Shown here in pieces: positions 1 to 64,000 of a DNA stretch of 64,000 nt (its first letter is position 1; each line of letters opens with the position of its first letter). The position numbers were made by a program, and so were the translations under genes. Origin of the DNA: Syntrophomonas sp. (GTDB lineage Bacteria > Bacillota > Syntrophomonadia > Syntrophomonadales > Syntrophomonadaceae). Below the pieces are notes generated by a model, which saw only the letters and a list, made by a program, of their open reading frames with translations, was not told the origin of the DNA and did not search any database. The stretch is taken from contig JAENZE010000001.1 of assembly GCA_016841425.1 (NCBI GenBank), forward strand, positions 1-64,000. Direction: 5' to 3'.

Positions 1-56
1 TTATGCATACCCGTTTACCTAAATAGACTTTTTCAGTGGTCTCGGACCGTCCCCTG
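1..56. repeat. Half copy of a palindromic intergenic repeat
   Basis: The first 47 bases match positions 58019-58065 with two differences, including the arm GACTTTTTCAGTGGTCTC, and are followed by GGACCGTCCCC. At the other site this arm pairs with an upstream inverted arm and lies inside a 382-bp inverted-repeat element. Here the left half would be before the window start. It belongs to the family of GGGGACG/CGTCCCC-ended intergenic repeats also seen at 28714-28789. Confidence 0.7.
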
Positions 57-111
57 TTTCCCCTTGTTTGTTCTGATTTATGTTACAATAAATCAAAAAA
101 GGGGTATCTTA

Positions 112-2205
112 ATGCGAGTAAAGGTTAGTGAGTTGATGAACTCCAAAGTGCTTTTTCTACAGTCCAGGCAGACTATTGCAGAAGCTGCCCGTCTTTTTAA
201 CGACAATGAAAATGTATCTGCGGTACCGGTATTAGATGAAAATCAGAAGCTGATTGGTTTTCTTAGCAAAAAACAATTGATAGGGACTATATCCCGTGGA
301 GAACTGCCGTCAGATGAGCTTTCCACAGTAATTACGCGGGAATTTGTAAGCATATCCTCCGATGACTATATGCCCGACATATTAAGGGACAAATTTGAGT
401 ATGTACCGGTTTTCAAGAAGGGTGAGCTGGTGGGAATGCTGTACTATGAAGAAGTCTACCATAAATTAGCGGAAAGACTGTATAATGAGAAACTGGATAT
501 GGAAGCGAGTATCGATGCCGTATATAATCCGGTTATATCTATAGACAATGAATATGAAATTGGCATATTCAATAAATCTGCGGCTAAATTGATGGGAATT
601 TCGGCAGAGGAAGTCCGGGGCTCAAATGCCCAAGACATACTTGCTGGCACAGGAGTTCTGGAATCATTTGTCAGCGGCTCGCATGCCCCTCTGCCGTCCA
701 ACAAACTGGTTATAGCAGGCAGAAGCTTTCTGCCTTATCGTACTAATATTATAAGAGATGGCAGAACTATCGGAGCTATACTGGTACTAAGGGAAATCTC
801 AGAGTTTGAAGAACTGGTAAAAGAATCAGAGTATACCAAAAAACTTAATCGAGAGCTGGATGCGGTCATAGAGTCTTCTTTCGATGGCTTATACGTTACA
901 GATGGACAGGCTAACACGTTAATGTTAAACAAGGGCTTTGAGCGTATCACTGGCATCATGGGATTTGAATGTATTGGAAGAAATATGGCTGATTTGGTAA
1001 AAGAAGGAGTGTTTTCTCGTTCGGGCACCTTGTTGGCTCTGGAGAAAAAGGAAAGAGTAACTATAACTATTGTTCCGCGAAGCGGTAAAGAAGTTCTTAT
1101 AACCAGTAATCCCATCTTCGATGAGGAAGGGAATATTATAATGGTGGTTACCAATGTGAGGGACATCACTGAATTAAATGAACTGCAGCGCCGGCTGGAG
1201 CAGGTAGAGGGACTGCACGAGTTTTATAAAACCGAACTGCAGCACTTGAAGATCAAAAGCTCACAGAAGATGATAGTTAAATCCAGTAAGATGAAAGAAC
1301 TATTGGACATGGTTATGAGGGTTGCGGGAGTAGATTCAACTGTGCTTATCCAGGGCGAGTCGGGGGTAGGAAAAGAACTCATAGCAGAAATCATACACAA
1401 AGGCAGCAACAGGAAGGAAGGACCTTATATAAAAGTTAACTGTGGGGCTATACCTGAGAACCTGTTGGAATCGGAGCTGTTTGGTTATGACGAAGGAGCT
1501 TTTACTGGGGCCAAAAAATCAGGGAAAATAGGTCTATTTGAGCTGGCCAATAACGGAATATTGTTTTTAGATGAGATTGGAGAGCTCCCCCTGGGTTTGC
1601 AGGTAAAACTTTTACGGGTACTGCAGAATAAAGAGATAATTAGAGTGGGCGGTGGTAAATCATTTAAAGTAGATACCAGGATCCTGGCCGGAACCAATCA
1701 GGATTTGATGGAAATGGTCAAAGCCCAGAAATTCAGGTTGGATCTATATTATCGTTTAAATGTGATACCTATTACCGTGCCCTCTTTGAAGGACAGATCA
1801 GAGGATACTCCGGTATTAGCTAATTACTTTTTGGAAATATTCAATCAGAAATATAAGATGAATAAACGTTTTCATAAAGATGTTATCGATTGTTTTTTGG
1901 AATATGATTGGCCTGGAAATGTTAGGGAATTAGAGAACCTTACCGAGAGATTGGTTGTAACCACCGATGGTGATGTTATAAAAACCAGTGATCTGCCAAT
2001 AGCTATGAATATGGTTCTTCTAAGAAATGATCCGGAAAAAGGTTTATGGTCATTAAAGCAAACAGTAGAGAATGCTGAAAGACAGCTTTTAGAAAAAGCA
2101 TTTAAACGCTATAAGTCTACTTATCAAATAGCGCAAGTACTGAAAGTAAACCAATCCACGGTGGTCAGAAAGGCCGCTAAATATGGAATAAAACATCGTT
2201 CTTAA
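112..2205 (+). CDS. Sigma-54-dependent transcriptional activator with CBS and PAS sensor domains
   Basis: A 697-residue enhancer-binding protein that would activate sigma-54 RNA polymerase. From the N-terminus: a CBS pair (about 1-115, possible adenosyl-ligand sensor), two PAS-like domains (about 130-230 and 245-360), an AAA+ domain (about 385-620) with Walker A GESGVGKE and the sigma-54 contact loop GAFTGA, and a C-terminal Fis-type helix-turn-helix (about 650-697). The start at 112 is chosen because AAAAAGGGG lies just upstream and the CBS domain begins there; an in-frame ATG at 64 would add 16 residues without a clear ribosome site. It is convergent with the acyl-CoA dehydrogenase/thiolase operon, which has a -24/-12 promoter, so it is a candidate regulator of that operon (inference). 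Confidence 0.92.
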
Positions 2206-2214
2206 GAAAGGTTT

Positions 2215-2241
2215 GACGGCAGGCAGGGGGTGCCTGCCGTC
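2215..2241 (+). terminator. Stem-loop after the sigma-54 activator gene
   Basis: An 11-bp perfect GC-rich stem (GACGGCAGGCA / TGCCTGCCGTC) with a 5-base loop starts 9 bases after the stop codon. No proper T-tract follows, so it is a weak intrinsic terminator or an mRNA-stabilising hairpin. The rest of the gap to 2453 shows no gene or clear signal. Confidence 0.5.
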
Positions 2242-2453
2242 AGGGGGAATAATATTCTTATGTTTTCCAGCTGACCCTGTCTATTGTGAGTGGTACGACA
2301 GATTGGTACGGCTGGAAAAATCTTTTTTAATAGTCGTAATTAGAGATTTCACCTCTCTTCAGGCATCTGCTCATGTCAGTCTCAGAATATCTTTGTTTTT
2401 TCATAAATCTGGATGATAATCGCTTCTGCCCTTGGTCAGGTTCCATCTGAATT

Positions 2454-4286
2454 TTACATAAACTCATCTTCGGCTATGTCAATCGCACTCCTGTTGCCGG
2501 CTTTCATGGCCTTATGATATCCGAAGATTTCAGGAACATGGTTCATAATATAGAACTTGGCGGTAGCGATTTTGCCCCTGTAGAAGGGGGCATCAAAGTG
2601 GTCGCCGCCCAGTTCGGCCAGTTTCTTGGCAGCCAGGACGGCCTGGGACAGCATCAGCTTGCCGCAGTAAACTCTCGCGCCTGCATGCATGGTCCGGGTA
2701 GTGAAGAGCTGTTTCATCTGCTTATCGCCAGCGGTCCAGGCAGCATTCATATCAACAATATCTTTGAAAGCAACCATGCATTCTGCCATCATATCGAATT
2801 CAGCCGCGAATTCGTCAGTCCTTTGACCGGAGACGAAATCGTCTATTTCAGCAACCCACTTCTTGAACGGTTCGCTGCCTTTCATGGTGAACTTGCGGCC
2901 GGTATAGTCCTGGGCCTGGATGAAATTGGTGCCTTCCCAGATGCCATAGATCACTACGTCCCGGTATAGCTCTGCTCCGGCATACTCTTCCATGAAACCG
3001 TAGCCGCCGTGGCATTGGATCGCTTCACCGGTGGCAATCCTGGCCATATCGGACGTATAGGCCTTGCAAAGCGGGTTATTGATCATGAACATGTCATGAT
3101 AATATTCTCTTTCTTCCGGTGTTGCAGCATCTTTGGACAGGTCGACGTAGAGATAGGATTGGAAAATCAGAGCCCGGGTGGCTTCCAGGATGGATTTCTG
3201 GAAAAGCAGCATGCGGCGGACGTCTTCGTGCTCGATGATCCGGACGCTGGGGCCTTTGGGATTGGTGGAATGTTTACTCTGCACGCGAACCTTGGTATAA
3301 TCCAGAGCTGCGTAGTAGGCTGAGCCAATGCAACCCAGGGCGAATAAACCGGTGTTCAGACGTTCTTCGTTCATATATGCGAACATCTGTGACATCCCTT
3401 TGCCTCTGCCATCTACCACTTCTTCTTCGCCTACCATCCAGCCGTAACAGTTGTCGTTTTCACCCATGGCCAGGGTGAGAGTGGAAGAACCATGAATACC
3501 CATCTTGTGCTCGATGCCAACGGAGGTTACGTCGTTCCATTTGCCCACGGAACCATCCTCGTTGACCCAGAATTTGGGCACAATGAACAGCGAGATGCCG
3601 GCGGTGCCGTCTTTGGCGCCCGGAGTTTTGGCCAACATCAGGTGGATGATGTTTTCCGCCAGGTCATGGTCGCCGGAGGTGATAAAGCATTTAGTGCCTT
3701 TGAGCTTGTACAGGTGGGGAGTATCGGTGGGGAATGCCTTGCTTTGAACAGCTCCGACCTCGGATCCTGCACCTGGCTCGGTCAGGCCCATGGTGCCGCA
3801 CCATTCGCCAGTATACATCTTGGGCAGGAACATGTCCTGTTGTTTTTGGGTGCCATAATCCTGTAGCACGGTGGTAGCACCCTGGGTCAGACACCAGAAC
3901 ATGACTATCGACGGGGATGCAGCGGACTGCATTTCCAGAATCGGAGCGTACCAGGACAGCGGTATTTTGCCATCGCCGCGGAATCCGAACTGGGGTCCTA
4001 ACTCGGCATCCATAATTGTTTTGTAGACAGTTTTGAAAGAATCGGGTGTTACCACCGCATGTTCATTGCCGCCCACATACGTCGCACCTGGATCATCAGC
4101 ATCTTTGTTAGCCGGGCACATCACGTCGCGGCAGACTTTAAAGTTAACATCGAGGAAATTATCGATGTCATCGATAGCGTAGTATTCTTTGAAAGCATCC
4201 AGAGATAATAGACTTTCCATGTCCAGCCATTCTTTTATCTGGAACTTAATGTCTCTCATCTGATATAACCAATTATTATGTGGCAT
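2454..4286 (-). CDS. Acyl-CoA dehydrogenase, long form
   Basis: A 610-residue flavoprotein of the acyl-CoA dehydrogenase family. It would oxidise an acyl-CoA to the trans-2-enoyl-CoA in beta-oxidation, passing electrons to ETF. Visible features are the FAD-binding segment TMGLTEPGAGSEVG, a C-terminal helical domain, and the motif IWEGTN with the likely catalytic glutamate near residue 451. Length is about 600 rather than 380, matching the long subfamily with an extra C-terminal domain. The start has a strong AAGGAGGA ribosome site. It lies 133 bp downstream of the thiolase gene on the same strand and probably shares its sigma-54 promoter. Chain-length preference cannot be read from the sequence. 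Confidence 0.95.
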   Translation of the reverse strand: MPHNNWLYQMRDIKFQIKEWLDMESLLSLDAFKEYYAIDDIDNFLDVNFKVCRDVMCPANKDADDPGATYVGGNEHAVVTPDSFKTVYKTIMDAELGPQFGFRGDGKIPLSWYAPILEMQSAASPSIVMFWCLTQGATTVLQDYGTQKQQDMFLPKMYTGEWCGTMGLTEPGAGSEVGAVQSKAFPTDTPHLYKLKGTKCFITSGDHDLAENIIHLMLAKTPGAKDGTAGISLFIVPKFWVNEDGSVGKWNDVTSVGIEHKMGIHGSSTLTLAMGENDNCYGWMVGEEEVVDGRGKGMSQMFAYMNEERLNTGLFALGCIGSAYYAALDYTKVRVQSKHSTNPKGPSVRIIEHEDVRRMLLFQKSILEATRALIFQSYLYVDLSKDAATPEEREYYHDMFMINNPLCKAYTSDMARIATGEAIQCHGGYGFMEEYAGAELYRDVVIYGIWEGTNFIQAQDYTGRKFTMKGSEPFKKWVAEIDDFVSGQRTDEFAAEFDMMAECMVAFKDIVDMNAAWTAGDKQMKQLFTTRTMHAGARVYCGKLMLSQAVLAAKKLAELGGDHFDAPFYRGKIATAKFYIMNHVPEIFGYHKAMKAGNRSAIDIAEDEFM

Positions 4287-4419
4287 TAAAACTCCTCCTT
4301 ATTTTTTATTTATAATTCATGACAAATGGCCGAACGGATTGGCCAGCGCCATCGATCCGGAAGGCCATCTGTTATAAGTAAACTACAGCAGCACCTGTGT
4401 ATAACGTTTATCACCTGGT

Positions 4420-5610
4420 TTAGAGCATTTCAAATATGGTAGTGGTTCCCATACCACCGCCTATGCAAAGAGTTGCCAGGCCGGTTTTGAGATTGCGTTT
4501 CTGCATCTCATAAAGCAGGGTTACTATGATTCTGGCTCCGGAGCAACCAATCGGATGTCCCAGGGCGATAGCTCCGCCGTTTACATTGACCTTCTCCATC
4601 TTGTCAGCCCATCCACAGTCTCTGCCCACTGCCAGTGACTGGGCAGCAAATGCTTCATTGGCTTCGATGAGATCGATATCATCTACGGTCATACCGGCTT
4701 TAGCCAGCGCTTTTTTGGTAGCCGGAATTGGTCCTAATCCCATTACTGAGGGATCTACACCACCAGAAGCGTAGCTAACAACTTTGGCCATAGCCTTGAT
4801 TCCCAGTTCATCAGCTTTTTCTTTGGACATCACGATCATAGCTGCTGCACCATCATTAATGCCTGAGGAACTTCCAGCAGTGACAGTTCCGTCTTTCTTA
4901 AAGGCAGTACCCAGCTTGGCCATCTGTTCGCGGGTAGCCATTCTGGGATGCTCGTCGGTGTCAAATATTTTTTCGCCCTTTTTGCTCTTGATAACTACCG
5001 GTACTATTTCATCTTTGAACCTGCCCGATGCAATAGCCTCGGCAGCTCTGACCTGACTGGTGTATCCGAAATCGTCCTGTTCTTCACGGGTCAATCCATA
5101 CTGAGCTACTATATTTTCAGCGGTTACTCCCATATGGTAGCCATTAAATATTTCCCATAGTCCATCATAAACCATACCGTCTATCAGGTCGCCTTTTACC
5201 ATGTTCATTCTATAACCCCAGCGGGCATTGGGCAGGTAATACGGATGGGAGCTCATGTTTTCCATACCACCAGCCAGAACGATATCGGCGTCTCCTGCTT
5301 TAATAACCTGGGCTGCCAGGTGAAGCGCTTTCATGCCTGATCCACAAACCTTATTAATCGTAAAGGCAGGAGTCTCTATGGGAATACCAGCAGCAATCAT
5401 GGACTGCCGGGCCGGGTTTTGTCCCTGTCCTGCCTGCAGAACACAGCCGAAGATTACCTCTTCAACCTGTTCTGGTTTAATTCCAGCTCGTTTGATAGCT
5501 TCTACCATAGCGATTCTACCCAGTTCTATACATTTAGTGTCTTTCAGCGTACCACCGAAAGTGCCTATCGGTGTACGGCACAGACCAGCAACAACTATTT
5601 CTCTTGACAC
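4420..5610 (-). CDS. Acetyl-CoA acetyltransferase (thiolase)
   Basis: A 396-residue thiolase II family enzyme, interconverting 3-ketoacyl-CoA plus CoA with acetyl-CoA plus shortened acyl-CoA. The nucleophilic cysteine is in [10 protein letters not shown], the histidine in [16 protein letters not shown], and the second active-site cysteine in CIGGGMGT near the end. The start is taken at GTG 5610 because GGAGAGG precedes it by about 10 bases and the family begins at this point ([15 protein letters not shown]). An in-frame ATG at 5718, just after a G-run, would add a 36-residue extension unlike the family. It is the first gene of a thiolase-acyl-CoA dehydrogenase operon, with a -24/-12 promoter about 330 bp upstream. 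Confidence 0.95.
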
Positions 5611-5795
5611 TATTTGTCCACCTCTCCTTCTCATAAAAATAAAAACATAATCCCAAACCCCTGTTTGAGCTGAGACATTGCAGATTAACTTGCTGCACTG
5701 TTCAGCCAAATAATGCATTACCCCCCCTTTAAAGTATATTAACTATATAGATAATAACCACTCCCTGCTAAGATGCCAGGCTAATCCACAAGCAT

Positions 5796-5811
5796 CAGCA
5801 ATTAATTGCTG
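5796..5811. promoter_or_regulatory. Perfect 16-bp palindrome in thiolase leader
   Basis: CAGCAATTAATTGCTG is its own reverse complement. It lies between the predicted -24/-12 promoter and the thiolase start, inside the transcribed leader. It could be an operator for a dimeric repressor, but no regulator can be assigned. Confidence 0.4.
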
Positions 5812-5938
5812 GCTATACCAATAAACAGCAATAAATACTAAAGATAGCCTACCTATCATCTGCCTTCATTACATTAAGCTATAGCAAATAGGCAGATTTA
5901 TATGGAGAGCAGTTATCTATTTCTCTAAAAAAAACATA

Positions 5939-5954
5939 TGCAATATATATGCCA
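5939..5954 (-). promoter_or_regulatory. Sigma-54 (-24/-12) promoter for thiolase/acyl-CoA dehydrogenase
   Basis: On the minus strand the sequence reads TGGCATATATATTGCA, matching the sigma-54 consensus TGGCAY-N5-TTGCA with exact GG-to-GC spacing. Transcription would begin near 5928, giving a leader of about 320 nt before the thiolase start. Two sigma-54 activators are encoded in this window, and palindromic upstream sites lie 70-185 bp upstream, as expected for enhancers. Confidence 0.75.
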
Positions 5955-6022
5955 GACATTGACAAGAAATATTACGATAAAAATGGGATTCGGCCAGGGT
6001 AGGACCGCTGCTAAAAAAGGAT

Positions 6023-6137
6023 AATGCGAAAAGGCATTAAACAATAATGCGAAAACGCATTGTATGAAAAGTGTGTCGTGAAAGGACTTTTACAAAAGCG
6101 ATGGTACTAATGCATATAATTAATGCCAAAATGCATT
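6023..6137. promoter_or_regulatory. Three palindromic AATGCnAAAAnGCATT sites (candidate enhancer)
   Basis: Three 16-bp sites share AATGC-N6-GCATT: AATGCGAAAAGGCATT (6023-6038), AATGCGAAAACGCATT (6046-6061) and AATGCCAAAATGCATT (6122-6137). The first two are 23 bp apart, start to start. They lie about 70-185 bp upstream of the -24 element at 5953, the usual position of binding sites for sigma-54 activators. The gap also precedes the rhomboid gene, so control of that gene is an alternative. Confidence 0.65.
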
Positions 6138-6303
6138 AGATATATCATGGCCATGAATTCTGCTTTTATTATAAATGATATTTGCTGGTAATAATACAAC
6201 TTGTTGTAAAAACCTTGTATTAAGTAACAAGGTGCATACAGTTTCAAATTGTGGTATTTTAGAGCTAGTCGATTATTTAATATTTAACAAGGAGACCATT
6301 AAA

Positions 6304-6963
6304 TTGTTTCCATTAAGAGATAGCACCCCCAGTCGGTCATTCCCTGTGACAACAGTTATATTAATAATGATAAACATAGTAATTTTTATTATGGAGATAG
6401 CGGCTGGACCGCAGGCCCTTAATGATCTGGTTTATATTTTTGGTCTGGTTCCCGCTTATATTAATGAGTATACATCGCTATTAGGTTATTATCCCATATT
6501 GACCTCAATGTTCCTTCATGGCGGCTGGATGCATGTTATTGGGAACATGTGGATTCTATGGTTGTTTGGCGACAATATCGAAGACTATATGGGTTCCAGC
6601 CGATTTTTGATCTTCTACCTTTTGTGCGGTATGACGGCAGGTCTTGCTCATTATTTTATTAACCCTGGTTCAGATATCCCCGTAGTTGGAGCTTCAGGGG
6701 CGGTAGCAGGGATTATGGGAGCATATTTTTTGATGTTCAGGCACGCAAAAATCCTGACCTATATACCTCCCATCTTTCTGCTCAATCTACCTGCCTGGAT
6801 ATACCTGGGGTTTTGGGCGCTGTCACAGGTCTATTGCGGGACGGCAGATATTATATCTGCCAACTCCTGCGGATCAATTGCCTTTTGGGCTCATACCGGA
6901 GGTTTTGCAGCAGGTATGATTTTGTATCGGCCTTTTCTGCGCGAAGAACCCCGGTCCACATAA
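6304..6963 (+). CDS. Rhomboid family intramembrane serine protease
   Basis: A polytopic membrane protein of about 219 residues with several hydrophobic helices. The catalytic serine is in GASGAVAGIMGAYF and the catalytic histidine in HTGGFAAG; the L1-loop region GGWMHVIGNMWILWLFG is typical of rhomboids. The start is placed at TTG 6304, 8 bases after AAGGAGA. The upstream ATG at 6175 would add 43 residues of non-rhomboid sequence. It would cleave membrane substrates within the bilayer; the substrate is unknown. It ends at 6963, immediately next to the convergent gene. Confidence 0.9.
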   Translation: MFPLRDSTPSRSFPVTTVILIMINIVIFIMEIAAGPQALNDLVYIFGLVPAYINEYTSLLGYYPILTSMFLHGGWMHVIGNMWILWLFGDNIEDYMGSSRFLIFYLLCGMTAGLAHYFINPGSDIPVVGASGAVAGIMGAYFLMFRHAKILTYIPPIFLLNLPAWIYLGFWALSQVYCGTADIISANSCGSIAFWAHTGGFAAGMILYRPFLREEPRST

Positions 6964-8157
6964 TTATACTCTTACAGAATCACGTGAGCGTTCATTGATT
7001 TTATTAAGCAATCGTTCAATGTGGTCATGGGCTAATTTGGTATTGTCATCACTATTCTGCAAAAAGTAAATAGTATTTTCTATCCTTTCCTGGCTGGCTT
7101 TAATTTCGTCCCAGTGCCGTTCTTCTTCATACAGGTTCATGCAATCCTGCAGGTCGTTGGCTCTGCCTGTTTCCAGGTAATGTTTAAATACTTTCAGACT
7201 GGTAGTGTCCTGATAATCAGCATGAACCATGGATTTACTGATTATATTATTATAAATTCGCAAGTTCTTCTGGGCATTTTTTAACTTGGACTCAGTAATT
7301 TCAATATCTACATAACAGCGTTCGGTAAAGTCGGAACAAAAATCTTCCCACTGTTCCAAAATAGCTTTATAGCGATCACAGGCTTTCTCATATTCTCGAT
7401 ATTGGAGAAGGTATATTTTCATCTGGTGATTAAAACTGCTGCTTTCTTCTTCCTCGTTTTTCTTTCTGCGTCTTGATTTTATGGAATTAAAAGGGATTAA
7501 GTTTCCGCCCGAGGGTCGTTCACATCCGATTTTTTGTGGTTTTGCCGGTAAAATATCGGGCTCCTGCGGCCAGAGATTTTCGATGTTAACAATGGCATAA
7601 CGTGATTCAAGCAGTTTATTTAAGTAATTGATATGTTTATTGACCTTCTCCGTGTCCTGCAGGGAAATGAGACACATGTTGATGTCCTTGATTAAGTCGT
7701 CCTTATTTTTCGGGCCTTTTTTAGCACTCTTACGGCTTTTATGATAGTTCAAGATCTCGTGGTTAACAGGTTCGACGAATTCCAGGGACATAATAGTAGT
7801 AAAATCACTCGCAGTGATTTGCTGTATGTTGACTGGTGTATGTTTGTTGAAATAGAAACGAGTATTGCTGAAAGGATAATAATAGGGTCCTATTACGGAA
7901 ATGTATTCATTATTTACCAGGGTTTCTATATCCTTTATTATGTCCAGTTCCTCGTCCAGCAGCTCTACCCACTGACAGCAAGGGGATAGAGTATCTCCCT
8001 CGGCCTCAGCTTCAATCTTCAGCTGCTTGTACGTATCTAATGTTATAGTAAGCTGCGAGTTATAATAATAAAATAGTACTTCCTCCGGGGTATATTGAAG
8101 AAATAGGGATAAATCTGGGAAATTGGCCTTGTCCTTATTAAGAAATGTAAAAAACAT
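6964..8157 (-). CDS. Unknown coiled-coil-rich protein
   Basis: A 397-residue protein of no family I recognise. The start at 8157 follows a clear AAGGAGG. It is rich in charged and aromatic residues, with no signal peptide or membrane segment. Near residue 230-245 there is a basic/acidic linker (SRRRKKNEEEE), and the C-terminal half is strongly helical with heptad-like patterns, suggesting a coiled coil. A YYY and YYYP cluster lies in the N-terminal third. It is convergent with the rhomboid gene, touching it end to end, so the two are not co-transcribed. Probably a cytoplasmic structural or scaffold protein, but function cannot be assigned. Confidence 0.75.
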   Translation of the reverse strand: MFFTFLNKDKANFPDLSLFLQYTPEEVLFYYYNSQLTITLDTYKQLKIEAEAEGDTLSPCCQWVELLDEELDIIKDIETLVNNEYISVIGPYYYPFSNTRFYFNKHTPVNIQQITASDFTTIMSLEFVEPVNHEILNYHKSRKSAKKGPKNKDDLIKDINMCLISLQDTEKVNKHINYLNKLLESRYAIVNIENLWPQEPDILPAKPQKIGCERPSGGNLIPFNSIKSRRRKKNEEEESSSFNHQMKIYLLQYREYEKACDRYKAILEQWEDFCSDFTERCYVDIEITESKLKNAQKNLRIYNNIISKSMVHADYQDTTSLKVFKHYLETGRANDLQDCMNLYEEERHWDEIKASQERIENTIYFLQNSDDNTKLAHDHIERLLNKINERSRDSVRV

Positions 8158-8329
8158 AAACAACCTCCTTATATATAGTAAGCAATAAATAATTTCTATA
8201 AATTTCCAGATATTCCTTCTTTTGATAAGAAAAATTTTTAAAAACATACCTCTCTGGTTTAATTATCTGCTGGAGCTGAATTATAATATTAATTGGATCT
8301 GTAAAATACGTATTTCAGGAGGTAAGCGG

Positions 8330-8629
8330 ATGGATGTGAAATTACCCTGGTTTGTTGAGGAATTGAGAAAACGAGATCCGGAATTTTTCCCGGTTGTAAA
8401 GGCAGTAGTGGAGTCAGCCATGTATACCCAGGCCCTGGATGCTAAAACAACCTATCTGGTGGTCCTGGCTCTGGATGCTGCCAAAAATGCTGATCAGGGG
8501 GTTAAAGTTCTGGCAGCCCAGGCTAGAGAAGCAGGAGCTTCTGAGGAAGAGATAAAGGAAGTACTCCGCCTGGCTTATTATGTAAGTGGAATGGATGTAA
8601 TTAAAACCTCATTGAATGCCTATGATTGA
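8330..8629 (+). CDS. Small AhpD/carboxymuconolactone-decarboxylase-like protein
   Basis: A 99-residue helical protein starting 7 bases after AGGAGG. The pattern LDAKTTYLVVLALDAAKNADQG followed by AREAGASEEEIKEVLRLAYYVSG is the core of the CMD/AhpD fold. The CxxC pair of the AhpD peroxidase is absent, so a peroxidase role is unlikely. The fold forms homo-oligomers; the substrate is unknown. It stands alone, followed by an inverted-repeat element. Confidence 0.75.
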   Translation: MDVKLPWFVEELRKRDPEFFPVVKAVVESAMYTQALDAKTTYLVVLALDAAKNADQGVKVLAAQAREAGASEEEIKEVLRLAYYVSGMDVIKTSLNAYD

Positions 8630-8632
8630 TAA

Positions 8633-8822
8633 TAAACTTTCGCATGTGAAAGACTTCTGCGTCGCATTACCCTTCATTGTTGTTTCGAGCAGCATGCCTG
8701 CTTCCGCCGCAGGCCAATCTCATACTGAGCGAATGGAGAAGGGTGATACTTTATTAGTTGACCCGGGTATACCAGGTATTATAGGGTTATAAGCAAAAAC
8801 ACTCACCCGCTGCGAAAGTTTA
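8633..8822. repeat. 190-bp intergenic element with 12-bp inverted ends
   Basis: Perfect 12-bp inverted ends TAAACTTTCGCA (8633-8644) and TGCGAAAGTTTA (8811-8822) enclose a GC-richer segment with its own internal inverted segment (ACCCTTC near 8669, GAAGGGT near 8739). No open frame is credible inside. It resembles a small non-autonomous repeat or a structured RNA. No target duplication is obvious. Confidence 0.55.
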
Positions 8823-8849
8823 GAATATAAAAAAAGGAGAGTTTAATAT

Positions 8850-9557
8850 ATGTTTGAAGCACTGCTTTTTGATCTGGATGGTACTTTATTAAATATAGAT
8901 ATGGATTATTTTCTTCCCCGGTATTTTGAGAGAATGGCATTAATGGCCAGGGACCATGGGTATCAGGGAGCCGATCGGCTGGTAGAGCAAATTTGGTCTT
9001 CAACTGAAAAGATGATTGCCAATACCGACCCCGATAAAACAAACGAAGAGGTGTTTTTTGAAGATTTCTATCAACTCTGGCCACATCCCCCTGAAGAATT
9101 CAGTCGATTTTTTGATACATTTTATCAAGACGAATTTCCCCAACTAAATGTATTCTGCCAGCCATTCGCTGGAGTGCAGCAGATGATGGAAAATTTATTT
9201 GAGCGGGATTTTAAGATTGTCATAGCCACCAATTCAGTATTCCCGCTTACTGCTATAAAGCACCGGCTTGATTGGGCAGGAGTAGGACATTTTGATTATG
9301 ATCTGATTACCTCATATGAAAATATGCACTACTGTAAACCCCACCCTGACTATTATAAAGAAATATGCAATGTGATTGGGGTTAAAGCTGATAATTGCCT
9401 GATGATAGGCAATGACACTGGGGAAGACCTGGTGGCCGGGAAAATAGGCATGAAGACTTTTTTAGTAAAAGATCGGTTAATCGATAAAGGGGCTGGCCTA
9501 CACGCTGATTGGCAGGGTGAACTTCAGCAATTGTTTCATTTCCTTAAAAATATTTAG
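8850..9557 (+). CDS. HAD-superfamily hydrolase
   Basis: A 235-residue HAD phosphatase. Motif I is FDLDGTLL (residues 7-14) with the nucleophilic aspartate, motif II is IVIATNS, the motif III lysine lies in CKPHPDYY, and motif IV is MIGNDTGEDLVAG. A helical cap lies between motifs I and II. AAAAAGGAG lies about 12 bases before the ATG. The substrate, a phosphorylated metabolite, cannot be read from the sequence. It is not obviously in an operon with its neighbours. Confidence 0.9.
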   Translation: MFEALLFDLDGTLLNIDMDYFLPRYFERMALMARDHGYQGADRLVEQIWSSTEKMIANTDPDKTNEEVFFEDFYQLWPHPPEEFSRFFDTFYQDEFPQLNVFCQPFAGVQQMMENLFERDFKIVIATNSVFPLTAIKHRLDWAGVGHFDYDLITSYENMHYCKPHPDYYKEICNVIGVKADNCLMIGNDTGEDLVAGKIGMKTFLVKDRLIDKGAGLHADWQGELQQLFHFLKNI

Positions 9558-9619
9558 AATAAAGGGAACCACTACCGGGGGAAATTATTAATAATAGTTT
9601 TGTCTGCGGTGGGGTGATT

Positions 9620-9814
9620 ATGAGCGAAAAAAGGAAAAAAAAGATAAAACCTCTTACTGAGAAAGACCTCATGAAAATCGAGATTGCCAGAGAGCTTGGC
9701 CTATGGGAGCAAATTGAGAAACATGGGTGGGAATCTATGAGTAATGCCGCTTGTGGAAGGATAGGGGGAATAATGAGCAAACGATTGAAGGAGAGAAAGC
9801 AGGGAGAAGAATAG
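9620..9814 (+). CDS. Small acid-soluble spore protein, alpha/beta type
   Basis: A 64-residue basic protein. It matches the alpha/beta SASP pattern: a first helix KIEIARELGLW, then a second half with GRIGGIMSKRLKER, equivalent to the family's G-x-x-GG-x-x-x-KRL. These proteins coat DNA in the dormant spore and protect it from UV and heat. GTG at 9614 is an alternative start. It has its own strong terminator and is probably read in the forespore, though I do not see a clear sporulation promoter. It supports a spore-forming host. Confidence 0.8.
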   Translation: MSEKRKKKIKPLTEKDLMKIEIARELGLWEQIEKHGWESMSNAACGRIGGIMSKRLKERKQGEE

Positions 9815-9828
9815 GTTCTGTTCTATAT

Positions 9829-9868
9829 CCCCGGACTATGCGTTAGCATAGTCCGGGGATTATTTTTT
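9829..9868 (+). terminator. Strong intrinsic terminator after the SASP gene
   Basis: A 13-bp perfect stem CCCCGGACTATGC / GCATAGTCCGGGG with a GTTA loop, followed by ATTATTTTTT. Confidence 0.92.
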
Positions 9869-10059
9869 GCTTTGAGCCGCAGCAGGCGAGCATTAAACCT
9901 GCTCCCGCCGCAAGGCTGAAAGTTCTAAATTGAATTATCCTCCTTGCTTTGACAAAACATAATATTCGCCAGGGTTAAGTTCAGTTATTTATATCCGGGC
10001 ATATTAGTTTATAATTATACTGGTAGTTAAAATTATGCAATAGTGGGTGATTAAAGAAT

Positions 10060-10524
10060 ATGACAGAAATTGAAAGAGTTAGAGTGTTCTTACAGGCTAA
10101 AAACCCGGCAATTCGTATCTTGGAATTTGAACAGGATACCAGCACATCATATCTGGCCGCTCAGGCCCTGGGCACTGAGGTGGGACAAATTGCTAAATCC
10201 ATGCTTTTTAAAAGTAAAAAGGATGATTACATAATGGTGGTTTCTACCGGTGATGTTAAGATTGACAGCAAAGCGGTTAAGGATCTGGTAGGTTCCAAAG
10301 TGCGTATGGCCAACGAGAATGAAGTTCAGGAAGTTACCGGATTCCATATCGGGGGAGTATGTCCCTTTGCTTTAAAGACTGCAGTTCCTATTTTTCTTGA
10401 TGAAAGTCTGAAAAGATATGAGGTGGTTTATGCAGCAGCCGGGACAGCAAATACAGCTGTACCTATCAGCTATCAGCAGCTTATAGAGGTAACCGGGGGG
10501 AAGGCCTGTCAGGTATCATTTTAA
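10060..10524 (+). CDS. YbaK/EbsC-type aminoacyl-tRNA deacylase
   Basis: A 154-residue protein of the YbaK/ProX editing family, which hydrolyses mischarged tRNAs. The family core is visible: AQALGTEVGQIAKSMLFK, then VKDLVGSKVRMANENEVQEVTGFHIGGVCPFA, and the C-terminal TANTAVPIS. The conserved lysine in IAKSMLF and the GGVCPF loop match the deacylase pocket. The exact mischarged amino acid is not predictable. It sits 23 bp before dnaE on the same strand and is probably co-transcribed. Confidence 0.88.
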   Translation: MTEIERVRVFLQAKNPAIRILEFEQDTSTSYLAAQALGTEVGQIAKSMLFKSKKDDYIMVVSTGDVKIDSKAVKDLVGSKVRMANENEVQEVTGFHIGGVCPFALKTAVPIFLDESLKRYEVVYAAAGTANTAVPISYQQLIEVTGGKACQVSF

Positions 10525-10547
10525 ATAGTAGCAAGAGGAGAATTTTA

Positions 10548-13500
10548 ATGAATACTGGTTTTGTGCATTTACATAACCATTCTGAGTACAGCCTGTTGGA
10601 TGGTGCTTGTCGAATAAAAGATATGGTAAGCAGGACGGCTGAGTTGGGCATGTCGGCTTGTGCCATTACCGATCACGGGGTATTGTATGGCGTCATAGAT
10701 TTTTACCGGGCAGCTCGAAAACAAGGTATCAAGCCAATCATAGGTTGTGAGGTATATGTTGCCCCCAGGAGCCGCCTGGATAAAGAGGCTCGGATCGATG
10801 ATAATATGTATCACCTGGTTTTACTTTGTCAAAATGATCAGGGTTATAAAAACCTGGTGCAGCTGGTCAGCAGGTCTTATCTGGAAGGTTTCTATTACAA
10901 ACCCCGGGTGGATAGGGAACTTCTATCTCAGTACAGTCAGGGTTTAATAGCCTTGTCTGGATGTGTAGCGGGAGAGATCCCTCAGGCGATTCTAGCCGGG
11001 GATTATGAGAAAGCCAGGAATACGGCCCTGGCATATCAGGAAATTTTTGAACCGGGCAATTTTTATCTCGAGCTGCAAAATCACGGGATGCCAGAGGAAC
11101 ATCAGGTATGTGCAGCTTTGGCAAGGATTAGCGATGAGACCGGTATACCGCTAGTAGCAAGCAATGATGCCCATTACATTAACAAGAAGGATGCAGCCTA
11201 TCATGATGTACTCTTGTGTATACAGACGGGAACGGTAATAAGTGATGAGCAGCGCATGCGATTTCCTCCAGGCAGTGCCTTTTATCTGAAGAGTCCGGAA
11301 GAAATGTATGGACTATTTCCGGAACGACCAGATGCCCTGATTAACACTATGATAATAGCTGATAAATGTGATGTGGAATTTAAATTTGGTGAATTTCATC
11401 TGCCCCATTTCGAAGTAGATGCAGGATATACCTCAGAGAGTTACTTAAGCGAATTAGTATGGAAAAAGACCCGCGAAAAGTTTCCGACTTCAGACCAGAT
11501 GATTGATGAACGTATCGGCTTCGAGCTCCAGGTGATAAATGATATGGGTTTCGCAGCATATTTTTTAATTGTACAGGACTTGATCAACTGGGCTCGTCTT
11601 AACAACATCGCGGTGGGGCCGGGCCGAGGCTCAGCGGCTGGCAGTCTGGTATCTTATGTCCTGGGAATAACTACTATTAATCCCTTGAAATATGGACTGT
11701 TGTTTGAAAGATTTTTAAATCCAGAACGGGTTAGTATGCCAGATATTGACATAGATTTCTGTTTTGACAAAAGAGACCGGGTTATTGACTATATTATACA
11801 AAAATATGGTGCAGACCGGGTGGCGCAGATTATTACTTTTGGTACCATGGCAGCCCGGGCAGCTATACGAGATGTTGGAAGAGCCCTGGATATTCCCTAT
11901 GGGGAAGTGGACAAGATCGCCAAAATGGTTCCAGCTGAACTGGGGGTTACTTTAGACCGTGCTTTGACCATTGCTCCGGACCTAATTGATTTATATGGAA
12001 CCGACTACAACTCCCGAAAAATAATCGATACGGCACGAGCTCTGGAAGGTATGCCTCGTCATGCCTCTATTCACGCGGCCGGGGTTGTTATTGGGAAGGA
12101 AAATCTTAGCAGCATTCTGCCTCTGCAGAGAACCAGTGACGGTCATATAGTAACCCAATTTGCTAAAGAAACCGTAGAGGATATAGGATTATTAAAAATG
12201 GATATCCTGGGGCTGAGGACTTTAACCGTTATTTATCGTGCAGTAGAAATCATTGAAAAAACCCGGGGTGAGTATATAGATATTGACAATATAAACTTGA
12301 ACGACGCCAGGGTTTACCGGCTGTTATCCCAGGGGGATACCATAGGTGTATTTCAGCTGGAAAGCGACGGCCTGCGCAGAATTTTAAAAGATATGGCACC
12401 TAGCCGGTTTGAAGACTTGATTGCCATTATAGCCTTATATAGGCCAGGTCCATTAGGAAGCGGCATGGTAGAGGATTTTATCAACTGCAAGCATGGACGC
12501 CAGGAAATTGAGTATATACATCCGAGTCTGAAGGAAATACTGCAGGAAACTTATGGGGTGGTATTGTATCAAGAACAAGTTATGCAGGTGGCAGGGGTGT
12601 GTGCTAATTTCACCATGGGCGAAGCCGATGTCCTGCGCAGAGCAATGGGAAAGAAGAAAGCCGAAGAACTTATGGCTCAAAGGGATAAATTTATCAGGGG
12701 AGCAGCCGGCAACAATATAGATCAGGCCACGGCGGCAAGAATGTTTGATATAATGGAAAGCTTTGCTGGTTATGGATTCAATAAGAGTCATTCAGCTGCC
12801 TACGCTATGATTTCATACCAGACCGCGTATTTAAAAGCTTATTATCCAGTAGAATATATGTGTGCATTTTTGAGCAGTGTTATAGATAATCAGGACAAAA
12901 TAGTATTTTATTTGAGAGAGTGCCAGCAGATGGGAATAAAGGTACTGCCTCCAGACATTAATGAGAGTTATGAGAACTTTACTGTGAGCGGCGATAGTAT
13001 CCGTTTTGGCCTGGGAGCTATAAAAAATGTAGGCCTGGGTGCGGTGAGCAGTATTGTGAGCTCCCGAAAAAAAGGAGCTTTTGCATCACTGTTCGATTTT
13101 TGTAAGCAGGTAGACCTGGGGCAGATTAACAAAAGAATACTGGAAAATTTAATCATGGCTGGATGTTTTGATACTCTGGGTATAACTAGAAAAGAGGCAC
13201 TATCCATTATGGAGGAGTGTGTGGAATTATCAGCACAGATCAAACAATGTGAATCCAGCAGCCAGATGTCGTTGTTTGGTGAGGTTATGGATATGGTGGA
13301 AGAGCCACAGCCATCCATAAAGGGTGAGTTCCCTATACGGGAAAGGCTTAAGCGGGAAAAGGATGTCCTGGGTTTTTATGTTTCAGCTAATCCAATGGAT
13401 GAGTATCAAGAAATTCTTCCCCTGCTAAGCGGCCAGATGATAAGTGACCTTTCCGCTGCTGATGAGGAAAACTATGTTAGGCTAACCGGCATCGTGGTAA

Positions 13501-13940
13501 ATTTGAATCAGCGGATCAGCAGGAGGGGTGATGCTTATGCTCGATTTTACCTGGAAGACAGCAGTGGAAGAATTGAAGTGCTGGTTTTTCCCAAAGCTTT
13601 GAAAAAAAATAGTGATTATTTAAGGGCGGATGGGGCGGTTTTGATTGAGGGGTTTTATGATACCCGGGATGAACAGCCCAAGATTTCACTGCAGCAGGCG
13701 CGGCCTATTCCGGAGGTACTAAAAGAGCTTCATATTAGAGTTCCTGAGGACAAGGAGGATGATTTCAGGATGAAGCTGCTGGAACTGCTGGAGAAGTATC
13801 CTGGCCCAGTGGAGGTTTTTCTACATCTTTCCGGACGCCGTACCGTGCTTCTGCAGGAAAGATACTATGTTCAGGCCCACAAAGAACTCCAGGCCAGAAT
13901 TGCTGACTGGTTCGGGGGTAAAAATGTATGGTTTTCTTAA
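10548..13940 (+). CDS. dnaE: DNA polymerase III alpha subunit
   Basis: A 1130-residue C-family replicative polymerase of the DnaE type. The PHP domain opens with FVHLHNHSEYSLLDGA; the palm has GPGRGSAAGS and the metal-binding PDIDIDFC; fingers, helix-hairpin-helix and an OB-fold domain (VRLTGIVVNLNQRISRRGD) follow. It lacks the proofreading domain of PolC, so it is the DnaE1/DnaE3 class. AAGAGGAG precedes the ATG. It heads the order dnaE-mtrB-pfkA-pyk; linkage of dnaE with pfkA and pyk is common in Firmicutes. Confidence 0.97.
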   Translation: MNTGFVHLHNHSEYSLLDGACRIKDMVSRTAELGMSACAITDHGVLYGVIDFYRAARKQGIKPIIGCEVYVAPRSRLDKEARIDDNMYHLVLLCQNDQGYKNLVQLVSRSYLEGFYYKPRVDRELLSQYSQGLIALSGCVAGEIPQAILAGDYEKARNTALAYQEIFEPGNFYLELQNHGMPEEHQVCAALARISDETGIPLVASNDAHYINKKDAAYHDVLLCIQTGTVISDEQRMRFPPGSAFYLKSPEEMYGLFPERPDALINTMIIADKCDVEFKFGEFHLPHFEVDAGYTSESYLSELVWKKTREKFPTSDQMIDERIGFELQVINDMGFAAYFLIVQDLINWARLNNIAVGPGRGSAAGSLVSYVLGITTINPLKYGLLFERFLNPERVSMPDIDIDFCFDKRDRVIDYIIQKYGADRVAQIITFGTMAARAAIRDVGRALDIPYGEVDKIAKMVPAELGVTLDRALTIAPDLIDLYGTDYNSRKIIDTARALEGMPRHASIHAAGVVIGKENLSSILPLQRTSDGHIVTQFAKETVEDIGLLKMDILGLRTLTVIYRAVEIIEKTRGEYIDIDNINLNDARVYRLLSQGDTIGVFQLESDGLRRILKDMAPSRFEDLIAIIALYRPGPLGSGMVEDFINCKHGRQEIEYIHPSLKEILQETYGVVLYQEQVMQVAGVCANFTMGEADVLRRAMGKKKAEELMAQRDKFIRGAAGNNIDQATAARMFDIMESFAGYGFNKSHSAAYAMISYQTAYLKAYYPVEYMCAFLSSVIDNQDKIVFYLRECQQMGIKVLPPDINESYENFTVSGDSIRFGLGAIKNVGLGAVSSIVSSRKKGAFASLFDFCKQVDLGQINKRILENLIMAGCFDTLGITRKEALSIMEECVELSAQIKQCESSSQMSLFGEVMDMVEEPQPSIKGEFPIRERLKREKDVLGFYVSANPMDEYQEILPLLSGQMISDLSAADEENYVRLTGIVVNLNQRISRRGDAYARFYLEDSSGRIEVLVFPKALKKNSDYLRADGAVLIEGFYDTRDEQPKISLQQARPIPEVLKELHIRVPEDKEDDFRMKLLELLEKYPGPVEVFLHLSGRRTVLLQERYYVQAHKELQARIADWFGGKNVWFS

Positions 13941-14017
13941 TGGATGAGTCTTTCAGCTCACATGATAATAACAAGGCAGGGAATCAAAAACACAAGATCG
14001 GATAGGAGGTTTAATGC

Positions 14018-14266
14018 ATGAATGGAGACTATATCGGACAAGACTATATTATGGTTAAGGCGCTGGAAAACGGTGTGACCATAATAGGATTAACCCGGGG
14101 AAGAGACACCAAACTTCATCATACGGAGAAGTTGGATAAGGGTGAAATAATGTTTCTTCAGTTTACAGAACACACATCTGCTGTAAAAATCCGTGGACAT
14201 GCAGAAATTTTACATCGCTATGGTAATAGTACCAGTGGAAACCCATTTGAAAAAAGCAAATCCTGA
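14018..14266 (+). CDS. mtrB: Tryptophan RNA-binding attenuation protein (TRAP)
   Basis: An 82-residue protein closely following TRAP. The core [37 protein letters not shown] contains the threonine and glutamine residues of the tryptophan pocket and the lysine/arginine residues (LDKG, VKIRG) that bind (G/U)AG repeats. TRAP forms an 11-subunit ring that binds trp leader RNA when tryptophan is plentiful. The start follows AGGAGG. The last 13 residues are not family-like, as is usual for its tail. Its place between dnaE and pfkA differs from the Bacillus mtrA-mtrB arrangement, and no trp gene is in the window. Confidence 0.9.
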
Positions 14267-14364
14267 AAATGCACTGGTTATCAATCTACACCTATAAAAG
14301 TAAGTATCAGCGCTGACGGACCGCGCGGACACTTCCGGTGCTGCAGGATAAAGGAGGTAAATTT

Positions 14365-15321
14365 TTGCAGAAGCTTGCAGTGCTAACCAGTGGCGGAGAT
14401 GCGTCGGGAATGAATGCGGCGATACGGGCTGTGGTTCGATCGGCAATATACCAGGACATGCAAGTATATGGCATTTACCAGGGCTTCGAGGGTTTAATAG
14501 CCGGCAATCTGAGCGAAATGACCCTGGGTTCGGTTGCAGACATTATACATCGAGGCGGTACTATACTGCGGACTTCCCGGTCAAATCTATTCATGCAGGA
14601 AAGAGGCATGGATCAGGCCAGAATAAACTTGAATGAACTGGGCATTGATAACCTGGTAATTATTGGAGGGAACGGCAGTCTAAAGGGGGGCTATGAAATT
14701 TCGCGGCTGGGAATTAATGTTATTGGAATCCCGGCTACTATTGATAATGATGTGGTGTACACCAGATCTATTGGCTATGATACCGCTGTGAATACGGTCT
14801 TAATGGCTATCAACCATATTCGTGATACAGCCAGCAGCCATGGCCGGGTATTTATTATAGAAGTTATGGGGCGGCATTGTGGGGAGATAGCTCTGGCGGC
14901 AGGAGTTGCCGGCGGGGCAGAATCGATATTGGTGCCTGAAATAGAGACGGATTTTGAACAGATAATAGAAAAAATCCAGGCCGGCATTGGAAGAGGCAAG
15001 CTGCACAGCATAATTATTGTCGCCGAAGGGGTATATCCAGTTATGGACCTGCAAGAGTATATAGAGGAGAAAACTGGACAGGATACCCGTATTACTATCT
15101 TAGGTCATATCCAAAGGGGCGGAACTCCCAGTGCGGTAGACAGGATACTGGCTTCCCAAATGGGAAAGATGGCTGTAGATTGTATAGCCACTGGCCAGCG
15201 AAATGTCATGGTAGCTGGTCGGGAAGAAAGAATCTTTACTATACCTCTGGGGGAAGTTATCAATGGAAAAAAGACTCCGGAATTGGAAATGTTTGAACTC
15301 GCACGTATTCTTTCTATATAA
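14365..15321 (+). CDS. pfkA: ATP-dependent 6-phosphofructokinase
   Basis: A 318-residue phosphofructokinase, phosphorylating fructose 6-phosphate in glycolysis. The nucleotide loop is LTSGGDASGMNAAIRAVVR, and the catalytic motif is PATIDNDVVYTRSIGYDTA with the base aspartate. GRHCGEIALAAG and GHIQRGGTPSAVDR are also typical. GGDAS replaces the common GGDAP. The start is TTG 14365, 7 bases after AAAGGAGG; the ATG-like extension to 14338 covers the ribosome site. It is followed 43 bp later by pyk, the other allosteric glycolytic step. Confidence 0.96.
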   Translation: MQKLAVLTSGGDASGMNAAIRAVVRSAIYQDMQVYGIYQGFEGLIAGNLSEMTLGSVADIIHRGGTILRTSRSNLFMQERGMDQARINLNELGIDNLVIIGGNGSLKGGYEISRLGINVIGIPATIDNDVVYTRSIGYDTAVNTVLMAINHIRDTASSHGRVFIIEVMGRHCGEIALAAGVAGGAESILVPEIETDFEQIIEKIQAGIGRGKLHSIIIVAEGVYPVMDLQEYIEEKTGQDTRITILGHIQRGGTPSAVDRILASQMGKMAVDCIATGQRNVMVAGREERIFTIPLGEVINGKKTPELEMFELARILSI

Positions 15322-15364
15322 TTGAAAAAGAGAAAATTTGGAAGCTGTCAGGAGGTAATGCGGC

Positions 15365-17113
15365 TTGAGGAAAACAAAAATAATATGCACAATTGGTCCG
15401 GCCAGTGAAGACGTAAGTATACTAAGCAAATTAATTGAAAATGGGATGAATGTAGCCCGACTTAACTTTTCCCATGGTCTGCATGAAGAACACAAAAAGA
15501 GGATCGGGAACATCCGCCAGGCAGCGGAGATTACCGGGACTCCGATTGCTATCATGCTGGATACCAAAGGACCGGAAATCAGGACCGGTACCCTGGAGGG
15601 AGGCAAGATTACCCTGCAGGGAGGACAGGAGTTCGTACTCACCAGTCGGGACGTGCCTGGAGATGAAAGCTCGGTACAGATTACTTATGCTGCTCTGCCC
15701 CAGGAGGTAAGAGCGGGAGATGCTATTCTATTGGCGGATGGTCTCATAAATTTACATGTTAAACAGTGCAGCGAAACAGATATTGTCTGCGAAGTAGTCA
15801 ACGGCGGTGAGCTGGGGGAGAGAAAAGGAGTAAATGTACCCGGAGTGAGAATTCAACTGCCGTTTCTGAGCGAAAAAGATAGGCAGGATATAAGTTTTGG
15901 TATCGCTAATCATGTCGATATTATAGCTGCCTCTTTTGTAAGGAAGGCGGAAGACATACTCGAAATCAGACGGATACTGGAAGAAAATAATACCAATGTA
16001 TTTATTATTGCCAAAATAGAAAGCCAGGAGGGCGTAGATAATCTGGAGGATATCACCAAGGTAGCAGATGGGGTAATGGTGGCCCGAGGAGATCTGGGAG
16101 TGGAAATCCCGGTAGAAGAGGTGCCGCTGGTACAAAAGGCTATAATTGAAAAATGTGCTCAGACTGGTAAAGTAGTTATTATTGCCACGCAGATGCTGGA
16201 CTCCATGATAGTAAACCCCAGGCCCACCAGGGCTGAGGTATCGGACGTAGCTAATGCCATATTTGATGGTGCCGATGCTATTATGCTGTCCGGGGAGACG
16301 GCAGCGGGCAAATATCCGGTGGAAGTAGTTGAGACCATGGCCCGCATAGCCAGAAGAGCTGAGGAGGTACTGCCGTATCAGGAACTGTTAAGACAGAAGC
16401 GGATGCAGGGAAGCCTCACAGTTACCGATGCAATTAGTTATGCTACCTGTGCTACAGCCATGAATTTAGGGGCTTCAGCGATTTTGACTGCCACTCGTTC
16501 AGGATATACGGCCAGGATGGTTTCCAAATACCGACCGGAAGCCAAAATAGTTGCCGCCACACCAGATGAGGCAGTTTTAAGGAAATTAGCCCTGGTATGG
16601 GGAGTATATCCAGTTCTGATCAAAGATGCTGAAGGAACCGATGCCCTGCTGGATGAGTCTATCAACGCTGCACTGGAAAAGGGCTGTATAAATAAGGGTG
16701 AGTTAATAGTTCTTACTGCGGGAGTTCCTACTGGATTAAGCGGTGAGACCAATTTATTAAAAGTTCATATTGTGGGTGATATCCTGGTTCAGGGCATGGG
16801 AATAGGGCTGGAGCCTACGAGTGGGAAAGCTAAGATAGTGCTGTCAGCGGCAGATATGGCTAAAATTGAAGACGGTGATATAGTTGTTACTACCAATGCG
16901 GACAGCTACCTGGCGCCCCTATTGGGACGGATAAAAGCACTGATTGCTGAAGAAGGCGGACTTACCTCCAATGCTGCTATAATGGGGTTGAACGCCAACA
17001 TTCCTGTCATTGTAGGAGCGGTGGGCGCCAGCACCATCTTGCAGGATGGTATGGTGATAACCGTAGACACACCCCGAGGCAGAGTTTATAAAGGCTTGAC
17101 CAGGGTATTGTAA
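15365..17113 (+). CDS. pyk: Pyruvate kinase with C-terminal PEP-utiliser-like domain
   Basis: A 582-residue enzyme making pyruvate and ATP from phosphoenolpyruvate. The N-terminal barrel starts TKIICTIGPAS; the metal and substrate region includes LDTKGPEIRTG; the signature FIIAKIESQEGV carries the catalytic lysine and MVARGDLGVEIP follows. After the usual 470 residues there is an extra mobile domain (about 490-580) with LTSNAAIMGLNANIPVIVGA, as in Bacillus pyruvate kinases, where the phosphorylatable Thr-His region is altered. The start is TTG after AGGAGG. It ends the dnaE-pfkA-pyk group and is followed by a terminator. Confidence 0.96.
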   Translation: MRKTKIICTIGPASEDVSILSKLIENGMNVARLNFSHGLHEEHKKRIGNIRQAAEITGTPIAIMLDTKGPEIRTGTLEGGKITLQGGQEFVLTSRDVPGDESSVQITYAALPQEVRAGDAILLADGLINLHVKQCSETDIVCEVVNGGELGERKGVNVPGVRIQLPFLSEKDRQDISFGIANHVDIIAASFVRKAEDILEIRRILEENNTNVFIIAKIESQEGVDNLEDITKVADGVMVARGDLGVEIPVEEVPLVQKAIIEKCAQTGKVVIIATQMLDSMIVNPRPTRAEVSDVANAIFDGADAIMLSGETAAGKYPVEVVETMARIARRAEEVLPYQELLRQKRMQGSLTVTDAISYATCATAMNLGASAILTATRSGYTARMVSKYRPEAKIVAATPDEAVLRKLALVWGVYPVLIKDAEGTDALLDESINAALEKGCINKGELIVLTAGVPTGLSGETNLLKVHIVGDILVQGMGIGLEPTSGKAKIVLSAADMAKIEDGDIVVTTNADSYLAPLLGRIKALIAEEGGLTSNAAIMGLNANIPVIVGAVGASTILQDGMVITVDTPRGRVYKGLTRVL

Positions 17114-17185
17114 AAATAAACAGATATAGCATCCTGCCAATCCGCAAAGTTGCCAGGCCTATGGCAAAAGCGCACGGGACATAAT

Positions 17186-17215
17186 AAAGGGGCAACTCAT
17201 AAGAGATGCCCCTTT
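17186..17215 (+). terminator. Terminator after pyk, copy 1
   Basis: Stem AAAGGGGCA / TGCCCCTTT with loop ACTCATAAGAGA, 72 bases after the pyk stop. An identical 30-base copy occurs at 17416-17445. Confidence 0.75.
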
Positions 17216-17387
17216 CAGACCGATGACAAAAGCGAATATCTGCGTTATTTCAAAAAACCCGCTCAATCAACGTACCTGCGTACGCCTCAATCGCGGGCTT
17301 CCTTGTTTTTTCGAGCGCAGTGAGCCCAAACTGTGGTCCTGTAAGGGCTTTTCTTATGCCTTGATCTTCACTTCCGTCATCGGTCTG
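17216..17387. repeat. Inverted-repeat segment between two terminator copies
   Basis: Perfect 12-bp inverted repeats CAGACCGATGAC (17216-17227) and GTCATCGGTCTG (17376-17387) enclose a segment with internal CCCGCTCAAT...ATCGCGGG symmetry. The apparent 69-codon frame inside has no ribosome site and no recognisable protein. The element sits directly against terminator copy 1. Confidence 0.55.
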
Positions 17388-17415
17388 GCATCTTGCCGAC
17401 TTTGTCGACAACCTG

Positions 17416-17447
17416 AAAGGGGCAACTCATAAGAGATGCCCCTTTTT
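17416..17447 (+). terminator. Terminator after pyk, copy 2
   Basis: The same stem-loop as copy 1, here followed by TTTTT. The gap from here to the crt gene at 17580 shows nothing further. Confidence 0.7.
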
Positions 17448-17579
17448 GAAATCTTAAATGCTTTGAATACTGTGCTGTTTAAGTCCGTCACTTGGCAGCA
17501 TGAGGTTTGAGTGGCATCAGGCTGTTCCGTACCCTGACAGCAAAAATTTTCTCAGCATTATTTAACTTAAATTAAGAAC

Positions 17580-18362
17580 TTATTTATTCTTCCAGGTTGG
17601 TTTGCGTTTTTCGATGAAAGCGCCCATTCCTTCGGTCTTATCTTCGGTCGCACAGCTGTTGCCGAACATGTCAGCCTCAATCGACATACCAGTATCCAAA
17701 TCGCACTGCATACCTACGCCTATAGCATGTTTGGAATATGCTACTGCCAGCGGGGCCTGCTTGATTATCTTTTTGGCCAGTTTTTTAGCCTCTTCCATTA
17801 ACTGATCAGCAGGATAGACATGGTTAACCAGGCCGATACGATAAGCTTCATCAGCCTTGATGATATTGGCGGTATAAGTAAGTTCTTTGGCCCGACCTTC
17901 CCCTACCAGCCGCGGCAGTCTCTGAGTACCGCCGAATCCGGGAATGATACCCAGACCAACTTCTGGTTGTCCGAATACTGCTGTTTCAGATGCCAATCTG
18001 ATATCGCATGCCATAGCCAGCTCGCATCCGCCTCCCAGAGCAAAACCATTAACTGCTGCTATTACTGGCTTTTCTATGCGTTCCAGTTTACGCATCACAT
18101 ATTCACCATAGGCTGAAAACTTGCGGCATCCAGGCTGATCCATCTCATACATCCAGACTATATCAGCGCCTGCGACGAAAGATTTATCACCAGCCCCGGT
18201 GACAATAATAACTCTAACTTCAGCATCTGCATCCAACTCATCGATTGCTGTTTCCATTTCTTTTAGAACATCGGCATTTATAGCATTAAGCGCTTTAGGA
18301 CGGTTCATAAACATGGTTGCTATACCGTCTTCTTTTTCAATTATTAGGTTTTCGTATGTCAA
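17580..18362 (-). CDS. crt: Enoyl-CoA hydratase (crotonase)
   Basis: A 260-residue crotonase-family enzyme hydrating crotonyl-CoA to 3-hydroxybutyryl-CoA. The family signature with the two catalytic glutamates is in the stretch NGFALGGGCELAMACDIRLASE and in FGQPEVGLGIIPGFGGTQRLPR. The start is taken as TTG 18362, preceded by AAAGGGGG at about 7 bases, giving the usual length; the ATG at 18380 overlaps the ribosome site. It follows hbd by 56 bp and probably shares its sigma-54 promoter. The pair completes the middle steps of beta-oxidation begun by the genes at 2.4-5.6 kb. Confidence 0.95.
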   Translation of the reverse strand: MTYENLIIEKEDGIATMFMNRPKALNAINADVLKEMETAIDELDADAEVRVIIVTGAGDKSFVAGADIVWMYEMDQPGCRKFSAYGEYVMRKLERIEKPVIAAVNGFALGGGCELAMACDIRLASETAVFGQPEVGLGIIPGFGGTQRLPRLVGEGRAKELTYTANIIKADEAYRIGLVNHVYPADQLMEEAKKLAKKIIKQAPLAVAYSKHAIGVGMQCDLDTGMSIEADMFGNSCATEDKTEGMGAFIEKRKPTWKNK

Positions 18363-18418
18363 CACATTTCCCCCTTTCATAGGGTATCTCTAAACCATCA
18401 GTGTATAGAAACTTCTAT

Positions 18419-19273
18419 CTACTTACTGTAGTCATAGAATCCTTTACCGGATTTCATTCCCAGCCAGCCTGCACGAACCAGCTGTTTCAGAGGAGGAGCT
18501 GGACGATATTTAGGATCGCCAGTTTCGGCATACAGAGTGTTACATACTGCCAGAGCAATATCCACACCTACCAGGTCACACAGGGTCAGCGGGCCCATTG
18601 GCCAGCCAGCACCGAGTTTCATAGCTGTATCGATATCTTCTGTGCTTGCCAGGCCTTCATATTGAATAAAAGCAGCTTCATTCATCCCCGGGAGGAGAAT
18701 TCTGTTAACTACAAAGCCAGGACCTTCCTTAACTTTGATAGGAGTCTTTTTGATTTCTTTAGCAAATTCCATAACGGCATTAAGAGTATCCTCGGAGGTC
18801 TGTACCGCGGGGATAACTTCGATAAGCTTCATAACGTTAGCGGGATTGAAGAAATGTACACCTATTACCTTATCAGATCTGGTAGTGATAGCTGCGATTT
18901 CGGTAATAGACAGTGATGAAGTATTAGTAGCCAGAATTACATCCGGAGCCATTAAAGCATCCAGCTTGGTATAGATCTCTTTTTTGAGGTTCATGTTTTC
19001 AGGAACAACTTCTATAATTAATTCTGCATCTTTCAGATCATCAAAATTAATGGTGCCTTTAATTTTGCCAAGAACTGCGTCTGCTGTTCCAGGAGCTGCT
19101 TTACCCTTTTCTTCAGATTTAAGAATTTGTTTTTGTATTCTCCCAAGTGCGTTATCAATGAACTTCTGGTCGATATCATAAAGAATAACCTCTTTGCCTG
19201 CAGCAGCTGTTGCCCAGGCAATACCCAGACCCATTGTTCCAGCACCTAATAAACCTACTTTGTTAAATCCCAT
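18419..19273 (-). CDS. hbd: 3-hydroxybutyryl-CoA dehydrogenase
   Basis: A 284-residue NAD(P)-dependent 3-hydroxyacyl-CoA dehydrogenase. The dinucleotide loop is [21 protein letters not shown]. The catalytic histidine is in [17 protein letters not shown], and [13 protein letters not shown] and [16 protein letters not shown] mark the C-terminal domain. The ATG at 19273 fits the family start; the upstream TTG at 19291 overlaps the G-run ribosome site. It is the first gene of hbd-crt, with a -24/-12 promoter about 150 bp upstream and a sigma-54 activator gene beyond that. Confidence 0.96.
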
Positions 19274-19424
19274 TAATAAATACCCCCTCAAATTAATTCT
19301 TTTCTTTAAAGCAATTAAAAAAACCCATACTAAATGGCTAACACATTCCCCCCTTCATTATTTAATACCCCTTTTAATTGAATACCCCTATTAAAAAATA
19401 AAAAATCCACTCTCACTCCGTTTA

Positions 19425-19440
19425 TGCAATAAATATACCA
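19425..19440 (-). promoter_or_regulatory. Sigma-54 (-24/-12) promoter for hbd-crt
   Basis: On the minus strand the sequence is TGGTATATTTATTGCA, with the invariant GG and GC at exact sigma-54 spacing. Transcription would start near 19413, about 140 bp before hbd. The adjacent upstream gene encodes a sigma-54 activator. Confidence 0.7.
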
Positions 19441-19477
19441 GCAATAATATAAGGCCTCTAATAATGCTGTATCACGC

Positions 19478-19533
19478 AGTTTGTCCAGCAAAATACCTTG
19501 AATTAAGCTGCGGACGGATGTCCAGTAACTGGA
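19478..19533. promoter_or_regulatory. Candidate enhancer sites for the hbd-crt promoter
   Basis: The palindrome TCCAGTAACTGGA (19521-19533) lies about 82 bp upstream of the -24 element. The half-site TGTCCAG occurs at 19482-19488 and again at 19519-19525, and AGTTTGTCCAG at 19478 is mirrored with one extra base by CTGGAACAAACT. These differ from the AATGC sites upstream of the thiolase, suggesting a different activator, most simply the one encoded next door. Confidence 0.5.
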
Positions 19534-19616
19534 ACAAACTAAAATACAAAAGCCTTAACTAACGAAAAGAAAAGGCATGTCCTAAAAACGAACAGTGTCG
19601 CGCAAATAGAACATTA

Positions 19617-21272
19617 TTAATAATTAATGTTATATTTATGCATTTTTCTATATAAAGCCGATCGATGTATCTTTAAGTATTTCGCTGCCTGGCTCTTATT
19701 TCCTGCAGAATTTTCCAAAGCCTCCATAATAGCTTCTCTTTCCCGTTCCTGCATATGTCTGCCCAGTGAAGTCTGGGAAGAGGCAAGCGGAGGGTTCAGG
19801 GCCGAAGCTTGTATAGCTTCTGGCAGATGATCTATGGTAATGATATCCTGTTCGCAGAAGTTTACTGCTCTTTCCAGGACATTTTCCAGTTCTCTTATAT
19901 TGCCGGGCCAGTTATAATTTTGGAAGCAGGATAAGACTTCCTGGCTTATGGTTTTTACCTTGGTGCCCAGCTGCTCATTCAAGCGGCGCAGCAGTACACG
20001 ACTGAGTACCGTAATATCATCTTTGCGTTCCCTGAGGGGAGGAAGATTAAGCACTACCACATTCAAGCGATAATACAAATCTTCTCGAAATTTTTGCTCC
20101 TTAACCAGTCTGATTAAATTTTTATTAGTAGCTGCAATAACCCTTACATTAATACGAGTAGAACGGATACCTCCTACCCGTTCCAATTCTCTTTCCTGAA
20201 GAACCCTTAATAGTTTGCCCTGCATGGCCATGGACATATCAGCAATCTCGTCCAGAAAAATTGTACCATTGTCTGCCAGCTCAAATTTCCCCGGCTTACC
20301 TTCTTTTCTAGCGCCGGTAAAAGCCCCTTCGGCATAACCGAATAATTCGGATTCCAGCAGGGTTTCTGGCACTGCTGCACAATTGACTTTGATGAACGGA
20401 GCTTTGCGCCGGGAACTCAAGTTATGAATGGAATGAGCAAAGACCTCCTTGCCAGTGCCGCTTTCTCCAGTTATCAAAACTGTCGAAGTTGTTCGGGCGG
20501 CTTTTATAGCTAACTTCTTTTGTTTAATTATATCTATATTGCTGCCAGCGATATCCTCCAAGGAATATCTGGCACTGCCATGGTCCGGCTCGCGTTGAAT
20601 ATCATGGGCAGCAATATTAAAGGCAGAAAAGGTGCTCTTAACAATTACTCCGATAGTCCGGTTGCTCCTAATTATGGGAAGATACACCAGATCCAGTGCT
20701 CTTCCGGTGTTGGAGATGGTTCGGCCGAACAGAGGCCGGGCCTCTTCTATTGAAATCCGGAGACTGGAGTGTGGAATTAATGAAGTCAAATTCTCCTTTA
20801 GATCATCTTTAGATCTGCATTTGAAATATTTATAACAGACCTCGTTAGCCCAGAGAAAGCGAGCATGATCATCAAAGACCGCAATACCTTCGTATGGACT
20901 CTGTAAAAGGGAATTGAGCTGGTCATCCTCAAAGCTGTCGATAACCCGAAATATAGCATAACACACAAACGAATTAGGATTGACCTCCAGCAAGCCCTTT
21001 CTGATAATAACTTCGTTACCTTTTATAAATTCCTTTTCCTGCAGGTAAAGCTCGCGTTTACTTATCATATCATAAAATTTCAGGCTGGGTTTAAGCAAAT
21101 CCACGTGTTTGCCGAGAACATTACTGGAATCGATATTAAAAATCTTTTCAGCACTTTCGTTCATAAAAATAACATTTTGGAAAGTATCCGTGATTAAGAT
21201 GCCCTCATTTACGTTATGCAATATGGGATTCATGATCAAATCTAGTGCATGCATATCTGCCTTATAGGACAT
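19617..21272 (-). CDS. PAS-domain sigma-54-dependent activator
   Basis: A 551-residue enhancer-binding protein. Two PAS-like regions (about 10-110 and 120-220) are followed by an AAA+ domain (about 240-480) with Walker A GESGTGKE, GAFTGA, and DEIADM as the Walker B region, then a Fis-type helix-turn-helix ending NKSQAAKYLKIHRSALYRKM. GGGGGGG lies just before the ATG. It is upstream of and co-oriented with hbd-crt, separated by the sigma-54 promoter, so it probably controls beta-oxidation genes in response to a small ligand bound by PAS (inference). Confidence 0.93.
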   Translation of the reverse strand: MSYKADMHALDLIMNPILHNVNEGILITDTFQNVIFMNESAEKIFNIDSSNVLGKHVDLLKPSLKFYDMISKRELYLQEKEFIKGNEVIIRKGLLEVNPNSFVCYAIFRVIDSFEDDQLNSLLQSPYEGIAVFDDHARFLWANEVCYKYFKCRSKDDLKENLTSLIPHSSLRISIEEARPLFGRTISNTGRALDLVYLPIIRSNRTIGVIVKSTFSAFNIAAHDIQREPDHGSARYSLEDIAGSNIDIIKQKKLAIKAARTTSTVLITGESGTGKEVFAHSIHNLSSRRKAPFIKVNCAAVPETLLESELFGYAEGAFTGARKEGKPGKFELADNGTIFLDEIADMSMAMQGKLLRVLQERELERVGGIRSTRINVRVIAATNKNLIRLVKEQKFREDLYYRLNVVVLNLPPLRERKDDITVLSRVLLRRLNEQLGTKVKTISQEVLSCFQNYNWPGNIRELENVLERAVNFCEQDIITIDHLPEAIQASALNPPLASSQTSLGRHMQEREREAIMEALENSAGNKSQAAKYLKIHRSALYRKMHKYNINY

Positions 21273-21344
21273 TATTACCCCCCCAGTACTAAAATTTTAT
21301 CATATAAGCAGTATTATGGGTGAGGTCAAATCGAGATTTCAATT

Positions 21345-21390
21345 GAGAAAAAAAATAATCCTGGAACAGAGCAGTATATCTGTCCAGGAT
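21345..21390 (-). terminator. Terminator after the secreted protein gene
   Basis: Minus-strand stem from arms at 21379-21390 and 21358-21370 (ATCCTGGACAGA / TCTGTTCCAGGAT), followed by TATTTTTTTT. Confidence 0.8.
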
Positions 21391-21440
21391 GATTAACTCA
21401 ACCCGCATAAACTAATCCAGGAGAGAGTTGAATTTTGTTT

Positions 21441-21917
21441 TTAAGATCTAAGCCGTTGAGTGACTTTTTCCAGTTTTAACTGCTGCATTATTAAGTTGAG
21501 TGTAGCGGAATCCAAATTACCCGTTGGATCCAGAGATTGCTGCTGCTGAAACTCTCTGATGAACTGACTGTATTCCTGTCCTTCCTGCAGGCCCAGCGCT
21601 GTGAGCATAGCTTCTATTTCTGCTTGTTCTACGCTGTCTACAACCATCATTTCCGTACTGCTCGGTGCTCCTTCTGTTGATGCAGCGGCCTGAGCATCAG
21701 TTAAACAAGCAACGCTGCAACCTTCTGACGCTGTATTGGTATCAGATATATCTGAACTAATGGTTTCTCCTGCAAATTGCTGTTCGGCTATTATTGCTCC
21801 TGGTTCCAGGTTTTGATTCATAATCACTTTATAACAGCTTGTGAAGGCCAGCGTATATCCGCTCACAAGAGCAGCTGATGCAACAAAAACCAGGAAAATA
21901 AAATGCTCTTTTTTCAT
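21441..21917 (-). CDS. Secreted or membrane-anchored protein with peptidoglycan-binding-like end
   Basis: About 158 residues from ATG 21917, which follows GGAGG. It has a short basic N-terminus and one hydrophobic helix (about 5-25), so it is anchored or exported. A low-complexity Ser/Thr/Ala region carries two cysteines (GCSVACL). The last 50 residues, EYSQFIREFQQQQSLDPTG-NLDSATLNLI, resemble a PG_binding_1 repeat. The overall plan recalls small sporulation or envelope proteins, but I cannot name a family. It stands alone with its own terminator. Confidence 0.7.
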   Translation of the reverse strand: MKKEHFIFLVFVASAALVSGYTLAFTSCYKVIMNQNLEPGAIIAEQQFAGETISSDISDTNTASEGCSVACLTDAQAAASTEGAPSSTEMMVVDSVEQAEIEAMLTALGLQEGQEYSQFIREFQQQQSLDPTGNLDSATLNLIMQQLKLEKVTQRLRS

Positions 21918-22135
21918 TCCTACTAACCTCCTAAATAGATTATTGTTATTGTACAATAATCCTAAATATTTTGCAATATAAAATAATATAGGACTAAAGT
22001 CTAAAAAATATAGTGAGGCTCCGATTAATATATTACAGGATGAAACGAGAGCATTTAAGTATTAGGAGATAATCCTTGAACAGGTTTTGTGTGAACAAAG
22101 GATGCTGCCAATCTTTACTCATACTGAAAAACAAT

Positions 22136-22513
22136 CTAATAGGTCATGGGCGTTATTATAAACGGGAATAATGCCAGGAAGATACCTAAGAGGATAAATA
22201 TAAACATGAGGAACAGACGAAGAGAGTTTTGACTGATCAAATTTTTGTACATGATTTTGATCTGCTTCCAGTGCAGAATGATGTGCAATACCAGAAGTGC
22301 CAGTATAAAATAACCTAGGTAAAGGTGAATGATGCTCCATTCATCTCGATTCCAGCCGAGCAGAGTCATATTAACCTTATAACCGTAGGTTGCTTTACTA
22401 GCGCTGCCGCTTAGAAGAACATATTTTCTAACATAACCAGTTCCCACCAGAGCCATCATAACCAGGAACATCAATGCATCAACCATAAAATTGGTATTGG
22501 CTTTACTCTTCAC
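22136..22513 (-). CDS. Small membrane cytochrome-like protein (DUF4405 type)
   Basis: A 125-residue protein with three or four membrane helices. Histidines in IIHLYLGYFILALLVLHIILHW are spaced as in DUF4405/cytochrome b-like proteins, where they ligate haem. Its likely role is membrane electron transfer, but no partner gene is adjacent. AAGGAGGAAAA precedes the ATG. A plausible sigma-A promoter lies just upstream. Confidence 0.75.
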   Translation of the reverse strand: MKSKANTNFMVDALMFLVMMALVGTGYVRKYVLLSGSASKATYGYKVNMTLLGWNRDEWSIIHLYLGYFILALLVLHIILHWKQIKIMYKNLISQNSLRLFLMFIFILLGIFLALFPFIITPMTY

Positions 22514-22547
22514 ATATTTTCCTCCTTCTTTTCACTGCTGTGCTGTA

Positions 22548-22577
22548 ATTATACAGTACTTACCAGAAACCTTACAA
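22548..22577 (-). promoter_or_regulatory. Sigma-A-like promoter for the DUF4405 gene
   Basis: Minus strand TTGTAA, 18 bases, TATAAT. The -10 lies about 35 bp before the start codon. The remaining gap to 22844 shows no gene. Confidence 0.5.
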
Positions 22578-22844
22578 TTCATGTTATTCGAGAATACATT
22601 TGAAATGCCATACAGATTTACGTGCGTCTGGTACCGATTTTGGCGATAAAACACTTGTTATGTGCAATAGCCTAAGGGTATTGTATAACTATACTGTATA
22701 AGGGAAATAGGGGATTCAGTCTATGAAAAGAATTATCTTAATTATAGCGAGCTTGTAGAGAAAAAATGCTGTGAACGTAATTCATGGGTCTGGTTGCTTT
22801 ATATTAGTATAAAAACAGATCAGCGTTCAGGGAGGGAGGATAAC

Positions 22845-23777
22845 ATGGAGCGAAAAAGGAGAATTTTAGGCTGGGTGGGGGTGTCAATAACCGTGGCGTT
22901 TTCGAGCATTTGGGCCTATTGGGGCGCTTTTGAAAACTTTCATGAAGGCTGGTATTCTTCTTCTATTTGGGAAAATATCTTAATGTTTTTCTTTCAATAT
23001 ATGATATTTACCATTATTTTTGTAATGTTAGCGTTAATCATTTTAAAGTGGAAGAAAATAGGCTTAATAGTGCATCTGCTGGCTGGCGTTTTTTGTATCT
23101 GGTTCTTTTCGGAAGCTAGTTTTAGTGTAGTGGGATTATTAATCGTCATACCTTTCGCCGTATTGGGTATCATATATTACTTTGGCGAACCTTACCCCCT
23201 GAAATGGGCATACAGGTTGATAATATTTGTACCGCTTCTCATTGTCTTAACTATCTCTGTTCCCCAGGGGGTTAAAGTAGCAAATAGAATAAATGACGGT
23301 GATTTTGGTATCAGGATAGTAGAAGGTAATGAAGTTACCCTTGCCTGGGCTCCAAGGGGACCAGGGTGGCCTGACCGAGGCGTATCTTGGCAGGAAGCCC
23401 AGGATATCTGCAAATATCTATCCGAAGATGGTCTGAGCATTATGGAAACCGAGCAGAATATTTGGCATTTACCAACTACTGATGAGGCTGTTCGTTCAAT
23501 GATGCTTCACGGTGAAAATGCCGGAGGAGTATGGTATGCAGAAAAGGAAGAGGCTGTTTATGAAAAAACGCCGGATAAGGAATCTCCCTTATGGGATGTG
23601 CATTCGAAGATAATCTATTACTGGACAGCTGATACCTCAATCAAGGATGAAAAACAGGCTTATATCATCGTGTATAATGGGGGGATATATGACAAAAGAA
23701 AGATAGATCACTATAGTTATCTGAGTTTCAGAGCTGTCAAAGATGTCCCCATTCCCTACCCTGACTACTCAGAATAA
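22845..23777 (+). CDS. Membrane protein with C-terminal DUF1566-like domain
   Basis: A 310-residue protein starting after GGGAGGGAGGA. The N-terminal half has about five hydrophobic helices (residues 8-28, 40-65, 70-110, 115-145). The C-terminal half is soluble and shows the pattern of DUF1566/Lcl domains: VSWQEAQDICKYL, IWHLPTTDEAVRSM, YYWTADTS, and a final FRAVK. Such domains are often extracytoplasmic and ligand- or carbohydrate-binding. Joining one to a polytopic membrane region is unusual. Function unknown. Confidence 0.75.
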   Translation: MERKRRILGWVGVSITVAFSSIWAYWGAFENFHEGWYSSSIWENILMFFFQYMIFTIIFVMLALIILKWKKIGLIVHLLAGVFCIWFFSEASFSVVGLLIVIPFAVLGIIYYFGEPYPLKWAYRLIIFVPLLIVLTISVPQGVKVANRINDGDFGIRIVEGNEVTLAWAPRGPGWPDRGVSWQEAQDICKYLSEDGLSIMETEQNIWHLPTTDEAVRSMMLHGENAGGVWYAEKEEAVYEKTPDKESPLWDVHSKIIYYWTADTSIKDEKQAYIIVYNGGIYDKRKIDHYSYLSFRAVKDVPIPYPDYSE

Positions 23778-23781
23778 GCAG

Positions 23782-24006
23782 ATGAATTTACTCTTGAAGT
23801 TAAGGATTCACTCGATGATGGTTGCCTTAGCTGTCTTGGCATGCAAATACATCATTACCCCTGTCGCCCAGCATTTATTTGAGCAATACGTTTACGATGG
23901 AACAACACCGGTTCCTTCGTCAATAGAACCTGATCGATTGACCTTTTATATGGGGCTTTGCTTCCTAGTGGGGCGGAGTCTTGTGTTGTCCGATACCGCT
24001 GCCTGA
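23782..24006 (+). CDS. Possible small hypothetical protein
   Basis: A 74-codon frame just after the DUF1566-like gene. It has a basic start and one hydrophobic stretch (MMVALAVLACKYIITPVA). No good ribosome site is seen and no family is recognised. It may be spurious or a remnant. Confidence 0.22.
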   Translation: MNLLLKLRIHSMMVALAVLACKYIITPVAQHLFEQYVYDGTTPVPSSIEPDRLTFYMGLCFLVGRSLVLSDTAA

Positions 24007-24121
24007 TTTCGGTAAGATGAAATTGCCAATCTGCCTATTCTGTAATAACAAACCTAAATCCCAAAAAGTATGAGGCCATATTGATTGCATGGCCGGTATT
24101 CCTTTTGCAGGGTGCGGCACG

Positions 24122-24367
24122 TTACCAGTCGGCCTGAATCCTCTCAATATACTCCACAATATCATTTACACATCTAAAGTTATGGACATCCTCATCCTGA
24201 ATAGTTATTTTGAATTTCTTCTCACATTCTATTACCAGTTTGGCAACATCGACCGCCTTGATACCAAATTCGTTTGTCAATTCTGTTTCAAGAGTTATGT
24301 CTTCATCGTCAATATCAATGATTTCCGCAAGAATTTTCGCCACGTTTTGAAAAATCAAATCAATCAT
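24122..24367 (-). CDS. Acyl carrier protein-like protein lacking the carrier serine
   Basis: An 81-residue acidic helical protein aligning end to end with acyl carrier protein: VAKILAEIIDIDDEDITLETELTNEFG, then LVIECEKKFKITIQDED and CVNDIVEYIE. At the phosphopantetheine site the usual GADSLD is GIKAVD, so the serine is alanine and it cannot carry the cofactor there. It lies 35 bp downstream of helD on the same strand, suggesting co-transcription. A weak stem (24074-24094) with a T-run may terminate it. A structural or regulatory role is possible; none is known to me. Confidence 0.8.
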   Translation of the reverse strand: MIDLIFQNVAKILAEIIDIDDEDITLETELTNEFGIKAVDVAKLVIECEKKFKITIQDEDVHNFRCVNDIVEYIERIQADW

Positions 24368-24402
24368 TCCCCCAAAAAATTGTATTTATTATAGTATTAC
24401 AA

Positions 24403-26646
24403 TCACAACAAAGGACTGATTTCTCCAGTATAAAACAGGTTGAGTCTATGAAGTGCCCTGGTACATGCAATGTATAAGAGTTTTTTGTCATCTTCGCTGT
24501 TATAATGATCCCCATCCGCATCACATATCAGTACAGCATCAAACTCCAGACCTTTCGACATATATACGGGGATGATGAATACCCCGCTTAAATTAATTCC
24601 AACATCATTCATTATCAGTCGAATATCGATTTTATCCTTTATCCGCTCATATAAAGAAATAGCGTCTTGTTCCGTTTTACATATTAACCCTATAGATTGG
24701 TAATTCCTTTCCTTGCAAGTCATACATTCAGTTATAAGCAAATTATCAAGATCTGATTTGTTTTGCGCTGCAGAAACTGCGGGCGTATCCCCGTTTCTGC
24801 TGAAACTATTGAGCTTAAAGCCAGGGTCGAGAAACTTGGTACTATATATTAGTATTTCATTGGTACAACGAAAGCTTTTATCTAAAGTGACAAGAGTAGA
24901 TTTTGGCTTGTCTAATATTTTGTTTAACTGGTCATATAATGATAAATCTTCCTGCTTCCCTATGGTTTGGTTAATATCTCCCAAAACAGTATATTGGGAT
25001 TGGGGAAACAGCGAATTCAGTATTTCGAAATGGAGGGGATAATAATCCTGGGCTTCGTCTATTACCACCTGTTTAATACCTTTATAATCATTATAGCGTT
25101 TTGTTTTTAGCTGTAGAAAAACCAGGGCCAGGGCATCATCGTAAGACAGATAATCTTTTTTAAGATTTTCACAGGTAAAATCTATAATATCCTCAATACC
25201 ATTCGGTAATTCCATACCCTTCGCAAGGCTATAGAAGTAATTTTTATTGCTGAATAACTTTCTATAAAGTTCAAAATGGTCTAACCTGGTAAACTTTCGT
25301 ATTTTCTTAATCAGAGTTATGCTTTCATGAATGGATAACATCCGGGCTACTTCTTCCACTTCGAATGTATGCGCTGTCTGTTCGAGAACATGGATTCTCA
25401 ACTTTTCCATACGTTGTTTTCGCCGCTCATGTATCAATTCCAAAATATTATCTTCCAATTGCTCTAAACGCGAGCTCAGCAGAGATGCTTTGTTCCCCTT
25501 CAGCAATTTTGTCTTCAGTAATTGCCGGCTTGCGATATGTTTCCCATCATAATAGATATCGCTGAACTCGATCCATCGGTTCGGCAAGTCGTTAATGAAA
25601 CGTTTTAGTATTTCTACAAATTGGCTGGAGCCCTTGAACTGCATGCTCCGTTTTAATAAATTCCCGTATTTTTTGTCATTAGAAGAGAGCAGACCTTCGA
25701 AAAATTGATTCCTGGTTTGCACATGTTCAGTCTGTAAGATCATGCGAAGTATTTCTTCAAATATGATAGATTTTACATTTTTTTCTCCCAGTTCAGGCAA
25801 AACGTTGGCAATGTATCGTTCAAACAGAGTATTCGGTGAGACAACTATTATATCGTCATAAGACAACCTGGCTGACAAGCCCTGATACATAAGATAAGCT
25901 GCCCGATGCAGCGCCACCGAGGTTTTGCCGCTTCCTGCACTTCCCTGGACCATCATCAAATCCGTTTCCATATCCCGTATAATGATGTCTTGATCTTTTT
26001 GTATTGTTTCTACAATTGTTTTCATCTTAGGGGAAGCGTTTTGGGACAGGAGCTGTCTTAAGAATTCATCTATGATTTGAACATCCGCATCAAAGAAATA
26101 TTCCAGCTTGCCCTTCCTTATTTCATATTGGCGTTTTAAATTAACCTCACCCTTTATCTTTCCTGCGGGGGCCTCAAAAAATGCTTTCCCGGTTCCGAAA
26201 CGGTAAAATACACTGGCTATGGGAGACCTCCAATCGTAGACATACATTTCGCGAGTCTGGTTATCCTTTAAAGAAGACAGTCCGATATATACTTTCCTAA
26301 CCGCATTAGTGTCGTCGAACTTGAAATCAATACGCGCAAAGTACGGCGAATTAATCATTTTCTCCAACAGCAAAATCTTATTAATTTCCATTTCATATTC
26401 AGAGACTTTGTGCGATACTGGATTTGCGTGCTGGCTTAACTCTACCAGCTGGTGAAAATTTTCCATGGACCAAAGATTTGATATAGAATATGAAGTTTCT
26501 TCCAGCATCTCTTGTTTTAATGAAATAATGGCAGCTTCTTTTTTCTGGCTCCTCAATCGGGCAGCAGATAATTGTTCCTGTGCTATAGATATAGTTTGCT
26601 GAAGACGGTTCTCTTCAAAATCCCGGTCAACAAGATTATTTTCCAA
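24403..26646 (-). CDS. helD: HelD-like superfamily 1 helicase/ATPase
   Basis: A 747-residue UvrD/Rep-like protein. The N-terminal 200 residues form the HelD coiled-coil arm and insertion (EENRLQQTISIAQEQL). Walker A is VQGSAGSGKTSVALHR; further motifs are VVIDEAQDYYPLH (Walker B), LDKSFRCTNEI and the C-terminal MSKGLEFDAVLICDA and LLYIACTRALHRL. HelD binds RNA polymerase and frees it from stalled or idle complexes. The start follows GGAGG. A repeat-rich intergenic region lies upstream. Confidence 0.92.
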   Translation of the reverse strand: MENNLVDRDFEENRLQQTISIAQEQLSAARLRSQKKEAAIISLKQEMLEETSYSISNLWSMENFHQLVELSQHANPVSHKVSEYEMEINKILLLEKMINSPYFARIDFKFDDTNAVRKVYIGLSSLKDNQTREMYVYDWRSPIASVFYRFGTGKAFFEAPAGKIKGEVNLKRQYEIRKGKLEYFFDADVQIIDEFLRQLLSQNASPKMKTIVETIQKDQDIIIRDMETDLMMVQGSAGSGKTSVALHRAAYLMYQGLSARLSYDDIIVVSPNTLFERYIANVLPELGEKNVKSIIFEEILRMILQTEHVQTRNQFFEGLLSSNDKKYGNLLKRSMQFKGSSQFVEILKRFINDLPNRWIEFSDIYYDGKHIASRQLLKTKLLKGNKASLLSSRLEQLEDNILELIHERRKQRMEKLRIHVLEQTAHTFEVEEVARMLSIHESITLIKKIRKFTRLDHFELYRKLFSNKNYFYSLAKGMELPNGIEDIIDFTCENLKKDYLSYDDALALVFLQLKTKRYNDYKGIKQVVIDEAQDYYPLHFEILNSLFPQSQYTVLGDINQTIGKQEDLSLYDQLNKILDKPKSTLVTLDKSFRCTNEILIYSTKFLDPGFKLNSFSRNGDTPAVSAAQNKSDLDNLLITECMTCKERNYQSIGLICKTEQDAISLYERIKDKIDIRLIMNDVGINLSGVFIIPVYMSKGLEFDAVLICDADGDHYNSEDDKKLLYIACTRALHRLNLFYTGEISPLL

Positions 26647-26689
26647 TATTGAAGCCTCCTGTTAATTGTATTATTTAAGCATCGGAAGC

Positions 26690-26860
26690 ACTCTGCGAGC
26701 ACCACAATTTAGGTTCGCGGGCTCAAAAGTATAAGGAAGAAACTGCGGAGCAGTTGCAACACACCGCCGCAACGAGGGTGACATTAGAACCCGCTGCCTG
26801 TTTCGTTACTAGCAACCCTGACTGTTTAAGGAAACAGGGTACTTCTTTTCGCCTCGTTAT
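26690..26860. other. GC-rich intergenic segment with hairpins upstream of helD
   Basis: This stretch is GC-richer than its surroundings and contains the stem ACCCTGACTGTTT / AAACAGGGT around 26815-26842 and inverted CGGGCTC/GAACCCG-like arms. It has no open frame with a ribosome site. It resembles the degenerate repeat material at 8633-8822 and 17216-17387. Confidence 0.35.
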
Positions 26861-26942
26861 AATTAATATAAAAGCTACGGCTGTTGTATTTTAGCATTAG
26901 GGTATAAAAACAAATAGCCTATATTTTACATTTTTTATGTGG

Positions 26943-27026
26943 TATAATTAAAGCAGAAAATTACAAATTGAATGCTTAGTAAATATTGGTGTTGAGTGCA
27001 GGGATTCCCCGAATGCACTCTTTTGC
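26943..27026 (+). ncRNA. Candidate small RNA with its own promoter and terminator
   Basis: An extended -10 element TGGTATAAT (TATAAT at 26943-26948) is followed about 50 bases later by the stem GAGTGCA / TGCACTC and TTTT, ending near 27026. A transcript of about 70 nt would result. No ribosome site or open frame is visible between them. The -35 is poor. The following gap to 27454 holds no credible gene. Confidence 0.35.
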
Positions 27027-27454
27027 TTGTTATAGCCTCACAATTTACCTCAAAAGCTTCTTCTAATCTTCTAAGGCTTCCCATTCTACCGCTTAATCTA
27101 TACTAAATCTATGTCTGCAATCAAAATATTTATTTGGAAAGCGAATAGTGATTGACCGATTCAGTTATGAGCGAACAGGAAATTGCCGTAAATAATAACG
27201 CGGTGACATAATAGTCTAAGCAGCTACAACGCCGACGCCCAAGCTTTGAACAGCTTTGCCCGTTTCATTAAGACTTATTTACTTACCATCACCGCCCAGG
27301 CTTATTCCCAGATCGAAGTAGGAACATTGAGTAGTACAGCAAATTCTTTACAGGTTATTTCAATTTGCGAAATTTATGTATCTCATCATTCTGTTTGGAT
27401 ACATAGCTGTAGATTTCGGCAGTAAAATTAATAAAAATATATATCAGAAAATTA

Positions 27455-27480
27455 AAAAGGGCTTTAAAAGCCCTGTTTTT
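27455..27480 (-). terminator. Terminator of tRNA-Leu
   Basis: The minus strand has the stem AGGGCTTT / AAAGCCCT followed by TTTTTAAT, just downstream of the tRNA. Confidence 0.85.
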
Positions 27481-27485
27481 GCATT

Positions 27486-27570
27486 TGGTGCCCGAGAGAG
27501 GATTCGAACCTCCACGTCCTGAGGACGGTTGATTTTGAGTCAACTGTGTCTGCCATTCCACCACTCGGGC
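27486..27570 (-). tRNA. tRNA-Leu (anticodon CAA)
   Basis: The minus strand starts GCCCGAGTGGTGGAATGG and folds as a class II tRNA with a long variable arm. The anticodon stem GTTGA/TCAAC encloses the loop CTCAAAA, giving anticodon CAA (reads TTG). GGTTCGAATCC is the T loop, and acceptor GCCCGAG pairs with CTCGGGC. The discriminator A and an encoded CCA follow. Confidence 0.96.
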
Positions 27571-27599
27571 TAAAAATATTCAAGTTAAACGCAAACTTT

Positions 27600-27628
27600 A
27601 TTATAATTTCCCGGTCAATGCTTGTCAA
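27600..27628 (-). promoter_or_regulatory. Consensus sigma-A promoter of tRNA-Leu
   Basis: Minus strand TTGACA, exactly 17 bases, TATAAT, with the start point near 27593, about 23 bp before the mature tRNA. Confidence 0.9.
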
Positions 27629-27842
27629 GGAATTTTGTAAGTGGAATTGCTGGAATACCAGACCATAACAGCCGTTTTTAACCGGAAGATGAAATTAATA
27701 ACCGGCTTTACATAAGAAGGCAGGAGAATCTCGAAGGTTTAAGCGGCTTTTTAACGAATTGAATATAAGATATTAAACGCATTTAATTATCTTTCCATGC
27801 TATTAAATTGCGGCAGAATTCGAAACAGGGGAGATACCTAAT

Positions 27843-28421
27843 ATGATAACAGAAAGAGATCTGATACTACGGAGTAAACTCGGAGAAACACAGGCCTTTG
27901 AGGAATTGGTGGCAGAGTATCAGGGTAAAGTATATACTCTGTGTTTCAGGTATATGGCTAATGAAGAAGACGCATATGACATGGCTCAGGAAACCTTCAT
28001 CAAAGCTTTTAATTCTTTAAAATCATTCCAGGGTAAATCTCGTTTTGGTACCTGGCTGTACCGGGTGGCTAGCAACATCTGCCTGGATGAAATCAGACGG
28101 CGTAAGAGAAGAATAAGTACGATATCTATCCATCAACCGCTCGAGACTGATGATAGTGAAGTGGAAAAAGAAATTGCTGATGTAAGACCCACAGTAGAGG
28201 CTCTATATGAGCAAAAAGAGTTGTCTCTATATATACAGACGTTGTTGGATCAGATGAAACCTGAGCACCGGGCGGTAATTATATTACGGGATATGATGGG
28301 GTTGAGTTATGATGAAATAGGGGAAGTTCTAGATTGTTCAACTGGTACTGTTAAATCCCGGTTGAGCAGAGCTCGAACCATATTCAGAAATAATTTTATA
28401 AAAAGGGAACATTTACCTTAG
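27843..28421 (+). CDS. ECF-type RNA polymerase sigma factor
   Basis: A 192-residue group 4 sigma factor. Region 2 is seen in YTLCFRYMANEEDAYDMAQETFIKAFNSL and FGTWLYRVASNICLDEIRRRKRR (2.4). Region 4 is KPEHRAVIILRDMMGLSYDEIGEVLDCSTGTVKSRLSRAR. It is close to the SigW/RpoE class that responds to envelope stress. It is followed 31 bp later by a zinc-type anti-sigma gene. I see no clear autoregulatory promoter upstream. Confidence 0.94.
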   Translation: MITERDLILRSKLGETQAFEELVAEYQGKVYTLCFRYMANEEDAYDMAQETFIKAFNSLKSFQGKSRFGTWLYRVASNICLDEIRRRKRRISTISIHQPLETDDSEVEKEIADVRPTVEALYEQKELSLYIQTLLDQMKPEHRAVIILRDMMGLSYDEIGEVLDCSTGTVKSRLSRARTIFRNNFIKREHLP

Positions 28422-28452
28422 TCTCCTCGTCTAAGTAGCGGGAGGATAGGGC

Positions 28453-28686
28453 ATGAAGTGTTTTAGGATACGTACACTCTTTTCTGCATTCCTTGATGAT
28501 ATGACCGACATGCATGATACAGAGATGATAAAAGATCACTTAAAGCATTGCATATGTTGTGAAAGGGAGTTGGAAAATCTGAAAATGTGCCAGAACATTT
28601 TGGAGCAGATGGAAGAACCCAAACTGCCAGAGGGGTTTGCACTGGATCTACATAGAAGATTGATGAAGGAAAGTTGTAAGGCATGA
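28453..28686 (+). CDS. Zinc-binding anti-sigma factor, short soluble form
   Basis: A 77-residue protein with the ZAS signature H-x3-C-x2-C in DHLKHCICCEREL, which binds zinc and occludes an ECF sigma. GGAGGATAGGGC lies before the ATG. Most ZAS proteins continue into a membrane helix and sensor domain; this one stops after the zinc domain, so either it is naturally cytoplasmic (thiol/redox sensing, as in RsrA) or it has lost its C-terminus. A palindromic repeat lies 28 bp after the stop. Confidence 0.85.
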   Translation: MKCFRIRTLFSAFLDDMTDMHDTEMIKDHLKHCICCERELENLKMCQNILEQMEEPKLPEGFALDLHRRLMKESCKA

Positions 28687-28713
28687 TTTATCATGGAGAA
28701 GGTTCCTTAATAT

Positions 28714-28789
28714 AAGGGGGCGGTTTTTGCGATATGCTCTAGAGTATATCGCAAGAACCGTCCCCTTGATATACCGTCCCCTTGATATA
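28714..28789. repeat. Palindromic repeat with tandem 16-bp tail
   Basis: Two 27-base arms meeting at 28740/28741 form a near-perfect palindrome with three mismatches; the outer ends are AAGGGGGCGGTT and AACCGTCCCCTT. The right end then carries CCGTCCCCTTGATATA twice in tandem (28758-28773, 28774-28789). The GGGGACGGTTC/GAACCGTCCCC ends are of the REP type common in related Firmicutes. Confidence 0.85.
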
Positions 28790-28879
28790 TGATACATTAA
28801 AAGCGCTGAGTCTGGTTATTGCGGGGCAGGAATTGATATAATGAAGGGTAAGCGAGTAATTAGGAAAAGGATGAGCAGG

Positions 28880-31501
28880 ATGAATCAGAAAATTATGCTT
28901 ATAGATGGTAACAGTCTTTTATATCGAGCATTCTATGCTCTGCCACTGTTACAGACCAGTCAGGGAATCTTTACCAATGGTGTTTATGGCTTCTTTACCA
29001 TGTTCAATCGAGTGGTAGCGGAAGAAAAACCATCACATATTGTAGTAGCTTTTGATAAGAGCAGGGATACTTTCCGACGGGAGATTTATCAGGCTTATAA
29101 GGCTAATCGCTCTGCTCCTCCTGATGAGTTAAAAGGACAGTTTGGTCTGCTCCGGGAAGTTTTAAAAGCACGTAATATAGTATACCTGGAAGCTGACGGA
29201 TACGAGGCTGACGATATAATTGGAACCCTGTGCCGGAAGGCAGTCGAAAAGGGAATGGAGACGGTGGTGGTAACCGGTGATGGAGATACCCTGCAGCTGG
29301 TCTCGGAGCAAGTTAGTGTTATTATGACGCGAAAGGGCATCAGTGAGATAGAGAAATATGACCCGGCCAAAGTGAAGGAAAAGTGGGAAGTGGGTCCGGA
29401 GCAGATGAAGGATATAAAAGGCTTGATGGGGGATTCCTCAGATAATATCCCGGGTGTGCCGGGAGTAGGGGCAAAGACTGCTATTAAACTGGTTAAAGAA
29501 TTTGGAGCTCTGGAAAATCTATATGAGCACTTGGATGAGGTAAAGGGTAAAAAGCTGGTAGAAAAATTGCTGCAGCACCGGGAGCTTGCTTTCTTGAGCC
29601 GGGAGCTGGGGACTATCGCGACAGATATAGAGTTTGAAGAAAACATGGATAATTATTTAATTCAAGAAGTAGATTATGAAAGACTGAAGAAGATATATAA
29701 GGAACTAGAATTTAATAATTTTCTAAGAGAACTGGAAGAGCGTTACACTGAGAAGAATACAGAAGAGGCAGCAAACCAACAATTTTCTGTGATAGAATTG
29801 GGTTCCTCTATGGAAATGACTGATTTGATAAAAAGTGCAGAGCAGCAAGGCATTTCTCTTATTGTGCAGAGTGACGGCCATCATCCTATGTGGGGCAGCC
29901 TGAAAGCTGTATATATAGAGAGTGGCGGAGAGATTTTCCATATAAACTTTGATGAGGATACAGATGAGAAGATAACATGGCTAAAGCCTTTGCTGGAAGC
30001 CAGCAATATAAACAAATACCTTCATAATGCTAAATTTGCTCAGGTTCTGATGCTGAGGTATGGAGTGAAGCTGCAGGGGATACTGGGAGATACTATGCTT
30101 ATGGCTTATGTGATTGATCCTGCCTTTGATGGGGGAGAATTATCCTTGACCATGTTCAGGTATTTAAACCTTAATGCGGATCGCAGCGATTATGTGTTGC
30201 TGGTCAGCAGGATTAAAGAACTTTTCGAGGTTCTGGCGGAGCTGGCTAAGGATGATTTGAAATCACTGTATTATAAAGTTGAACTCCCGCTATCCAGTGT
30301 GCTGGCTGATATGGAATACTTGGGAATAAATGTAGAATGCAAGATTCTGCAGGACATATCCAAAGAGTTATCGGAACGAATAGTGCAGGATGAAAGGAAA
30401 ATATTTGAACTGGCTGGAAGTCAATTTAACATCAATTCTCCCAAACAAATGGGAAAAATTCTATTCGAAGATCTGGGTTTAAGAGTAATAAAAAAAACCA
30501 AGACTGGTTACTCTACCGGAGCTGAGATTCTAGAAGAACTATATGAAGATCATGCTATCATCCCCTTGATATTGGAATATAGACAGCTGGCTAAATTAAA
30601 ATCCACTTATGCGGATGCCCTGCAAGGATGTATTCATCCGGAAACCGGACGCGTTCACACCGTATTCAAGCAAGCTCAGACTGCCACCGGGCGCTTATCC
30701 AGCATAGAACCGAATCTGCAGAATATCCCCATTCGTATGGAAGAAGGACGGCGGATACGCAGAGCTTTTACTGCCCGTGATGACAAACATGTTATTCTAT
30801 CGGCAGATTATTCTCAGATAGACCTTCGTTCCCTGGCCCATATCAGTGGAGATGAAAACTTGATAGAAACTTTTAGACAGGGGATTGATATTCACACCCG
30901 AACTGCAGCGGAAATATTTAAGGTGCCGCTGGAAGCAGTGACCGGCGATTTACGCTACCGGGCTAAAGCGGTTAATTTTGGTATCATATATGGCATAAGC
31001 GATTTTGGTCTGGCCCGGGACACCGGGGTAAGCCGTAAAGAGGCCAGGATGTATATAGATAATTATTTGGACAGCTACCCAGGAGTAAAACGCTATATGG
31101 AAGAGATTGTGCAGTTTGGTAAAGAGCATGGGTATGTTGAAACTATCTTAAAACGACGGCGCTACCTCCCTGATCTGAATGCCAGTAATAAAATGCTGCA
31201 GTCCTTTGCCCGGAGAATGGCTCTGAACACCCCTATTCAGGGAACTTCCGCTGATATTATTAAATTAGCTATGATAGATGTTGACGGGGAGATTAAGTCC
31301 AGAGAGCTAGGAAGTCGTTTACTGCTGCAGGTGCATGACGATTTAATTCTGGAAGTACCGGAAAAAGAGATAGAAGAAGTAGCCATCCTTTTAACCAGGT
31401 GTATGGAAAATGCCTGCAAATTAGAAGTTCCGCTGATAGTGTCGCTTAAAATGGGGACTAACTGGTATGATATGCAGGAATTTTCACCCGGGCAGCAGTA
31501 A
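28880..31501 (+). CDS. polA: DNA polymerase I
   Basis: About 873 residues from ATG 28880, where the family begins (LIDGNSLLYRAFYALP); an in-frame ATG at 28841 would add 13 residues. The N-terminal 5'-3' exonuclease domain has VVAFDKSRDTFRREIY and GDSSDNIPGVPGVGAKTA. The middle 3'-5' exonuclease-like domain lacks the DxE metal ligands, so proofreading is probably lost, as in Bacillus enzymes. The polymerase domain has LSADYSQIDLRSLAHISGD, RYRAKAVNFGIIYGIS and QVHDDLILEVPE. Used in Okazaki fragment maturation and excision repair. mutM follows, making a repair pair. Confidence 0.96.
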   Translation: MNQKIMLIDGNSLLYRAFYALPLLQTSQGIFTNGVYGFFTMFNRVVAEEKPSHIVVAFDKSRDTFRREIYQAYKANRSAPPDELKGQFGLLREVLKARNIVYLEADGYEADDIIGTLCRKAVEKGMETVVVTGDGDTLQLVSEQVSVIMTRKGISEIEKYDPAKVKEKWEVGPEQMKDIKGLMGDSSDNIPGVPGVGAKTAIKLVKEFGALENLYEHLDEVKGKKLVEKLLQHRELAFLSRELGTIATDIEFEENMDNYLIQEVDYERLKKIYKELEFNNFLRELEERYTEKNTEEAANQQFSVIELGSSMEMTDLIKSAEQQGISLIVQSDGHHPMWGSLKAVYIESGGEIFHINFDEDTDEKITWLKPLLEASNINKYLHNAKFAQVLMLRYGVKLQGILGDTMLMAYVIDPAFDGGELSLTMFRYLNLNADRSDYVLLVSRIKELFEVLAELAKDDLKSLYYKVELPLSSVLADMEYLGINVECKILQDISKELSERIVQDERKIFELAGSQFNINSPKQMGKILFEDLGLRVIKKTKTGYSTGAEILEELYEDHAIIPLILEYRQLAKLKSTYADALQGCIHPETGRVHTVFKQAQTATGRLSSIEPNLQNIPIRMEEGRRIRRAFTARDDKHVILSADYSQIDLRSLAHISGDENLIETFRQGIDIHTRTAAEIFKVPLEAVTGDLRYRAKAVNFGIIYGISDFGLARDTGVSRKEARMYIDNYLDSYPGVKRYMEEIVQFGKEHGYVETILKRRRYLPDLNASNKMLQSFARRMALNTPIQGTSADIIKLAMIDVDGEIKSRELGSRLLLQVHDDLILEVPEKEIEEVAILLTRCMENACKLEVPLIVSLKMGTNWYDMQEFSPGQQ

Positions 31502-31522
31502 GATAGATGATTGGAGGGTATT

Positions 31523-32332
31523 ATGCCTGAATTACCAGAGGTTGAAACCATAAAAAGATCGCTGGCCATTAACAAAGGAGCCAGAATAAGCAGAATTGAA
31601 GTAATTAGACCGGATATTATAAGGATCAGGGATTTTGAACCAGAAGCAGTCCATGGTTTGACTATTAATAGTTTTAGACGCAGGGGCAAATATCTTATCA
31701 TAAGCCTGGACGAAAGGGAGTCTCATATATTAGTACACATGGGTATGAGCGGCCGCTTCTATATGCAGGAAGACCAATATGAGGCGAATGAGAAGCATGT
31801 GCACTTTATCATCTATTTGGATAATGGAAGAAAGATGGTTTTTCAGGATCCCCGTCGGTTTGGTGGGATATGGCTGCTCAGGAATCCAGATACTATAATC
31901 TGCAAGTTAGGTAAAGAGCCCCTTAACCGGGAGTTCTGTTCGGCATATCTCAAGTCTATTGTTAAAGACCGGCGTATAGCTATTAAAACATTGATTCTAG
32001 ATCAGAACCTGATATCAGGCATAGGTAATATCTATGCTGATGAGGCTTTGTTTTTGGCCCGTATAAGACCGGACCGAACAGCAGGTTCTCTGAGTGATGA
32101 AGAAGCAGTCCGCTTATGCCGGGCTATCAAGAGAGTACTTCGACAGGGTATAGAAAAAAGAGGTACTACTTTCCGTGATTATCGTGACGGTAACAATAAT
32201 CGAGGAGGCTTCCAGGAGCACCTGCAGGTCTATGGGCGAGAAGGGGAAGAATGCCCGGTCTGTAACAGTCGTATAGTCCGAAAAAGAATAGGCGGCCGGA
32301 GCAGTCATTACTGTGTAACATGCCAGAAGTAA
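31523..32332 (+). CDS. mutM: Formamidopyrimidine-DNA glycosylase
   Basis: A 269-residue base-excision enzyme removing 8-oxoguanine and formamidopyrimidines. Mature Pro-Glu (MPELPEVETIKRSL) gives the catalytic proline. IHMGMSGRF-like VHMGMSGRF, ISGIGNIYADEALF (H2TH region) and the C-terminal zinc finger CPVC-x16-CVTC follow. GGAGGG precedes ATG 31523. It lies 21 bp after polA and is followed by ytaF and coaE in an order common among sporulating Firmicutes. Confidence 0.96.
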   Translation: MPELPEVETIKRSLAINKGARISRIEVIRPDIIRIRDFEPEAVHGLTINSFRRRGKYLIISLDERESHILVHMGMSGRFYMQEDQYEANEKHVHFIIYLDNGRKMVFQDPRRFGGIWLLRNPDTIICKLGKEPLNREFCSAYLKSIVKDRRIAIKTLILDQNLISGIGNIYADEALFLARIRPDRTAGSLSDEEAVRLCRAIKRVLRQGIEKRGTTFRDYRDGNNNRGGFQEHLQVYGREGEECPVCNSRIVRKRIGGRSSHYCVTCQK

Positions 32333-32409
32333 GAGGCTATCGTAACACTTTAATACTTTTATCCATATAGTAGATATAAACTATACTACTAGGATAGGAG
32401 TGGGCTCCT

Positions 32410-33045
32410 TTGGAGTTATTAACAGCAATTCTATTTGGTCTGGCAGTTAGTGCAGATGGATTTGCAGCCGGTATCGCTTACGGGGTTAAAAAAATTAAGA
32501 TTCCAGCTATTTCCCTGCTGGTTATCGCACTGGCTTCTGCTCTGGCAGTTACTTTCTCCATGTTGTGCGGGCAGGGACTGGCTGCTGTTCTGCCTTCAGG
32601 ATTAGCCAGCCGGGTAGGGGCGGTGACTATAATAGTTATCGGGTGCTATTTCCTGCTTCAGGCTTTTAGTAAAAAGGTTTCTGAAGTTGAAGGTGAAGAT
32701 GAGCAGCCGATACTTAGCCTTTCTATCAAGCCCCTGGGGATAATCGTACAAATACTCAGAGAACCTGCGCGGGCTGATTTCGATAAATCTGGAATGATTA
32801 GTACCGGGGAGGCTTTTTTCTTAGGTCTGGCCCTGGCGCTGGATGCTATGGGAGCAGGTATTGGTATGGCTATGACTGGTCTGAATATTTTATATACTGT
32901 ACTGGCAGTTGGTGTGTTAAAATTTATACTGGTGAATCTGGGATTGTTAATCGGAACATTTTTTAATCACGGCTTAATTAAAAGTCTGTCTGCGGTTATA
33001 CCGGGTTTAATTTTTATAATAATAGGTGTAAGTGAATTTATTTAA
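32410..33045 (+). CDS. ytaF: Sporulation membrane protein YtaF (MntP-like)
   Basis: A 211-residue protein with about six membrane helices in two related halves, each with a D near the start of a helix (VSADGFAAGIAYG and LALDAMGAGIGMA). This is the MntP/YtaF fold of cation-export-like proteins. YtaF is made in sporulation in Bacillus; its substrate is unknown. The start is TTG 32410. It lies 20 bp or less from coaE. Confidence 0.88.
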   Translation: MELLTAILFGLAVSADGFAAGIAYGVKKIKIPAISLLVIALASALAVTFSMLCGQGLAAVLPSGLASRVGAVTIIVIGCYFLLQAFSKKVSEVEGEDEQPILSLSIKPLGIIVQILREPARADFDKSGMISTGEAFFLGLALALDAMGAGIGMAMTGLNILYTVLAVGVLKFILVNLGLLIGTFFNHGLIKSLSAVIPGLIFIIIGVSEFI

Positions 33046-33064
33046 AAGTTGGTGAATGACCGAG

Positions 33065-33667
33065 ATGAAAATTATTGGCCTGACGGGAGGAATTGCCAGC
33101 GGTAAAAGCACCGCTTCACGTACCTTAAGAGAACTGGGGACCGTTATCATTGATGCTGACCAGGTAGCAAGGTACGCAGTTGAACCGGGTTTGCCGGCCT
33201 GGTGTGATATAGTTGAATTCTTTGGTCGTGATATATTAAACCCCGATAACAGCATAAACCGCGAGAAACTGGGCCTACGTGTTTTTTCACATCCTGATCA
33301 TTTGAAGAAGTTAAATGAAATGACACATCCCCGGATAATGGAGGAAATAACCAGACAGATAAAATGGACCGCTCAGGAGCATCCACAGGGGGTTTTGGTT
33401 TTGGAAGTTCCGCTGCTCTATGAAACTCATATGGAAGGCTTGTGTGACATGGTATGGGTGGTATGGGTAGATTTAGATACTCAAATCAATCGGCTTATGC
33501 AAAGAGATGGTATCAGTCGGGAAGATGCACTGAGGAGAATTGGATCGCAGATGCCTCTGGATGAAAAGGCCAGGCGTGCTGACCTGGTTATAGACAATAC
33601 TGGAAGTGCTGATAAAATGAGGCAGTTCATTACCGATAATTTTTATCGTATTGTCAACAATGCTTGA
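33065..33667 (+). CDS. coaE: Dephospho-CoA kinase
   Basis: About 200 residues; phosphorylates dephospho-CoA in the last step of CoA synthesis, relevant to a CoA-dependent metabolism. The P-loop is IGLTGGIASGKSTAS; DADQVARYAVEPG, the dephospho-CoA-binding HPRIMEEI, and VLEVPLLYE follow, with the LID region RLMQRDGISREDALRRI. ATG 33065 is chosen because the family begins MKIIGLTGG and GGTGA is 9 bases upstream; ATG 33056 is possible. Confidence 0.95.
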   Translation: MKIIGLTGGIASGKSTASRTLRELGTVIIDADQVARYAVEPGLPAWCDIVEFFGRDILNPDNSINREKLGLRVFSHPDHLKKLNEMTHPRIMEEITRQIKWTAQEHPQGVLVLEVPLLYETHMEGLCDMVWVVWVDLDTQINRLMQRDGISREDALRRIGSQMPLDEKARRADLVIDNTGSADKMRQFITDNFYRIVNNA

Positions 33668-33777
33668 GTAATATATAGTAGGACTGAAAATTTATAGTTT
33701 CATTCAGGATCCCTTCGGTGTTAAACCAGGGAATAACCCCTATGTTATGTAATTATTTAGAGTCAGGAGATTTTTGC

Positions 33778-34350
33778 TTGAAACGAAAGTCAAAAAGCCG
33801 ATTATCTGGGATTTTATGGGTTGTTATACTGATTTTCTTGAGTATAGTTATCACCTTTCCAAATTGGATCAGTATATTTTATCCTGAGCCTCATCGTGAT
33901 ATTGTCTTTAATGCTGCTTATGATAACCATATAGATCCATACCTGGTTTTTGCCATTATTAGAGTAGAAAGTAAGTTTCAGCCGACAGCTGAGTCACCTG
34001 TAGGCGCCAGAGGGCTAATGCAAATCATGCCCGAGACTGCCCAATGGATTGCATCCCAGCAGGGGATAGAAGAGTTCGATGCAGCCGATCTGCATGAACC
34101 GGAAGTTAATATTCAATTTGGCTGCTGGTACATTGCTAATCTCAGCCAGGAATTTAATGATAATCTGCCCCTGGTTATAGCTGCCTATAATGCAGGCCGG
34201 GGCCAGGTAGGAGAATGGCTTCAAAGTGGTGAGTGGGACGGGAGCCTGGAGGGAGTTAAAGATATTCCGTTTGTAGAGACCAAACAGTATATTGAGAATG
34301 TAATGCAAAATTATGAGGCTTATAGGGCCATTTATACTAGGGACAAATAA
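33778..34350 (+). CDS. Lytic transglycosylase, membrane-anchored
   Basis: About 190 residues from TTG 33778, placed 8 bases after TCAGGAG. One N-terminal membrane helix (about 12-32) is followed by an SLT domain: AIIRVESKF with the catalytic glutamate, PVGARGLMQIMPETAQW, and VIAAYNAGRGQVGEWL. It cleaves peptidoglycan glycan strands outside the membrane. It follows coaE, as in several sporulating Firmicutes, and is followed by a terminator. Confidence 0.93.
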   Translation: MKRKSKSRLSGILWVVILIFLSIVITFPNWISIFYPEPHRDIVFNAAYDNHIDPYLVFAIIRVESKFQPTAESPVGARGLMQIMPETAQWIASQQGIEEFDAADLHEPEVNIQFGCWYIANLSQEFNDNLPLVIAAYNAGRGQVGEWLQSGEWDGSLEGVKDIPFVETKQYIENVMQNYEAYRAIYTRDK

Positions 34351-34361
34351 ACGACTTGCCT

Positions 34362-34388
34362 TAACCCCGAGGGGGTTTATTTTTTTTG
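34362..34388 (+). terminator. Terminator after the transglycosylase gene
   Basis: Stem AACCCC / GGGGGTT followed by TATTTTTTTT, 12 bases after the stop. Confidence 0.85.
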
Positions 34389-34487
34389 CATCCCATAGCA
34401 AAATAGAGTAAATAAAGGAATAAAAAGGATGCTTGTCTAATATAATTTCCTCAAGATGCTTAATAGGGGATAGGGGGGAAGTTCATT

Positions 34488-36134
34488 TTGACTATTACGG
34501 TACAAAGAATAGGATTTCCACTGGCCATTCTGGGGCTTTTCTTATTGATCGGCGGATTTATATACATGATCAATCAGGCTGCCTATACCACTAATCTGGA
34601 CAGCAGGAATCTTAGTATCGCTCTGGTTGGCAGCATAGACTCACTGGCACCAGCCTTGATAGATAGCCATGAAGAGAGAATTCTAGCTTCAGCCATGTAT
34701 GAAGGTCTGGTCTACTATGATGAAGAAAGCCGGAGTATAAAGCCGATGATAGCCAGTGACTGGAGATATTCAGCAGACGGTAAGAGTCTTACCATTAATA
34801 TCAAGCGCAACCTGAAGTTTCACAACGGAAAAGCAATCAAGGCATCGGATATTAAAGCATCATGGGAAAACAGTTTTTCCATAACTAAAGAATGGTCAAA
34901 TATCAGTATGTTTTTATCTATTCAGGGGAGTCAGGAACGACTCGACGGAAAAACTGCGGATATTTCTGGAATTCAGGTAATTAACAACAGTACTATTAAG
35001 ATAGGATTTAATCAGGCCAATGCTGCTTTTATTTATATGCTTACCAATCCGATATTCTGGGTGTATGATACGGATGATAAGGTGGAACCAGCTCCGGGCA
35101 GTGGACCCTATAAATTTAAGGAAAATAAGGATAACCGCAATTTCCTGTTTGAAAGAAATGAAAAATATCATCGGGGTATACCCGCGCTGGGAGGAATACA
35201 GACTCAGGTGTTTACTGGCGGATCTGAAGCTTTTGAGGCTTACCAGGCTGGCAAAATTGATTATTTGGATTCCCTTCCCTTAAATCAGCTAAATAACATT
35301 AAGGAAAATGTTCAGTATAAAAAAATGTTGATAGATAAGCCGGTTTTTAGCACTTATATGATAGGTTTTAACGTTAATAAAGAACCGTTTGCAGGCAACT
35401 ATTTGCTGCGCAGAGCACTAAACTATGCAATAGATAGAAATCTAATAATAGACGAAGTCCTGGGAGGCTCATACCGGGCAGCCAACAGTGTTGTTCCTTT
35501 GGGGATGGTTGGATATCAACGTGATATGAGAGGTTATACTTACGATCCCCAAAAAGCACAGGAACTTCTAGAGGAAGCTGGCTATCCTCTGGGAGAAGGT
35601 CTTCCACAGCTGGTTTTAACATATAATGAAGATGAAGGACATCGTATTATAGCGGAATCTGTTGCCGCACAGCTGGCAGAACTGGGAATAAAAGTACAGC
35701 TTCAGCCAATGGAATGGGATTACTATAAAAAACAGCTTAACCAGATGAACCTGAGCCTTTTCCGCCTGGAATGGCTGGCTGATTATCCCGACCCGGATAG
35801 TTTTTTGTACAGTATGTTTCACAGCAGCAAAGTAGGTATCAGCAACTATTTTAATTACCACAATTCACAGGTTGATAAAATACTTGATGCTTCCCGAGAA
35901 GAAGTGAAGAGTCAGCAGGAAAGAATAAAGCTTATGAATAGAGCGGAAGAGATAATAATAGATGATGCTCCCTGTCTATGGTTGTTCCAGAGTACAGCTG
36001 CCAAGATGATAGGTAAGAATGTAGCTTCACTGCAGGTAAATAGTATGGAGATGATAGACTGGTACGAGGTCAAATTATTAAAACCATCGCTGGATGAGGA
36101 GAGCCAGGGTACAGCAGAAGAACAGAAGGTATAA
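34488..36134 (+). CDS. Peptide/nickel-type ABC transporter solute-binding protein (family 5)
   Basis: A 548-residue extracytoplasmic binding protein. One N-terminal hydrophobic helix (about 8-28) without a lipobox cysteine suggests a transmembrane anchor. The family 5 pattern is clear: SRNLSIALVGSIDSLAPALIDS, ASAMYEGLVYYDE, LTINIKRNLKFHNGKAIKASDIKASWE and the C-terminal LFRLEWLADYPDPDSFLYSMFHSS. The ligand may be an oligopeptide or similar. No permease or ATPase genes are adjacent, so it is an orphan. TTG start after GGGGGGAAG. Confidence 0.9.
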   Translation: MTITVQRIGFPLAILGLFLLIGGFIYMINQAAYTTNLDSRNLSIALVGSIDSLAPALIDSHEERILASAMYEGLVYYDEESRSIKPMIASDWRYSADGKSLTINIKRNLKFHNGKAIKASDIKASWENSFSITKEWSNISMFLSIQGSQERLDGKTADISGIQVINNSTIKIGFNQANAAFIYMLTNPIFWVYDTDDKVEPAPGSGPYKFKENKDNRNFLFERNEKYHRGIPALGGIQTQVFTGGSEAFEAYQAGKIDYLDSLPLNQLNNIKENVQYKKMLIDKPVFSTYMIGFNVNKEPFAGNYLLRRALNYAIDRNLIIDEVLGGSYRAANSVVPLGMVGYQRDMRGYTYDPQKAQELLEEAGYPLGEGLPQLVLTYNEDEGHRIIAESVAAQLAELGIKVQLQPMEWDYYKKQLNQMNLSLFRLEWLADYPDPDSFLYSMFHSSKVGISNYFNYHNSQVDKILDASREEVKSQQERIKLMNRAEEIIIDDAPCLWLFQSTAAKMIGKNVASLQVNSMEMIDWYEVKLLKPSLDEESQGTAEEQKV

Positions 36135-36143
36135 AAACACAGC

Positions 36144-36174
36144 AGCGGAGGACCAATAACACAAGTCCTCCGCT
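36144..36174 (+). terminator. Stem-loop after the binding-protein gene
   Basis: Ten-base perfect stem AGCGGAGGAC / GTCCTCCGCT just after the stop. There is no T-tract, so termination is uncertain. Confidence 0.45.
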
Positions 36175-36246
36175 AGATTATCGATAAGATGCAAGGCTAG
36201 TGGTCTGAACGATAGACCAGTAACAAGTACCCGTTTAAGATTAAGT

Positions 36247-36942
36247 CTAAAGCCTGGCAGCATAGGATGGATTCTCTTCCGCCCGTCTTTTCAAACCAAG
36301 CAGGTGGCTGCGTTCCATAAAGAAGAATCCAATATCAAGGCATTCAAATAGAATTTTATCCAACCAGCCTGAATATTTATTGCGATGGCGAACTATTAGT
36401 CTGGTTTTGACGCCATTGCTGCAAGGCTCGCATACATAAACCCAGCTGTGAGAATTACCGGTTCCTTTTCCGTACAATACCAGTAGTTGATGAGATTTTA
36501 TGTCAGCTACAACATATCCTTTCCGCCTGGAGAGTCTCAAGCGGTCTCGAATCTGTAAATCCTGCAGTTCAGGGACTATCCGCTGGCATGAACGCCATCC
36601 ATCTACATAATCAGCCATTCCCAGGCATCGGCTGATAATATCATAATTATACCAGCCTGCTCTGCCATATCCCATCTGAATAATCCAGGGCCAAACCTGT
36701 TCTGCTGGGGCGTTAATATCAATAGCCCGGGTGGAAGTGAGTTTGGGAGAGGCAACCAGATTGTCACCCGGCATTAGTCGAGAGGTTTCTTCAGGAGAAG
36801 CTCCCCAGTTTTGATACACAGGTCTGATGAAGATCAAGATGATGAATACTACCACTACTTTTACAAGATAAAATAAAGCTATAAGGAGCAGTGCTTCCAT
36901 TGTTTCTAGAGTTTCCAAAAGACAATTGACCTCCATATCCAT
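36247..36942 (-). CDS. SRPBCC-fold protein with N-terminal membrane helix
   Basis: Up to 231 residues. A strongly hydrophobic segment near residues 16-40 is followed by a START/SRPBCC-like domain: TRAIDINAPAEQVWPWIIQMGYGRAGWYNYD, then VYVCEPC and RLIVRHRNKY. Such domains bind hydrophobic ligands. The start is uncertain: ATG 36942 lacks a clear ribosome site, while TTG 36918 or ATG 36900 would use GGAGG within the frame. Ligand unknown. Confidence 0.75.
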   Translation of the reverse strand: MDMEVNCLLETLETMEALLLIALFYLVKVVVVFIILIFIRPVYQNWGASPEETSRLMPGDNLVASPKLTSTRAIDINAPAEQVWPWIIQMGYGRAGWYNYDIISRCLGMADYVDGWRSCQRIVPELQDLQIRDRLRLSRRKGYVVADIKSHQLLVLYGKGTGNSHSWVYVCEPCSNGVKTRLIVRHRNKYSGWLDKILFECLDIGFFFMERSHLLGLKRRAEENPSYAARL

Positions 36943-37138
36943 TTATATAACATTCAGGCTACACTTCTACTAGCTAATGATAATTCTAAAACCAGATACA
37001 CACAAGCCATTTGAAATTAAAACCGCTTTAATTATATGGATATTAATCCAAAATATGGCCTGGCTTGTGAATTAACTTAAGATAAAAAAAGTTGGAACAA
37101 AAATATATGGTCTACCCGGTGCATATAATTCAATAAGA

Positions 37139-37166
37139 TTGGTTTCTTAAACCAACAGGGGGGGGG
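37139..37166 (+). promoter_or_regulatory. Palindrome and nine-G ribosome site before an unknown gene
   Basis: The inverted repeat TTGGTTTCTTAAACCAA (37139-37155) is immediately followed by a run of nine G (37158-37166) ending 6 bases before the ATG. The G run acts as the ribosome site and could vary in length by slippage. Confidence 0.4.
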
Positions 37167-37172
37167 ATACCA

Positions 37173-37523
37173 ATGGATCAGAAGGACGATTCAAGACTAA
37201 GAGTACTGGCCAGCCAGCTTGAAGGGGAGATATGCAAGGAACTACGGCCCATAAAAAAATATTACCAGTTAATGATTTTTGCTGGTGTATTTGGTGCTGA
37301 AGTAAGAATCAACCGCTATCCGGTACCTGATCCCAAAACCGCGTTGATTTTGATCGATATTATCTTGTCCGAATTCAGGCAGATCGGGAATGACGATTTT
37401 ATGTTTTCCCTGCAATACAAGGACGACCTGGATGAAGATTGGAAAGACTGGGATGATAGTCGCGGTCATACCATTTGTGAATATGAAATAAACGAAAATT
37501 TTATTATGATTCCACCCGGGTAA
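37173..37523 (+). CDS. Hypothetical protein
   Basis: A 116-residue soluble acidic protein with no family I recognise. It contains FGAEVRINRYPVPDPKTALILIDIIL in the middle and a Trp/Asp-rich segment (DLDEDWKDWDD). Not secreted. It is convergent with the histidine kinase gene. Its expression may depend on the palindrome and G-run just upstream. Confidence 0.6.
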   Translation: MDQKDDSRLRVLASQLEGEICKELRPIKKYYQLMIFAGVFGAEVRINRYPVPDPKTALILIDIILSEFRQIGNDDFMFSLQYKDDLDEDWKDWDDSRGHTICEYEINENFIMIPPG

Positions 37524-37546
37524 TTACTTCTTGATACATCAATCAG

Positions 37547-40500
37547 CTATTCTGGAAGTTGATTGATGTAATAGATTTTATCTCCGGGGACAGGGAATTT
37601 GATATAAAAAATTGTTCCGTTATCAGCAGTTTCCACTTCCAGCTGAGCACCATGCCGTTCTACTATACTATAACAAACCGCCAGACCTAGACCGGTGCCC
37701 TTTTCTTTCGTAGTTACAAATGGTTTGCCCAGATGCTCAAGCATAGCGGTATCAATACCGCTGCCCTGATCTTTAATAGATAATACAATATAATTATCAG
37801 CCGTACAGGTGCTAATGGTAAGAATCCCAGGAGATGCCATAGCTTCCAGGCCATTTCGTACCAAGTTAAAAATAAGCTGCCGGATCTGTTTAAAATCAAG
37901 AGGGACCAGGGGAACTTCTTCCAGCACCATTTTCATAATATGATCATGCTTCTTAGCCTCTGCAGACAGGATCAAAAAAGAATTTTCGATTATCTGGTTA
38001 AGATTTTCCAGTTTCAATTCAGTATGCAGGCCTTTACCCAGAGAAAGAAAGTCCGTTATTATGGAGTTAGCCCGGTCTATTTCTTCAATCATGAGATCAA
38101 AGTACTCTTTTTTTCCTACAAAATCATCACCTTCGTTTAAGAGCTGCAGGAAACCTCGCACAGTGGTCATGGGGTTCCTCACCTCATGACCAATAGCTGC
38201 TGCCATTTCACCAATGATACGGTACTGGTCCAGTCGAGCCATACTTCTCTGCATTTCCCGATGTTCCGTTAAATCAGTAAGGGCTCCCAGCAAACCGCTG
38301 GGATTACCTTCATTATCATAAAGAATAGTTTTGTTAATAAGCAAGTCTACTTTACGGCCACCGGGAAATTCGATTATGCTGTCATAGCTCAAACTGCTGG
38401 TACCGCTTTCAACAAGGGCCAGGTCAGAATTATGGAATTCTTCGGCCTGTACTTTGGTAAACATATCGAAATGCTGCGCACCAAAAAGTTCCTCTTTGGG
38501 TTTCCCCAGAAGTTCAGCATAAGCTCGGTTACATTCTATGAGTCTGCCGTCCAGATCTGTATAATATACAGGATTGGGGATAGTCTCAATTAGAGTTCCC
38601 AGAAATTCTACTTGTTCAGCAAGTTTTCTTTCGGCCTTACGCTGCGCAGTAATATCAAGTATTATGGCGGCCAGACCGGCCGGCACCCCATCGGTATTTC
38701 GGTATATAGCCCGGTTTACTATAACATCGCGAATACTGCCATCAGCATGATGAAATTTAGTGAAATACTTACCGCTAGGAGTTCTGGTTAATTCGTCTTC
38801 ATCTATATGCCCGGACAGATAATACTCCCACAGATCAACGCATTCCGGCATTTCTGCCGCCGCCTGACCAAGTATTTCTTCCCTGGTTTTCCCAATATAG
38901 TCCTCAAAGGCTTGGTTGCACCTAACATAATGCCCCCGGGAATTTAAAAAGAAGATAGGTGCAGGGATTATATCAGAAAGGAATTGTTGGAAATGAACCT
39001 GCCTCTGCAGTTTACGCTCCATGTTTCTTTTCTCGGAGATATTGGTCAATACTCCAACAATTCCAGCAAATTTACCTGCTGAATCAAAAAATGAGGCCCG
39101 GTTTATGATTACATCCAGAGTGCTGCCATCGGCATGTTTAAAACTGTACTCATGAAGTACCTGGTGTGGAAACTCCATCAAGCTCTCTTCTATGGACCGT
39201 ATCTCATCAATATCTTCTGGTTCCAGATAGGATTCCAGAATACTTATATTCTGGTCAATTATATGTTCACGGCCCCTGCCCACATACATCTCGAATGCCT
39301 TATTACAATTAAAAAAGCGTCCTTCTTTATTTTTGAAGAATATGGGGTTGGGTATAGTGTCGATAAGAGTCTGCATGAATTCCAGCTGATTGTATAATTC
39401 TTCCCGGGTATTAATAATTTGGGTGATATCATCAAAAAAGGCCGCGAATTCACCTGGTGCAGGTGAAAAGAGTATGAATTCCAGTATCTGCTGGCGAGGA
39501 TGATAGTAATATTGAAAACGTTCTTGAACAGTCCCGGTTTTTATCTGTTCACAAGCTTTATCCCAGTTGTCGATTATATTAGGGAATAATTCATGTACTG
39601 ACTTGCCGTTTAAATCGAGTTTAGTTTTGCAGAGCATCTGCTCCACCGCAGCATTGTGGTCGATAAGCAGATAATCGACATTCCCGTCTGCCCTTTCAGT
39701 CTCATGACAGTGGATGAGGCCGGCCTGAATACTTGCAAAAAGCGAACGGTAGTGCCTTTCGTTCTCTTTGAGAGCCAGTTCGGTCTTTATTTTATCAGTT
39801 CTATCAACGCTGACCAAAACGTACTTCCACTGGTCGATATCGAAAAAATTGCCTATGTCCAGGCAGGAAATCCATTTTAAATTTCCGTTTTCACAACTGA
39901 TACTGGCGTTCCATTCAATCATGGGCCCGGTATTTATTATTCTCTGCCTGTATTCATTTCGCAGGGTATCATCCGGGAACAAACGTTCAAATATTCCAGG
40001 GCGGGCAATCACTTCCTCGTTAGTATAACCGGTAAATCTTTGGCACTCACGGTTCCAGAAGACTATGTTCAAATCTTCATCTAAAGCCCAAACCATAAAG
40101 GGAAGTTTATTAAAGATAGTCTCACTATCTAACAGATTGATGTTGGCATCTGATAAACAACCAGAGAAATTGCCATCAGGAATACCGTGGTAACCGATAT
40201 TAGCATCGGCCAGGTCATTCACAACCATTAGCTCAGTAATATCCCGAGCTGATGCCTGTATCACATCCGGGCTAATTAATTGGCATATCCACCATAAAAC
40301 ACGCTGTTCACCCACACGATTGCTGATCGATATTTTAAAACTGACTTTTGCCGCTCCCTCCTGGAGTCTGTTCAGTTCTATACTTCCTGATTGTTGAGCT
40401 CGCGGAGGCAGGAAATCCAAGAAAGAAGCAGTTAAGATATCATCCATATTACTCTCATAAAAATTATAGAAAGCTGGATTGGCATATATAATGTGCAAAT

Positions 40501-40645
40501 CAGCTTGAAAACAGCAGATCAGATCGCTTTGCATATCCATTACCTGGCGATATTGTTCTGGAATCGCCGGTTGGCATGTGCTTATATGATCATCGGAAAA
40601 TTCCAATGCCATCTTATTAAGATTATTCCCAGCAGGTTTTCCCAC
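37547..40645 (-). CDS. Multi-PAS sensor histidine kinase (sporulation-kinase-like)
   Basis: A 1032-residue kinase with no membrane helices. About six PAS domains follow in series (about 30-140, 165-285, 290-400, 410-530, 540-660, 670-780), then HisKA with GEMAAAIGHEVRNPMTTVRGFLQLL and HATPase with NLVRNGLEAM, DQGSGID and GTGLGLAVCYSIVERHG. The HisKA region, including YFDLMIEEIDRANSIITDFL, resembles Bacillus sporulation kinases that feed Spo0F. There is no adjacent response regulator, as with orphan kinases. GTG start after GGGGGG. The 220 bp upstream to the next terminator show no gene. Confidence 0.93.
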   Translation of the reverse strand: MGKPAGNNLNKMALEFSDDHISTCQPAIPEQYRQVMDMQSDLICCFQADLHIIYANPAFYNFYESNMDDILTASFLDFLPPRAQQSGSIELNRLQEGAAKVSFKISISNRVGEQRVLWWICQLISPDVIQASARDITELMVVNDLADANIGYHGIPDGNFSGCLSDANINLLDSETIFNKLPFMVWALDEDLNIVFWNRECQRFTGYTNEEVIARPGIFERLFPDDTLRNEYRQRIINTGPMIEWNASISCENGNLKWISCLDIGNFFDIDQWKYVLVSVDRTDKIKTELALKENERHYRSLFASIQAGLIHCHETERADGNVDYLLIDHNAAVEQMLCKTKLDLNGKSVHELFPNIIDNWDKACEQIKTGTVQERFQYYYHPRQQILEFILFSPAPGEFAAFFDDITQIINTREELYNQLEFMQTLIDTIPNPIFFKNKEGRFFNCNKAFEMYVGRGREHIIDQNISILESYLEPEDIDEIRSIEESLMEFPHQVLHEYSFKHADGSTLDVIINRASFFDSAGKFAGIVGVLTNISEKRNMERKLQRQVHFQQFLSDIIPAPIFFLNSRGHYVRCNQAFEDYIGKTREEILGQAAAEMPECVDLWEYYLSGHIDEDELTRTPSGKYFTKFHHADGSIRDVIVNRAIYRNTDGVPAGLAAIILDITAQRKAERKLAEQVEFLGTLIETIPNPVYYTDLDGRLIECNRAYAELLGKPKEELFGAQHFDMFTKVQAEEFHNSDLALVESGTSSLSYDSIIEFPGGRKVDLLINKTILYDNEGNPSGLLGALTDLTEHREMQRSMARLDQYRIIGEMAAAIGHEVRNPMTTVRGFLQLLNEGDDFVGKKEYFDLMIEEIDRANSIITDFLSLGKGLHTELKLENLNQIIENSFLILSAEAKKHDHIMKMVLEEVPLVPLDFKQIRQLIFNLVRNGLEAMASPGILTISTCTADNYIVLSIKDQGSGIDTAMLEHLGKPFVTTKEKGTGLGLAVCYSIVERHGAQLEVETADNGTIFYIKFPVPGDKIYYINQLPE

Positions 40646-40862
40646 TGTTAACCCCCCTAGAAATTAAACTATTATTAAGTATAAGTAAAATTTGTAGCCC
40701 CAACATTCGACATCTATTCGTATTTATCTTACTAGTAACTACAAAAAAAGACAAATTAATTTAGCGATAGTTATAGTTTTTCAATAAGTGGCTGCCTTTA
40801 AATCCCTAAAAGAGTACCTTATAAATAATTATTCCGAATCAGCATCAGAAAAATTAATTGAT

Positions 40863-40892
40863 CAAAAAAAACCGCCTCGAAGGCGGTTTTAA
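40863..40892 (-). terminator. Terminator at the end of the hyp operon
   Basis: Minus strand AAAACCGCCT/TCGA/AGGCGGTTTT followed by TTTTGAT, just after the DsrE gene. It marks the end of the hydrogenase maturation genes. Confidence 0.9.
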
Positions 40893-40915
40893 AAGAGCTT
40901 ATTAGCTACAGATGA

Positions 40916-41263
40916 CTAAATAGTAATCAGCTTATCATCACCCTTTAGTATTTCGGTGAATGGCTGCCCCATGTATTTCACTTCTATTCCCAGATCTTCC
41001 AGTTTACTGCTTACTCCTAGAATATCTGCACATCTTTTGCAGGCCAGCAGTTTTATCCCGGCATCTCTCATCAAAGGTAATTGCTTTTGTAGGTCTTCAT
41101 CCACGGCAATTAGACTGGTTGCGGCGCCCCATATTAGAAGGGTAACTTCTTCCCACCAATTATGAAGCTTGGAGTTCAAGGTATACATGAAAACCATGTG
41201 TTCAGCTGTAGTGCGGTCACCACTGGTCCATAACACTACCAGTTTATCAACCCTATCATCCAT
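40916..41263 (-). CDS. DsrE-family protein at end of hyp operon
   Basis: A 115-residue DsrE-like protein, starting at ATG 41263 after GAGGAGG. Family features are VVLWTSGDRTTAEHMVF, VTLLIWGAATSLIAVDEDLQ and LLACKRCADILGV with a CxxC, then EVKYMGQPFTEIL. DsrE proteins handle sulfur by persulfide relay. The CxxC and the position after hypE make a sulfur or selenium transfer role possible, but the TusA domain of the selenium-linked YedF is absent. Confidence 0.82.
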   Translation of the reverse strand: MDDRVDKLVVLWTSGDRTTAEHMVFMYTLNSKLHNWWEEVTLLIWGAATSLIAVDEDLQKQLPLMRDAGIKLLACKRCADILGVSSKLEDLGIEVKYMGQPFTEILKGDDKLITI

Positions 41264-41356
41264 ATATGCTTTACCTCCTCTAAATTGAATCCTGTCAAAG
41301 TGCTTGCGGATTATAATAATTCTATCACTCCGTTGCACTCGGAGGCAATGTGGATT

Positions 41357-42367
41357 CTAACATATACGGGGGACGTGTTCTCCTTCTAACATTCCCAGAA
41401 TGCGTTTAGCTCCTAACCTGGTTTTAATTAATACCATTGCAGCGGGCTCTTGTACCACTTCTCCTATAATAGCCGTCTCTCTAGCTTCGTCCAGTAATCT
41501 GAGGTCGTTCATCACTTGGGATGAGATATCAGCCTCTACTACTATTACCATTTTGCCCTCATTGGCCATATAGAGAGGATCGAGACCCAGCATATCGCAG
41601 GCTCCCTGCACAACTGGAGAAATCGGTATTTTCTCCTCCTGAACCAGTATTCCCAGTCCAGATTGCTGGGCCAGTTCGTTTAAAACTGTAGCCAGCCCGC
41701 CCCGAGTAGGGTCGCGCATACATTTAATTTTATCCCCATATTTGGCCAGAGCTTCCCCGGTTTTTACGAGCGCTGCGCAGTCGCTGACAGCCGGAGTATC
41801 GAAACTTAAACCCTCTCTCTGTGCCAATATTGATAATCCATGGTCTCCCATATTGCCGGTGACAATAATATGACTGCCGCTGATGATTCTATCCGGGCGG
41901 TATTCAATTCCACAACTTAATATGCCTACTCCAGTAGTATTAATGAATACCCCATCGGCACTACCTTTTTCTACTACTTTGGTATCCCCGGTAACCAGCT
42001 GTACGCCGGCATGTTTGGCAGTATCGGCCATTGATAATACTATTTTTTTCAAATCATCTAAGGGAAGGCCTTCTTCAATTATGAAAGCAGCAGATAAATA
42101 CAAAGGTCTGGCCCCACATGCCAGAAGATCGTTAACAGTACCGCACACAGAAAGCTTGCCTATATCGCCGCCCGGGAAAAAGAGGGGTGTAATTACGAAA
42201 GAATCAGTAGACATCACTACCTTGCCAGGAGGGAATTCAAGCAGAGCACCATCCATCATGGGGTCTAAATAGGGATTGTGCCAGGCTTTTTTAAATACGT
42301 CATCTATAAGCTGCTGGCTCATCAAGCCGCCGCTTCCATGGGCCATCAATATTCTATCTGTTTTCAT
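41357..42367 (-). CDS. hypE: Hydrogenase maturation protein HypE
   Basis: A 336-residue enzyme that dehydrates a C-terminal thiocarboxamide to thiocyanate, making the CN ligands of the NiFe site. It ends with the essential PRIC motif (EHVPRIC) carrying the modified cysteine. AHGSGGLMSQQLIDDVF opens the ATP-binding fold and DPTRGGLATVLNELA is the PurM/SelD-like signature. Its start overlaps hypD by 4 bases, indicating translational coupling. Confidence 0.97.
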   Translation of the reverse strand: MKTDRILMAHGSGGLMSQQLIDDVFKKAWHNPYLDPMMDGALLEFPPGKVVMSTDSFVITPLFFPGGDIGKLSVCGTVNDLLACGARPLYLSAAFIIEEGLPLDDLKKIVLSMADTAKHAGVQLVTGDTKVVEKGSADGVFINTTGVGILSCGIEYRPDRIISGSHIIVTGNMGDHGLSILAQREGLSFDTPAVSDCAALVKTGEALAKYGDKIKCMRDPTRGGLATVLNELAQQSGLGILVQEEKIPISPVVQGACDMLGLDPLYMANEGKMVIVVEADISSQVMNDLRLLDEARETAIIGEVVQEPAAMVLIKTRLGAKRILGMLEGEHVPRIC

Positions 42368-43446
42368 CTGATTTCTCCTCTCAATGGAGTATATCTATAA
42401 TAAGCGGCACAGGCACCCTCGTGAGAAACCATACAGGGACCTATAGGATTTAATGGATTGCATGCGCTGCCGAATAAGGGGCAGTCATGGGGAGATATTT
42501 TCCCGGTTAATATTTCGCCGCAGGAACAGCCTTTGATAGGGACATCCTCGATATCTGGCACATTAAATTTATAGCGGGCATTAAATTCGATGTACTCTTC
42601 GCGTATCTCCAGGCCGCTGCCGGGTATTAGACCAATTCCTCGCCAGCGGGTATCAACTTCTTTAAAGATACGTTTTAATACACTTTGTGCTACCGGATTT
42701 CCATCTTCTTTTACTGCCCGGCGGTATTGTATTTCAGCTCGGTATTGCTGCTGCCTGAACTGCAGCAATATCATCAGTATACCCTGAAGTATGTCTGAAT
42801 CATCGAAACCGGTTATAACACAGGGCTTTTGGTATTTGTTGACCAATTCTCGATAGGGATCCAAACCTATGACCAGCGAAACATGACCCGGACAGATAAG
42901 GGCATCAACCTTGATATCGGGATCGGAAAATATGATTTCCAGAGCCGGAGGGACCAGTTTGTGCAGGGAAAGAACGGAAAAATTACTTACCTGCATAGCT
43001 CTGGCCGCTTCAATGCTGGCTCCCACCGGTGGGGCAGTAGTTTCAAAACCTATTCCCAGGAAAACAACTTCCTGGGAGGGATTGGTTCTGGCCATTTCTA
43101 CAGCATCCATAGGAGAGTATACCACCCGTATGTCAGCGCCCTGGCTTCTGGCTTCCTGTAGGGAAGACCGGGTACCAGGCACTCTCATCATATCCCCAAA
43201 GGTAGCTAGAATAAGATCCTGCTGCTGGACCAGTTCGATCACTGCATCAATATCCCCCTGCGCAGTCACACATACCGGACATCCAGGTCCAGAAATGAGC
43301 TTTATGTTATCTGGCAGAAGATCTTTGATACCGCTTTTAGCAATAGCCATAGTATGAGTTCCACATACCTCCATCATGGAGATACTTTGTCTATCACTCT
43401 GGATTTCTTTTATCATATCCTGCACAATAGCTTTATTATTGTTCAT
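42364..43446 (-). CDS. hypD: Hydrogenase maturation protein HypD
   Basis: A 360-residue iron-sulfur scaffold on which the Fe(CN)2CO group is built with HypC. The conserved segments MMEVCGTHTMAIAKSGIKDLLP, SGPGCPVCVTAQGDID and GFETTAPP are present. C-terminal cysteines (GCSCGEILTGKI, CPLFGSACNP) bind the 4Fe-4S cluster. The start overlaps the end of hypC by 11 bases. Confidence 0.97.
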   Translation of the reverse strand: MNNNKAIVQDMIKEIQSDRQSISMMEVCGTHTMAIAKSGIKDLLPDNIKLISGPGCPVCVTAQGDIDAVIELVQQQDLILATFGDMMRVPGTRSSLQEARSQGADIRVVYSPMDAVEMARTNPSQEVVFLGIGFETTAPPVGASIEAARAMQVSNFSVLSLHKLVPPALEIIFSDPDIKVDALICPGHVSLVIGLDPYRELVNKYQKPCVITGFDDSDILQGILMILLQFRQQQYRAEIQYRRAVKEDGNPVAQSVLKRIFKEVDTRWRGIGLIPGSGLEIREEYIEFNARYKFNVPDIEDVPIKGCSCGEILTGKISPHDCPLFGSACNPLNPIGPCMVSHEGACAAYYRYTPLRGEIR

Positions 43447-43678
43447 ATAACAAGGACTCCCTGATTTTTTGCAACTCCAGCATCAAAGCCAGAGACTCTT
43501 CAGCTTCGCTTTCGTCCATGACCTGCATGGCAAAACCTGCATGTACCAGGACCCACTGTCCAATCTCAGCATCAGGAGTTAAAGCTGTACTTATTTCTAC
43601 CTGATTACCATTTACATCGACTACCGCTGCATTGTTTTCCGATATTGACATTAATTTACCAGGTACACCCAGACACAT
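43436..43678 (-). CDS. hypC: Hydrogenase maturation chaperone HypC
   Basis: An 80-residue OB-fold chaperone starting MCLGVPGKL, with the essential Cys2. It carries the Fe(CN)2CO group from HypD to the large subunit. ATG 43678 is chosen over 43696 because of the invariant start and GAGAGGAG upstream. It lies one base after the hypF stop and overlaps hypD. Confidence 0.96.
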   Translation of the reverse strand: MCLGVPGKLMSISENNAAVVDVNGNQVEISTALTPDAEIGQWVLVHAGFAMQVMDESEAEESLALMLELQKIRESLLYEQ

Positions 43679-43679
43679 A

Positions 43680-45947
43680 TCACTTTCTCCTCTCACTTGC
43701 TATTACTGCCTGACCCAGTGCAATACCACCATCTCCAGGCGGAACCAGCTGCTGGTGATAAACCTGGAATCCTTTACCGAGCAGGCTGTTAATCAAATCT
43801 GACAATATTATCTGGTTGTGAAATGCACCTCCGCTTAGCACTACTCGATTTATACCGGTTTTTTCCCGGCCTGTAATCAAGGCTTTTAGAAACATGTCAC
43901 TTATAGTTGCATGAAATTTCCGGGCTATAGTGCTTGCTGGCAGTTTTCCGTTTATATCCGTGATCATATCCGACCACAACGGAAGGCTGTTCATTATCAG
44001 CATATCTGCTTTTTCCCCAATGCAATATTCATACAGTCCATGGGCATTTTTATCTGCACAGGCTTCCAGCTCAATTCCTGCCTGTCCTTCATAGCCATTC
44101 ACGGGGCTTATTCCGAGTATCGCTCCTGCTGCATCAAAAAGCCTGCCGCAGGAAGAAGTTAGTATTTCACTCTGGCTGTTAATCCGTTGCAGGATCAAGT
44201 CTCTTTCTGCTAACGGCAGATCAGGTAATAGTTTTTCTGCTGCTTCAATGCCCTTATTACCAAGAGCTGAGACCAGATATATAAAGGCCATACGATACGG
44301 CCGTCTGCTGCTCAGATCCCCACCTACCAGGGGCAGATAGTTTAGATGCCCCAGACGAGAAAAGTTTGTATAATCACCTCTTAAAAGTTCGCATCCCCAT
44401 ATCGCTCCATCCATTCCCCATCCGCTTCCATCGCATATCAGACCTAATACCTCACCCTGTAAGCCGTTTTCAGCCATTACTGAAGCCAGGTGAGCATGGT
44501 GATGCTGAACCCCGACTAGTTCCACCTCTTTTTGGGCTTTTGCCCAGCGTGTAGCCTGGTATTCTGGATGAAGGTCATGAGCTATAATATCAGGCTTCAC
44601 TGCCAGCATTTGTTTGAATCTTTCTATGCCATTCTGAAAATTTACATAATTATTATAATGATTAAGGTCTCCCCAGTGCTGGCTCAAATAAGCTTCGTTG
44701 CCCCTGGTAATACAAAAAGTATTTTTCAATTCACTTCCCACTGCCAGTACTGGGCAAGAGGAAGTCGGAATTGGGATCGCGCCAGGTACGTACCCCCTGG
44801 CCCTTCTGAAAAAATGTCTGGTTCCGTAAGGGGAAACGCTTATTACAGAATCATCACAGGGATTATAGATATCCCGGTTATGAATAAGAAAATAATCGGC
44901 AACTTCATTCAGCTTTTGAAAAGCGTCTTCATTACTTATTATCAACGGCTCATCACTTATGTTAGCACTGGTCATAATCAGTGTATCCAGCTCATCATCA
45001 AACAAGAGAAAATGCAGAGGGGTATAGGGAAGCATCACTCCCAGGGTCCTTAGGCCGGGATGAATAATCTCACCGGGGAGTCCATTGTTTTCAAGAACAT
45101 CCAGAACTACTATAGGTGCCTGATAGGAGACTAAATGCTGCTCTTCCTCAGGGCTGATCCTGCACACGCTATGAGCAGTTTCCAAATCACGAGCCATAAC
45201 GGCAAAGGGTTTGACATCTCGCCTTTTGCGTTGTCGCAGACGTTCAACCGCCTCTTTATTTCGTGCATCTACTGCCAGATGAAAACCACCCAGTCCTTTT
45301 ACTGCGACTATAGAGCCTTTTTTTAATAATTCAATAACATTATCGTTTATTATCTCCTGCCTGGCATTTAGAAGGGTGATCTGAGGACCGCAGAAAGGGC
45401 AGGCATTAGGTTGGGCATGAAAACGCCTGTTTATGGGATTCTCATATTCTTCCTGGCACTGCAGGCACATCGGGAACGAATCCATAGTAGTCTTGCTTCG
45501 GTCGTATGGAACATCCTTAATTATGGTAAAGCGCGGACCGCAGTTAGTACAGTTAGTGAATGGGTAATTGAAACGTCTATTTCCAGGGTCGAATATTTCC
45601 TGTCTGCAATCCAAGCAGGTAGCAACATCCGGAGATATCATTACATTCCGGGTGGAGTCGTTTTCACTTTCCTTTATGGTGAAACTTTGATAACCAAGAG
45701 GATCTGTTTTTTCTATCGTATAGTTTCTTATAAGAGCCAGGGGAGGTGGGGATTCAATAACTCTTCGTATAAATCCGGTTAACTGCTCGGGCAGTCCCTC
45801 TACTTCAATAAATACTCCGTGGGAAGAATTTAGCACCCATCCACTCAATCCAAGGTCGGAGGCCGCCCGAAAAACATGAGGTCTAAACCCTACACCTTGT
45901 ACTATCCCATTGATTCGAATTTTATAGCGCGATCTATTATTCCGCAT
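43680..45947 (-). CDS. hypF: Carbamoyltransferase HypF
   Basis: A 755-residue enzyme that converts carbamoyl phosphate to a thiocarboxamide on HypE. In order: acylphosphatase domain GIVQGVGFRPHVFR (about 12-25), two zinc fingers (CLDC/CTNC and CLQC/CPFC, about 108-185), YrdC-like domain with KGLGGFHLAVDA, and the Kae1-like domain (VQHHHAHLASVMAEN, CDGSGWGMDGAIWG, VVLSGGAFHNQ). It begins a second transcript block after a terminator, ahead of hypCDE. Confidence 0.97.
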   Translation of the reverse strand: MRNNRSRYKIRINGIVQGVGFRPHVFRAASDLGLSGWVLNSSHGVFIEVEGLPEQLTGFIRRVIESPPPLALIRNYTIEKTDPLGYQSFTIKESENDSTRNVMISPDVATCLDCRQEIFDPGNRRFNYPFTNCTNCGPRFTIIKDVPYDRSKTTMDSFPMCLQCQEEYENPINRRFHAQPNACPFCGPQITLLNARQEIINDNVIELLKKGSIVAVKGLGGFHLAVDARNKEAVERLRQRKRRDVKPFAVMARDLETAHSVCRISPEEEQHLVSYQAPIVVLDVLENNGLPGEIIHPGLRTLGVMLPYTPLHFLLFDDELDTLIMTSANISDEPLIISNEDAFQKLNEVADYFLIHNRDIYNPCDDSVISVSPYGTRHFFRRARGYVPGAIPIPTSSCPVLAVGSELKNTFCITRGNEAYLSQHWGDLNHYNNYVNFQNGIERFKQMLAVKPDIIAHDLHPEYQATRWAKAQKEVELVGVQHHHAHLASVMAENGLQGEVLGLICDGSGWGMDGAIWGCELLRGDYTNFSRLGHLNYLPLVGGDLSSRRPYRMAFIYLVSALGNKGIEAAEKLLPDLPLAERDLILQRINSQSEILTSSCGRLFDAAGAILGISPVNGYEGQAGIELEACADKNAHGLYEYCIGEKADMLIMNSLPLWSDMITDINGKLPASTIARKFHATISDMFLKALITGREKTGINRVVLSGGAFHNQIILSDLINSLLGKGFQVYHQQLVPPGDGGIALGQAVIASERRK

Positions 45948-46011
45948 AGGCTCTATACCTGCTTTTTCTAATAATATGGTGCTGGTCTGCCCGGGTCAGG
46001 CAGTGTAATTT

Positions 46012-46061
46012 AAAAAAAACAATCCAAACGGGTGGACTGAAATAAGCGGTCAGCCCACCCG
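46012..46061 (-). terminator. Terminator between maturation protease and hypF
   Basis: A 12-bp minus-strand stem CGGGTGGGCTGA / TCAGTCCACCCG (plus arms 46050-46061 and 46029-46040), then TTTGGATTGTTTTTTTT. It separates the hypAB-hydrogenase genes from hypFCDE, perhaps allowing partial readthrough. Confidence 0.8.
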
Positions 46062-46151
46062 GAATGGACATTCTTTGACCAGTATACTGCTTCTGGTAGT
46101 GTAATATATGTAAGGCTGCATCTAATTAAAATTATTGACTATCAACGATCA

Positions 46152-46619
46152 TTACCTGGTCATCAGGTTTTCTATATCCTGTTGTATAAGTTCAATTACC
46201 CGGGGCAATTTAGATTGAATCCCAGGAGTAAGTTCCATTCCCAGTTTGACCAGCTCAGGTTCGATACCAAAGACCAAAATATCTGGCTCGTAACCCATTA
46301 GCTTGGCCATACTAACTGCTTCAATAAAATGCATCTCATGAAGTGAAGTAATGTTACTGTCAGGCTGCAAACCCAGTTCTTCCAGAGGTGCTCGATATAT
46401 TGTGCCGGGGTCTCCCCCAGCCTGCATAGCATCTATTAGGATTAGAATATCATAAGTGCTAAAAATATCTAACATGTCATAACTGTTTACGCCTGCATCG
46501 ATTAAATCCACATCTTCCGGGAGGCATTTCATTTCGGCCAGACGGTTAATAACGTGGATACCTACACCCTCATCCTGCATCAATAAATTGCCTATTCCTA
46601 CTACTGCAATTTTACTCAA
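46152..46619 (-). CDS. hyaD: Hydrogenase maturation protease (HyaD/HybD family)
   Basis: A 155-residue endopeptidase that cuts the C-terminal tail of the large subunit after nickel insertion. Conserved parts are VVGIGNLLMQDEGVGIHVINRL with the nickel-sensing glutamate, DAGVNSYDMLDIF and the central DAMQAGGDPGTIY. Its expected target is the DPCLACAIH / LMTP junction of the large subunit encoded two genes upstream. 12 bases separate it from the cytochrome gene. Confidence 0.95.
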   Translation of the reverse strand: MSKIAVVGIGNLLMQDEGVGIHVINRLAEMKCLPEDVDLIDAGVNSYDMLDIFSTYDILILIDAMQAGGDPGTIYRAPLEELGLQPDSNITSLHEMHFIEAVSMAKLMGYEPDILVFGIEPELVKLGMELTPGIQSKLPRVIELIQQDIENLMTR

Positions 46620-46631
46620 TCAAAAGCCTCC

Positions 46632-47264
46632 TCAGGCTCCTATACTTTTGTCATGAGTATGAGCACTATCATGAAAGCCCTTGGGAATTTTACCTGTGAA
46701 CATAGATAATAGTACAGGAATTCCTTCGGAAACGTCCAGATATACATGCGCAAGAACTGACAGGACAAAAAGCCAATTAATTATATAATGAATAACTCTT
46801 ACTGCGATTAATCCACCCAGACTGCCTCCCAGTCCCATGAAAAGATTAGGATTGTAGAGAATGAAACCGGTGATTATCATGCAAATTGCCATAACTAACC
46901 AGCCAGTGTACATCATTTTTTGGCCGGGATTATACTTACCATAATCAGGATGGCTGTCGCTCAAAAATAGATAGTACTTCATCATACTGGGAAGATTCTT
47001 GATGTCTGGTATAGGGTTGAATAATACATTTTTGGCATCTTTGGCGACAATCGCATAATATACCCGTCCGATAACTCCAAACACCAGTACATAGGCCATG
47101 GCAAAATGGAGCATTCTGGGGGTATCCATATTGCTGAAAAGTCTAAATGACTCCGGAGCATGAATATAGAACCCGGTCAGTACCAGAAGGGTAATAGCAA
47201 TCATATTCGTCCAGTGAAATATTCTGAGCCAAATTGAATGTCTTTCTTCCATCTGTTTTACCAT
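46632..47264 (-). CDS. hyaC: Hydrogenase cytochrome b subunit
   Basis: A 210-residue di-haem membrane cytochrome of the HyaC/HydC family with four hydrophobic segments. Candidate haem histidines are in LRIFHWTNM, MLHFAMAYV and VIHYIINWLFVLSVLAHVYLDV. It anchors the hydrogenase at the outer face of the membrane and passes electrons between it and menaquinone. ATG 47264 follows GGGGGG by 7-8 bases. It lies 12 bp after the large-subunit gene. Confidence 0.93.
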   Translation of the reverse strand: MVKQMEERHSIWLRIFHWTNMIAITLLVLTGFYIHAPESFRLFSNMDTPRMLHFAMAYVLVFGVIGRVYYAIVAKDAKNVLFNPIPDIKNLPSMMKYYLFLSDSHPDYGKYNPGQKMMYTGWLVMAICMIITGFILYNPNLFMGLGGSLGGLIAVRVIHYIINWLFVLSVLAHVYLDVSEGIPVLLSMFTGKIPKGFHDSAHTHDKSIGA

Positions 47265-47276
47265 CAAAATTCCCCC

Positions 47277-48719
47277 CTAACTGACGGCAAATTTACTAAT
47301 TAGCTTTTTATCAGGGGTCATGAGGTGAATCGCACATGCCAGGCAGGGGTCAAATGACCTTACTACCCTTACGATTTCAACCGGATTGGCGGGATCAGCC
47401 ACTGGAGTGCCGATAAGAGCTTGCTCCATTGGCCCCTTAACCCCACGCTCATCTCGTGGTGACATATTCCAGGTGCTGGGCACTACGGAATTATATATGG
47501 CAGTCCGTTGGTGCTCAATCTTGTTCCAGTGTCCCAGTGCTCCACGAGGTGCTTCAGTGAGTCCCATACCCTGTGCTGATGCTGGTATTTCATAGGGGGT
47601 AGTCACTGGCTGGCCAGGTACTAATTGTCCCACCCATTCATCCATAGCTTTAGCAACCATCGAGCATTCTACAGCCCGGGCAAAGTGACGGCCCATAACT
47701 GAGAAGGCCTTATTACCCAGTCCCACCACGTCTTTTTGCTTCATAACCCATAGTCTGGCCAGAGGGCCAACTTCCATGGGTTGACCGTTATAACGGGGTG
47801 CTTTAATCCATGAGTAAGCATCTTTCTTTTCAGCATCTGGTTTGACTACTGCTTCAGTAGGTTTATTGCCCCCGGTGTCGTCAGCATACCAGGAATACTT
47901 GACTTCTTCAGCAATCATTTCCGGATCGAAATCTTTATACTGCCCCTGCAGGTAAATACCGGAAGGGAAGTACTTCTCTTTCTTTACATGGTCCATGCCT
48001 TCCTCCAGCGGCATAGCTCCATAGGAGAGCATATTCATGCAGCCCTGGCCAATTTCGAACCAGTCAGAATAAGCTCCAGCCACTGCCTGTACAATGGGAA
48101 TGTAAACATTATCTACAAAACCCTGTAATTCCTGGAGCCGGTACTTAAAATCGATAATTTTTTGTGCATCAGGCACTTCAGTAGTTCCGCCTGGTACTAT
48201 AGCCTGCTGATGAGGCATCTTTCCGCCCCATAGTGCTGTCATTTCGTGAGCTTTGGCACGCATTTTCAGTGCCTGTAAATAAGCATCAACAGCTGCCTTG
48301 TTGACATCATCCGGCAGGCGGAAGTCAGCTTCATATCTTGGAATAAAAGGCGGCACATCCGGTCCCTTAACAAAATCGAGAGCTGCCAGATGGAAAAAGT
48401 GCAGAATATGAGATTGCACATAATTAGACCCTAAAATAAGGTTCCTGATAATCCTCCCATTGGGTGGAGGTTCAATGCCAAAAGCATTGTCTAAGGCCAG
48501 CGTTCCCGCGCTGGCATGAGCTACCGGTCAAACGCCGCAGGTTCTCTGCATTACCTGAACAGCATCCCTGGGATCACGACCCTGCATGATAATTTCCAGG
48601 CCGCGGAACAGCATGCCCATAGACTTGGCATCAGTTACCACACCGCCCTCTACTTCTACCTCAACCGCCAGGTGGCCCTCAATGCGAGTGATTGGATCTA
48701 TTAATATCTTTTCTGCCAT
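47277..48719 (-). CDS. hyaB: [NiFe(Se)] hydrogenase large subunit with in-frame TGA (Sec64) in L1
   Basis: A 480-residue large subunit if TGA at 48528-48530 is read as selenocysteine. It starts MAEKILIDPITRIEGHLAVE (family start, with the proton-path glutamate in RIEGH). The L1 motif reads RTCGV-TGA-PVAHAS; every other hydrogenase of this type has cysteine at the TGA (RxCGVC). The frame stays open on both sides and continues as LALDNAFGIEPPPNGRIIRN. L2 near the end is DPC459LAC462AIH465, followed by a 15-residue tail for the HyaD protease. It overlaps the small-subunit stop by one base (TAATG). Without readthrough only 63 residues would be made. The alternative is a nonsense mutation or sequence error, disfavoured by the adjacent hairpin. 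Confidence 0.9.
48496..48515 (-). promoter_or_regulatory. Candidate bacterial SECIS hairpin
   Basis: On the minus strand, 12 bases after the TGA, GCCAGCG pairs perfectly with CGCTGGC around the loop CGGGAA. The loop occupies about nucleotides 20-25 after the TGA and contains G at its second to fourth positions. This is the placement seen in known bacterial SECIS elements such as fdhF of E. coli, which lie within the coding sequence just after UGA. Confidence 0.7.
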
Positions 48720-49783
48720 TAATTGTCACCCTCTTTCTCATCCTGGTTCTTTTTGGGACCGATACGACCAGTTAGTACATTACCAGCCAGATGACCGGCG
48801 ATACCTACTACTGCTGCTGCCCCCAGTACACCGCCTATCTGATCGACAGTTGCGGTAATGCCAGGTGCTATAGGCATTTCAGGTATTCTTTCGTATATAG
48901 GCCAACCGGGAAATTCGGGTTCCGTACAAGCGATACAGGGTGCGCCTGCCTTAATGCAGGTGTTCACCCCATTGTTCCATAGGCGATAAGTTGAATCACA
49001 GTGGGCGATAGGTCCTTTACAGCCCAACTCCAAGAGACAACCGGGATCGCCAAAATTCCTGGCAAAAATAGCGTTGTCAAAATACTGTCTTCTCTGGCAG
49101 TTATCATGGATTATGCCCTCGAAAAACATGGTAGGACGCCCAAATTTATCCAGTTCGGGCAGATCACCATAAAGCAATACATGAGCTATAGTTCCCACTA
49201 TCCAGTCCGGATGAGGCGGACAGCCGGGAATATTAATGATGGGTACATTCTTAACAATTTCACTTACAGGTTTGCAGTCGGTTGGATTAGGCGGAGTAGC
49301 TGGAATCCCTCCGAATGACGAACAGGTACCGACACTCAAAATTGCCATAGCCTGACTGCCAATCTCTTTTACTGCATCCATAAATTTAAGATGTTCTCCA
49401 TTTTTCTCTCCGATGATGCAGTAATTACCATCGGCACCAACCGGAACAGCACCTTCGACCACCAGGATAAAATTACCTTTATTTTCTTCGACCGTCTTGA
49501 ACAGACCTTCTTCAGTAGCCATGCTTCCAGCTGCGGCCATTACTGTCTGATGGAAACGCAGGCTTATTACTTCCAGTAATACCTTTTCAATATCAGGATG
49601 TACAGAGTTCAGAAGAGATACAGAACATCCGGAACAGCTCCCGCCCTGTATCCATATGACTGGAGGAGCTCCAGCAGCGACTGCTTCTTTCATGAAAGGT
49701 GCCAGGTATCCTGACAGAGATATCGCTGCAGCTCCGCCTGCGCATAATTTAACAAAATTACGACGACTAAGTTTGGTAGGCAT
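48719..49783 (-). CDS. hyaA: [NiFe] hydrogenase small subunit, Tat-exported
   Basis: A 354-residue iron-sulfur subunit. The N-terminus has a twin-arginine signal (SRRNFVKLCAGGAAAISLSG) that would carry the folded enzyme across the membrane. Cluster-binding cysteines are in IQGGSCSGCSVSLLN, SVGTCSSFGGIPA, PGCPPHP (proximal), and in DNCQRRQYFD, GCLLELGCKGP, CIKAGAPCIACTEPEFP (distal/medial). A C-terminal hydrophobic helix (about 315-335) anchors it. This is a group 1, membrane-bound, respiratory type arrangement with the cytochrome b downstream. Confidence 0.96.
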   Translation of the reverse strand: MPTKLSRRNFVKLCAGGAAAISLSGYLAPFMKEAVAAGAPPVIWIQGGSCSGCSVSLLNSVHPDIEKVLLEVISLRFHQTVMAAAGSMATEEGLFKTVEENKGNFILVVEGAVPVGADGNYCIIGEKNGEHLKFMDAVKEIGSQAMAILSVGTCSSFGGIPATPPNPTDCKPVSEIVKNVPIINIPGCPPHPDWIVGTIAHVLLYGDLPELDKFGRPTMFFEGIIHDNCQRRQYFDNAIFARNFGDPGCLLELGCKGPIAHCDSTYRLWNNGVNTCIKAGAPCIACTEPEFPGWPIYERIPEMPIAPGITATVDQIGGVLGAAAVVGIAGHLAGNVLTGRIGPKKNQDEKEGDN

Positions 49784-49889
49784 TTACACTTCCCCCCAAC
49801 TCACATAATATTTTTGTACAATCCCCAATCTTTTATAAAATCAAGAATAAAAATTCCATCTTTATCTCTCTATACCTCTCCGCTAGTCC

Positions 49890-50558
49890 CTAAATCTTGC
49901 CTTTCTTTCTATTCACCTCCTCAAGTAACCAGTCAGTCCATTCTCTGATTCCCTGACCGGTGCGGCCCGATAGCATGAATGTTTGAGCTGTCGGGTTTAT
50001 ATTTTCCAGGTCCTTATGAAACCTTTCCAAACTGAAGTCCGTATATGGCAAAAGATCGATCTTGTTCAATATTACTGCCCGGGATTGATGGAATATTAAT
50101 GGATATTTTAGAGGCTTATCATTTCCTTCCGCGGTGCTCAGCACTACTACTTTATAATCCTCACCCAGGTCAAATTCTGCCGGGCATACCAAATTGCCAA
50201 CGTTTTCTATAAATATAATATCGAGATTACTACTTTCGGGAAGGTCCTTAAAGGCTTTGCCTACCATGCCTGCATCCAGGTGGCAGGTTCCTTCAGTATT
50301 AATCTGTATTACCTGCACGCCTTTCTTTTCGATGCGCTGAGCATCTTGATCTGTATACAGATCTCCTTCAATGACTCCCAGTCTAAGCTGGCCATTTAAT
50401 GCCTCAATGGTTCTCTCCAAAAGAGTGGTCTTGCCGGCTCCCGGAGAACTCATCAAATTAAGAACCAGCATTCCCTGGTTCTTAAAGTCACTTCGATTTT
50501 TTCGGGCCAGGAGTTCATTAGATCCCAGAATATTGCTTTCTAATTTAATTTGGACCAT
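49890..50558 (-). CDS. hypB: Hydrogenase nickel incorporation GTPase HypB
   Basis: A 222-residue GTPase that drives nickel insertion with HypA. P-loop LMSSPGAGKTTLLE, VIEGDLYTDQDAQRI, the metal site TEGTCHLDAGMV, IENVGNLVCPAEFDLGE and NKIDLLPY are all typical. There is no histidine-rich N-terminal nickel-storage stretch, which may be why separate nickel-handling genes (CooT, FmdE) are next door. AAGGAGA precedes the ATG. It lies 5 bases after hypA. Confidence 0.96.
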   Translation of the reverse strand: MVQIKLESNILGSNELLARKNRSDFKNQGMLVLNLMSSPGAGKTTLLERTIEALNGQLRLGVIEGDLYTDQDAQRIEKKGVQVIQINTEGTCHLDAGMVGKAFKDLPESSNLDIIFIENVGNLVCPAEFDLGEDYKVVVLSTAEGNDKPLKYPLIFHQSRAVILNKIDLLPYTDFSLERFHKDLENINPTAQTFMLSGRTGQGIREWTDWLLEEVNRKKGKI

Positions 50559-50563
50559 TTGCT

Positions 50564-50908
50564 TCAGTCTCCTTCGTAATAGTCTATATACAACTCCCGT
50601 CCGGATATGATTTCGGTATTATGGCCTGTACAGTTTGGACATATAAAATAATAATCATTATCAAGAGAAAAGGACTGTCTGCAGTCATGGCAGATGCAAT
50701 TAATATCCCTCTCTTCTATTTCAAGTACTGCACCCATAAACAGCTCTTCTTGTCCAAGTGCTTCAAATGCAAATAGCAGACTATCGGGCAAGGCCATGGA
50801 GAATTTACCCACTACTAATTTAATCTGCGTTATATTTGAAATACCATTTTGTACAGCACTTTCCCGTAATGTATCCAAAATACTTGACATCAAAGCTACT
50901 TCATGCAT
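50564..50908 (-). CDS. hypA: Hydrogenase nickel incorporation protein HypA
   Basis: A 114-residue nickel metallochaperone starting MHEVALMSSILD, where His2 and Glu3 bind nickel. The zinc domain has CHDC and CPNC pairs (CICHDCRQSF, FICPNCTGHN). ATG 50908 is the conserved start; the longer frame to 50995 reads through the leader terminator. It is the first gene of the hydrogenase transcript, preceded by a long leader ending in a terminator hairpin. Confidence 0.95.
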   Translation of the reverse strand: MHEVALMSSILDTLRESAVQNGISNITQIKLVVGKFSMALPDSLLFAFEALGQEELFMGAVLEIEERDINCICHDCRQSFSLDNDYYFICPNCTGHNTEIISGRELYIDYYEGD

Positions 50909-50948
50909 GGTTAGTGTGTACCCCGCAATACATATATAATAAATACAT

Positions 50949-50988
50949 AAAAACAAAAAAATCCGACAATATCGAGATGCCGGATTAA
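50949..50988 (-). terminator. Terminator hairpin in the hypA leader
   Basis: Minus strand AATCCGGCA / TGTCGGATT stem (plus arms 50978-50986 and 50960-50968) followed by TTTTTTGTTTTT, about 40 nt before hypA. It may end the upstream nickel operon, but its position directly before hypA also suits attenuation. Confidence 0.75.
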
Positions 50989-50989
50989 G

Positions 50990-51180
50990 ACGCACAAAAA
51001 CATAGCAGCTGTACCCTTCATGAGCACGCTTTTATGATCTGCCTGACCTGAGCATCTCCTTTTCACAATAGGGGAAGGCATAACCGTTTCCAGTCATACC
51101 CAGGTTCCAGAACCATAGCTGTATACCACAGGCTTCTAGAACTCGGAGAAAAATATTTTTTTGTCCAGATAATAATAAGC
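50990..51180 (-). ncRNA. Candidate structured leader RNA of the hyp/hydrogenase operon
   Basis: On the minus strand, a closing helix GCCTG / CAGGC encloses three further elements: the hairpin GGTTCTGGAACC; an 8-bp stem GGTATGAC / GTTATGCC with loop TGGAAACG; and a weaker C-rich/G-rich pairing (TTCCCC...GGAGA). A terminator follows about 60 nt later. This junction plus expression platform looks like a riboswitch, but it does not match a class I can name. The remaining gap to 51383 is AT-rich with nothing clear. Confidence 0.4.
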
Positions 51181-51383
51181 TCACTTATCACTAATTAAAA
51201 GTAATTATATACTACTACTGCCATTTTTGACAGTCTTACAGCAGGTAATAAATAGCATAATCCAAATGTGATTATATTCTACACAAAAATGGATACTCCT
51301 CTATATAGACATAAATAGACACAAAATTTCATAAAATACAGTTAAAATTTGATTTTCTAACAATCGCCATAGGTAATTATCCG

Positions 51384-52184
51384 TTAAAAACTCTTGGTAA
51401 GAGTAAAAGTACTGATTATATCTTCGTCAGCTACCGAGAACAAATAATTGCCACGAGCGGTCAAAAACAAACTGGACTTTCCATCATCATCAGTTACCAG
51501 GTGATGAGGATAATCATTATTGCTGGTTCCGGTATAAGTAGCCTTGACTTTTGCTCCGGAAAGGGGAAGCCCATTTTTTAATACCTGAATTTCATAGTTT
51601 TCGCCCATCCTGGCATGCTGATAATTGCCGGGTATAATTTCGAGCGGCAGCCCAGCCGGTTCTACCCCATGATGGTGATGATGGCCTACTTCCACAAATA
51701 TTTTGGCATAAAGTTCTTTATCTCCGCTTTCACGGGCATATATTTGTATCAAACCGTCTGCTTCTTCGCCGAGGTTTACCTCAATCATACTCTCGTTTAT
51801 ATGCAGTGGACATTCTCTGGATTTGCCGTACTGCTGCATGAATACCTGGGGATTGGAAAAAGTGTAGTCCTGGTTTGCTTTCATGTTATATCCTTTAAAG
51901 AGATTCAATTTAATTTCTTCGCCATCATGAAAGTGTCCGTGTTCGGTATCCAGGGTCAGCCATATTTCCTGTTCTTGGAACTCTGCTGCTCTCTTAATCT
52001 CTTCCAGTATTATCCGATGATGCACGAGCTGCATTTCCTTAATCCTAGCCTGGACAACTCTGCGCTCGCCAAATATGCTCTCCATAAAAATATTATTCTC
52101 ATCTCCGGGGATTATACGGTCAACTTTTTCCATTAACAATTCTTCTTTACCGTTGCGGTTAATATAGACATTGGCTTCGCACAC
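51384..52184 (-). CDS. CooT nickel-binding domain fused to DUF4198 domain
   Basis: A 266-residue fusion. Residues 1-62 match CooT, a small nickel-binding protein using Cys2 (MCEANVYINRNGKEELLMEKV, FGERRVVQARIKEMQLVHHRIILE). The rest resembles DUF4198, a domain found with nickel/cobalt uptake, including GHFHDGEEIKL, EVGHHHHHGVEP and an Ig-like end (SGAKVKATYTG). The natural five-histidine run is a likely metal site. DUF4198 is normally exported, but no signal peptide is seen, so the protein should be cytoplasmic. GTG start after AAAGGAGG; last gene of the nickel operon. Confidence 0.85.
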   Translation of the reverse strand: MCEANVYINRNGKEELLMEKVDRIIPGDENNIFMESIFGERRVVQARIKEMQLVHHRIILEEIKRAAEFQEQEIWLTLDTEHGHFHDGEEIKLNLFKGYNMKANQDYTFSNPQVFMQQYGKSRECPLHINESMIEVNLGEEADGLIQIYARESGDKELYAKIFVEVGHHHHHGVEPAGLPLEIIPGNYQHARMGENYEIQVLKNGLPLSGAKVKATYTGTSNNDYPHHLVTDDDGKSSLFLTARGNYLFSVADEDIISTFTLTKSF

Positions 52185-52186
52185 GC

Positions 52187-52789
52187 TTATTCGCCTCCTT
52201 TGTCAATACAGCAGGTTGGGCATACAATTTCGTTAGCAGTTATTACTGCACGAGCATCCATAACACCTTCACCGCAAACTGAACACTCAAGGGTTTTACG
52301 AATCTCGGCTTTATCTGGAAAACTAAAATCTACCTCACGCCATTGAAAAATGTCTTCAAATGGCGCAGTCATTATACTCTCAAAAATCTGTCCTAACAGG
52401 TTTTCCTGTTCAGTTTTCTCCTGGGAGGTTAACTCAGCTTTGTTATTGAGTTCACGATAACGAGCAAATAGTGGGCTGCGGTTGGCATTATACTTCTGGG
52501 CTATGCGCACCGCCCTCCCCTTATCTCTGCTGGCAATGGTGTATACTGCCTTACCATAATCTTTGAAGATAAGATTACCTTTTCCAAAGGTGCAGCCTAG
52601 TATAGCTTGAATAGCATCAACCCCGCAGGAATTGGTCTCCACTACCGCCAGCAGTTCCTCATCTCGATCCCTTTCTAACTCCAGATGCTGGATAGCAAAT
52701 TCGGAGGCTCTAACTCCCATTAAGAGTCCAGGACATATATGCCCGTGAAATTGTATGGCTAGTTCCAGGGGAGGCATATCCCTGCACAT
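52187..52789 (-). CDS. FmdE-family protein with C-terminal zinc ribbon
   Basis: A 200-residue protein of the FmdE (formylmethanofuran dehydrogenase subunit E-like) family. The signature ELAIQFHGHICPGLLMGVRASEFA and VVETNSCGVDAIQAILGCTFGKGN holds metal-binding His and Cys residues. The C-terminus has two CxxC pairs (CSVCGEG, CPTCC). Bacterial FmdE proteins are linked to metal and molybdenum/tungsten metabolism. Its place between nickel transporter and CooT genes suggests metal delivery (inference). Confidence 0.88.
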   Translation of the reverse strand: MCRDMPPLELAIQFHGHICPGLLMGVRASEFAIQHLELERDRDEELLAVVETNSCGVDAIQAILGCTFGKGNLIFKDYGKAVYTIASRDKGRAVRIAQKYNANRSPLFARYRELNNKAELTSQEKTEQENLLGQIFESIMTAPFEDIFQWREVDFSFPDKAEIRKTLECSVCGEGVMDARAVITANEIVCPTCCIDKGGE

Positions 52790-52816
52790 ATTAGATCAGC
52801 CACCTTTCTGTTTATT

Positions 52817-53239
52817 CTAAAACTTCTGGTTATCAAATATTTCTCTGACTCTGCTTACCAAACGATCTACCTGCATCGGCAGGGGTTCATCAACAGCTCC
52901 GGTTAGCTCTATACCATAACGGTTAAGGGGAATAAGTACTTTAAGAGCCGATGCAGATGAAACTGCTTCTGCCATGGCAGGCGTAAGTTCTCCAGAATAG
53001 GAGTTGGCGGCCAAAATCGCTACTGAGCCAACTATCAGATTAGCCCGGGTAATCGTCCTGACTACGGCATTTTCTCCACTGGCTCCTTCATTGGCACCTG
53101 CTTTTAACATTACTGAGGTAGCTACCGCATTGGTACCCAGTCCTATAATACTGCATTCCTGTCCCAGTTCATGACGCAGCTTTTCTACTATGACCCGTCC
53201 TATTCCCCCTCCCTGACCATCTATCACAGCAATTATCAC
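52817..53239 (-). CDS. DUF3842 family protein
   Basis: A 140-residue protein starting MIIAVIDGQGGGIGRVIVEKL, a Rossmann-like nucleotide-binding opening. The family has no known function. It recurs next to cobalt/nickel transport genes in Firmicutes, as here, directly after cbiO. No membrane segment. Confidence 0.82.
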   Translation of the reverse strand: MIIAVIDGQGGGIGRVIVEKLRHELGQECSIIGLGTNAVATSVMLKAGANEGASGENAVVRTITRANLIVGSVAILAANSYSGELTPAMAEAVSSASALKVLIPLNRYGIELTGAVDEPLPMQVDRLVSRVREIFDNQKF

Positions 53240-53319
53240 AACATGTAACCCCCCACTTCTATTTCGACATTAGTATAACACAGTAGTTTCATAATTAATA
53301 AGCCATTAATATGGGCAAA

Positions 53320-54057
53320 TTATATGTTCCGCAGGGAATGAGGAACTTCCAGGGAATGTTTTTCCATTAAATTCCCATTACCCATTATATCTCGTGGTTT
53401 GCCATCAGCCGCTATTTGTCCCTGATCCAACAAAATTACCCGGCTGCAGATTTCTAATATAAACTCAAGATCATGAGAAGCTATCAAAGCTGCTTCCTGG
53501 TTATAGGTATTGATAAAATTTATTAACTTACGCCGATACTTCATATCCAAATTAGAGGTTGGTTCATCATAGATGGCCAGCTGTGATTGCATAGCAAGAA
53601 TACCGCCTGCGATAGCAACCAGCCTTTTTTCTCCTCCAGACAGTTGATGTGGTGGTCGGGATTTAAGATGATGAATCCCCAGAACTTCAAGGGCTTCGTT
53701 TACCCTTCGGGCCACTTCTGGCTCTGAAAGACCCATATTGCGAGGTCCAAAAGCTATGTCTTCAAATACTGAAAAATTAAAAACTTGATCATCGCTATCT
53801 TGAAATACCAAGCCTAACTCAGTGTTAAAGCTTCCGGGTAGAATTAATTTGTTATTAAGATAAACTTCACCACTCGAAGGTTTTTCAACCCCGGCAATAA
53901 TTAAAAAAAGACTGGTCTTGCCCGCGCCATTAGGGCCAAGCACTCCAATTTTTTCGCCTCTGGATACATTTAATGATAAGTTATCCAGTATCATACGGTC
54001 CTGCTTATATGCGAAACTTATATTTGATATTCTTAATAGCATTTCGTTATCGGACAT
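53320..54057 (-). CDS. cbiO: Nickel/cobalt ECF transporter ATPase (CbiO-like)
   Basis: A 245-residue ABC ATPase. Walker A is GVLGPNGAGKTSLF, Q-loop VFQDSDDQVFN, signature LSGGEKRLVAIAGGIL, Walker B LAIYDEPTSNLD and the H-loop ALIASHDLEF. The DDQVF segment is typical of energy-coupling-factor ATPases. It lies 3 bases after cbiQ. It powers metal uptake by CbiM and CbiQ. Confidence 0.95.
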   Translation of the reverse strand: MSDNEMLLRISNISFAYKQDRMILDNLSLNVSRGEKIGVLGPNGAGKTSLFLIIAGVEKPSSGEVYLNNKLILPGSFNTELGLVFQDSDDQVFNFSVFEDIAFGPRNMGLSEPEVARRVNEALEVLGIHHLKSRPPHQLSGGEKRLVAIAGGILAMQSQLAIYDEPTSNLDMKYRRKLINFINTYNQEAALIASHDLEFILEICSRVILLDQGQIAADGKPRDIMGNGNLMEKHSLEVPHSLRNI

Positions 54058-54060
54058 TGG

Positions 54061-54831
54061 TTAAACCCCCGGCATATTCAAATAAATCTGTATTGAACTT
54101 ATCATTAGTGCCAGGACGGCAAAAGAGTAACACAGGGTTTTATCCTTCCTGCTCCAACTCATGCATGGGATATAATTTTGTTCAAAGCCGTAACCACGAA
54201 CAGCCAGGGCTCTATATACTCTCTCTGATTGATCAAAACTACGTACCATGATACCACCGATAAGGATTGCATACTCTTTCCAGCTGCTGATCTTATTACC
54301 TGCAAATCCCCTCAATACCATCGCAGTTTTCATCTGCTCTAACTGCCAGTGTAGAGTATACAGGTACCTCAAAGTGAACAGGGTCATATCAGCCAGTATC
54401 CTGGGCAAGCCAAGATTGCGCATCGCAGTAATGATGGTCAGCAAAGGAGTGGTTTCAAACAGAATTACTATTAAAGTTATAATTGACATCACTCTGCTGG
54501 TTATAAGAGTAAATCCAATTAGACCTTCCCGGGTAATTTTAAAAGGACCTGCAGATGCCAGGAGATGTCCTTCTGACAAAAATAGAAGCATAGTACCCGT
54601 TACGAGCACTAGAACAGCTGGAATTTTCCAACGCTTGAGCAGGTTGCGAAAAGGTATACCTGATAAAAAAAAGATCACCGAACAAATAACAAGCATAAAA
54701 ACGGCCAATTCTATACTTTTAACCATAGCAAAAGAAAAAAGCAGCAGGGTAAAAGCGAGCAGTTTTGATCTGGGTTCCCATTGGTGAAAGATGTTATTCG
54801 ATTGGCAATCTGTGTTTATCAATGTTTTCAT
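54061..54831 (-). CDS. cbiQ: Nickel/cobalt ECF transporter permease (CbiQ-like)
   Basis: A 256-residue membrane protein with about five or six helices. The ECF T-component signature is visible: MVLRGFAGNKISSW (A-R-G) and VYRALAVRGYGFEQNY, coupling helices that touch the ATPase. It lies between cbiM and cbiO. Confidence 0.93.
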   Translation of the reverse strand: MKTLINTDCQSNNIFHQWEPRSKLLAFTLLLFSFAMVKSIELAVFMLVICSVIFFLSGIPFRNLLKRWKIPAVLVLVTGTMLLFLSEGHLLASAGPFKITREGLIGFTLITSRVMSIITLIVILFETTPLLTIITAMRNLGLPRILADMTLFTLRYLYTLHWQLEQMKTAMVLRGFAGNKISSWKEYAILIGGIMVRSFDQSERVYRALAVRGYGFEQNYIPCMSWSRKDKTLCYSFAVLALMISSIQIYLNMPGV

Positions 54832-54849
54832 AAAATGAACCCCACATAA

Positions 54850-55491
54850 TTATAGTTTTGTTTCAAGTATTTCTGGCTTAACCTGTTTAAGATAGTTGAG
54901 TACCAAAGCCGTAATAATACCTTCGATAATTACCAATGGAATATGCCCAAGAGCGCCAGCATAAATCGCAATTTTCTCGGTATCTGCATTAATATTGGAC
55001 GGAATGAAATTAATAAGAATGACTACAAAAAGAACGACACTGAGGGCAATTCCTATTGAACCGGAAACGAAGCCCACAATGGAGTGGCGTATGGGATTAT
55101 ATTGGGGATTGCTGAATCTACAGTATATGAAGCTGCTCACCATAGCAGGTAATCCCATAATAACAGCATTGATTCCAAGAGTAGTAAGCCCTCCATGGCC
55201 AAACATCACGGCCTGAAGGAACAGGGCTACCAGTATCGCTGGAAAAGCGAAATATCCCAGTATCGCTCCCAGGAGGCCGTTTAATATCAGGTGTACACTG
55301 GTAGGGGGTACAGGTATATGAATTAAAGAGGCTGCAAAAAATGCTGCAGTAAGAAGGGAAGCTTTAGGTATAGAACGCACTGTTTCCCCGGACTGGTTTA
55401 TTTTTTTTATCGAATAGCCTGCTGCCACCAGGGTAAGTCCGTAACCAGCCGCACATACACCTGCAGAGAGCATTCCATCTGGAATATGCAT
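54850..55491 (-). CDS. cbiM: Nickel/cobalt transporter substrate-binding component (CbiM)
   Basis: A 213-residue membrane protein whose mature start MHIPDGMLS provides the His2-dependent metal site. Further ligands are expected in PPTSVHLILNGLLGAILG and MFGHGGLTTLGIN. ATG 55491 is chosen because this N-terminus is essential in the family. It begins within a base of the stop of the preceding gene. With hydrogenase and HypAB next door, nickel is a more likely substrate than cobalt (inference). Confidence 0.95.
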   Translation of the reverse strand: MHIPDGMLSAGVCAAGYGLTLVAAGYSIKKINQSGETVRSIPKASLLTAAFFAASLIHIPVPPTSVHLILNGLLGAILGYFAFPAILVALFLQAVMFGHGGLTTLGINAVIMGLPAMVSSFIYCRFSNPQYNPIRHSIVGFVSGSIGIALSVVLFVVILINFIPSNINADTEKIAIYAGALGHIPLVIIEGIITALVLNYLKQVKPEILETKL

Positions 55492-55492
55492 G

Positions 55493-55933
55493 TTATTTTT
55501 TCTCCCTCTTAAAATATAAAGCGGTTCCAATTAATCCCCATATTACAGCTATAGCCATGACTGCCATCTGCGCAGAAGTATAACCGGTATTGGACGCAGC
55601 TAAACTATCCTCTCCTACTTCCAGGTTAATTGTTCCTCCGTGGCCAGCTTTTCTAAACTGTACTGTCCAAATCCCGGGTTTGGAGATATCGGGCAAAAAG
55701 GAATATTTTCCTTCATCGTTGCTGCTCCCGGTTGCCCAGGCATTTTTGGGGTCGTCAGGAGCATAAACCGTTACCTGGGCTTCTGATAGGGGAGTACCGT
55801 CATCATAACTGCCGGTAATTAAATAGGCCATACTGGATTGATACTCAAATTCAACTCCATGTGCCATGGCAGTACCAGAGACTAGTATTATAAAAATGAA
55901 TACCAATATTGGGATCAGTATATGATGTTTCAT
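55493..55933 (-). CDS. NikL/CbiL-like accessory membrane protein
   Basis: A 146-residue protein with a signal peptide (1-24, cut near AMAHG) whose mature start has His. A carboxypeptidase-regulatory-like beta domain follows (YLITGSYDDGTPLSEAQVTVYAP) and a C-terminal membrane helix (about 120-140) ending KREKK. This plan, placed directly before cbiM, fits the accessory L component of nickel transporters. It probably presents metal to CbiM. Confidence 0.8.
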   Translation of the reverse strand: MKHHILIPILVFIFIILVSGTAMAHGVEFEYQSSMAYLITGSYDDGTPLSEAQVTVYAPDDPKNAWATGSSNDEGKYSFLPDISKPGIWTVQFRKAGHGGTINLEVGEDSLAASNTGYTSAQMAVMAIAVIWGLIGTALYFKREKK

Positions 55934-55958
55934 AATATAATATTTTCTCCCTTATTAC

Positions 55959-56786
55959 TTATAATTCTTCTGCAAAAGCATGACCTTCACCAACGTGACC
56001 CAGAGTCGGAATGATGTCAAGGTATTTACCATAATCTTCCGAGGAAAAACCAGATTCTATGTTTTCGCCGGAAATATCGATTTGCCCATTTTCAACCAGA
56101 GCCGCAAACGGTGCAAAACCCAATGCAGCAGTGTTTAATCCATCATCAGCCTGAAGATCTCCATCACCGAAAATATGATCAAAATGGAAAGTCATTTCCA
56201 GATCAGCCGGGCAATCAGCTTCGACAATACCTTTGCGCTCATCGCCCACGTATTCACCCGCATAATACTGGTATTCCTGATTAATACCTATTTTAAAGGG
56301 AATGGTCTCTCCATTTTTAGAAGCAGTACCCACGATCAAGATAGTATTACCTGCTGCATCCCCGGATACCGCTTGCACAATTTTCCAGGATATGGCGTTG
56401 TAAAAACCAGCCGGCACATCAATCTGACCAACACTGATAGTGTCTGCATCGTCTCCGCCCTCGGCCAGATCTACGGTGAAAGAGCCAGGCAGGGATACCA
56501 TATTATCAGATTCAATCGCCTCATGATTATCTGCTTCATATGGTGGATTTGTAATATATGCATTAATTTCACTTAATGTAACCAAAACTTTGTCAAATGA
56601 AATGTTCCATCCATCTTTGGACACGAATCCCTGTCTTACAAAATCCTCACCGTTGGCTTTAAATTCCAGGGTACCTACTTGCGACTCTGAACTTGCTTCG
56701 TTCTGGGCCTGATTATCATTTGAGCTGCATCCTGCAACAACTATGAGAATGAATACCAAAAGCAAAGCCATACATATTTTTTTCAC
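55959..56786 (-). CDS. Putative metal-binding lipoprotein, first gene of the nickel operon
   Basis: A 275-residue lipoprotein. GTG 56786 follows GGGAGG. The signal ends in the lipobox VVAGC. The mature part is acidic, with possible metal-binding segments (EMTFHFDHIFGDGDLQ and GHVGEGHAF near the C-terminus). It is the first gene of the nickel-import operon and may capture metal outside the cell. I do not recognise a named family with confidence. The leader upstream has a terminator hairpin. Confidence 0.78.
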   Translation of the reverse strand: MKKICMALLLVFILIVVAGCSSNDNQAQNEASSESQVGTLEFKANGEDFVRQGFVSKDGWNISFDKVLVTLSEINAYITNPPYEADNHEAIESDNMVSLPGSFTVDLAEGGDDADTISVGQIDVPAGFYNAISWKIVQAVSGDAAGNTILIVGTASKNGETIPFKIGINQEYQYYAGEYVGDERKGIVEADCPADLEMTFHFDHIFGDGDLQADDGLNTAALGFAPFAALVENGQIDISGENIESGFSSEDYGKYLDIIPTLGHVGEGHAFAEEL

Positions 56787-56824
56787 TAAGAATACCTCCC
56801 GTTTTGTATTCTGGATTATAGGCA

Positions 56825-56881
56825 GAAAAAAACCACGAACAAATATGAGCGCTTTCAAGCTGCCATAAACCTTCGTGGTTT
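56825..56881 (-). terminator. Terminator hairpin in the nickel-operon leader
   Basis: Minus strand AAACCACGAA / TTCGTGGTTT (plus arms 56872-56881 and 56830-56839), with further pairing in the large loop, followed by TTTTTTTCTGCC. It is about 40 nt before the GTG start. No minus-strand gene lies upstream within the window to the next divergent gene, so it most likely acts as an attenuator. Confidence 0.8.
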
Positions 56882-57010
56882 AATCTTACATATTAAAGTG
56901 ATCTCCCCACCCGGTAGGGGGTTGAAACCTGCCGCTTCGAGACTTCATGACTCTTTTTTCAGCAGTGTAATTAGTTCATGTCGTTTCTTTCCAATTAATA
57001 ATCCTCAACA
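56882..57010 (-). ncRNA. Candidate regulatory leader RNA of the nickel operon
   Basis: The minus-strand sequence before the terminator has a GC-rich core with the hairpin CCCCCTACCGGGTGGGG and the flanking purine-rich GAAGCGGCAGG. A leader of this form plus terminator before a metal transporter suggests a metal or cofactor riboswitch. It does not match the cobalamin consensus, and I cannot establish a NiCo match by eye. The rest of the gap to 57172 shows nothing else. Confidence 0.4.
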
Positions 57011-57172
57011 TCAGTTTACCTTATGTTAATATTTCTGTCATCTATTTAAAACGCTCTTTCTAATTCTTAAAACAGAACTGTCTCAAACAGGATGAAGAGT
57101 TTATACGCTCCATACTCAGATTATTACTGATATGTTATATTATTCTTAGTATATTAAGGGAGTTATTTATTA

Positions 57173-57964
57173 ATGAAGTATAATCCTTTTGATCAAGAGA
57201 TCGCCAGTTGGCAGGGAATCAGAGAAATGCCCTGGACCCCCCCCTTTAAAATGAATGTCTATTTGTATATTTTAGACGGACTGCTTATCGATACTGGGCC
57301 ATCTACTCTGAGCAATGAATCAATTAGATTCTTTAACCAAAACCTCATTAACCAGGTGGTACTAACTCATGTACATGAAGATCATTCAGGAATGGCAGCC
57401 TGGTTACAGAAAGAATTGAACGTTCCCGTGTATCTGCATGAAGATTCTATTGCAGAAGCTGCTGTAGAACCTGAATTTGCAGGATATCGCCTGGAAATAT
57501 GGGGAAGGCGACGTGCGTTTAGCGCCCAACCTATTCCCGAACGCCTGGAAACTGAAAAATATCGTTTTCAAGTTATAGATACCCCAGGGCATTACAAGCA
57601 TCATAAAGCCTTCCTGGAATCGGAACAGGGTTGGCTTTTCGCAGGTGACCTGCTGGTAAATATAAAACCTAAAAGCGTCTTTTTTGAAGAAAACATGAGC
57701 GAAATGATTAATTCGTTGGAAAAAATAGCTTCTCTGGATTTTGACACAGTTTTCTGTTCCCATACCGGCATTTCCAAAAACGGGAAGCAGCTATGTCAAC
57801 AAAAGCTGGAGTATCTTTTGGACCTGAGGGCTAAAGTACAGGACCTGAGACAACAAGGCTTGGAAGATAGGGAGATAGACAACAGGTTGTTTCCCGAACG
57901 CGATATGATTGGTGTCATAACCAATAGAGAGTTCTCATCGCATTATATAGTCAGCACTATATGA
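57173..57964 (+). CDS. MBL-fold metallo-hydrolase
   Basis: A 263-residue metallo-beta-lactamase-fold protein. The zinc motif is THVHEDHSG (HxHxDH), followed by VIDTPGHYKHH, FAGDLLV and FCSHTG. The substrate is unknown; the glyoxalase II-like class is possible. It is transcribed away from the nickel operon. Its stop codon overlaps the start of an inverted-repeat element. Confidence 0.92.
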   Translation: MKYNPFDQEIASWQGIREMPWTPPFKMNVYLYILDGLLIDTGPSTLSNESIRFFNQNLINQVVLTHVHEDHSGMAAWLQKELNVPVYLHEDSIAEAAVEPEFAGYRLEIWGRRRAFSAQPIPERLETEKYRFQVIDTPGHYKHHKAFLESEQGWLFAGDLLVNIKPKSVFFEENMSEMINSLEKIASLDFDTVFCSHTGISKNGKQLCQQKLEYLLDLRAKVQDLRQQGLEDREIDNRLFPERDMIGVITNREFSSHYIVSTI

Positions 57965-58344
57965 AGCAAGGGGACGTTAGAGACCACTGAAAAAGTCCCA
58001 AAACTTGCGCCAGGGTATTTATGCATACCCGTTTACCCAAATAGACTTTTTCGGTGGTCTCGGACGTTCTTTTTGCTTCCTTTCAGTCCAGTACCGAAAT
58101 GGCTTCTTGGGGATGAAAGCTTAAGGTTAGCGCAGGGGGATAAAGGCGATTCGTTTAGTTGGAACATAACTTGTTTTAGCCCATAATCTAAAACATCACT
58201 GGCTAACTTATATGGAGAAAAGTAAGACCGGACCCAAGCGGTCTAAAGCATTCATCCGTACAATTTTCGTCTGCACTTGTGTCATACAGACATGTCTGGT
58301 GGAGCTGGTTACTGAGGGAAGCAAAAAGAACGTCCCCTTGCTTC
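57963..58344. repeat. Nested inverted-repeat element, 382 bp
   Basis: Perfect 16-bp ends GAAGCAAGGGGACGTT (57963-57978) and AACGTCCCCTTGCTTC (58329-58344) bound the element. Inside, GAGACCACTGAAAAAGTC (57980-57997) pairs with GACTTTTTCGGTGGTCTC (58044-58061), and a 19-bp arm at 58062-58080 is a perfect inverted match of 58317-58335. No transposase is encoded; a 65-codon frame across the right end is probably spurious. It looks like a non-autonomous REP-type element, sharing sequence with 1-56. Confidence 0.8.
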
Positions 58345-58448
58345 CTAAAATTATATCCCGATCGAATATGTGACCGGTTTGTGATTCAAGGGTGTTATTA
58401 TACATTCAAGCACTTATATTTTAAGCATTATTTAAGGAGGAAAATGCT

Positions 58449-58682
58449 TTGGATTTAGAAAATAAGAGGTTTTTGGGAAAAAATCGTTCAGCAGACTTCA
58501 TAGTGAAAATGGAATCGGTAGAGAATGCTACCTTTCAGGGGTATATAGAAAATATTCAGTCTGGCCAGGTTCAGTATTTCAGAAGTTTTATGGAAATGAT
58601 TTCATTGATACAGAAGAAACTTGATGACAATAATTTCCCCCAGAATACAACCGTAACCCGGTCCTGGAAAACAGATCAATAA
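58449..58682 (+). CDS. Small conserved-type protein
   Basis: A 77-residue protein starting at TTG after AAGGAGG. The pattern FIVKMESVENATFQGYIENIQ...QYFRSFMEMISLIQKKL follows a small Firmicute family with a beta-rich FxV-x-WQG-x-I half and a FRS-x-x-E-x-x-x-LI helix. Function unknown. It is followed by a sortase-motif protein and may share its transcript. Confidence 0.7.
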   Translation: MDLENKRFLGKNRSADFIVKMESVENATFQGYIENIQSGQVQYFRSFMEMISLIQKKLDDNNFPQNTTVTRSWKTDQ

Positions 58683-58775
58683 CTCAGGCAGGAATGAGAT
58701 AGCTGAGGATACTTGAATTATAAGCTGCTTAAGATAGAGACAGATAAACTGCAAGGAAAATAGGAGGTATAATTG

Positions 58776-59180
58776 ATGGTTATAAGCAGAGGCACAAAAT
58801 TAACAGTACTATTCATAATACTGATGTTATCAGTTTTATTTACCAGCAGCCTGGCCCTGGGTGCTCCTCATGTTCTCCCCGGTGATACAAATGAAAACGG
58901 GCTGGTAAGAGAAGCGCAGCAGGAAGATAGCGCTGAGGTCTCTCAAGAGGACAATCTTGAAGAGGATATTTTTTACTTGGATAAGGAAGCGGTGGGTCAA
59001 GAAGACCAGCTGCCCCTGGAACCTATAATAATTCCATCGGAACCATTCATGGGAGCACCAGCAGTTATCTCTGCTGAGACAGAACCCCAACTCCCCCAAA
59101 CTGGTACCGGAATTGGGTATTCAGGAGCAGGTTGCTTGCTGTCCATCATTGGAATAATAGTAAATGTTAAAAGCTGCTGA
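58776..59180 (+). CDS. Secreted protein with LPQTG cell-wall-sorting motif
   Basis: A 134-residue protein with a signal peptide (1-29, ending SLALGAP), an acidic Glu/Asp/Gln-rich middle, and near the end LPQTG followed by a glycine-rich hydrophobic stretch. The tail after the helix is NVKSC rather than strongly basic. The LPxTG motif suggests covalent wall attachment by a sortase, which is not in the window. ATG 58776 follows AGGAGG. Confidence 0.78.
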   Translation: MVISRGTKLTVLFIILMLSVLFTSSLALGAPHVLPGDTNENGLVREAQQEDSAEVSQEDNLEEDIFYLDKEAVGQEDQLPLEPIIIPSEPFMGAPAVISAETEPQLPQTGTGIGYSGAGCLLSIIGIIVNVKSC

Positions 59181-59209
59181 AGGTTTTATAATTTCCCCCT
59201 GGCCGTGAA

Positions 59210-60187
59210 TCATCGATAGTTCTTGGTGGCCAGATCCAGGTAATAAGGAATCCCCTGGGAAAAATTCAGAATACCTTCCTGGTCCTGAATTTCTGTAATA
59301 CCCTGGGAGACCAGGTGGTTGAGAATATCATAATCAGTTAATCTTCCAGTCAGATATTGCTGCAGCCGGCTCTTCCATTGAGGAAAGTACTCATCCCAGG
59401 GGACCCTAATAGAACTCAGTATGATCCACATAATTCCAGGAAGGTGTGCTATTAACTCCCTCAACCAGTAGTCTTTTTCGAGCCAGCATGCAGTACCAGA
59501 AGTTTCACTGAATAGTTTTTCGTAACCCTTGACGGTAATAGTCAGACGAGGTGCATCTTTTAAATCTAAAAAGGCCTTTATGTCATCTGCCATAAAAGCT
59601 GGCAGCCATTTAAGAACCTGCGTAGCTGGCATACCCGGCAGACTATACAACGATCTTAATGGCTTTTTATTTCTGCTCTCAGGCAATTCTGCCAGGGTTT
59701 GGTCTATGACCCGACCCCAATCTATGCCCTTTTCTTTATCTAACCCAACCACTAAGCGGGAAAGGAAGCTGCAGCCCAGATTATTCAGGGCTGAATGCTC
59801 ACTATCTATCAGCAGTCCGGGATTACTCTTGATCCAATATATTCCATAAGCGATATCGAAGGCGGGAAAAGTTAAATTACCATTTTGGTATAAAGCTTCG
59901 TGAAGATGCAGCATTTCCTGGCCTGCATCCCAGCCGCCGGAAGAGCTCAATTCAAGGACAATATTAAGAGTTTCCTGGTTAAATGCTTGAATGAGTGTTT
60001 GCTGCTTTTGGATTAGATGGTGTTGTGCTTCATCATCCAGGCCATAAAACACCAGCGCGGGGGGCGGACCCTGTTCCAGATGGTATAGTTTCGTAACAAA
60101 AATACCAGCAGCATCTACTGGTTCACCAAATCTTTGCCGTGCCGTTTGACTAAAATAATCCAGTCTATATTCAGGAATTATAGACAT
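59210..60187 (-). CDS. Unknown protein with NTPase-like C-terminal pattern
   Basis: A 325-residue soluble protein. No Walker A loop is present. The C-terminal half, from MWIILSSIRVPWDEYFPQW to YLTGRLTDYDILNHLVSQGI and GILNFSQGIPYYLDLATKNY, follows the order of motifs seen after the P-loop in STAND-type ATPases (winged part and final G-P-x-x-L-x-L). It could be a degenerate or truncated relative of such NTPases. No partner is evident. ATG 60187 follows GAGG. Confidence 0.6.
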   Translation of the reverse strand: MSIIPEYRLDYFSQTARQRFGEPVDAAGIFVTKLYHLEQGPPPALVFYGLDDEAQHHLIQKQQTLIQAFNQETLNIVLELSSSGGWDAGQEMLHLHEALYQNGNLTFPAFDIAYGIYWIKSNPGLLIDSEHSALNNLGCSFLSRLVVGLDKEKGIDWGRVIDQTLAELPESRNKKPLRSLYSLPGMPATQVLKWLPAFMADDIKAFLDLKDAPRLTITVKGYEKLFSETSGTACWLEKDYWLRELIAHLPGIMWIILSSIRVPWDEYFPQWKSRLQQYLTGRLTDYDILNHLVSQGITEIQDQEGILNFSQGIPYYLDLATKNYR

Positions 60188-60309
60188 CAAATTATTATCC
60201 TCCTCTGGATAACACTATACTGATTTACTTTATTCCAAATATAGATAAAGTGTTAACAGGCAAAAATATACTATGATCACAAGTGCTGAATAATTATTAA
60301 CACCTGCTT

Positions 60310-60507
60310 TTATTCGTTCCAGAAACAGCTAATATATCCGCACTGCTGGCATATAAAATTATCAAATTTCTTATGCGGAAGATTAAAAAAATATGCCCAT
60401 CGACCATTATTGGTTTCTTTATTTTCCCAGAATGTGCTGCCCCCGCATATCGGACAAAGTAGTTTATGACCGTTTATTATTACTTCTTTAGAGTTTTTCT
60501 CTCTCAT
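60310..60507 (-). CDS. Small zinc-ribbon protein
   Basis: A 65-residue protein with CPIC and CQQC pairs (LLCPICGGSTFW, FICQQCGYISCFW), a zinc-ribbon arrangement. AGGAGA precedes the ATG. Such proteins are common and of unknown function; some bind nucleic acid. Confidence 0.65.
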   Translation of the reverse strand: MREKNSKEVIINGHKLLCPICGGSTFWENKETNNGRWAYFFNLPHKKFDNFICQQCGYISCFWNE

Positions 60508-60636
60508 CAATACTTCTCCTCAACCTAAATAAGAAACATTAATTATTACTGAAAGTAATAAACAATATTTTACCAGACAAGAACCAGTAATAAAATAAGA
60601 CTACCCTAATATAATTAAACGGGAATAGTATAGACG

Positions 60637-61587
60637 TTATTCACGATGCAAGCGAAGTGTTATGCAGCGCAGGCTTCCTCCCCCGGCTAACAGAGCTTCA
60701 GGGTGGAATTCAATTATTTCTACCCCTCTGCGTTGTAATTTTTTTTTGGTGTCAGGTTTAAGGGCATTGTCGTAATGGAATATTATACCTGGCTGCAGTG
60801 GTACAAAAGTACATCCCAACCTTAATTGTTCTTCAGAAGAAATATTTAATAATTCAATACCACGCATATACATAAAATCATTAAAATCCTCAATGATAAT
60901 ATGCTTTTCATGAGTAATATGCTGTACTTCAAGAATGGCTGGAAGGTATACTAACGCTAAATCTTCAGATATTCGATTATAAACAGTATCAGGGTGCATG
61001 AAACGTCGTCTTTGTGGAATTTTCAAGTATATGACCTCTTTAAATAAAGTTAGTATATGGGGGATTAAATTCTCGATGGCATGGGGATGATGCCGTTCGG
61101 TATCAGCTATTAGAACTGTTTCAGGGGACAGCAACAGACAGCCCTCAAATTGTTCATGACCGGGAAATTCCCAGAATATTGGTATGCCCAGGTTGAGGAG
61201 AGCTTCTTTTACTACCATATCCTCACCCCGACGAGCAGAATCAGATGACATTTTAGAAAGAATAGCTCCCTGCCGGGTTATAACTGAGCTGTCGTGCATA
61301 TAGACCAGGTTAGGAAGCTGGTCTATGAGGTCTTGATTTTCATTTACATAATCCCGTACTTCAAAGACCTTTACATCATAGGATTTTAATAGTTCAACCC
61401 AGTTACGGTGTTCCTGCTGAAATTTATCTGCGTCAGGAACTGCATCAAATAACCAATCTTTATAATTAAGATCAGTTATTAACTTCAATGATTCACATGG
61501 ATTATGGACTAATACGCTTTTTAGTCTTCCAAAATATTCACATCCATAGGATTCAACTTTTGTGCTCTGTTCAAGTATATTCAGCAT
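60637..61587 (-). CDS. Arginine-deiminase-like amidinohydrolase
   Basis: A 316-residue guanidino-modifying enzyme. The expected catalytic parts are seen: MHPDTVYNRI with the histidine, and the C-terminal GGGSLRCITLRL with the nucleophilic cysteine. The usual FEGGD motif reads FEGCLLLSP, so the aspartate that grips the guanidinium is changed. It may hydrolyse arginine or a related compound, or have a shifted substrate. ATG 61587 follows AAGGAGA; the longer frame to 61617 covers the ribosome site. No arc operon genes adjoin. The gap 61588-61994 shows no gene. Confidence 0.82.
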   Translation of the reverse strand: MLNILEQSTKVESYGCEYFGRLKSVLVHNPCESLKLITDLNYKDWLFDAVPDADKFQQEHRNWVELLKSYDVKVFEVRDYVNENQDLIDQLPNLVYMHDSSVITRQGAILSKMSSDSARRGEDMVVKEALLNLGIPIFWEFPGHEQFEGCLLLSPETVLIADTERHHPHAIENLIPHILTLFKEVIYLKIPQRRRFMHPDTVYNRISEDLALVYLPAILEVQHITHEKHIIIEDFNDFMYMRGIELLNISSEEQLRLGCTFVPLQPGIIFHYDNALKPDTKKKLQRRGVEIIEFHPEALLAGGGSLRCITLRLHRE

Positions 61588-61994
61588 AGATTTATCTCCT
61601 TTTTTTCGGCAATACAAGATTTGCGTTACTTGTGCTGAAGTTAAGTTGTGCCGAAGAATAAAAGTTTATACAGGTGAAAGATGTCTGGATAACTCTGCAG
61701 GCCTCCATAAATTTGAAGGCAAAAGGGACTAAGTGTCATTGGCAGGCAAATATTGTGAGGATAATGAAAAAGGTACATACATATCAAATATCAAAAAAAT
61801 CACTGGCCAGAAGGATTAAGGGGATCAAAAATAGAATATACCGTTAAGATTACGTTGTTAGTGAAAACCTCCTGCAATAGCCTGTGCTGCTCTTAGGGGA
61901 GAGAGAGGATCGGAAGGCATTGGTTACCTGCAGGGGGTTATCATCATTCTGACAGACGTTATTTGATCAAAATTATGTTAAGGGAGGAATGAGC

Positions 61995-62540
61995 GTGACT
62001 TTTTTGGTGGTAGGTATTTTACTGTTGCTCGGCATTGCAATTATAGGGATGTACAATGGCTTTGTAAAACTTCGAAACCGTATCGAGGAAGCCTATGCTA
62101 CAGTTGAAGCATATATGAAAAAAAGGTATGACCTAATACCGAATCTGGTCGAGACGGTGAAGGGTTATGCAGGCCACGAAAAAGAAACCCTGTCCCGGGT
62201 AGTAGAAGCCAGAAGCCGGGCTATGTCGGCCCAGGGGATGCAGCAGGTGCAGCAAAGTGAAGGTGAACTGCAGAGGACTTTGAAGTCTTTGTTCGCTTTG
62301 TCGGAAAGTTATCCCGATTTGAAAGCCAATGCAAGTTTCTTGGACCTGCAGGCTCAGCTGCAGAGGGTTGAAGATGACATTCTGCAGGCTCGGAAGTATT
62401 ATAACGCCATAGTTAAAAACTATAATATTAAAGTTGAAGTAATACCCCAATCAATAATAGCAGCCTTGTTTGGATTCAAAAAACGCGAATATTGGGAAGT
62501 TGAGGATGCTGCCCATGAGGTCGTGCAGGTTAAATTTTAA
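61995..62540 (+). CDS. lemA: LemA family protein
   Basis: About 181 residues: one N-terminal membrane helix (about 3-22), then a four-helix-bundle domain with NGFVKLRNRIEEAYATVEAYMKKRYDLIPNLVETVKGYA and ARKYYNAIVKNYNIKVEVIPQ, the LemA signature. GTG 61995 is preferred because GGGAGG is 7 bases upstream; ATG 61989 sits too close. LemA is often paired with a DUF2207 protein, as here. Confidence 0.92.
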   Translation: MTFLVVGILLLLGIAIIGMYNGFVKLRNRIEEAYATVEAYMKKRYDLIPNLVETVKGYAGHEKETLSRVVEARSRAMSAQGMQQVQQSEGELQRTLKSLFALSESYPDLKANASFLDLQAQLQRVEDDILQARKYYNAIVKNYNIKVEVIPQSIIAALFGFKKREYWEVEDAAHEVVQVKF

Positions 62541-62553
62541 GGGAAGAGTGAAT

Positions 62554-64000
62554 ATGGCTTATAAGAAATATTTTTTGTTATTTATATTAATATTAGCAGC
62601 GATATTTTCCGCTCCGGATGTTTCCCTGGCGGAATATTTTGTTATTAACCAGTATGATGTCAACGCTATAGTACTGGAATCCAACCGCTATCAGATGCTG
62701 GAAACTCTGGAAGTGGAATTTACTGCTCCCCGGCATGGGATTATTAGAGCTATACCGGAGCGGTATAATAATCGCCCGGTTCTAATTGAAAATGTATATG
62801 TGGAAGGATACGACTATAATGTTTACCGGGAGTCAGGCCAGCTAAATATCCAAATTGGAAGTCCTGATTACACTGTAGCTGGGCGGCAAATCTATAAAAT
62901 ACATTATGATTATGATATGGGTGAGGACGGAATCCAAGAATATGATGAATTTTATTTTAACCTGATCGGCACCGAGTGGAACACCCAAATACATAATGCC
63001 AGTTTTACGGTTCAAATGCCAAAGGAGTTTGACAGCAGCAGAGTTAATTTTACCAGAGGTACTTATGGCAGTACTAGAACTGACGGCCTGGCGTATGAAG
63101 TGAATGGAAATATAATAACCGGAAGGATTACCGCTGCCCTAAATAATAACGAAGGAGTTACTATAGCACTTCCACTTCCAGAAGGTTACTACACAGGTGA
63201 AAGGGAAGTGCAGGATATGATGAGGAATATGGCCAGGTGGAACTGGCTTCTATTCCCGCTGCTGATGGCGGTTGCTCTCTTTATCTGGTACCGGTTTGGC
63301 AGAGATAAACCGCTGTATCCAAGTGTGCAGTTTTACCCGCCGCAAGGAATAAGCTCCTGTGATATCGGGTATATAATGGACGGGAAGGTTGATGGCAAAG
63401 ATGTCACCTCTTTACTGTTTTACTGGGCTGATAAAGGACATCTAGTCATTCAGGAAGAAGAAAAGACCTGGTTTCTAGGTAAGGAGATATTCCGGTTTAT
63501 AAGGAAAAAGGAACTGGATGATACCGCCCAGGAATACGAGCGGATAGCATTCGATGATTTATTTTCTTTCGGTGATGGTTATCAGGTCACTACCGAAGAT
63601 TTGAAGGAGAATTTTTATAAAACCATTAGCACGGTTAGCAGTATGGTGGAAGGCCGGTTTAGCGGAGTAACCGCTATCTGGTCAAAAACCAGTAAAATAA
63701 TGTCTTTATTGGCCCTGCTGCTGTCTTCCCTGCCTTATGTTTATCTTGTCCAGCAAGTTATAGCCTATTATGGTGGCGTAGCCAATGGGTGGATATTACT
63801 AATAACTGTCGGTATAATCGTGATGATAATCAACGGGGGCTTGGTGGCTTTGACCAGCAGATGGGAAGGTTATAATCTGCGGCAAAAAAGAGGGCGGATC
63901 ATTATCGCCCTGCTGATATTTATAATAATGCTGGGATTGCCTGCCTATATCATTTTCAGCATAGGAATACCAGTATTAGAAGCGGTCAAGGCTTCGTTAA
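62554..64000 (+). CDS. DUF2207 membrane protein, cut by window end
   Basis: The visible part is 482 residues with no stop before the window edge. A signal peptide (1-26, ending VSLAEY) leads to a beta-rich extracellular domain (about 30-215), then a membrane helix (WNWLLFPLLMAVALFIWYRF) and a cytoplasmic segment with YPPQGISSCDIGYIMDGKVD. More hydrophobic helices follow near the end. This is the usual DUF2207 layout and it sits 13 bp after lemA. Function unknown. Confidence 0.88.
   Translation, partial: MAYKKYFLLFILILAAIFSAPDVSLAEYFVINQYDVNAIVLESNRYQMLETLEVEFTAPRHGIIRAIPERYNNRPVLIENVYVEGYDYNVYRESGQLNIQIGSPDYTVAGRQIYKIHYDYDMGEDGIQEYDEFYFNLIGTEWNTQIHNASFTVQMPKEFDSSRVNFTRGTYGSTRTDGLAYEVNGNIITGRITAALNNNEGVTIALPLPEGYYTGEREVQDMMRNMARWNWLLFPLLMAVALFIWYRFGRDKPLYPSVQFYPPQGISSCDIGYIMDGKVDGKDVTSLLFYWADKGHLVIQEEEKTWFLGKEIFRFIRKKELDDTAQEYERIAFDDLFSFGDGYQVTTEDLKENFYKTISTVSSMVEGRFSGVTAIWSKTSKIMSLLALLLSSLPYVYLVQQVIAYYGGVANGWILLITVGIIVMIINGGLVALTSRWEGYNLRQKRGRIIIALLIFIIMLGLPAYIIFSIGIPVLEAVKASL

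Follow-up and report, generated by a model that had tools for sequence, protein, structure and literature searches.

The stretch of DNA analysed here (the window) is 64,000 nucleotides long and comes from contig JAENZE010000001.1 of a Syntrophomonas sp. genome. Its reverse strand carries genes of a nickel/cobalt-type ECF importer, a gene fusing a CooT domain to a DUF4198 domain, hypA, hypB and the genes of a [NiFe] hydrogenase. In the direction of transcription, the features are:

55493-55933 (-), NikL-like membrane protein (NF058648, 34.6 bits, under the cut-off of 100)
54850-55530 (-), CbiM/NikM-type S component (PF01891, E 3.3e-53; NF004906)
54061-54831 (-), CbiQ/NikQ-type T component (TIGR02454, 136 bits)
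53320-54057 (-), CbiO/NikO-type ECF ATPase (family profile matches)
52817-53239 (-), DUF3842 gene (PF12953, E 2.7e-50)
52187-52789 (-), FmdE-family gene whose product ends in a zinc-ribbon-like C-terminus, the immediate upstream neighbour of the fusion and conserved in that place (PF02663, E 6e-42)
52194-52199 (-), ribosome-binding site of the fusion, AGGAGG
51384-52184 (-), cooT-DUF4198 fusion gene, 266 residues, GTG start (reading frame, Pfam matches of both halves, 27 aligned homologues plus G176)
52002-52184 (-), CooT domain, residues 1-61, with the invariant Cys2
51387-51977 (-), DUF4198 fold, residues 70-266
51927-51941 (-), HGHFH motif, residues 82-86, its three histidines invariant; H84/H86 are proposed counterparts of Zcp H29/H31
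51669-51683 (-), histidine run, residues 168-172; H168 aligns with Zcp H142
51040-51160 (-), Moco (Mo/W cofactor) riboswitch in the hypA leader (RF01055, 60.6 bits)
50564-50908 (-), hypA, likely start at 50908 (TIGR00100)
49890-50558 (-), hypB (TIGR00073), whose sequence has no His-rich tail
48719-49783 (-), [NiFe] hydrogenase small subunit, a conserved neighbour, assigned by sequence and position
47277-48719 (-), [NiFe] hydrogenase large subunit, with an in-frame TGA at codon 64 (PF00374; read-through translation)

The fusion gene is a single uninterrupted reading frame, and the coordinates, strand and 266-residue length given in an earlier note on this DNA are correct. A strong ribosome site, AAAGGAGG, lies 9 nt 5' of the GTG codon, which supports the assigned start and, with it, the position of Cys2. 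The protein begins with M-C-E, and the end of the FmdE-family gene is 2 nt from the fusion start. The earlier note had named a sequencing frameshift joining two genes as what would overturn its proposal; such an artefact is excluded by the same continuous, full-length frame in 28 genomes. In a profile search of both halves, CooT and DUF4198 each exceed the Pfam curated cut-offs.

The N-terminal domain is identified as CooT by both profile and fold, as had been proposed. Residues 1-61 match PF10133 with 81.7 bits against a cut-off of 27 (E 4.5e-23), and residues 2-64 of the predicted model superpose on Carboxydothermus hydrogenoformans CooT (6fan) with a Z-score of 12.5 (62 aligned residues, rmsd 1.3, 48% identity). 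Sequence, fold and an invariant Cys2, found in 27/27 aligned fusions, are shared with this protein and with CooT of R. rubrum. CooT binds nickel with a Kd of 9 nM, at one nickel per dimer and with the involvement of Cys2 (PMC6006190). Known CooTs are stand-alone proteins of ~65 residues tied to CO dehydrogenase (CODH), whereas here the domain belongs to a 266-residue fusion and CODH is absent. Stand-alone CooT occurs in ~100 genomes outside the order, among 398 genomes of the phylum.

The remainder of the protein is a DUF4198 domain, again in line with the first proposal. The Pfam match (PF10670, residues 153-252, 64.8 bits against a cut-off of 34, E 1.6e-17) understates this domain, since structure matches span residues 70-266 as a complete fold. 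In an AlphaFold2 model built from 19 sequences (mean pLDDT 85.5, pTM 0.77), these residues find their best match in Zcp (PDB entries 9mhi-9mhn; Zcp chain 20-265), with a Z-score of 22.5, an rmsd of 2.4 and 191-192 aligned residues. Residues 72-265 match chain 1-213 of nickel-bound IsDUF4198 (9gcb, labelled NikK in its PDB entry) with a Z-score of 16.4. The model thus supports the CooT and DUF4198 folds for the two halves, and from the structure matches CooT would occupy the place of the N-terminus in mature exported DUF4198 relatives. The solved Zcp chain starts at about residue 20, has no CooT domain and was solved with Zn, Cu and Co. IsDUF4198 is a secreted protein that binds nickel with a Kd of 18 nM through an N-terminal His brace (His1 and His18), and it is stabilised most by nickel among metals (PMC12537917); in contrast, the DUF4198 domain of the fusion, which is probably cytosolic (see below), has no free N-terminal histidine. 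A literature search returned no paper on Zcp and no open paper joining CooT to DUF4198, the sole co-mention appearing to be the name of the Coot software.

Eight residues are invariant in the 27 aligned fusions: C2, H56, H82, H84, H86, H168, H171 and H190. The five-histidine run described earlier is real and conserved in homologues; besides H168 and H171, positions 169 and 170 are His in 26/27 sequences and position 172 in 22/27. H168 aligns with the histidine of a V-G-H segment in Zcp (match E 2.4e-10); in entry 9mhk, whose title names H29A/H31A/H142A, that histidine is replaced by Ala. Chain numbering in the Zcp entries seems to run 6 ahead of the native numbering, and H29 and H31 would therefore be the HTH of AHTHGGE. 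This segment resembles H84-F-H86-D-G-E of the fusion through an HxHxGE motif common to both, in an alignment that falls below threshold, and H84/H86 are tentatively assigned as the counterparts of H29/H31. The three residues mutated in Zcp would then appear to match H84, H86 and H168.

A cytosolic location of the fusion protein is supported by its sequence. The N-terminus is taken by the CooT domain and a hydrophobic leader was not found, which rules out a signal peptide, as the earlier note had held. Its description of DUF4198 as usually exported is, however, untrue for most relatives recovered in this phylum. The majority of the DUF4198 genes recovered from anaerobic Bacillota encode no hydrophobic leader, as judged by a simple hydropathy window rather than a trained predictor and with L054 and L062 less clear-cut, and nearly all carry an HxH motif after a conserved Trp. 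The motif is missing from L064 and L070, whose leader is clear. NikK of the NikKMLQO transporters is also a DUF4198-type domain encoded with an ECF transporter, but it is an extracytoplasmic component, and its N-terminal His brace, formed after signal cleavage, is absent in the fusion, which has neither a signal peptide nor a histidine at the domain start. Given the cytosolic DUF4198 subfamily of anaerobic Bacillota, loss of the signal peptide from an exported NikK-type protein is too simple an account of the DUF4198 half. A free member of the cytosolic type ends in a His-rich tail (L061, 162-890, reverse strand). The genome of this Syntrophomonas sp. holds no DUF4198 beyond the fusion.

In three genomes, the same cytosolic HxH type is tied to nickel/cobalt import through fusion to the CbiO ATPase. 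In G219 and G447, the ABC ATPase and DUF4198 lie within one reading frame downstream of CbiQ, both above Pfam cut-offs, and G431 has a near-identical frame (L060 557-2050 on the reverse strand, L079 616-2139 and L080 1414-2937 on the reverse strand). The partner is a transporter ATPase in these proteins and CooT in the present one. The CbiO-DUF4198 fusions therefore locate the DUF4198 domain where metal leaves the importer on the cytosolic side.

The full-length fusion is found in 27/46 genomes of the order, or 28 genomes with G176, and in none of the 398 genomes of the phylum outside this order. In a tree, the DUF4198 domains of these proteins group as a single clade (100/100 support), and a scan of named genomes yields 18 fusion loci, nearly all labelled Syntrophomonas or Syntrophomonadaceae. 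Of the 46 genomes (G000-G045), 25 contain both the fusion and a [NiFe] hydrogenase, 2 only the fusion, 2 only the hydrogenase and 17 neither (Fisher p 1.5e-8, with no correction for kinship); the two vary in step within genera g1, g3, g6, g10 and g11. Part of this co-occurrence may be due to joint loss of one block, since the fusion and hydrogenase genes are linked in most loci. CODH is above cut-off in only two of the 27 fusion genomes (G012, G037) and nowhere in the genome under study, where the sole match (25.4 bits against a cut-off of 478), probably a hybrid-cluster protein, was rejected as a partner. The link to nickel and hydrogenase proposed at the outset is thus supported: within the order, the fusion follows [NiFe] hydrogenase rather than CODH. 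In genus g18 (G021, G036) the fusion is retained although no [NiFe] hydrogenase was detected; the g18 fusions (L074, L075) are divergent and lie with DUF3842, without FmdE.

This genus bears on a reading in which the protein would serve a different enzyme with a metal other than nickel, for example cobalt or zinc. The metals in the Zcp structures and the service of the importer family to cobalt too would fit such a role. However, CooT binds nickel tightly (PMC6006190), nickel is the metal that stabilises IsDUF4198 most (PMC12537917), and co-occurrence and synteny with [NiFe] hydrogenase genes are strong, so that we regard another metal as improbable.

The order DUF3842-FmdE-fusion is conserved in most named loci, mostly followed by ECF transporter, hypA/hypB and hydrogenase genes; the search for further fusions near hyp genes, suggested in the earlier note, indeed places hypA/hypB nearby in most of them. 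DUF3842, a family of unknown function, is the immediate upstream neighbour of stand-alone cooT at no fewer than 63 of 120 sites outside the order, and also in L057 and L058, and is therefore probably a nickel-related gene. Its predicted structure (mean pLDDT 62.3) is too low in confidence for a fold search. An FmdE-family gene lies directly upstream of unfused cytosolic DUF4198 genes in L090 (6754-8937) and L096 (5985-7832). The fusion thus unites two recurrent gene pairs, DUF3842/cooT and FmdE/DUF4198. Upstream of the NikL-like gene, a putative lipoprotein (55959-56858, reverse strand) with weak family matches only might be an external nickel-capture protein replacing NikK.

The earlier note had the fusion ending a nickel-import operon just before hypA. 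The importer genes do lie upstream in the same operon, but ~475 nt including the Moco riboswitch precede the hypA start, and hypA therefore probably begins its own transcription unit. The riboswitch recurs ahead of hypA-hypB-[NiFe] hydrogenase genes in L033, L034, L035 (two copies), L036, L043 (two copies), L046, L048 and L076, and could toggle between a Mo/W formate dehydrogenase and a nickel hydrogenase. No NiCo riboswitch was found at the gathering score. Together with FmdE, which adjoins both the fusion and the unfused cytosolic genes, the nearby Moco riboswitch could connect the protein to molybdenum/tungsten or formate dehydrogenase metabolism. The riboswitch is, however, downstream of the fusion, the g18 fusions do without FmdE, and we know of no Mo/W role for CooT or the DUF4198 family; such a connection is highly improbable.

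The fusion is best read as a relay and buffer of nickel for hydrogenase, because the importer lies in its operon and the hydrogenase nearby, while CODH, SlyD and a His-tailed HypB are missing. Nickel would enter through the ECF transporter of the same operon (CbiM/CbiQ/CbiO plus the NikL-like protein) and be picked up on the cytosolic side by the DUF4198 domain, through the invariant H84, H86 and H168 backed by the remainder of the His run. CooT, as a probable dimer, would offer the high-affinity Cys2 site and hand nickel on to HypA/HypB for the [NiFe] hydrogenase. The protein probably doubles as a nickel buffer, since HypB is confirmed to be devoid of a His-rich tail and the genome has no SlyD; its sole FKBP sits in a 456-aa frame, is probably trigger factor and was rejected as a nickel store. 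We infer nickel as the metal, a donor or storage role, dimerisation, the direction in which nickel moves and an interaction with HypA/HypB or CbiO, and hold this cytosolic acceptor and relay with buffering at about even confidence. In its favour, tight nickel binding has been published for both domain families (PMC6006190, PMC12537917). Against it stand the g18 fusions, the metals of the Zcp deposits, the riboswitch between fusion and hypA, and the report that R. rubrum CooT does not act on the Coo hydrogenase (PMC6006190).

A simpler role would be that of a store or detoxifying buffer alone, in which the His run and the two sites absorb nickel with no directed transfer to HypA/HypB. The conserved His run, the free DUF4198 protein with its His-rich tail and the want of SlyD and of a His-tailed HypB all fit this role. 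Typical His-rich stores, however, carry more clustered histidines than the fusion, and its ordered fold and the CbiO fusions suggest a specific handover, which leaves a pure store rather unlikely. The conserved His cluster, taken with the CbiO-DUF4198 fusions, suggests a relay at the importer and not just a store.

Two nickel-binding domains that are normally apart are united in one protein of Syntrophomonas-type bacteria. As its gene travels with nickel importer and [NiFe] hydrogenase genes, this protein probably passes imported nickel to the hydrogenase assembly machinery. CooT is here uncoupled from CO dehydrogenase, and a cytosolic branch is revealed in DUF4198, a family described as secreted. 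The intracellular route of nickel from importer to enzyme assembly is poorly known, and the handover step would become directly testable through this conserved join and the related fusions to the ATPase of the importer. A broader and more doubtful conjecture is that cytosolic DUF4198 might be the so far missing acceptor for nickel leaving its ECF importers, docking at the CbiO/NikO ATPase and, in some lineages, directly fused to it; joined to CooT in Syntrophomonadales, it would deliver nickel straight to hydrogenase maturation, bypassing the free pool.

In the N-terminal motif (RTCGV-U) of the hydrogenase large subunit, the in-frame TGA at 48528-48530 (reverse strand) takes the place of the second Cys, which suggests a selenocysteine there and not in the usual C-terminal motif. 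One TGA is found in the same region of the large subunit in several relatives, and SelB is present in the genome under study.
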